From a virus: a stretch of 23,463 bases of DNA. The position numbers and the translations under genes were made by a program. Positions 1 through 23,463 of this stretch are shown piece by piece. How positions within the stretch are numbered: position 1 is the stretch's first letter; every line of letters starts with the position of its first letter. Under the pieces are notes generated by a model that was not told the origin of the DNA, searched no databases, and saw only the letters and a program-made list of their open reading frames with translations. The stretch lies in the IMG/VR virus record IMGVR_UViG_3300013137_002379, positions 1-23,463 of that record; one strand, written 5' to 3'.

Positions 1-471
1 ACCTTCGGCACAAAATATCACGTATCCGATCAAGCCGAAGATTTCGAATACAAAATCGCTAAAAATCTCAACGCTAAAATAGAAGGCAGGTTATTTCTGG
101 ATATAGAAGGGCTAATTTTCGATGTTCGGCATAAGGTCGGCTCATCCATTATTCCTCACGGCCGAGCAACACTTCTATTGAGGGAATTGTTTTGGGATCT
201 AATAAAAGAAGCCAACAATACGGGCCCCAAAGTTGACGTAGTAGTGCGCTCACATGTGCATTATCATATTTGGATAGAACAGCCAAATAAAGTGGCGTTT
301 ACTTTGCCGGCGTTGCAGTTAGCGCGTGGACGTTTCGGCTCAAGGGAATGCGTAGGTGAAACCCACTGGGGAGTGATTCGCTTAACTATCAATAAAGGAC
401 AAATTGTTGGAAAGGACATAAATATATGCTCACTTCACGCAAGCAAACAAACGATTACCAGAATAAAATAA
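1..471 (+). CDS. Metallophosphoesterase-like phage protein, 5' end outside window
   Basis: The reading frame is open from the first base and ends at 471, so the start lies outside the window; 156 codons are visible. The residues resemble the C-terminal half of a calcineurin-like phosphoesterase of the kind found in phages: an N-terminal GTxYH motif, a later DVRHKVG stretch followed by a histidine in PHGR, and near the end an R-SHVHYH segment (about 247-267) that looks like the family's metal-binding GHxH motif. Such enzymes cleave phosphoester bonds, often in nucleic acids or nucleotides, using two metal ions. The substrate cannot be told. An in-frame TTG at 178 would remove the upstream motifs, so I do not take it as the start. 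The next gene begins inside this one at 426, which suggests translational coupling. Confidence 0.6.
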   Translation, partial: TFGTKYHVSDQAEDFEYKIAKNLNAKIEGRLFLDIEGLIFDVRHKVGSSIIPHGRATLLLRELFWDLIKEANNTGPKVDVVVRSHVHYHIWIEQPNKVAFTLPALQLARGRFGSRECVGETHWGVIRLTINKGQIVGKDINICSLHASKQTITRIK

Positions 472-647
472 TTAAGGAATTGGAAGCGGCCCCCGATCTT
501 GTTCGTGGGTGGTCGGATTTTGAGATTAATATAATAAAAAAATTCTACGGCAAAAAAGATGTTAATTTGATTGCAAAATTGTTAAAAAGGACTAAAACTG
601 CAGTATATATAAAAGCTAATTTATTGGGTTTGAAGAAAAGGAAATGA
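426..647 (+). CDS. Small Myb/SANT-like helix-turn-helix protein
   Basis: This encodes a basic 73-residue protein. From about residue 28 it has the look of a Myb/SANT or GcrA-type three-helix DNA-binding domain: a tryptophan-led first helix (GWSDFEINIIKKFY), then KKDVNLIAKLLKRTKTAVYIKA, where an IA..L.RT...V pattern resembles a recognition helix, and a lysine-rich tail. Phages often carry such short DNA binders beside nucleases or nucleotide-metabolism genes. The start at 426 follows an AAAGGA-like site and overlaps the phosphoesterase gene by 46 nt; the stop overlaps the next start as ATGA. The target is unknown. The assignment rests on pattern only. Confidence 0.6.
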   Translation: MLTSRKQTNDYQNKIIKELEAAPDLVRGWSDFEINIIKKFYGKKDVNLIAKLLKRTKTAVYIKANLLGLKKRK

Positions 648-997
648 ATCGTCGTAAAGTAGTCGTTTATCTTGCGGGAAAATATTCAGGCGACATTCAC
701 GAGAATATTGCCCAAGCCAGGGCTAAAGCAATTGAATTATGGAATATTGGCTATACTGTCATCTGTCCGCACTTAAACACAATTCATTTTGAAATCGATT
801 GCGATATTGAATATGCAGAATACATTAAAGGCGACCAGGAAATCTTACGGCGCTGTGATGCTATATTTATGCTTGAAGGATGGGAGCAATCGAGTGGCGC
901 GGTCAAAGAATATGAAGAGGCAATGATTCTTGGTGTGCCCATTTTTTATGATATCGAAGGTTTGGAAACATGGTATCATGGGAAACCAACAACATAA
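644..997 (+). CDS. DUF4406 / nucleoside 2-deoxyribosyltransferase-like protein
   Basis: The 117-residue protein opens with VVVYLAGKYSGD, the glycine-containing first strand and loop of the nucleoside 2-deoxyribosyltransferase-like fold. It continues with a G-x-x-VICPHLNT strand, a YIKGD segment, RCDAIFMLEGWEQSSGAVKEYE and a final GVPIFYD strand. These features are typical of the DUF4406 family common in phages. The SSGAVKEYE glutamate matches the family position that acts as catalytic nucleophile in true deoxyribosyltransferases, so a role in nucleotide salvage or base exchange is plausible but not shown. It starts in an ATGA overlap with the previous gene behind a GAAAAGGAA site, so the two are probably co-translated. 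It precedes a DUF1599/Nmad1-like gene, which strengthens a nucleotide-metabolism reading. Confidence 0.75.
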   Translation: MNRRKVVVYLAGKYSGDIHENIAQARAKAIELWNIGYTVICPHLNTIHFEIDCDIEYAEYIKGDQEILRRCDAIFMLEGWEQSSGAVKEYEEAMILGVPIFYDIEGLETWYHGKPTT

Positions 998-1006
998 AAC
1001 TCAAAA

Positions 1007-1321
1007 ATGAATAAGCGGCAAAGACAAGCTGAGGCGGAAAAATTTTTCAAAAAATGTTTAGAGTTGTTAGCGAAGAAAGGCAATGATTACGCTAATGATG
1101 CTGATATATTTTCTAACTTCGAGAAAATATCATTAGTGTGTGATATTCCTGTCGGAAAAACCTTTTTAGTTTTTTTAACCGTAAAAATTGCGAGGTTAAT
1201 TGAATTATTAAAAAAAGATAACCAAGTTGGGGAGAGCAAACATGATTCACTAATAGATATAGCTAATTATGCCTGCCTAATGTCTATTTTTTTATCTTCG
1301 AGCGAGAGAAAGAAGAAATAA
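1007..1321 (+). CDS. DUF1599/Nmad1-like or MazG-like all-helical phage protein
   Basis: The 104-residue, largely helical protein has the segment KKGNDYANDADIFSNFE, then VKIARLIELL, and ends with KHDSLIDIANYACL. A K..DY...D.F.NF pattern followed by a helix ending in DS..D.A.YA is characteristic of DUF1599 (nucleotide modification associated domain 1) and of related MazG-like NTP pyrophosphohydrolases in phages. The acidic D/E residues could bind a metal and nucleotide. Two alternatives are a modified-base pathway enzyme and a housecleaning pyrophosphatase, and I cannot separate them by eye. No good Shine-Dalgarno precedes the start 9 nt after the DUF4406 gene, so translation is probably coupled. 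Confidence 0.6.
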   Translation: MNKRQRQAEAEKFFKKCLELLAKKGNDYANDADIFSNFEKISLVCDIPVGKTFLVFLTVKIARLIELLKKDNQVGESKHDSLIDIANYACLMSIFLSSSERKKK

Positions 1322-1694
1322 AATAGAAAACGATCCGGAGAAGATGATTATTCTCATTTCGCTATCTATGTAGAGAATTTGGGAGAAAGCCTATCCCGGT
1401 GGTTTCATGGAATAGTCCCGCAGCATTTTGTTATTTGCGATTTTAAGCCTCAAATAAGCGTTGAAATCGGTTTAAGGGTATGATATAGTGCTTTTTGCTT
1501 AAATCGTTTAACCTTGGGGCAACCAGGCAGAAAAAAGCTATATCGTAGCAATAGAAGACAGGCATATTTTCATTGTAGTGATATTGTAGTAACTCCATAT
1601 AGAATTAAATTCTATAATGTGGAATGATGTGGAAAGAAGTTTAAGAGTGAATATTGACGATAGAATAACTTATTTTTTGTAACTTATTGATATT
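1322..1694. other. Non-coding stretch before the tRNA fragment
   Basis: I see no convincing gene on either strand between the DUF1599-like gene and the tRNA fragment. It contains only short dyads, such as a TTTAAGC/GCTTAAA pair about 60 nt apart, small direct repeats around 1573-1630, and the promoter-like element described separately. It could be part of an attachment region or a decayed gene. Confidence 0.5.
1654..1683 (+). promoter_or_regulatory. Promoter-like element upstream of the tRNA fragment
   Basis: TTGACG (1654-1659) and TGTAAC (1678-1683) are separated by 18 bp, and the tRNA fragment begins 11 nt beyond the -10. This is the distance expected for a tRNA promoter, so the tRNA half probably carries its own promoter. 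The -10 is only a 4/6 match. Confidence 0.4.
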
Positions 1695-1733
1695 GCGCCT
1701 GTGGCTCAATTGGATAGAGCACCAGTCTACGGA
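1695..1733 (+). tRNA. 5' half of tRNA-Arg(ACG), truncated; probable att site
   Basis: The sequence matches the first half of a bacterial arginine tRNA. It has acceptor strand GCGCCTG (1695-1701), T8 and G9, D-arm GCTC-AATTGGATA-GAGC (1704-1720), A26, anticodon strand CCAGT (1722-1726) and loop CTACGGA (1727-1733), giving anticodon ACG. The expected 3' anticodon strand ACTGG is absent: the sequence continues TGTTGACT and no T-arm follows. The tRNA is thus cut just after the anticodon loop, 65 bp from the end of a tyrosine integrase gene. That is the usual signature of an attachment site in which crossover occurs in the anticodon loop. Confidence 0.8.
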
Positions 1734-1798
1734 TGTTGACTAAATCTCGCTTTTCCCGACTTAAAATCAAATTTCCTGTAGTAAAGATTGCAGTGATT

Positions 1799-2806
1799 TC
1801 AGAAGTTTAACCTGCGGATTTGTTCTTGTTTGTGGGGAGAATGGATATGGGTATAGATTTTCGTAGTAACCCATGAAGAATGTCCTGCCCATTCAGAGAC
1901 AGTAGGAATATCCACCCCTGCAAGCAAAGCCTGTGTAATAAAGGTGTGGCGTAATTCATGAAGTTTAAGATTTGGTATCTTCGCCTTTTTTGCTATCCTG
2001 CCAAAAATTCTGCGGTAATTAGTTGTATTAAAACATTTGCCCGAATCCTTTCTGTGCTTCCAGAGAATAATTTTAAGTTTAGGATGTAATTCAATTGTGC
2101 GGTTCTTTTTTGATTTAGTGGTAAAATCTTTTTTATTTCGCACCAGCAATATATTGTGTTTAAAATCTATATCTGGCCATTCCAGGGCAAGGAGTTCACC
2201 TTTACGCAAGCCTGCGTAAATAGCCGTAGCCACGAATGGTAGAAGCGTAGGTTTGCCATCGCAATAAACATCTGGATTCGCAGCTGACTTCAAGACTTCT
2301 TTAATTTGTTCTTTAGTTAAAAAGCGCCGTGATGTTTCCGGAGTTTTAAATTTCTTAATATTCTCAATGGGATTTGTGGCAATGATTTTCGACTTTACAC
2401 ACCAATTAAGCCAACCCTTGATGGCAATGATAATGTTGTTTGCTTCATAGATTGATACTTTTTCAAGTCGTTTATTTAGATATTCTTGGAAATTGGTTTC
2501 TGTTATTTGTTTAATTCTCACAGCCTGCGACCATGTGAGAAATTTTTCTATTCTGCTTCTGACAGCAGAATTTACGCTGGGGGTTCTTCGGCGCTCATAA
2601 AAAGCCATATAGATATTTAAGACTGGGATGCATTCAGCATTTTGGGTGGGTATCTCGTAACGACCTTCAATTAGTTCTTTATCTTTCTGGGCTTTGAGAT
2701 AATTAGCAGTAGAGCGGTCTTTGGTCTTAAGGCTGATGTTGTAGGAACGGTTATTATAGCGAAAGGAAAGCCAGTAAATTTTGTTGCGGCGATAAAGAGA
2801 ACTCAT
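1799..2806 (-). CDS. int: Phage tyrosine recombinase (integrase)
   Basis: This 335-residue site-specific recombinase should integrate and excise the phage at the neighbouring tRNA-Arg sequence. It has an N-terminal arm-type region (about 1-55), a SAM-like core-binding domain (about 60-155) and a C-terminal catalytic domain (about 160-330). The catalytic set is complete: Arg201 in AGLRKGE, a lysine in TTKSKK (231 or 233), His283 and Arg286 in HELRHTF, His309 in GHSS, and the nucleophile Tyr318 in KIYTH. Length is normal for the family. The ATG overlaps the stop of the small upstream gene as ATGA, so it is the last gene of the leftward repressor operon. Its 3' end points at the tRNA fragment, the standard int-att arrangement. 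Confidence 0.95.
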   Translation of the reverse strand: MSSLYRRNKIYWLSFRYNNRSYNISLKTKDRSTANYLKAQKDKELIEGRYEIPTQNAECIPVLNIYMAFYERRRTPSVNSAVRSRIEKFLTWSQAVRIKQITETNFQEYLNKRLEKVSIYEANNIIIAIKGWLNWCVKSKIIATNPIENIKKFKTPETSRRFLTKEQIKEVLKSAANPDVYCDGKPTLLPFVATAIYAGLRKGELLALEWPDIDFKHNILLVRNKKDFTTKSKKNRTIELHPKLKIILWKHRKDSGKCFNTTNYRRIFGRIAKKAKIPNLKLHELRHTFITQALLAGVDIPTVSEWAGHSSWVTTKIYTHIHSPHKQEQIRRLNF

Positions 2807-3033
2807 TTCTTTTCTTTAACAATAAAAGTAATTAAGCCACCAAAAGATAATAGTGATATCGTGAATATCTTACCGAATCGCCGTATTTCTTTTTGTTTAA
2901 AATATCCACCGAGTTGTATAATGCCATTTTCCACTTTCATCTCGGTTTTCTCTTTTAAAGTAGTCAGAAAGTCAGAGAAATCCTTGGGTTTATATTCGGC
3001 GGGAATGCGGTAATTGATGCGGGGGTGATTCAT
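2803..3033 (-). CDS. Small C-terminally anchored membrane protein
   Basis: I take the start at the ATG overlapping the stop of the upstream immunity gene (ATGA), giving 76 residues. An upstream in-frame ATG at 3093 would run deep inside that gene. The protein has a soluble charged N-terminal part beginning MNHPRINYRIP and one hydrophobic segment near the C-terminus (about residues 53-71, KIFTISLLSFGGLITFIV) followed by KEKK, so it is probably tail-anchored with its bulk in the cytoplasm. No family is recognised. Its place between a superinfection-immunity-type protein and the integrase, with overlaps on both sides, suggests expression in the lysogen and perhaps a role in exclusion. Confidence 0.6.
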   Translation of the reverse strand: MNHPRINYRIPAEYKPKDFSDFLTTLKEKTEMKVENGIIQLGGYFKQKEIRRFGKIFTISLLSFGGLITFIVKEKK

Positions 3034-3230
3034 ACTTTTGTATTCGCAGTATAAGCCCAAACAAGAGCGATAACCCATCCAATAAGTGTCCAACCAAGAA
3101 AGAAATTAAGAATACCAATCGCTCCTGCATTTTTATGTTTCCGGCGATTAGCTACAATATAGGGTAGAAAATACAGGAAAAGAATAACAATAAAAGCAAT
3201 CAATCCAGCGATTACTCCAAAGATATCCAT
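3030..3230 (-). CDS. Superinfection-immunity-type membrane protein
   Basis: The 66-residue protein has two membrane segments, about residues 5-27 and 40-60, around a basic stretch ANRRKHKNAGAIG. The pattern FLPYIVANRRKHKN followed by NFFLGWTLIGWVIALVWA is that of the phage superinfection immunity family (Imm_superinfect, related to T4 Imm). In that family the protein sits in the inner membrane and blocks DNA entry by related phages; homologues also occur in bacteria without a phage role. A clear AAAGGAG site lies 5 nt before the ATG. It lies directly downstream of the repressor, so it is probably made in the lysogen, which fits an exclusion role. Confidence 0.75.
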   Translation of the reverse strand: MDIFGVIAGLIAFIVILFLYFLPYIVANRRKHKNAGAIGILNFFLGWTLIGWVIALVWAYTANTKV

Positions 3231-3259
3231 TTTGGCTCCTTTCTGTTTCTAATATTTTT

Positions 3260-3868
3260 TCAAAATTTTATTCCTACGACTTTATGGATAAATTCGATTT
3301 CTTCGTCTTTGACTACAATTGGTTCATAAGCATCAGCTATATTGATACTCAGAAAACTAATTACCTTATTTTTCTTTTCTTTATGGTAACGTTTAAATAG
3401 CTGATCGCCATCCTTAAGTTTTACGAAAACAAGATCGCCGTTTTGAATTGGCATATTTTCGCAATATATAATTTTTTGTCCTTTATAAGCGATTGGAGCC
3501 ATAGAGTTTGATTCCACGATTACAGCCTTACAATTCTTAAAATTTATTGTCTCGTAGGGTGGATTTAAAGGCAGGTATCCAGCGTGGCCTTTTTCATCAG
3601 TGGCGCCTACGCGCGAGACAATCGGGATTTGAGTATCTTGGATTTCGATAGTTTTAAGGCCGCCAAAAAGTTCAGCCTCAGAAATTTTTAATACTTCACA
3701 GAGTTTTTTACGATTCTCAGGATTTGGCTCACTTACTTTTCGTTCCCAGGAAGAAACAACAGATTGTCTTAAATTAAGTTTATTCGCCAATTCCTTTTGA
3801 CGAATTCCTTTAGTTTTTCTAATTTGTTTGATTCGTTCACCTATGTGCATATTTACAATTTTTAACAT
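3260..3868 (-). CDS. CI/LexA-like repressor (HTH_3 + peptidase S24)
   Basis: This 202-residue protein has an N-terminal Xre-type helix-turn-helix (about 8-63; GIRQKELANKLNLRQSVVSSWE) and a C-terminal S24 domain (about 80-200). The serine of the Ser-Lys dyad is Ser122 in ESNSMAP, and Lys159 in LFKRYH fits the lysine. A candidate cleavage pair is Ala96-Gly97, though it is closer to the serine than usual, so self-cleavage is uncertain. It should bind the TACGAA-type sites at 3873-4035, hold down the rightward promoters and respond to RecA after DNA damage. Neither Met1 nor Met7 has a good Shine-Dalgarno. It is divergent from the Cro-like gene and leads the immunity-integrase operon. Confidence 0.9.
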   Translation of the reverse strand: MLKIVNMHIGERIKQIRKTKGIRQKELANKLNLRQSVVSSWERKVSEPNPENRKKLCEVLKISEAELFGGLKTIEIQDTQIPIVSRVGATDEKGHAGYLPLNPPYETINFKNCKAVIVESNSMAPIAYKGQKIIYCENMPIQNGDLVFVKLKDGDQLFKRYHKEKKNKVISFLSINIADAYEPIVVKDEEIEFIHKVVGIKF

Positions 3869-3960
3869 AATTTTCGTAACAAATCAATCTTTTTTATTAC
3901 ATAAAATTCGTTTTTATCGACGACGAAATTATTCTATACGAAAAAATCGTAAAAAAACAC

Positions 3961-3988
3961 TTGACAAATACGAAAATAATGTTATATT
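3961..3988 (+). promoter_or_regulatory. Rightward early promoter (PR-like)
   Basis: A perfect -35 TTGACA (3961-3966) is followed after 16 bp by TATATT (3983-3988). A TACGAA operator half-site sits in the spacer and the inverted repeat lies just upstream of the -35, so repressor binding would block polymerase. It would give a leader of roughly 65 nt before the Cro-like gene. Confidence 0.75.
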
Positions 3989-4017
3989 TAACCCGTGAGC
4001 CGAAAGGCATATATTTT

Positions 4018-4046
4018 TTGACAAACAATAACGAAAAAAATGTAAT
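4018..4046 (+). promoter_or_regulatory. Second, downstream promoter-like unit
   Basis: TTGACA (4018-4023) and TGTAAT (4041-4046) are spaced by 17 bp, a near-consensus pair. The unit resembles the first promoter in sequence order: TTGACAAA, then ACGAAAA, then AATGT. A start point about 7 nt past the -10 would fall at or after the AAGGAG site (4048-4053), so a transcript from here would lack most of that Shine-Dalgarno. It may be a decoy, a pausing site or a promoter for near-leaderless mRNA. Confidence 0.45.
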
Positions 4047-4059
4047 AAAGGAGTTCTCA

Positions 4060-4311
4060 ATGTCAATGATTCGCATAAAAAAAGATGTAATTGATTCCTG
4101 GCTTAAAAACAAATCTACACCACCTCGCACTTATGAAGAAGTTGCTGAACAGCTGAATATTAGCCCAAGTCTCTTTTCCTTAATTTTATCTGACAAGCGC
4201 CAGGTGACGCCTAATGTTTTGCGCAAACTTTGTGATCTTACCGGTTACGATATCGGAGATTTGTGTTTTTATGACCGCACCAAAGAACCGGAAGAAGATA
4301 GCGATAAGTAA
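4060..4311 (+). CDS. Cro-like / Xre-type transcriptional regulator
   Basis: An 83-residue regulator starts at the ATG 6 nt after the AAGGAG site at 4048-4053. A longer frame opening with TTG at 3961 is rejected because that TTG is the -35 of the promoter. The helix-turn-helix spans roughly residues 20-62, with TYEEVAEQLNISPSLFSLILSDKRQVTPNVLRKLCDLTGYDIGDL, the usual Xre/Cro arrangement, and an acidic C-terminal tail. As first gene of the rightward operon, divergent from the repressor, it is expected to bind the same operators and turn down repressor synthesis in the lytic phase. The binding preference cannot be read from sequence. Confidence 0.85.
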   Translation: MSMIRIKKDVIDSWLKNKSTPPRTYEEVAEQLNISPSLFSLILSDKRQVTPNVLRKLCDLTGYDIGDLCFYDRTKEPEEDSDK

Positions 4312-4361
4312 TGTCATAAAAATATAATATCACGCTTTTTTTATTTTGTGCAAGATAACTT

Positions 4362-4739
4362 ATGGCAGGCAAAATTTCCCAAAAGGGACAAGCAGAAGAG
4401 AACAAAATAGAAATGCAGGCATTAGCTATGTCTATTACTGATTTAGCTGACCAGTTTTTGCAGATAGATTCCGATTCTATAGCGGAAGATTATGCGGATG
4501 ATAACCCGCGAAATGCAGCAGTTAAGAGTATTGACGAATTGCGACGCGGTTTTTATGGTCCTATTACCGAACGCCAGGATGCCCAGTTAGTCTATATTAT
4601 TGACAAACTTAATAAATCGGAAGAACTCGATCATCATAATGACAAACTAAGGCAGGAAGAAAGAGAATTATCTTCACAGATCAAAAAGAAAGCATATCAA
4701 TTATTGCATCTAATAAGAGGGAGTAGAAATGTTGAATAA
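4362..4739 (+). CDS. Hypothetical early protein, helical
   Basis: I do not recognise this 125-residue protein. It is strongly charged and predicted by eye to be mostly helical: an acidic middle (DSDSIAEDYADDNP), a RRGFYGPITERQDAQL segment, and a heptad-like region (about 80-115) that could form a coiled coil. No cysteine pairs, signal peptide or membrane segment is present. No clear Shine-Dalgarno precedes the ATG, which lies 50 nt after the Cro-like gene; a later start is possible. The stop overlaps the next gene by 11 nt, which places it in the early operon. Confidence 0.6.
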   Translation: MAGKISQKGQAEENKIEMQALAMSITDLADQFLQIDSDSIAEDYADDNPRNAAVKSIDELRRGFYGPITERQDAQLVYIIDKLNKSEELDHHNDKLRQEERELSSQIKKKAYQLLHLIRGSRNVE

Positions 4740-4911
4740 AGAATATGTTACCCTTGAAGAAATCGCTCAGCGTCTTAAATATAGCACTCAATATTTGCGG
4801 AATCACTGGCCAACGATATTGGCAGGAATTAAACCTTTAAAACTGCAAGCTAATAGACGGACTTTGTTCTGTTGGCAGGATATCGAAAAACTCTTGGCGA
4901 GTCCGAAATGA
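4729..4911 (+). CDS. Excisionase-like / HTH_17-type DNA-binding protein
   Basis: This 60-residue protein has the look of a MerR-like winged helix used by phage excisionases and HTH_17 proteins: VTLEEIAQRLKYSTQYLRN forms the helix-turn-helix, and LQANRRTLFCWQDIEKLLAS forms the wing and final helix, in the typical order. It could be an Xis partner for the integrase or a small regulator. It starts within the end of the previous gene behind a GAGGG-like site, and its stop overlaps the next start as ATGA. The tight coupling supports it being real despite its length. Confidence 0.65.
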   Translation: MLNKEYVTLEEIAQRLKYSTQYLRNHWPTILAGIKPLKLQANRRTLFCWQDIEKLLASPK

Positions 4912-5405
4912 ATATTTCTCTAATTTATCTTAAAAAACTTAATCCTTACTATATTAAACGTTTACGTGCGCAGATTATTGCTGCAGTAATAACCTTTGGT
5001 TGCATGGTCGCGGCATTATTGTTGATGGCGATTTGCGCATTGGGGGAAATTAACTACCCCGATAATCTCTGGAAGGGGATTTTAGGCGAAGCAGTGGGCG
5101 AGGGTTACCGGGGGATGTATGCGGTCGCCTGTGTTTATCGCAATCGCATACATCAAGGTATGCCGCTTGGTTGTGTGGCTCTGGGAAGAAAAGACCTGGA
5201 TAAGTTTGTCGGTAAGTGCCTACCATTTCATCATCTTATCGCCAAGAAGGTGGTAAGGGATGTATTTGAAAATAACGCCAAAGACATAACAGGCGGCGCT
5301 ACACATTACGATAATGTTGAAGCGTTTGGTATGCCATCATGGGCTAAAAATATGCAGGTAACTTGCAGGATTGGCAGGCATACTTTCTGGAAAGAGCGAG
5401 GTTAA
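4908..5405 (+). CDS. SleB-type cell wall hydrolase with membrane anchor
   Basis: The start is taken at the ATG overlapping the previous stop (ATGA), giving 165 residues; a longer frame from 4872 would add 12 residues from inside the upstream gene. Residues about 22-46 form one hydrophobic segment, a signal anchor. The rest matches the hydrolase_2/SleB fold, a peptidoglycan lytic transglycosylase or amidase-type enzyme: GEAVGEGYRGMYAVACVYRNR (Glu61 or Glu65 is the likely catalytic acid), then DITGGATHYDN, WA and IGRHTFW. Anchored this way the enzyme would act on the wall from the membrane, as an endolysin or in local wall remodelling. Its position in the early operon, before recombination genes, is unusual for a lysis gene. 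Confidence 0.8.
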   Translation: MNISLIYLKKLNPYYIKRLRAQIIAAVITFGCMVAALLLMAICALGEINYPDNLWKGILGEAVGEGYRGMYAVACVYRNRIHQGMPLGCVALGRKDLDKFVGKCLPFHHLIAKKVVRDVFENNAKDITGGATHYDNVEAFGMPSWAKNMQVTCRIGRHTFWKERG

Positions 5406-5407
5406 TT

Positions 5408-5548
5408 GTGGAAGTCTTTATTTGTGAGAGTTGCCATAAAGAAAAAAACAAAACTCAATCGGTAAGATTTTATCATTGCGAAAAAAAAGGCGAAATACCT
5501 AAATTAAAACAGATTTGCGTAGAATGCTATACCAACAAAAGGAGATAG
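5408..5548 (+). CDS. Zinc-binding microprotein (two CxxC pairs)
   Basis: I start this at GTG 5408, about 7 nt after a GCGAGG site and just after the wall-hydrolase stop; an upstream in-frame ATG lies inside that gene. The 46-residue product has CESC near its N-terminus and CVEC near its C-terminus, separated by a basic stretch, which is a compact zinc ribbon. Such phage microproteins often bind nucleic acid or a host enzyme. No function can be assigned. It is spaced 2 nt from the next gene. Confidence 0.55.
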   Translation: MEVFICESCHKEKNKTQSVRFYHCEKKGEIPKLKQICVECYTNKRR

Positions 5549-5550
5549 GA

Positions 5551-5727
5551 ATGGATGAAATAAAATTTTTAGCAAGTTTGTGGTCAGTTAAAAAAGATAG
5601 GGATGGAGAAGTTACGCTTGTGTTAAAAGTCCCTAAATCAGATCAGCATTATGTTATGAATTTACCGGAAGAAACTGCCTTTTGTGTCAGTATAACAAAC
5701 ACAGAGAAACAAGATGCCTCTCATTGA
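5551..5727 (+). CDS. Small hypothetical early protein
   Basis: The start is fixed by a strong AAAGGAGATAGGA site directly before ATG 5551, giving 58 residues beginning MDEIKFLASLWSVKKD. The product is probably a small beta-rich domain, with alternating hydrophobic residues in GEVTLVLKVPKSDQHYVMNL. No motif, cysteine pair or membrane segment is seen and I do not recognise the family. It overlaps the nuclease gene by 14 nt, so the two are probably co-translated; a subunit or inhibitor role for that enzyme is possible but unsupported. Confidence 0.6.
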   Translation: MDEIKFLASLWSVKKDRDGEVTLVLKVPKSDQHYVMNLPEETAFCVSITNTEKQDASH

Positions 5728-7651
5728 ATTTATTTGTCCTGATAAGCAGAAAATAAAAGTCGAAGATTGCCTAAAAGAAAATGGCTGTCGAATGGGCAAT
5801 CGTTGCGCTACGCGTTCCTATCTCACCCTGGTTTCGCGGGAAAGGCCCTGGACGGGCAAGCCTTCAACAACGCAGCTGATTCAGGGCACTCTTTGCGCCT
5901 TTCTTAAGTTAACTATGCAGTATTCTATTTCCCCAGACAATAGAGCATTTATGATTAATGGCACAAAAGGCCACGCTAACCTTGAAGCAGCCGGTGATGA
6001 ATGTTCTTTGTTAGAAGAGAGGTTTGATGGCGAAGAAGAACAGGAAACGGGGATCTCTGATGTTATCGAGCTTGAAGGTAAAAAAATCATAATGGCGGAT
6101 TACAAGGTTTCCGGATCTTACAAAGTAGCTAAAGCGCTAGGGTTTTATGTAGTAGAAGAACCCACAGGAGAAATCTATAAATCCGGTAAGCGCAAAGGTG
6201 AACCCAAGATGCGTCAAGTTCTCAAGCGTAGCCCCGAAAAAGAAGACCGTCTTGAATGGGAGCTACAGATTAATAATTACCGCATTAAATTTGAGAAGAA
6301 ATACAAAACCAAAATTGATGAATTAAGAATACAGGTAATAGTCAGGGATGGCGGGACTTATATTGCTAGAAGTAGAGGCGTATTTCGTAATATTTATTAT
6401 TTTAAAATAAGAATTTTGGATGATGATATGGTCTTAGCATATTTTAAGGAAAAAAGAGAGGCTTTGGAAAAAGCCTTAAAACAGGGTTATTGGAACGAAA
6501 TCTGCACGGCAAAAGAGAATTGGGATGGAGTTAAATGTTCAAGATACTGCGAGGTTGCTGAATTTTGCAGATTCGGTAAATATTTAAAACAGGAAAGGGA
6601 GGATGAAGATATGGCAATTAAAGGATTGTCTGAAGTGAGAAGGATGCCCCGTTTAGGCAAAATTAGATTAGGTATTAAAAAACAAACTAAAGAAGGCAAG
6701 GAATACCCCTCTGAGGTTGATTATTTTATTTTAGATCCACAGACACCATCAGAAGAAGAAAATAAGCGTCTCATTCAAGAATTTCAGAAGCTCTATGGTG
6801 AACAACCAAGGCAGATTAAAGTTATGTTTCCAGTAGCTAACCCAGAGATTTATTTTCCACAGTTTTACAAAAGATATGGCTCAACCACCGCCTTAAAATG
6901 CAAAGGTGATGGAGAAATCGCCTATTGCGCCACAGAAGAATTTGCAGAAGGCCTTAAGATTTTAGGCCAAGAAGAATTAGGCAGGATTAAAGTGGAGTGT
7001 AAAGGTAAGGATTGCGTTTACTATCAAAAGAAAGAATGTTGTGAAATGGCCACACTGCAATTACTTTTACCGGAAATGCCGGGCGCAGGAGTTTGGCAGA
7101 TTAATACAGGTTCATATAATTCAATAGTCAATCTCAATTCTTGCCTTGATTACATCAGACAAGTCTGTGGCCGGGCCCACATGATACCGCTAATATTAGA
7201 ACGTAGAGAGCAGGAAATAGTCCATAAAGAAGGCAATAAGCAGATAAAGCGTAAACACTATATTTTGCATATTAATATGGATTTTAAATTGATTGATTTG
7301 CAAAAATTGGCGCTTATCGCCCCGGAGAAAATCCTGCTTGAATTACCTGAACCAGAACCAGACAAAGAAGATATTCTTTTTAAAGAAAATGCGGTAATTG
7401 ACATTGAAGCTGAACCTATCAAAGAGAATGGTAAAACGAATGGCAGGACAGTAAAAGAGATGTCTCAAGAAGCCGATATGTATGCAGTTATAGAGAGCGA
7501 ACTCTATGAAGCGAAAAATCTCGGATATCTTAAAACAATCTACAACATCAAAAGAGCGCAAGAAATTAAAATTTTGCCTAAAGAATACCAGGATAGATTG
7601 AAAGAGATATTTGATGATAGGGTAAATTTATTTAGAGCAGGAGGCCAATAA
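5714..7651 (+). CDS. Fusion of Fe-S PD-(D/E)XK nuclease and gp3-like recombination directionality factor
   Basis: This 645-residue protein has two recognisable parts. Residues 1-295 look like a Cas4/AddB-type RecB-family nuclease: His87, Asp116 in ISDVIE, Asp129-Tyr-Lys131 in MADYK, Gln185-x3-Tyr189, an N-terminal cysteine (25 or 31) and C275-x3-C279-x5-C285 for an iron-sulphur cluster. Residues 300-535 resemble the phage gp3-like recombination directionality factor family: MPRLGKIRLGIK, a VMFPVANPE strand, CKGDG, cysteines 396, 429, 434, 442 and 443, then WQINTGSYNSIVNLN. A helical tail (575-640) follows. The nuclease could process ends for recombination; the second part could steer the integrase to excision. 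A ribosome-binding site before Met300 suggests the second part is also made alone. Confidence 0.75.
   Translation: MPLIEFICPDKQKIKVEDCLKENGCRMGNRCATRSYLTLVSRERPWTGKPSTTQLIQGTLCAFLKLTMQYSISPDNRAFMINGTKGHANLEAAGDECSLLEERFDGEEEQETGISDVIELEGKKIIMADYKVSGSYKVAKALGFYVVEEPTGEIYKSGKRKGEPKMRQVLKRSPEKEDRLEWELQINNYRIKFEKKYKTKIDELRIQVIVRDGGTYIARSRGVFRNIYYFKIRILDDDMVLAYFKEKREALEKALKQGYWNEICTAKENWDGVKCSRYCEVAEFCRFGKYLKQEREDEDMAIKGLSEVRRMPRLGKIRLGIKKQTKEGKEYPSEVDYFILDPQTPSEEENKRLIQEFQKLYGEQPRQIKVMFPVANPEIYFPQFYKRYGSTTALKCKGDGEIAYCATEEFAEGLKILGQEELGRIKVECKGKDCVYYQKKECCEMATLQLLLPEMPGAGVWQINTGSYNSIVNLNSCLDYIRQVCGRAHMIPLILERREQEIVHKEGNKQIKRKHYILHINMDFKLIDLQKLALIAPEKILLELPEPEPDKEDILFKENAVIDIEAEPIKENGKTNGRTVKEMSQEADMYAVIESELYEAKNLGYLKTIYNIKRAQEIKILPKEYQDRLKEIFDDRVNLFRAGGQ
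6597..6613 (+). promoter_or_regulatory. Internal ribosome-binding site and in-frame start inside the fusion gene
   Basis: GGGAGG (6597-6602) lies 8 nt before an in-frame ATG at 6611 (Met300 of the fusion). Translation from here would give a 346-residue protein starting MAIKGLSEVRRMPRLGK, which looks like a natural N-terminus for a gp3-like factor. The site is exactly at the domain junction. Confidence 0.55.
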
Positions 7652-7652
7652 T

Positions 7653-7952
7653 ATGACCCAAGAAAAACTAATTTTAGACTGGTTAGAACAAGGTAATACT
7701 ATAACCCCCCTTGAAGCTTTAAATAGATTTGGTTGCTTACGCCTGGGGGCAAGAATATGGGATTTACGACAAAAGGGATTTAATATTCAATCTTGTCTAG
7801 TCAAAAGGGGCAATAAGCATTTCGAGCAATACTGGTTGGTTATGGAACCACAGGATGTCTTGAAAGAAAAAGAAACGAGAGAAAGTAATTTAAAGCAGGA
7901 AATAACAACTATTAACTTAAACACAACTCAAAAAGAATTTGCGTTTGTGTAA
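7653..7952 (+). CDS. HTH_39-type helix-turn-helix protein
   Basis: The 99-residue protein begins with LILDWLEQGNTITPLEALNRFGCLRLGARIWDLRQKGFNI, the pattern of the HTH_39 winged helix family common in phages (ITxxEAL..FG..RL.aRI.DLR..G). The second half is charged and probably disordered. It is preceded by a GGAGG site overlapping the end of the fusion gene and starts 1 nt after its stop, so the two are co-expressed. It is probably a small DNA-binding regulator in early transcription or recombination; the target is unknown. Confidence 0.75.
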   Translation: MTQEKLILDWLEQGNTITPLEALNRFGCLRLGARIWDLRQKGFNIQSCLVKRGNKHFEQYWLVMEPQDVLKEKETRESNLKQEITTINLNTTQKEFAFV

Positions 7953-7981
7953 TTATGAATTATTTAGACTTATAGTTTGAT

Positions 7982-8758
7982 ATGATTAAACCTTACTACG
8001 AAGAACCTAACATAACGATTTACTGTGGTGATTGCCTTGAGGTTATGAAGGAAATCCCTGATAAGTCAATAGACCTTGTGCTGACTGATCCACCATATAA
8101 TATCAGCAAAGAAGGAAATAAGATTCAAAGGACTTATGTTCATTATAATTGGAAAAGGAGAAGTGATATTGGTTTAGATTTTGGAAAATGGGATAGAAAT
8201 TGGAAAGACGATAAGGAATATTTTGATTGGATTGCATTATGGTTTGCCGAATGTTGCCGAGCGATGATGGAAGGGGCTTGGATTTATATCTTTTTTGATA
8301 AACAAAAAACTGGTTTATTTGATCTAATGCTTGCTCCTTCTTTGGGAATTAAATCACGATGTATTTATGTTTGGGTAAAAACTAACCCCGTCCCATCTTT
8401 TAGGAAAGTTAATTGGAATAGTGGAACAGAACATATTTGGGTTGGAAGTAAAGGGAAAAGTAAATTAAAAAATTTTAAACTTCAGAAATATATGTCTAAT
8501 TATTTTTTAAGTCCCACCGCTTCTGCTTATAAAGAAACAAAGCATCCTACTGAAAAACCTAAGAAGTTATTAAAGCATTTAATAGAAGTTAATACTAATC
8601 AAAACAATATGGTTTTAGACCCTTTTATAGGTTCTGGCACAACTTTAGTTGCCTGTAAAGAGTTATGCAGGAAAGCGATAGGTATCGAGATTTCGCAAGA
8701 GTATTGCGACATAGCAATTAAAAGATTGCAAAACACACAAGTGAATATGTTCATATGA
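7982..8758 (+). CDS. Orphan DNA methyltransferase, beta-class order (DPPY then FxGxG)
   Basis: This 258-residue S-adenosylmethionine-dependent methyltransferase modifies amino groups on DNA bases. The catalytic motif IV is DPPY at 36-39, and the AdoMet-binding motif I is DPFIGSG at 213-219; that order defines the beta class. HPTEKP (188-193), typical of this family just before motif I, is present. DPPY favours N6-adenine methylation over N4-cytosine, but the target sequence cannot be read. Length is normal for a phage orphan enzyme and no restriction endonuclease gene is nearby, so protection from host restriction or gene control is likely. No clear Shine-Dalgarno is seen 30 nt after the previous gene. 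Confidence 0.9.
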   Translation: MIKPYYEEPNITIYCGDCLEVMKEIPDKSIDLVLTDPPYNISKEGNKIQRTYVHYNWKRRSDIGLDFGKWDRNWKDDKEYFDWIALWFAECCRAMMEGAWIYIFFDKQKTGLFDLMLAPSLGIKSRCIYVWVKTNPVPSFRKVNWNSGTEHIWVGSKGKSKLKNFKLQKYMSNYFLSPTASAYKETKHPTEKPKKLLKHLIEVNTNQNNMVLDPFIGSGTTLVACKELCRKAIGIEISQEYCDIAIKRLQNTQVNMFI

Positions 8759-8904
8759 AAAAATCTAACTGGATGTGGGGTTCAACCCGAATGAATTTAA
8801 GAAGCGATAAATCCGAAAGAGATGTAATTAATTTTAGGCACGAAAAGAAGAAATTCAAGTTAGAGCATTTTAGGGGGAGATATGGCGAGAAAACGACAAT
8901 TTGA
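8755..8904 (+). CDS. Very small basic protein between methyltransferase and replication gene
   Basis: A 49-codon frame starts in an ATGA overlap with the methyltransferase stop and ends 23 nt inside the next gene. The product begins MKKSNWMWGSTRMNLRSDK and is rich in lysine and arginine, without cysteine pairs or a membrane segment, so it could bind nucleic acid. Its fit in an otherwise gene-tight operon is the main support. It could also be only a coupling peptide. No family is recognised. Confidence 0.45.
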   Translation: MKKSNWMWGSTRMNLRSDKSERDVINFRHEKKKFKLEHFRGRYGEKTTI

Positions 8905-9619
8905 CCCAGAATATCCTTTCGAAGAAGAAATAGCATTACTTTCTATACCAGCGCGTTATTTTTACATGCTGAGCTGGTGCCATATGGACGACACTAATGG
9001 AGTGCTCCCTTACAACATATATAAACTTAAAGGTCAAATTTTTCCCGAAGATAATATAGATGTTCAGTCTATTATCCTGGAGTTACTGAAGTTAAGGAGA
9101 TTGTTTGAATTCGAAGCGGGGGGCAAAAAGTGGCTATGGTGTCCCACATTATTGAAACATCAAGTCATAAATAACCCCTCAAGAAAAAAATATCCCGATC
9201 CTCCTAAAAAACTACAGGAGGACTACCGTAGTGGTAAGTTAGCACTAACTCTGAGTAGAGTAGAAAGAGTAGAAAGAGTAGATATAAAAGATCAGGCTAC
9301 GCCTGAATTTTTTAATAAACCTACTGAAGAACAAAAAGAAGAATTAGCCAAACTCCATATATTACTTAAAGATAGAATTAATATTTTTAATTTTATGGCT
9401 AGGATACGCAAACAAAAAGGGTATTTTCCCCCAGTTGAAGCCATAATCAAAATAGGCCAACAGGCTTTAAAAACTCAACCCGCGAATTTTTGGGGATACT
9501 TTGTAGAAGCGCTTAAAAAAGAATTGCCTGGATATTTTGCGGATTTAAATATAAAAGAGCACGAAAAATACAAAAATGAACCAGTAATTATAGGGGATTT
9601 ATTAGTGAAACAACAATGA
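8882..9619 (+). CDS. Phage replication initiator-like winged-helix protein
   Basis: This 245-residue protein has an N-terminal domain (about 1-100) resembling the winged helix of phage replisome organiser proteins: SIPARYFYMLSWCHMDDTNG, LPYNIYKLKGQIFP, a helix ending in LLKLRRLFEF, a KWLWCP strand, and then HQVINNPSRKKYPDPP, the usual segment after this domain. A charged linker with a tandem RVE repeat (nucleotides about 9257-9285) leads to a helical C-terminal part (140-235), perhaps for helicase or loader contact. It probably binds the phage origin, which may lie within the gene, though I see no clear iteron array. A strong AGGGGGAG site precedes the ATG. No helicase or polymerase gene is visible, so host replication proteins would be recruited. 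Confidence 0.65.
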   Translation: MARKRQFDPEYPFEEEIALLSIPARYFYMLSWCHMDDTNGVLPYNIYKLKGQIFPEDNIDVQSIILELLKLRRLFEFEAGGKKWLWCPTLLKHQVINNPSRKKYPDPPKKLQEDYRSGKLALTLSRVERVERVDIKDQATPEFFNKPTEEQKEELAKLHILLKDRINIFNFMARIRKQKGYFPPVEAIIKIGQQALKTQPANFWGYFVEALKKELPGYFADLNIKEHEKYKNEPVIIGDLLVKQQ

Positions 9620-9999
9620 GTAAACAGCTCGAGCAAAAACTCCAAGAACAATATACCTTCTATCTTTATAGTCGAGGTGTTCTCTTTTGCGCCTCTGCTG
9701 GGGGTCTTCATACGCCGAATAAGCTGGCCGCTATTCGCATGAAGCGTGCTGGATACAAAGCCGGACATCCAGATGTCGTCATATATGAACCCCGCGGCGG
9801 ATGGCATGGTATGACCGTGGAATTAAAAGTTAAGACTTATGCTAAAACACCACAGAAGAATTGGCGTGATGAATTATTGAAACGCGGGTATTATGCAATT
9901 ATTGTCCCGGGGAAATTCGATTTTTATGAAGCCCGTAAATTCTTAGAAGAAGAAACAAACAAATATTTAAAAGGGGAGATTAAATATGCCTCAGACTAA
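9616..9999 (+). CDS. VRR-NUC domain nuclease
   Basis: The 127-residue protein carries the VRR-NUC type PD-(D/E)XK fold: AGGLHTPNKLAAIRMKRAG, then GHPDVVI with the metal-binding Asp, then MTVELKVK with the Glu-x-Lys catalytic pair, and Q.NWRDELLKRGYYAIIV as the closing helix and strand. Stand-alone phage members cut branched DNA or flaps and may resolve recombination intermediates. It starts in an ATGA overlap with the replication gene, linking it to replication or recombination. Length is typical of phage versions. Confidence 0.85.
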   Translation: MSKQLEQKLQEQYTFYLYSRGVLFCASAGGLHTPNKLAAIRMKRAGYKAGHPDVVIYEPRGGWHGMTVELKVKTYAKTPQKNWRDELLKRGYYAIIVPGKFDFYEARKFLEEETNKYLKGEIKYASD

Positions 10000-10008
10000 A
10001 GGAGGAAC

Positions 10009-11271
10009 ATGTCAAAGATAATATGGACAGTTCAGAAACGCAAAATCTTAGAGCTTAATCCCGCACCATACAATCCGCGAAAGATGACAGATAAACAGGC
10101 AGAGGATCTTTCAAAATCCCTCGCGCGCTTCGGATTGGCTGAACCAGTGGTTATAAATCTGAATAATAGTATTATAGGAGGACATCAGAGGATTAAGGTT
10201 TTGGAAAGGCAGGGAGTAGTTGAAATAGATGTTATGGTCCCGGATAGACTTCTTAATCCAGAGGAGGAAAAAGAACTTAACCTTCGCTTGAATAAGAATG
10301 TCGGCGAGTTCGATTTGGAGATGTTATCGCATTTTACAGCAGATATGCTTGATGATGTAGGTTTTACCCCTGATGAGATGCAGTCTATATTCGATACCGA
10401 GGTTATTGAAGATGGATTTGACGCACAAGCCGAATACGATTCCATAGGCGAAGCTCAAACTAAAAGAGGCGATTTATATATTTTAAACGATCACAGGTTG
10501 CTATGCGGCGATTCCACATCGCATGATGATGTGGCGCGCGTAATGGATGGGCAGCTGGCGGATATGGTGTTTACGGACCCGCCCTACAATGTTGACTATA
10601 AATACGCAAAATATGAAGCAATACATAAAGGCAGGAAGCGTAAGTTTATCAATGGGAGTAAAGTATTTAATGATAATAAGACGCCTGAGCAATTTTATCA
10701 GTTCTTATTGGATGTGTTTTTATTATTATATATGTTTTCAAAAAAGAGCATGAGTATTTATATTTGCTACGCAACAAAAACACAAGATGAATTCTTTGAC
10801 GCGTTTAGAAACGCAGGGTTTCATTTCTCGCAGACTATAATATGGCTTAAGGAGCGAATTATCCTCGCGCTCGGTCAGGATTACCACAGAGTTTATGAGC
10901 CGATAATATTTGGGTGGAAGAAAGGAGAAAATCATTACAAAAATAAAACCATAACCAAAGAGAAGGAGGTTTGGGATTTAGATCGCATAGATTTTGAGGA
11001 GAGACTTGATGTTTGGCATATCAGCCGCGATAAATCATCAGAGTATGAGCACCCTACACAGAGACCTGTTAGATTGCCAGAACGTGCCATAAAGAAGAAT
11101 TGTCCGATGGGGGGGGTATTGTTGGAGCCATTCGGAGGATCGGGATCTACTATGATGGCTTGCGAACAGTTGAAGCGCAGGTGTTTTTTAATTGAGCTCG
11201 ACCCCAAGTATTGCGATGTTATAGTTAAACGTTGGGAGAGGTTTACTAATAAAAAGGCAGAGAGAGTATAA
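10009..11271 (+). CDS. ParB-domain / DNA adenine methyltransferase fusion
   Basis: This 420-residue protein has an N-terminal ParB/Srx-like domain (about 10-130; PYNPRKM and IIGGHQR at 55-61) joined to a beta-order amino methyltransferase. Motif IV is DPPY at 190-193, HPTQRP at 348-353, and motif I is EPFGGSG at 373-379. ParB-methyltransferase fusions are widespread in phages; the first domain may bind nucleotide or DNA and direct methylation. AAAGGAGGAAC gives an excellent start. It ends the recognised early operon. It is the second orphan methyltransferase here, so two methylation patterns or one pattern plus a regulatory mark are possible. Confidence 0.9.
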   Translation: MSKIIWTVQKRKILELNPAPYNPRKMTDKQAEDLSKSLARFGLAEPVVINLNNSIIGGHQRIKVLERQGVVEIDVMVPDRLLNPEEEKELNLRLNKNVGEFDLEMLSHFTADMLDDVGFTPDEMQSIFDTEVIEDGFDAQAEYDSIGEAQTKRGDLYILNDHRLLCGDSTSHDDVARVMDGQLADMVFTDPPYNVDYKYAKYEAIHKGRKRKFINGSKVFNDNKTPEQFYQFLLDVFLLLYMFSKKSMSIYICYATKTQDEFFDAFRNAGFHFSQTIIWLKERIILALGQDYHRVYEPIIFGWKKGENHYKNKTITKEKEVWDLDRIDFEERLDVWHISRDKSSEYEHPTQRPVRLPERAIKKNCPMGGVLLEPFGGSGSTMMACEQLKRRCFLIELDPKYCDVIVKRWERFTNKKAERV

Positions 11272-11306
11272 GCCGGATAGCGGTGCACTCTTGGAGATAA
11301 TCCAAA

Positions 11307-11335
11307 CGGGCAGGCGATTAAAACTCCCGCTTTTT
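11307..11335 (+). terminator. Weak terminator-like hairpin after the early operon
   Basis: CGGGcAG pairs with CTCCCG leaving a bulged C, with a 10-nt loop and then CTTTTT. The stem is only six pairs, so this is a weak call. It lies just after the methyltransferase and before the unassigned block. Confidence 0.3.
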
Positions 11336-11382
11336 ATGAAGAATAATCTTAAACCACACTGGCCTGGAGAACTGATACAGTA

Positions 11383-11457
11383 ATGGCCGAGTTAGAGGGC
11401 AAGGTTGAGGAAGTAAGAGCCGTATTATTAGAGCGTAAGCCCTTAAAGAAAGGTTAA
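11383..11457 (+). CDS. Possible 24-residue peptide before the unassigned gene
   Basis: A short frame beginning MAELEGKVEEVRAVLLERK ends 3 nt before the next start. It is amphipathic and charged, without a good Shine-Dalgarno. It may be a leader peptide coupling translation of the following gene, or chance. The 11272-11460 gap holds nothing else I can support apart from the weak hairpin. Confidence 0.25.
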   Translation: MAELEGKVEEVRAVLLERKPLKKG

Positions 11458-11460
11458 GGA

Positions 11461-12219
11461 ATGGCGGAGAAACTCCTTAATTTAGAACGAGAAGCCCATT
11501 TATTAAGCGGTAAGGAACGGGCGAGACTTATCATTAAGGACGCTCACGAAAAAGCCTTCGGAGACAAAAAGGGCTTTTTAACCGAGAGCGAAAGACAAGC
11601 CTTACTCCGTATGCCCGATTACAAAGTAAGCGAGGAATACAGGAAGTATATAGACATATACGAGAAAATGCCCGTTATTATGGGCGTAATAACAGAGACT
11701 TATCTCCGCTTTAAGTATCACTACGAGACCTTAAAGAAAGCCCATTTATTGCTTAACCTCTCTCCTGCCGTTGATTATTTAGCGGGCTTGATAGACGAGC
11801 ATATAACCGACGAGAAGGCAAAGAAAGACGCCCTCAAAATAACGGATATGATACAGGCGTTAGAGATTTCTCCCGACGGTAAATTGAACTCTAAGGATAT
11901 TATTCAGTTTATTAAAATGACCACCCATAAAGCCTATGAGCAGGCTTGCGGTTTTGTCTCAATGAAAAAGATAGTTGAGCGAATGAATGAGGAGTTAGGC
12001 TTCAATATCTTTTTAGGCAAGCGATACAACGAGGCTTATCAGACTTACATTGAGGAAGTAACGCTCTGCATTAAAGAACACAACGACATTATGAAAAAGG
12101 CAGGGAAGGACATAGAGAACTTGCAAGACTACCTTATTAAAGAGCCGACTTATAACACAGATGTATATGACGAATGGGTAGGGATTTTATTTAAGGGGGA
12201 TACCCCGGGAAGGAGGTAA
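11461..12219 (+). CDS. Hypothetical 252-residue helical protein, unlike its neighbours
   Basis: I do not recognise this gene. The product is charged and mostly helical, with MPVIMGVITETYLRFKYHYETLKKAHLLLNL in the middle and a MKKIVERMNEELGFNIFLGKRYNEAY segment later. No catalytic motif, signal peptide or membrane segment is seen. Codon choice differs by eye from flanking genes, with more GAG, GCC, TTA and ACC, and the block 11272-12219 has no ATGA coupling to the early operon. These features suggest a separately acquired accessory gene. A terminase-associated role is possible from its place before the packaging genes but is not supported by sequence. Confidence 0.6.
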   Translation: MAEKLLNLEREAHLLSGKERARLIIKDAHEKAFGDKKGFLTESERQALLRMPDYKVSEEYRKYIDIYEKMPVIMGVITETYLRFKYHYETLKKAHLLLNLSPAVDYLAGLIDEHITDEKAKKDALKITDMIQALEISPDGKLNSKDIIQFIKMTTHKAYEQACGFVSMKKIVERMNEELGFNIFLGKRYNEAYQTYIEEVTLCIKEHNDIMKKAGKDIENLQDYLIKEPTYNTDVYDEWVGILFKGDTPGRR

Positions 12220-12222
12220 TGA

Positions 12223-12468
12223 ATGGGAAATTATTGTTGGGATTGTTTTTATTTTAAGACGCGCGAATTTACTACAATTGATAAAGAGATGAAAAAGACT
12301 TTTTGTTCTCTGGCAAGAATTCAACAGGAACTAAATAAAGCCAAAAGGGAAAAAAGATATGCCAGATATTGGCGATGTATACTGGGAAGGACGAAATGCG
12401 AAGTATATACCCTGGAAAAGACAGCGCGGATACTGAAAGCATGTAATATATTTAATGATAAAGGTTAG
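12223..12468 (+). CDS. Cysteine-containing zinc-finger-like small protein
   Basis: The start follows AGGAGG (12211-12216) by 6 nt, giving 81 residues. CWDC lies near the N-terminus, with single cysteines at FCSL, RCIL, KCEV and ACNI, enough for one zinc site. The middle is a basic helix rich in Lys and Arg (KAKREKRYARYWR), so nucleic-acid binding is plausible. Its place just before the late control region would suit a regulator such as a late antiterminator or activator, but this is position-based inference. It begins 3 nt after the preceding gene's stop. Confidence 0.55.
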   Translation: MGNYCWDCFYFKTREFTTIDKEMKKTFCSLARIQQELNKAKREKRYARYWRCILGRTKCEVYTLEKTARILKACNIFNDKG

Positions 12469-12478
12469 TTGAAAAATT

Positions 12479-12491
12479 TTCTCGTCGAGAA
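12479..12491. promoter_or_regulatory. Perfect short palindrome upstream of the late promoter
   Basis: TTCTCG and CGAGAA flank a single central T. The centre is about 65 bp upstream of the start point predicted from the promoter at 12516-12543, a distance suited to an activator site. It overlaps no recognised gene. Confidence 0.4.
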
Positions 12492-12515
12492 TGCCCAAAA
12501 AAAGATATAATTTTA

Positions 12516-12543
12516 TTGACAGAATTGTATTTAAGAAGATAAT
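12516..12543 (+). promoter_or_regulatory. Probable late promoter
   Basis: A perfect TTGACA (12516-12521) and GATAAT (12538-12543) are spaced by 16 bp. Transcription would start near 12550, in the gap just before the terminase genes, and meet an intrinsic terminator about 65 nt later. This is the best sigma70-like promoter seen outside the switch region. Confidence 0.65.
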
Positions 12544-12549
12544 TTCTAA

Positions 12550-12619
12550 TCGAGCGGGCTGATCACTCGCGGATAAATTTACAGGCCAGTTGCTGTGCAC
12601 AGTGGCGACTGGCCTTTTT
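12550..12619 (+). ncRNA. Candidate ~70-nt leader or small RNA ahead of the packaging genes
   Basis: From the predicted start point near 12550 to the end of the terminator T-run is about 70 nt. The RNA would have a small CGAG/CTCG hairpin (12551-12569), an AU-rich single-stranded linker and the long terminator hairpin. It could be a stand-alone phage small RNA, or the 5' leader of the late operon that is read through when an antiterminator acts, as at lambda PR'-tR' or HK022 put sites. No open reading frame fits it. Confidence 0.45.
12583..12619 (+). terminator. Intrinsic terminator
   Basis: AGGCCAGT (12583-12590) pairs perfectly with ACTGGCCT (12608-12615), extended inward by a U-G and two G-C pairs to an 11-pair stem, and followed by TTTTT. 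The inner CTGTGCACAG is itself a palindrome. It lies about 94 nt upstream of the small terminase gene. Confidence 0.8.
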
Positions 12620-12631
12620 ATTAGAGGAATT

Positions 12632-12697
12632 ATGGGCAACTCGATTATCTGGTTTAATGAGAAAAGTGGGAAAAATTTACAGGAAAAAAGGCAATAA
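12632..12697 (+). CDS. Possible 21-residue peptide after the late terminator
   Basis: An AGAGGAA site 3 nt upstream precedes ATG 12632, opening a frame starting MGNSIIWFNEKSGKNL and ending 15 nt before the small terminase gene. It may be a leader peptide of the late operon. The call rests only on the ribosome-binding site and spacing. Confidence 0.25.
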   Translation: MGNSIIWFNEKSGKNLQEKRQ

Positions 12698-12712
12698 AAA
12701 TCCAATAATCCT

Positions 12713-13129
12713 ATGTATATAAAAAGGCAAAAAATTCATACTATTTTAGAAGCATTAAAAGTCGGAAATAGTTTTCGAAATGCTTGCAAAATGGCTGGTA
12801 TCGATGCTTCCACATTCTGGCTTTGGCGAAAAAAGAATAAAAGACTTAACTCAATCGTTTTAGCAATAGTTGATAGTAGAATTCAATTCGTTGAAGATGC
12901 GGTATTTAAAGCAGCATGCGAAGGCAATACGACAGCGATGATATTTTTTCTCACTAATCGTGCTCCAGATAGATGGGCTGATAGACGCGCATTAGTTAAT
13001 AATACAAATGTTTTTGCAGCGGGGCAGAATTCTGAACAGGCATTTTTAAAACAACTACCAGATAAGGATCTCAATGATTTATGTGATGGACTCATCCAAA
13101 GAAGACAAGCTCAAATTGCTAAGAGCTAA
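12713..13129 (+). CDS. terS: Small terminase subunit-like protein
   Basis: The 138-residue protein starts with a helix-turn-helix (about 8-45; ALKVGNSFRNACKMAGIDASTFWLWRKK), the DNA-recognition domain of many small terminases. It continues with a helical core, VEDAVFKAACEGNTTAMIFFLTNRAPDRWADRR, whose NRAPxxW..R end is typical of this family. It would recognise the packaging start site and load the large subunit. It directly precedes and overlaps the large terminase gene by 56 nt, the standard order. The C-terminus (QLPDKDLNDLCDGL) probably contacts the large subunit. Confidence 0.8.
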   Translation: MYIKRQKIHTILEALKVGNSFRNACKMAGIDASTFWLWRKKNKRLNSIVLAIVDSRIQFVEDAVFKAACEGNTTAMIFFLTNRAPDRWADRRALVNNTNVFAAGQNSEQAFLKQLPDKDLNDLCDGLIQRRQAQIAKS

Positions 13130-14480
13130 TTTCGAACTTGGCAGAAGAAGATTATTGCAATTTTCTTTCGTTGTTAATCAGTCTTATCTTTATGCCAAGC
13201 ACCTGGATTTCTTAGCCGAAAGATTAGAAGCAGTCGAACGCGGAGAAATCAAGAAACTTATAATATTTGCTCCACCAAGGCACGGCAAATCTGAGCTTAT
13301 ATCCTGTAATTTTCCCGCTTGGTATCTTGGCCGTAATCCTAATAAAAAAATAATCCACACATCATATTCAGCCTCGCTTTCTCTTGAATGGTCTCGTAGG
13401 ACACGCGATATTGTCGAAGATGAATTATTCCGTGTGATGTTTGGCGTTTCAACAGATCCAGACGTCCGGGCCTCTGATTCTTGGAAGATAGCGCGGCATC
13501 GCGGCGGAATGATTTCCGCTGGAGTGGGTGGTTCTATTACCGGTCATGGAGCAGATATTTTAATTATTGACGACCCTATCAAAAATGAACAGGAAGCCGA
13601 ATCTGAACTTTACCGTGAGAGAATTTTTAACTGGTATAAATCTGTTGCGCGCACGCGTCTAGAGCCAAATGCGGCAATTATTCTTATGATGACACGCTGG
13701 CATCAAAAAGATTTAGCCGGAAGAATATTAGAAGAAGAAAAGGACTGGGTTGTTATAAATCTTCCGGCATTGGCCGAAGAAGGAGATTTGTTAGGGCGTC
13801 CAATAAATGCAGCTTTATGGCCGCAGCGATTTAATGAGCAGGCCTTGCTTAAAACTAAAAGTGATATAGGTTCTCGATTCTGGAATGCGCTGTATCGCGG
13901 TTTTCCTGTAGACCCGCAGGGCGCAATTATTAAACGCAGTTGGATTCAATATTATGATGAATTAGTGCCTAAAACTGCAAGGTTTGGCGGGATAGATACA
14001 GCAACCAGTAAAAAAACATCTGCCGACAATATGTCATTAGTAGAAGTATGTTTAGATAGGGATGATTTTTTATATGTGGATGATGTATTTTTGGACAGAA
14101 TTTCAGTTACAGAGTTTGCCAAGTTTATTTCTAATATTCATAAAGAACGTAAATTTAAGCAGATAAATATTGAAAGTAATAATGCCGGGGAAGCAGTAAA
14201 ACAGCGTATTGATGAGGTTGGCAGAGAAGATAAAACACATCCGCCCGTGCACGCTATTGTAACCGATACCGATAAAGTCGTAAGGGTAATAGAATTTCAG
14301 CATTTAATAGAAAACGGCACAATTAAATTTAAACGAGGCAATCCACGCGTCGCAAAGTTAATAGAACACTTAGTTAATTTCGATGGCAAAGATGGCGCGG
14401 ATGATGATGATGTGGACGCTTTGGGATTTGCTATTAAGGCCGCGCGAAGTTATAAACGAGATTTAATGCATTTAATTTGA
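13074..14480 (+). CDS. terL: Large terminase subunit (DNA packaging ATPase and nuclease)
   Basis: The 468-residue motor protein pumps phage DNA into the prohead and cuts it. The N-terminal ATPase has Walker A APPRHGKS at 66-73, Walker B DILIIDD at 161-167 and a coupling motif TRWH at 207-210. The C-terminal RNase H-like nuclease has its acidic residues at Asp308 (GGIDTA), Glu367 (NIESNN) and the acidic cluster 443-448. Length is typical. The start at 13074 has AAGG 5-8 nt upstream and overlaps the small subunit; an alternative ATG is four codons later. All motifs look intact, so the enzyme should be active. Confidence 0.95.
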   Translation: MIYVMDSSKEDKLKLLRANFELGRRRLLQFSFVVNQSYLYAKHLDFLAERLEAVERGEIKKLIIFAPPRHGKSELISCNFPAWYLGRNPNKKIIHTSYSASLSLEWSRRTRDIVEDELFRVMFGVSTDPDVRASDSWKIARHRGGMISAGVGGSITGHGADILIIDDPIKNEQEAESELYRERIFNWYKSVARTRLEPNAAIILMMTRWHQKDLAGRILEEEKDWVVINLPALAEEGDLLGRPINAALWPQRFNEQALLKTKSDIGSRFWNALYRGFPVDPQGAIIKRSWIQYYDELVPKTARFGGIDTATSKKTSADNMSLVEVCLDRDDFLYVDDVFLDRISVTEFAKFISNIHKERKFKQINIESNNAGEAVKQRIDEVGREDKTHPPVHAIVTDTDKVVRVIEFQHLIENGTIKFKRGNPRVAKLIEHLVNFDGKDGADDDDVDALGFAIKAARSYKRDLMHLI

Positions 14481-14490
14481 AGGAGTAAAT

Positions 14491-16488
14491 ATGGCAGTTG
14501 CTGCTAAAAAGAAATCAAACGCGATATCAAAAGCTCAGTTTAATAAATTAAAACAAGAATTGGAAATGTCTAAAAAGAGCGCCTCATGGTCTCGGTTGTT
14601 TGAAATTGCGCAGGAATGGCGTCTCTTCGGCGAGCATGTTACACGACCTTACGAGCAAGTTTCCTCTGTTTATAAGGCGGTTAAGGCAATAGCGGATAAT
14701 GTGCCGCAGGCTGACTTGCGTTTTAGAGATTGGAAATCAAAAAAAGAAATTGAGGATGATGAAATTATTAATTTATTCGAAAATCCTAATCCTTTTATGA
14801 CAGAGTCTGATTTTATCCAGGCCTGGGTGGGGTTTGTTTCTCTGTACGGAGAGGCGATGATTATAAAAGAAACCTCAATAGGCCAGATGACTGGTTCACG
14901 TAAATTGCCGGCTGAGCTATGGGCATTTAATCCTACTGATTTCGAAGAAGTCAGACAAGGCAGATTGATAGTTGGTTGGCGATACCAGAAAGAGCAGATT
15001 TTATTTAAACCAGAAGAAGTTATTTTTATTAAAGATTTCAATCCCTACAGTTTATTTCGTGGTATGAGCCCGTTGAAACCGATAGATAAGATTATCGATA
15101 TTGATTGGCAGACTTTAGTGTTCAATAAGGCATTTTTTGATAATGATGGAACGCCAGGGCTAATCCTTTCTACAGAAGATGAATTAAGCAAGGAAGTTAT
15201 TGACAGGATAAGGCTTCAATGGAAACAGAGGCACCAAGGCGCAAGTAATGCATTTAAGGTTGCGGTGCTTGAAGGCGGCCTTAAGCCAGTTGATCATTTA
15301 CCTACGCATAAAGAGATGGATTTTATAGAGCAAAAGCGATTAACGAGAGAAGAAATACTTGGCATCTGGCGTGCACCCAAAGCATTATTCAATATTACGG
15401 AAGACCTTAATTATGCAACTTTTGTCGGCCAGATGAAGATTTTCTGGAATTATGCAATTATGCCGGTAATGCGCAAGATTGAGAGTGCAATCAATAAATA
15501 TATCGTCTGGCCATACAATGAGAAGATAGAGGCATTTTTTGACTATTCAAACGTTATCGCATATCAAGAGGATTTTAAAGATAAAACAGAAACAGCCTCG
15601 AAACTATTTGCAATAGGTTTTACACGTAATGAAATTAACTCACGTCTTAACCTCGGTTTCGAAGAAGTGCCCTGGGGTGATGTATGGTGGGCGTCGTTTG
15701 GTTTAACTCCGGTATCTGGTGCAGAAAATAATAGCCAATTAATTAATGATGAAGGCAATAAATCAAAAATTGCACTTAATCCGCGCAAGGCTGCAATATG
15801 GAAAGGATTTTTAGCGAAACAAAACAATATCGAAACAAGAATGGCTGGCGGTATTAGTAAGTATTTCCTTGAACAGCGAAAGGTTATTTTGCGCGAGCTT
15901 AATGAAAAAGGCCCCGAGGGACTTAAGGTTGATTGGGATGAGCAAGATAAAAAGCTTAAGGATAAGGCCTATAAATATATCTATTTAGCAATTAAAGAAG
16001 GTATTGATTTTGGCAGGACTATTCTTGGGAGAAAATCCCTTTCTGATGAAGAATTTGAAGCAAAGATACAATCATTCTTGGTAACGAGGACAGATAAGAT
16101 AACAATGATTAATCAGACGCTAAAAAAACAAATAAAGATTAATCTTGAAGAAGGTTTAAAACTTGGGGAGACGGTTCAGCAATTAGCAGACCGTATAAGG
16201 ACAATTTACAATATGGCTTCTGCGCGTTCGCTAATGATTGCGCGCACTGAAACGGTTGGCGCAGTGAATGGCGGCAGCCAATTATATTATGAATCAGAAG
16301 GGGTTAAAGAGAAAGAATGGCTGACTGCCGGTGATGAAAATGTTAGGGAATCACACCAGAGACTTGATGGTGAAGTTAAATTAGTGGGACAAAGTTTTTC
16401 AAACGGACTTGAATATCCGGGCGATCAGAAAGGTCAACCCGAAGATGTAATTAACTGCAGGTGCACTATTTTACCTGTGGCCAAATAA
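14491..16488 (+). CDS. Portal protein fused to a MuF-like head morphogenesis domain
   Basis: This 665-residue protein joins two head proteins that are usually separate. Residues about 30-410 match HK97-family portal proteins: NVPQADLRFRD, a FENPNPFMTESDF segment, VIFIKDFNPYSLFRGMSPL, and the APKALF...YAT region. Residues about 540-665 match the phage Mu F-like domain: ARTETVGAVNGG at 584-595, then ENVRESHQRLDG and the ending PGD...NCRC. The portal ring would be the packaging channel and vertex; the MuF part lines the head interior or connector. A linker (410-540) is helical and charged. AAGGAG precedes the ATG 10 nt after terL. Confidence 0.9.
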   Translation: MAVAAKKKSNAISKAQFNKLKQELEMSKKSASWSRLFEIAQEWRLFGEHVTRPYEQVSSVYKAVKAIADNVPQADLRFRDWKSKKEIEDDEIINLFENPNPFMTESDFIQAWVGFVSLYGEAMIIKETSIGQMTGSRKLPAELWAFNPTDFEEVRQGRLIVGWRYQKEQILFKPEEVIFIKDFNPYSLFRGMSPLKPIDKIIDIDWQTLVFNKAFFDNDGTPGLILSTEDELSKEVIDRIRLQWKQRHQGASNAFKVAVLEGGLKPVDHLPTHKEMDFIEQKRLTREEILGIWRAPKALFNITEDLNYATFVGQMKIFWNYAIMPVMRKIESAINKYIVWPYNEKIEAFFDYSNVIAYQEDFKDKTETASKLFAIGFTRNEINSRLNLGFEEVPWGDVWWASFGLTPVSGAENNSQLINDEGNKSKIALNPRKAAIWKGFLAKQNNIETRMAGGISKYFLEQRKVILRELNEKGPEGLKVDWDEQDKKLKDKAYKYIYLAIKEGIDFGRTILGRKSLSDEEFEAKIQSFLVTRTDKITMINQTLKKQIKINLEEGLKLGETVQQLADRIRTIYNMASARSLMIARTETVGAVNGGSQLYYESEGVKEKEWLTAGDENVRESHQRLDGEVKLVGQSFSNGLEYPGDQKGQPEDVINCRCTILPVAK

Positions 16489-16497
16489 GGAGGAATT

Positions 16498-17490
16498 ATG
16501 AGAGAAATTTCTAAAGGCCAGAAGATAGCAAAGATTTTTAGGGGTATTGTTAAAAGTTTTGATGAGAAAACTCATATTGCAACCGTGGTGATTTCCACAA
16601 AAGCAATTGATAGAGATGGTGAAGTAATTGAACCGGCTGCATTTCAAAAACGTCTCGGAAATTATATGGCTCACCCAATCTTATTAAGTTCTCATCGCGC
16701 AGAAAATCTTATGCGTCAAATTGGCGAAGCAAAAGAGATAAAAATAACCGATGAAGGAGTTGAAGGTATTTATGAATGGTATGTTGGTAAAGGCAATGCC
16801 GAAGCTGACTGGGGTTGGTTCTTAGTTATGCGTGGCATCGCAGCTTTTTCTGTCGGCTTTATTCCTTTTGAATGGATTGATACTCAGCCGGGTTCTGATG
16901 AAAGAAATAAAGGCATTTGGCGTAGGTATGTAGATATTGAGTTATTAGAGAATAGTCAGGTTTTAGTTCCGGCTAACCCCCAGGCACTGCAGCGCAGGAT
17001 AAGTGAAGTGCAGGGGGAAGAAAAAGAATTATGTGAATTAGTGGCAAAGGAAGTTAAGGCAGAAGAAATGGCTCTATTTGATGAAGTGGATGAATCAAAA
17101 ATGAAGAAAGAGGATAAGGAAAAACAGAAAATAACAGAAGAGAAATCTCAAATGATAAGAGAGATTATAGAAGATGCTATCTTCGTAAACGAGAAGTTTC
17201 TTGCCAGGTTTAAAGAGATGGTTTCAGGGGAAACAAAAAAGAAGATGGATGAATTATTACAACAATATTGCGATATAACCGCAGAAAAGATTGTTGAGAT
17301 GTTAATTGAGAAGAAATCACTTCCTCCGCATTATTCGGAGATTCTTTTGGGAGATGGAGACCAAGGTCTCAAACATTCTCCGACAAAAGAAAACGAAAAT
17401 AAACAAGGAGTTTCAGTAGCAATTGACACAAAGTCGATTGCCGATGCCGTGAAAAGCGGCTTTAAAGAAGGGTTAAAAAACAATGAATAA
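16498..17490 (+). CDS. HK97-type prohead protease with scaffold-like tail
   Basis: Residues 10-165 match the HK97 prohead protease family (U35): STKAIDRDGEVIEPAAF, a catalytic-type His66 in LLSSHRA, Ser118 in IAAFSVGF, and LLENSQVLVPANP. It would cleave the capsid delta domain and itself during maturation. Residues 165-330 are highly charged and helical (long Lys/Glu-rich coiled coil), like a scaffolding region, ending in KSGFKEGLKNNE. At 330 residues it is longer than a simple protease of about 200, so protease and scaffold are probably combined. AAGGAGGAATT gives the start. It overlaps the capsid gene by 8 nt. Confidence 0.9.
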   Translation: MREISKGQKIAKIFRGIVKSFDEKTHIATVVISTKAIDRDGEVIEPAAFQKRLGNYMAHPILLSSHRAENLMRQIGEAKEIKITDEGVEGIYEWYVGKGNAEADWGWFLVMRGIAAFSVGFIPFEWIDTQPGSDERNKGIWRRYVDIELLENSQVLVPANPQALQRRISEVQGEEKELCELVAKEVKAEEMALFDEVDESKMKKEDKEKQKITEEKSQMIREIIEDAIFVNEKFLARFKEMVSGETKKKMDELLQQYCDITAEKIVEMLIEKKSLPPHYSEILLGDGDQGLKHSPTKENENKQGVSVAIDTKSIADAVKSGFKEGLKNNE

Positions 17491-18787
17491 GTGTAAACAT
17501 TGCGGAAAAGATGTAGAGAAGGACGCGAAAGTCTGCCCGCATTGCCAGAAATCATTAGAGGATACAGCGAATGATGGCGTAATTGAGGCTGTCAAGTCAG
17601 CTGTAAAGGCTGAGATTTCTCCTTTAAGCGCTAAAATCGATGATGTCGATAAAAGGCTTAAGGTGGTTGAAGCTCTTCCTCTGAGAAATATGGCTGTTGC
17701 TGGGGCTGGGATAATAGTTCCCAGGACATATCGCGGTTACAAAGTGCATGAACAAGGTGCAGAGCTTCGCGAGAAGTTTAGTTCCAGGGCAAACTGGTTC
17801 AAGACACTCTCTAAACCGGAGAATTTTGATAAGTTTGTAGAATTCATGCTCGATGTCAAATTTGCCTTAACAGGCGATTTGAAAGCCATGCAAAAGCTTC
17901 AAGAGGCTAGAGAAAAGGCGTCAGACCTGGCAGAAGGCACAGATTCTCTGGGCGGATATCTGGTTCCCGTGGAACACCAGATGGACCTAATTAGGTTAGC
18001 GCGCGAGAAATCTTTTGCGATGCAGCTTTGCCGAGTCGTAACAATGGGCAAGAACACACAGAATTGGCCTTCTGAGGCAACTCTCGTGGATGTCACTTGG
18101 GAAGATGAGGCGGGTTCAATCGATGAGCAGAACCCAACATGGGGGCAGGTTCAACTCGTGACAAAGAAATGCGCTGGTATGACTAGCGGTATCTCTAATG
18201 AGCTACTCGCTGATTCTGATGTCGACATCGTTGGAGAACTTACCGAGCAGTTCATGTATGCTATCGGGTTATCCGTTGATAACCAAGTGCTTAACGGCAC
18301 TGGATCACCATGTTCCGGCGTGTTATCAGCTGCAGTATCGAATGTGGTTACTCTCGCAGGTAATCATGCTTCTTCGATAACAGCTGATAAGCTCTCAGAG
18401 GCAATTTATACTCTGAGCGAAGAAGATGCGAATGCTGCTACGTTTATTTACAGCCGCTTGGTGCAACACTACATTCGTATCCTTAAGGATACTTATGGCC
18501 AATATATCTGGCAAAGACCAGGCGAAGGAAGACCGGGAACAATTTGGGAACTTCCCTACAGGGAAAGCACTAAAGCTCCGGCGGGCACTGCTTCTAATAC
18601 TGCATTCGGAATTCTCGGAAATTGGAAGCTATTCATGATAGGCCTAAGAAACGGGACTATGACTTTTGCCGCAGATCCGTACGGCAAGTTCTCCACGGAT
18701 CAGACAAGATTCAGAGTAACGCAACGTATGGCTTTGAAGATAGCTCGGGCATCAGCGTTCGTTAAAATTAAGACTAATTCTGTCTAA
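17483..18787 (+). CDS. HK97-fold major capsid protein with N-terminal zinc ribbon
   Basis: The 434-residue protein is recognised as an HK97-type capsid protein by its delta-like helical N-terminal region (about 30-148), then SLGGYLVPVEHQ at 155-166, an E-loop and P-domain region, and a C-terminal part with ILGNWKLFMIGLRNG and QTRFRVTQRMALKI. Before the delta region, residues 1-24 form a zinc ribbon with Cys4, Cys7, Cys18 and Cys21, which is unusual for a capsid protein. It probably lies inside the prohead and may be removed by the upstream protease. The start follows an AAGGG site and overlaps the protease gene. A later start at Met70 has no good ribosome-binding site. Confidence 0.9.
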   Translation: MNKCKHCGKDVEKDAKVCPHCQKSLEDTANDGVIEAVKSAVKAEISPLSAKIDDVDKRLKVVEALPLRNMAVAGAGIIVPRTYRGYKVHEQGAELREKFSSRANWFKTLSKPENFDKFVEFMLDVKFALTGDLKAMQKLQEAREKASDLAEGTDSLGGYLVPVEHQMDLIRLAREKSFAMQLCRVVTMGKNTQNWPSEATLVDVTWEDEAGSIDEQNPTWGQVQLVTKKCAGMTSGISNELLADSDVDIVGELTEQFMYAIGLSVDNQVLNGTGSPCSGVLSAAVSNVVTLAGNHASSITADKLSEAIYTLSEEDANAATFIYSRLVQHYIRILKDTYGQYIWQRPGEGRPGTIWELPYRESTKAPAGTASNTAFGILGNWKLFMIGLRNGTMTFAADPYGKFSTDQTRFRVTQRMALKIARASAFVKIKTNSV

Positions 18788-18808
18788 TTTTAACAAATTA
18801 AACTTTGA

Positions 18809-18836
18809 CTGGGCTGGCCTTAATCGGCTGGCCCAG
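18809..18836 (+). other. Strong stem-loop after the capsid gene, without a T-run
   Basis: CTGGGC and GCCCAG form the outer stem, two G-U wobble pairs and GCC/GGC the inner stem, with a TTAATC loop: 11 pairs in RNA. No T-run follows on either strand, so it is unlikely to be a normal intrinsic terminator. It may protect the capsid mRNA 3' end or lower read-through into the next cassette. Confidence 0.55.
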
Positions 18837-18855
18837 CAAGGTAAAAAGGCAAAAT

Positions 18856-19503
18856 ATGGATTTAAGAAATTATCTTCTACCAGAAAACTTTATAAAAGAC
18901 GATCATGCGAAGCAATATTTTGCGGGGCATTTAGATAGATTTCTTTATCATATTGACGTATTTGAACGATTAATTTCTGGGCCAACTGACGAAAAAACTG
19001 CGGAAAGATTTAAAGTCTATGATTTTGGTTCATGGCTTCCGTTTTCTACTTGGTATTTTTATAAGAAATATAAGGCAAGAGTGATTTATTTTTATATGGA
19101 ACGCGCTGAACCATTAAACGAAAGAGTTGAACCATGCCGGATGAATCTCTGTGACCCGGTTGCGCTTTATGAGGCCGATGTTGTAGTTGCAACAGAAGTA
19201 TTAGAGCATTTGCCATGTAATCTCTATAACACATTAGATTTTATGGCTAAATGTGTCAAGAAGGGCGGATATTTATTTTTATCTTTTCCTACGGGGCCGA
19301 TTGGTGCAGATATTGGCTATAATAAAGATATTCCTGGTAAAAGACCCGATATTGAGCATGAACATTTAAGAGAGTTTCCAATAGAAAAGGCGCGTGAGTT
19401 TTACGGTCGACTTAAATTTGAAGTCCTTGAAGAGAAATGTGTTAAGACGCTGTTTTATAACAACGCAGATGGCATTTTACATGTATTGTTGAGGAAAAGA
19501 TGA
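18856..19503 (+). CDS. SAM-dependent methyltransferase-like protein
   Basis: The start is ATG 18856 with AAAAAGG 6 nt upstream; an in-frame ATG at 18805 lies before the stem-loop. The 215-residue product resembles a class I methyltransferase. The post-motif region ADVVVATEVLEHLP (about 107-120) and CVKKGGYLFLSFPTG (133-147) are typical. Motif I is unusual: VYDFGSWLPFS at 54-64 where D.G.G would be expected, so AdoMet binding may be altered. It probably acts on a small molecule, sugar or lipid-linked glycan, judging from the neighbouring glycosyltransferase and radical SAM genes. It overlaps the next gene as ATGA. Confidence 0.7.
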   Translation: MDLRNYLLPENFIKDDHAKQYFAGHLDRFLYHIDVFERLISGPTDEKTAERFKVYDFGSWLPFSTWYFYKKYKARVIYFYMERAEPLNERVEPCRMNLCDPVALYEADVVVATEVLEHLPCNLYNTLDFMAKCVKKGGYLFLSFPTGPIGADIGYNKDIPGKRPDIEHEHLREFPIEKAREFYGRLKFEVLEEKCVKTLFYNNADGILHVLLRKR

Positions 19504-20057
19504 AAAAAAAGTTTTTAATTTTAGGTTCAGCGCCATCGATAACTCAATGGTGTCAAAAATATCTCGAGCAAGAACTCAATGCAGGATACTTTTTGTGCGC
19601 AATCAATAATGCATGGAATGCCTTCCCCGATATTAAAGATAAGTTAAAAATTTGGTTTCGGTCGGCTGATTTCTTTTATTTTCAATATACGATTAAGCCA
19701 GATGAGGAATTGCGCAATAAATGGTATGAGGTTGTGCGTTTTTTGTCCGAGCCGTGTTGGTATGAGAGGAAAGATAATGGAACGATGATATTGAATGCAA
19801 TTTGCCATATTATCAATCTCGGTGAAAATAATAACAGAAAAATCATTCTCCATATAGCGGGAAGTAATCTTATTTATGAAAATGGACAATCGCACTTTTA
19901 CGGTAAAGGCACTCCTGATCCATTGAGATTAGGTGAAGAATATCTTAAAAAGCAACTTTGCAGCATTAATGGATTCGCAGAAGAACACGGCCATAAAATT
20001 TATAATGTAGATTACCAGGAAAATACCTTGCTACCATTTGAGAGGTTAGATTTATGA
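19500..20057 (+). CDS. Rossmann-like protein, possible DUF115/GT42-type glycosyltransferase
   Basis: This 185-residue protein begins KKFLILGSAPSITQW, a strand followed by a GS.PS loop, as in the MAF/DUF115 family and in GT42 sialyltransferases. It then has FLCAINNAWNAFPDIKDKLKIWF, where IN.AW resembles the N..F position of those families. A second strand, RKIILHIAGSNLIY, and the FYGKGTPDPLR segment follow. The likeness is by pattern only; a different nucleotide-sugar or nucleotidyl enzyme is possible. It overlaps both neighbours by 4 nt as ATGA, so it works in the same pathway as the methyltransferase and radical SAM enzyme. Confidence 0.45.
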   Translation: MKKKFLILGSAPSITQWCQKYLEQELNAGYFLCAINNAWNAFPDIKDKLKIWFRSADFFYFQYTIKPDEELRNKWYEVVRFLSEPCWYERKDNGTMILNAICHIINLGENNNRKIILHIAGSNLIYENGQSHFYGKGTPDPLRLGEEYLKKQLCSINGFAEEHGHKIYNVDYQENTLLPFERLDL

Positions 20058-20860
20058 AAGCTATTATATGGGTTGAGAGAACTAATTGCAATAATCATTG
20101 TAATTATTGCATTGTATATCGCAGGAATATTCCGCAAGCGGATGTAGGTTGGCAGGATTGGGTTGCTTTGTTTAACAGGTTTAAACCAGAAGTTCTGGAT
20201 ATAACTGGTGGCGAACCTTTTTTAAATTTAAATATGGTAGATATTATTAAGGCGCTGGATTCATCGATAAAACTTGGGATAACGACTAATTTAACGCAAG
20301 ATATGACACGATTTGTAAACGAAGTTTCTACTGATAGGATTTGCAATATTACACTTTCTTATCATCCGTCGCAGGCATTATCAATAGAAGCGTTTCTGGG
20401 GAAAGCCTTAATGTTGAAGAATAGGGGATATCTGATTAATGTCAATTTTGTAATGTATCCAGAACAACTTTGGCTATGTGATAATCTTAAGGAGATATTT
20501 GAAATAAAACATGGCATAAGATTCCATGTTGACCCTTATGCGACAAATCCGTTGTTTCCTTGTGAATTGACAACGGCGGAGAAAGAATTTGTCCAGAAGT
20601 TTGTTGGTGTTGACCGTGATTATCGCTTCAAGGAGAAAAAAACTAATAGGGTTAAATGTTCGGCGGGAAATAATTATTTACTTATTCAACCTGATGGCTC
20701 GGCTTTCCGATGTATGACAATGGTATGGAATGATAAAGGGTCTATGGGGAATGTGTTTTCTCCTGATTTTAAAATAGATAATGAGCCAAAAATCTGCGAG
20801 AATTATTTTAACTGCGCTGGTTGCGATATGGATAAAGTAACTATCGAGGAATTATTATGA
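20054..20860 (+). CDS. Radical SAM enzyme with SPASM-like C-terminus
   Basis: The 268-residue enzyme has the radical SAM cluster motif C12-x3-C16-x2-C19 (NCNNHCNYC) and a GGEP motif at 52-55, so it binds a 4Fe-4S cluster and AdoMet to make a 5'-deoxyadenosyl radical. Its C-terminus resembles a SPASM/twitch auxiliary cluster: C202-SAGNNYLLIQPDGSAFRC220, GNVF, then C248, C254 and C257. Such enzymes modify peptides, sugars or cofactors. The substrate is unknown; a short core at 268 residues fits a compact type. It is translationally coupled on both sides (ATGA), to the Rossmann-like gene upstream and the zinc-ribbon microprotein downstream. Confidence 0.85.
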   Translation: MKAIIWVERTNCNNHCNYCIVYRRNIPQADVGWQDWVALFNRFKPEVLDITGGEPFLNLNMVDIIKALDSSIKLGITTNLTQDMTRFVNEVSTDRICNITLSYHPSQALSIEAFLGKALMLKNRGYLINVNFVMYPEQLWLCDNLKEIFEIKHGIRFHVDPYATNPLFPCELTTAEKEFVQKFVGVDRDYRFKEKKTNRVKCSAGNNYLLIQPDGSAFRCMTMVWNDKGSMGNVFSPDFKIDNEPKICENYFNCAGCDMDKVTIEELL

Positions 20861-21027
20861 TAGGGGATACACGTAAAGTATATCAATGCAGTATTTGTGG
20901 CAAAATTAAATATGTTGATCCAAAATATGCGCTTTCGGAAAGGACGCTTATTTGTTGTGGAGTCGCGATGATTATAAAAAGCAGGGGAGTTATAAGAAAA
21001 CCTTTAAGCAATTATGTTAAAAAATAA
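20857..21027 (+). CDS. Zinc-ribbon microprotein downstream of radical SAM gene
   Basis: This 56-residue product begins at an ATGA overlap with the radical SAM gene and has CSIC (11-14) and CC (33-34) as likely zinc ligands, followed by a basic tail (IIKSRGVIRKPLSNYVKK). It overlaps the glycosyltransferase gene by 14 nt. Such a small partner next to a radical SAM/SPASM enzyme could be a substrate or a metal-binding helper, but that is inference; it could also be an independent regulator. No known precursor-peptide motif is seen. Confidence 0.55.
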   Translation: MIGDTRKVYQCSICGKIKYVDPKYALSERTLICCGVAMIIKSRGVIRKPLSNYVKK

Positions 21028-22204
21028 TACAGCAAAACAGAAAAAGATTAAAGTTCATTGGGTAGTTAAGCCTAATGATAAATCAGTTGCCAATGCCTTA
21101 GGTTACAATGTGCACAATATGGCAATGTATAAGCATTGCGCAGAATATTTTGATTATGACGAGAATGCATCCGTTGCTATCACGATTATACCTGCAGACC
21201 AATTTAAACCCGTTCCCAATAAAAGAAATATTCTTTTTACTATGTGGGAAGCGATAGATGTGCCACAAAGTTATATCCCTGGACTGCGAGCGGCTGACCT
21301 TATAGTTGTGCCTTCTGAATTCTGCAGGGAAATCTTTCAGCTATTGACGGATAAAAAGGTCATAACGTGTTTTGAGGGTGTTGATACGAATATTTTTAAA
21401 TTCAAAGAAAGACAATTCCCTAATTTTTCAAAAGGAGAGAAATTTAGATATCTGTGGATAGGGGCTCCTAATCCGCGCAAAGGATATTACACTATAATGG
21501 AATTCTCTAAAATTGTAGAAAAATTACCACAGGTTGAGCTTTATATTAAGACAACTTCTGATAAGCCTTTAATATTTAAGAATCTTATTAAGATTATTTT
21601 TATTAGGTTGTGGAAAATGCTAATAAATGATAGCCGTTTTTATGGCCACAAATATACTTATTGGCAAAATTGGCTTGGTGAATGGAAGAATATTAAAGGT
21701 TCATTCAAGAGGTATTTTAATCCGCCACCAGAAGGTCAACATATCATTATGGGTAAGTATAAAAATATAATCTTCGATGCTCGAAAGTTAGAGTTTAATG
21801 ATTTGGTTGATTTATATTATTCGGCCCACTGTTTTGTTATTCCGCATGCTGGTGAGGGGTGGTGTTTACCCTTATGTGAGGCAATGGCGACAGGTTGTCC
21901 GTCAGTAGCAAGTTATTCGACTGGCGTCTTAGATTTCTTTAGTAAGAATGTAGGATATCCAGTCCAAACAGATGTTGTCAAATGCCCCATGCAAAATTAT
22001 GATATAACAGCAAGAATATACGTTCCCCAAACGCAAGATTTTGTTAAGCAGGCACTGGCTGTATTAAATGACTATCGAGAGGCAAAGAAACGTGCAAAAA
22101 AAGCTGCTTATGAAATCAAAACCAAGTTTACATGGGAAAAGTCAGCCTATAGACTTAATAATATCGTTAGAGAATTTTTAGAAAAGGGCGAAGCCAATGC
22201 GTAA
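21014..22204 (+). CDS. GT4-family glycosyltransferase
   Basis: The 396-residue protein is a GT-B glycosyltransferase of the GT4 type, which transfers a sugar from a nucleotide-sugar donor. The N-terminal acceptor domain runs to about 140, with VVPSEFCREIF and FEGVDTNIF as in this family. The donor domain has YLWIGAPNPRKGYYTIMEF and the EX7E motif at Glu281 and Glu289 (HAGEGWCLPLCEAMATGCP). No membrane segment is obvious apart from a hydrophobic patch at 188-203, so it is probably cytoplasmic or peripherally bound. It overlaps both neighbours, tying it to the fibre-like gene that follows and raising the possibility that it glycosylates that protein or a surface glycan. Confidence 0.9.
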   Translation: MLKNNTAKQKKIKVHWVVKPNDKSVANALGYNVHNMAMYKHCAEYFDYDENASVAITIIPADQFKPVPNKRNILFTMWEAIDVPQSYIPGLRAADLIVVPSEFCREIFQLLTDKKVITCFEGVDTNIFKFKERQFPNFSKGEKFRYLWIGAPNPRKGYYTIMEFSKIVEKLPQVELYIKTTSDKPLIFKNLIKIIFIRLWKMLINDSRFYGHKYTYWQNWLGEWKNIKGSFKRYFNPPPEGQHIIMGKYKNIIFDARKLEFNDLVDLYYSAHCFVIPHAGEGWCLPLCEAMATGCPSVASYSTGVLDFFSKNVGYPVQTDVVKCPMQNYDITARIYVPQTQDFVKQALAVLNDYREAKKRAKKAAYEIKTKFTWEKSAYRLNNIVREFLEKGEANA

Positions 22205-23463
22205 AAAATTAATTACTATTATTTTACCATTTTTAATTCTTACCTCTTCTGTTTTTGCTACAGAAATATATTTATGGCGGTATCGAAGCCATGCTACAGA
22301 TTGCACATCTTTAACAGATGGTAAACTAAGGGATTTATGTTATGAGCAAGACAGCCAGAATCTCTATAAATGTGAGCCAACTTCAGGGGATTGCGATATT
22401 CCTTCAGAATGGAAATTAATTGAACCCATAGAAACCGACCCTATATTTTCTGCCTGGGACAAAGATTATGCTGACCTAATCAATAAACCCACAATTCCTT
22501 CGGCATTATCAGAATTAAGCGATGACAGCACTCATCGTCTTGTTGCTGATACTGAAAAATCCGTATGGAATGCCAAGCAAGATGCCCTTGTTTCCGGGAC
22601 AAATATTAAAACAATAAACTCTGCCACATTATTAGGAAGTGGAGATATTGCCTTAGTAGCTTCCGAATCTGACCCCAAAGTCGGCACATTAACATCGAAT
22701 TATCTTTCTAAATGGGGGACAGCTACTTTAACTAACTCCGTTATTTATGACGATGGCACAAATGTTGGCATAGGAACAACAAGCCCAGGGGCTTTGCTTC
22801 ATGTAAACGGCACGTTTAATTTAAACGGCACTACCAGCTTCTCGGGATGGGATACCAGCGCCTCTGACGATATCACCACATCCAGCACCTGGACAGGAGG
22901 GGATTTATCAGGCACTGGCTTGGCGGCTACAGTTGTTGATGACAGCCATAACCATATATACAGCAACATAGACGCAACTACCTCTATCAACTGGGCAAGC
23001 GTTGTCTCTGATGAAACAGGCTCTGGCGCCTGGGTATTCGGCACATCGCCTACATTTACAACTTCTGTAATTATGTCTGATGGAGCGACTCTCGGCCAAT
23101 CAGCCGGGCCCCTGGTTGCTTTTGATGATACGAATAATTATCTGGAAATAACCGGTGCAAATGTCGGCATCGGGACGACTGCGCCGGCAACAGAGCTTGA
23201 AGTTAACGGCACAATAACAGCCACAACCTTTGCAGGAAGCGCCGCATCTCTAACGAGCATTCCAGCAACTCAACTCACCGGCACAGTGGACAACGCCAGG
23301 TTAGATGCAGACCTGCAGGATTTGGCAGATGGCAGCCTCACAGGTTCAAAAGTAAGTTCAGCTGCCGCAGACGGCGCGACAAAAGGCGCAGCCTCATTTG
23401 CTGCCGCAGACTTTGACGCCTCATCAGGGAATATCTCTATAGATTATGCTAATGCCCAGGCTG
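22197..23463 (+). CDS. Secreted fibre-like protein with VGIGTT repeats, 3' end outside window
   Basis: The frame opens at ATG 22197, overlapping the glycosyltransferase by 8 nt, and stays open to the window end (422 codons), so it is incomplete. Residues 1-21 form a Sec signal peptide: MRKK, a hydrophobic ITIILPFLILT core and a VFA cleavage-type end. The mature part is Thr/Ser/Gly-rich and has at least two fibre repeats, NVGIGTTSP...HVNGT (about 22761-22814) and NVGIGTTAP...EVNGT (about 23160-23213), as in tail-fibre and S74-chaperone adhesins. A phage tail fibre would not normally carry an export signal, so this may be a surface adhesin made by the lysogen. Composition rises toward GC in the repeats. 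Confidence 0.75.
   Translation, partial: MRKKLITIILPFLILTSSVFATEIYLWRYRSHATDCTSLTDGKLRDLCYEQDSQNLYKCEPTSGDCDIPSEWKLIEPIETDPIFSAWDKDYADLINKPTIPSALSELSDDSTHRLVADTEKSVWNAKQDALVSGTNIKTINSATLLGSGDIALVASESDPKVGTLTSNYLSKWGTATLTNSVIYDDGTNVGIGTTSPGALLHVNGTFNLNGTTSFSGWDTSASDDITTSSTWTGGDLSGTGLAATVVDDSHNHIYSNIDATTSINWASVVSDETGSGAWVFGTSPTFTTSVIMSDGATLGQSAGPLVAFDDTNNYLEITGANVGIGTTAPATELEVNGTITATTFAGSAASLTSIPATQLTGTVDNARLDADLQDLADGSLTGSKVSSAAADGATKGAASFAAADFDASSGNISIDYANAQA

Follow-up and report, generated by a model that had tools for sequence, protein, structure and literature searches.

In phages P1 and P7, the operon pmgO-pmgP-ppp-pmgQ (hdmB-hdmC-ppp-hdmD) encodes a phrog_4603 protein together with a glycosyltransferase. 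The family phrog_4603 comprises phage D3 gp7, P1 PmgO and P7 HdmB, also includes P1 PmgP, and is labelled "alpha-2,3-sialyltransferase, MptE-like". The operon genes carry head morphogenesis names, and database records describe D3 gp7 and P1 PmgO and PmgP as "putative morphogenetic" or "sialyltransferase-like". P1 pmgO, pmgP and pmgQ score as nonessential under CRISPRi, in line with older deletion data listed in the same paper (PMC10695390). In phage D3, which has an HK97-type gene order, gp7 lies immediately after the capsid gene and ahead of the head-tail adaptor, and a Methyltransf_23 gene (gp13) follows 2 kb further along. The Pseudomonas phage PAJU2 is grouped with D3 for its head-region accessory genes. 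Virions of mycobacteriophages (Che8 and relatives) are reported to be glycosylated by phage glycosyltransferases (PMC11256854); PMC12619734 also cites this modification.

We analyzed a window that is an entire IMG/VR virus record, a linear fragment of 23463 bases. ORF calls show six same-strand ORFs directly 3′ of an HK97-type capsid gene. The features are as follows.

17483..18787, + strand: HK97-type major capsid gene with an N-terminal zinc-ribbon (PF05065 2e-50, PF13248 3e-5, phrog_10)
18809..18836, + strand: hairpin with an 11-bp stem and a 6-nt loop, U-tract absent on the + strand (fold z -4.8)
18856..19503, + strand: class I SAM methyltransferase, 215 aa (PF13489 Methyltransf_23 3.4e-8, above cut-off)
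19500..20057, + strand: ORF2, 185 aa, putative remote member of phrog_4603 (directed profile and hhalign)
20054..20860, + strand: radical SAM enzyme with a SPASM/twitch-like C terminus, 268 aa (PF04055 5.3e-8, above cut-off)
20857..21027, + strand: desulforedoxin-like microprotein, 56 aa, with C11, C14, C33 and C34 (best PDB match 1cfw)
21014..22204, + strand: GT4-family retaining-type glycosyltransferase, 396 aa (PF20706, PF13692 and PF00534 above cut-offs)
22197..23463, + strand: tail-fibre-like protein with an N-terminal Sec-type signal, truncated by the contig end (phrog_16348 3.5e-10, phrog_9942 tail fiber 3.3e-5)

The gene order 5′ of the cassette is terS, terL, portal+MuF, S78 protease and HK97 capsid. 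The overlaps at the five cassette junctions are 4, 4, 4, 14 and 8 nt in order. Junctions 1–3 read ATGA, and the GT4 stop codon is at 22202–22204. This re-reading of ORFs and sequence reproduced the original prediction of a six-gene run after the capsid with overlaps of 4–14 nt, three of them ATGA. The gap of 68 nt between capsid and cassette contains the strong hairpin, and none of 200 shuffles was equally stable.

The original prediction also held that the cassette has no obvious virion role and occupies the place where connector and tail genes would normally come after the capsid. Pfam and PHROG scans gave no matches to connector, neck or tail-assembly families for the five enzyme genes, in agreement with the first point. 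A connector or virion assembly module was rejected on this basis. Glycan-type genes recur in this post-capsid slot. Their presence there in D3 and in the Tetraselmis-associated virus S20/SI1, together with the dispensability of P1 pmgO, pmgP and pmgQ, supports an accessory cassette for glycan modification, expressed late, over virion assembly. The second point stands only for the position directly after the capsid. Because the window is the entire linear fragment, the fibre gene runs off its end and connector and tail genes are out of view, so the absent connectors may sit just beyond the contig. Both capsid relatives that were found (L002 and L003) have short ORFs and tail-type genes after the capsid, judging by ORF order.

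The GC content of the five enzyme genes is 33–36%, compared with a window mean of 38.5%. Since this is just slightly under the mean and near that of the remaining window, composition gives no sign of recent import, and import was rejected on this measure.

The GT4 assignment of the original annotation is borne out on several lines. In addition to the Pfam matches above cut-offs, the protein has the EX7E motif (E281-X7-E289) and matches phrog_2170 at 2.8e-25. Its AlphaFold2 model (pTM 0.76) has a GT-B fold with 267 PDB matches at E≤0.001, the best being the chlorovirus NY2A glycosyltransferase 3oy2 (E 1.3e-11). The best-scoring GT4 relatives mostly adjoin ribonucleotide reductase, outside such cassettes. 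The protein also matches the GT4-conflict family in Pfam, and the early genes of the window encode a "nucleotide modification associated" domain (DUF1599) as well as DUF4406. Both would suit a set in which GT4, methyltransferase and radical SAM enzyme decorate modified bases of phage DNA. However, neither a hydroxymethylase nor a TET/JBP-type oxygenase or a thymidylate-synthase homologue turned up among the scanned ORFs (about ten small ones left out), and the cassette is late and distant from the replication genes. We consider DNA hypermodification very unlikely.

ORF2 had no direct match in Pfam, NCBIfam or open PHROG library scans. Relatives of phrog_4603 were retrieved with a hand-written consensus query. 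Against the phrog_4603-family profile, ORF2 scored 13.4 bits, whereas the top-scoring of 2000 shuffles reached 5.3, and it ranked first among 216 window frames (runner-up 3.0 bits). With hhalign, the match to the family has an E-value of 2.3e-5 and spans 40 N-terminal columns. Outside the profile alignment, the C-terminal segment of the family, G-x-D ... H-[WF]-[HY]-G, is alike by eye to IAGSNLIYENGQSHFYG in ORF2, with N replacing D. A single-sequence AlphaFold2 model (pLDDT 51) was too poor for structure search, and ORF2 looked misaligned when placed with the L083-type proteins. ORF2 is described as a putative remote relative of the D3 gp7/P1 PmgO family, matched mainly over the 40 N-terminal residues, which narrows the earlier "Rossmann-like" label.

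The radical SAM protein carries the defining motifs of the superfamily, CX3CX2C at C12, C16 and C19 and a GGEP. It matches the STM4011 family NF038073 at 2e-13, under the model cut-off. The earlier radical SAM/SPASM call is upheld for its first half. The SPASM match (PF13186, E 0.006) is under the Pfam cut-off, and the five cysteines past residue 200 (202, 220, 248, 254 and 257) compare with seven in the domain; the C-terminal end may be a degenerate SPASM domain, a weak assignment.

The microprotein was first read as a zinc-ribbon, and a zinc-ribbon regulator was considered. Both gave way to desulforedoxin, which fits better. PDB desulforedoxin 1cfw is the best match (E 0.048) with 4/4 cysteines aligned, and the protein has the CX2C ... 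CC iron-site arrangement of desulforedoxin and the desulfoferrodoxin N-domain (~36-aa fold). A Y-C-CG ... CCG-M pattern is common to the microprotein and L199, L201 and L206. Since its scores are under curated cut-offs (PF06397, 16.1 of 23 bits; TIGR00319, 20.3 of 36.05, 3.3e-4), we call it desulforedoxin-like and do not place it in the family. From its sequence, the closest fold is the rubredoxin-type FeCys4 fold of desulforedoxin, with a putative metal site.

Radical SAM/SPASM enzymes often modify short peptides encoded adjacently. The 56-aa microprotein could accordingly be pictured as a precursor peptide for its neighbour, which gave weak matches to peptide maturase models in the NCBIfam scan. 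But its alignment with desulforedoxin, four cysteines included, makes it look like a folded metal protein, and Pfam and NCBIfam scans revealed neither a RiPP recognition element nor a leader peptidase or an exporter. RiPP-like maturation is, in our judgement, most improbable.

Searches of phages found no relative of the microprotein, and 0/30 Patescibacteria desulforedoxin-family loci had a radical SAM neighbour. IMG/VR single-protein scans gave nothing close for the radical SAM enzyme, GT4, ORF2 or terL, nor did a GT4 scan of genome contigs. Phage records searched with the radical SAM, ORF2 and methyltransferase proteins returned no matches. Across 240 + 247 genomes of two phyla, the radical SAM enzyme had four weak matches, none with cassette neighbours. 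No second locus with the complete six-gene set was found in the IMG/VR, phage-record and neighbourhood searches, and the pair of radical SAM and desulforedoxin was seen at the window locus only. Other pairs recur: a methyltransferase or glycosyltransferase with the D3-gp7 family, and radical SAM with GT4 (L134 and L154, whose radical SAM genes were recognised with a looser motif). A methyltransferase or glycosyltransferase lies within a few kb of a D3-gp7-like gene in 8/10 contexts inspected (D3, P7, CcrSC, S20, Eowyn, RAS14, IME392 and L083). The conserved co-occurrence expected from the original prediction thus holds for pairs and fails for the full set, and the scattering that would speak against it is partly seen.

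The same results bear on whether the genes are unrelated passengers, morons gathered at one hot spot with separate jobs and overlaps due to genome compactness. That the complete set was not found elsewhere, the differing contexts of single-gene relatives and the indistinct GC would all fit. Yet methyltransferase, glycosyltransferase and D3-gp7-like genes recur together, and an unbroken run of five overlapping junctions, with ATGA at three, is suggestive of translational coupling. We regard chance assembly as unlikely.

The N terminus of the fibre translates as MRKKLITIILPFLILTSSVFA-TEIYLW, and its Ser+Thr content is 25%. The Sec-type signal and tail-fibre phrog matches agree with the secreted fibre proposed originally. 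A fibre search yielded 15 genome loci and 42 viral loci; cassette enzymes were found in none of them. Exported fibre-like proteins also occur in related viral loci (L023, L024, L029/L030, L046, L051 and L059).

A tyrosine integrase (1799–2806) and a LexA-like repressor (3260–3868) give the window a temperate gene set. The cassette might therefore alter host polysaccharide in infection or lysogeny, blocking superinfection or progeny readsorption. GT4 and methyltransferase chemistry is compatible with O-antigen-type tailoring, and the exported fibre could be shown on the cell surface. Against this, the cassette is on the late strand behind the capsid with no clear promoter of its own (21 promoters found in the scan, 17.8 expected), and the strong upstream hairpin alone does not imply independent expression. 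A gtr-type serotype-conversion module consists of a GtrA flippase, a GtrB bactoprenol glucosyltransferase and a serotype-specific integral-membrane enzyme. Pfam and NCBIfam scans of the region up to the contig end showed no GtrA, GtrB or other serotype-conversion hallmark, and no acetyltransferase or membrane enzyme in the cassette. Host-surface modification is a possible but rather unlikely explanation. The surface modification system of the original prediction keeps its glycan/surface class, given GT4, the methyltransferase, the D3-gp7-like protein and the D3/S20 and P1 parallels. Its lysogenic conversion or receptor exclusion has no direct support, in view of late-strand position, promoter counts and the lack of gtr-type families in these scans; lysogenic conversion is a possible role without specific support.

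At the level of class, glycan or surface modification is the best reading of a GT4, a class I methyltransferase and a D3-gp7/PmgO-like protein with parallels in D3 and S20. We propose, at slightly below even odds (about 0.48), an accessory, late-expressed glycan-modification cassette between the capsid and unseen connectors, most likely acting on a phage late protein. On this reading, the cassette would build an unusual sugar and attach it to a surface that is produced at a late stage of infection. For target, sugar chemistry and redox partnership we infer the following. GT4 and the D3-gp7-like protein would transfer or prepare sugar residues, and the methyltransferase would methylate the sugar. 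The radical SAM enzyme may alter it by radical dehydrogenation, epimerisation or similar, with the desulforedoxin-like protein as a one-electron donor, their genes being translationally coupled. The decorated product would most likely be the Ser/Thr-rich Sec-exported fibre encoded right after GT4, or a virion protein. We lean towards a virion protein or the exported fibre as target, followed by a host surface glycan; modification of either of the first two fits at least as well as receptor-altering exclusion or lysogenic conversion. That a cytoplasmic glycosyltransferase would have to act on a Sec-exported fibre counts against this reading. That the genes form a self-contained unit, from desulforedoxin-type protein through radical SAM sugar remodelling to GT4/D3-gp7-like placement on virion or exported fibre, is doubtful.

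Since phrog_4603 relatives lie beside glycosyltransferases and methyltransferases, some of them post-capsid, decoration of late proteins or surfaces in many phages becomes a hypothesis open to test. Should the pair of radical SAM enzyme and desulforedoxin be part of the cassette, phages would have their own unusual sugar chemistry. To our knowledge, no radical-SAM redox pair that a phage encodes for surface decoration has been described.

Compared with D3, the window shares the HK97-type order, a Methyltransf_23 gene behind the capsid and, if ORF2 is a family member, a phrog_4603 gene there, but the D3 accessory genes are interleaved with connectors, radical SAM, desulforedoxin and GT4 are absent there, and gp13 and the window methyltransferase have no significant pairwise match. 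S20/SI1 has two phrog_4603 genes and a glycosyltransferase in the post-capsid slot; however, this glycosyltransferase has a GT-D fold, and no radical SAM or microprotein was identified there. The P1/P7 operon differs in adjoining baseplate/tail genes rather than the capsid, in having a phosphatase and in lacking a radical SAM gene. The mycobacteriophages share phage-encoded glycosyltransferases, theirs acting on virion proteins, a likeness by description and not by sequence. Among IMG/VR large-phage loci, L083 and L077 (of L077–L083) have a radical SAM gene ~1–2 kb from an MptE-like gene, with methyltransferases and a 2OG oxygenase also nearby, and in L134 and L154 such a gene and a GT4 relative are at most ~1 kb apart. 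In contrast to the window, the radical SAM enzymes of L077–L083 and L134/L154 are longer (about 400–430 aa) with another architecture, and desulforedoxin is absent. An accessory cassette of this kind occurs in a few other phages, and a radical SAM enzyme together with a desulforedoxin-type protein was found only in the one described here.

The window record is linear (23463 bases, the entire IMG/VR virus entry) and is a fragment of a temperate phage, with its genes placed as follows.

Minus strand: tyrosine integrase and LexA-like repressor
Within the window: early genes; two DNA methylases
Upstream of the cassette: terS, terL, portal+MuF, S78-type protease, HK97-type capsid
18856 to contig end, plus strand: six cassette ORFs

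Upstream of the integrase, 644-1321 carries genes for DUF4406 and DUF1599 (nucleotide modification associated), and 10009-11271 encodes an N6/N4 DNA methylase with a fused ParB-like N-terminal domain. The capsid protein starts with a zinc-ribbon (MNKCKHCG...CPHC, 17483-17570) before its HK97 fold; MNKCKHCG also opens the capsid portion of a fused protease-capsid protein in another viral locus (L003, 9227-11341).

The original prediction of six successively overlapping genes (4-14 nt, three ATGA) directly 3′ of the capsid gene was confirmed by the ORF order. The five overlaps are 4, 4, 4, 14 and 8 nt, with ATGA at the first three, and the contig ends inside the sixth ORF. Between the capsid gene and the first cassette gene is a 68-nt gap with a strong hairpin (18809-18836, z -4.8) that lacks a plus-strand U-tract; this hairpin might restrict read-through from the capsid transcript or be a sign of mRNA processing.

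The first gene encodes a class I methyltransferase (PF13489, 3.4e-8). The second, ORF2, had no match in family scans (Pfam, PHROG, NCBIfam). A hand-written consensus of phage proteins that share GxGPS and HWHG motifs served as bait only and retrieved 76 phage records including D3 gp7, P1 PmgO/PmgP, P7 HdmB and Caulobacter phages. Against a profile built from nine real family members, ORF2 scored 13.4 bits (top of 2000 ORF2 shuffles, 5.3) and ranked first among 216 window frames (runner-up, 3.0 bits); hhalign gave an E of 2.3e-5. Because the alignment covers mainly the N-terminal 40 residues, ORF2 is a putative, remote member of the D3 gp7/PmgO family (phrog_4603). In the phage D3 record (L168), the post-capsid region 5691-6409 is split into orf6.5 and orf7. 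The annotated orf7 start may be too late, since the frame is open upstream to about 5813 and homology begins at 5861.

The third gene encodes a radical SAM enzyme (CNNHCNYC, GGEP), nearest to STM4011 but scoring below that family's cut-off. The predicted methyltransferase, radical SAM, GT4 and Sec-signal fibre labels held, whereas the SPASM-like end is degenerate and the microprotein (56 aa) has desulforedoxin, with 4/4 cysteines aligned, as its closest match rather than a zinc-ribbon. From gene order and fold we only infer a redox partnership between the two, because no relatives of the desulforedoxin-like gene were found in phages and none of 30 Patescibacteria desulforedoxin-family loci had a radical SAM neighbour.

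The fifth product is a GT4 enzyme with EX7E. Its AlphaFold2 model (pTM 0.76) matched GT-B enzymes, with chlorovirus glycosyltransferase 3oy2 on top, and uncultured Caudovirales glycosyltransferases. The sixth is Ser/Thr-rich and tail-fibre-like (phrog_9942, phrog_16348), with a Sec-type signal. Fibre-like proteins with N-terminal Sec-type signals also occur in viral loci L023, L024, L029/L030, L046, L051 and L059; in L024 the gene directly overlaps the portal gene.

The expected co-occurrence was found for pairs, but the full six-gene set had no second locus in IMG/VR or phage searches. The GT4 family is frequent among viral contigs, with at least 496 loci, but ribonucleotide reductase neighbours most top-scoring relatives. 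The GT4 relatives in L134 and L154 are each preceded by a radical SAM gene, whose end lies ∼0.7-0.8 kb upstream. L077 and L083 hold radical SAM, 2OG oxygenase and MptE-like genes inside about 4 kb, with methyltransferases (called by eye from DxGxG motifs) a few kb upstream. Clusters of methyltransferase-like, radical SAM, 2OG-Fe(II) oxygenase and MptE-like genes were seen across large-phage loci L077-L083. D3-gp7-like genes lay within a few kb of a methyltransferase or glycosyltransferase in 8 of 10 contexts, which were chosen for spread and are not a random sample.

Phage D3 carries its phrog_4603 gene between capsid and head-tail adaptor, and the Tetraselmis-associated virus S20 carries two plus a GT-D enzyme 3′ of its capsid gene. 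Therefore, the post-capsid slot can hold glycan-type accessory genes.

As predicted, no virion-assembly role is obvious: none of the five enzyme genes matched assembly families (Pfam, PHROG). A CRISPRi survey, which cites deletions as well, scores P1 pmgO, pmgP and pmgQ as nonessential (PMC10695390). Decoration of mycobacteriophage virions by phage-encoded glycosyltransferases is reported in PMC11256854 and PMC12619734; such phage enzymes are otherwise proposed to alter host surfaces or DNA (PMC7150976). DNA hypermodification is disfavoured here because no base-modifying enzyme was found among the window ORFs scanned. Receptor alteration in the lysogen, the predicted form of surface modification, is slightly less likely than decoration of a late phage protein: no serotype-conversion-type membrane flippase was among the families matched (Pfam, NCBIfam), and the late protein is slightly favoured by the cassette's late-strand position, its coupling with the fibre gene and the D3 and S20 parallels. 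A glycan-type character remains the best reading, given those parallels. The cassette is, with partial support, an accessory glycan-type cassette of a kind already known in tailed phages, to which the radical SAM and desulforedoxin-like genes are an unusual addition.
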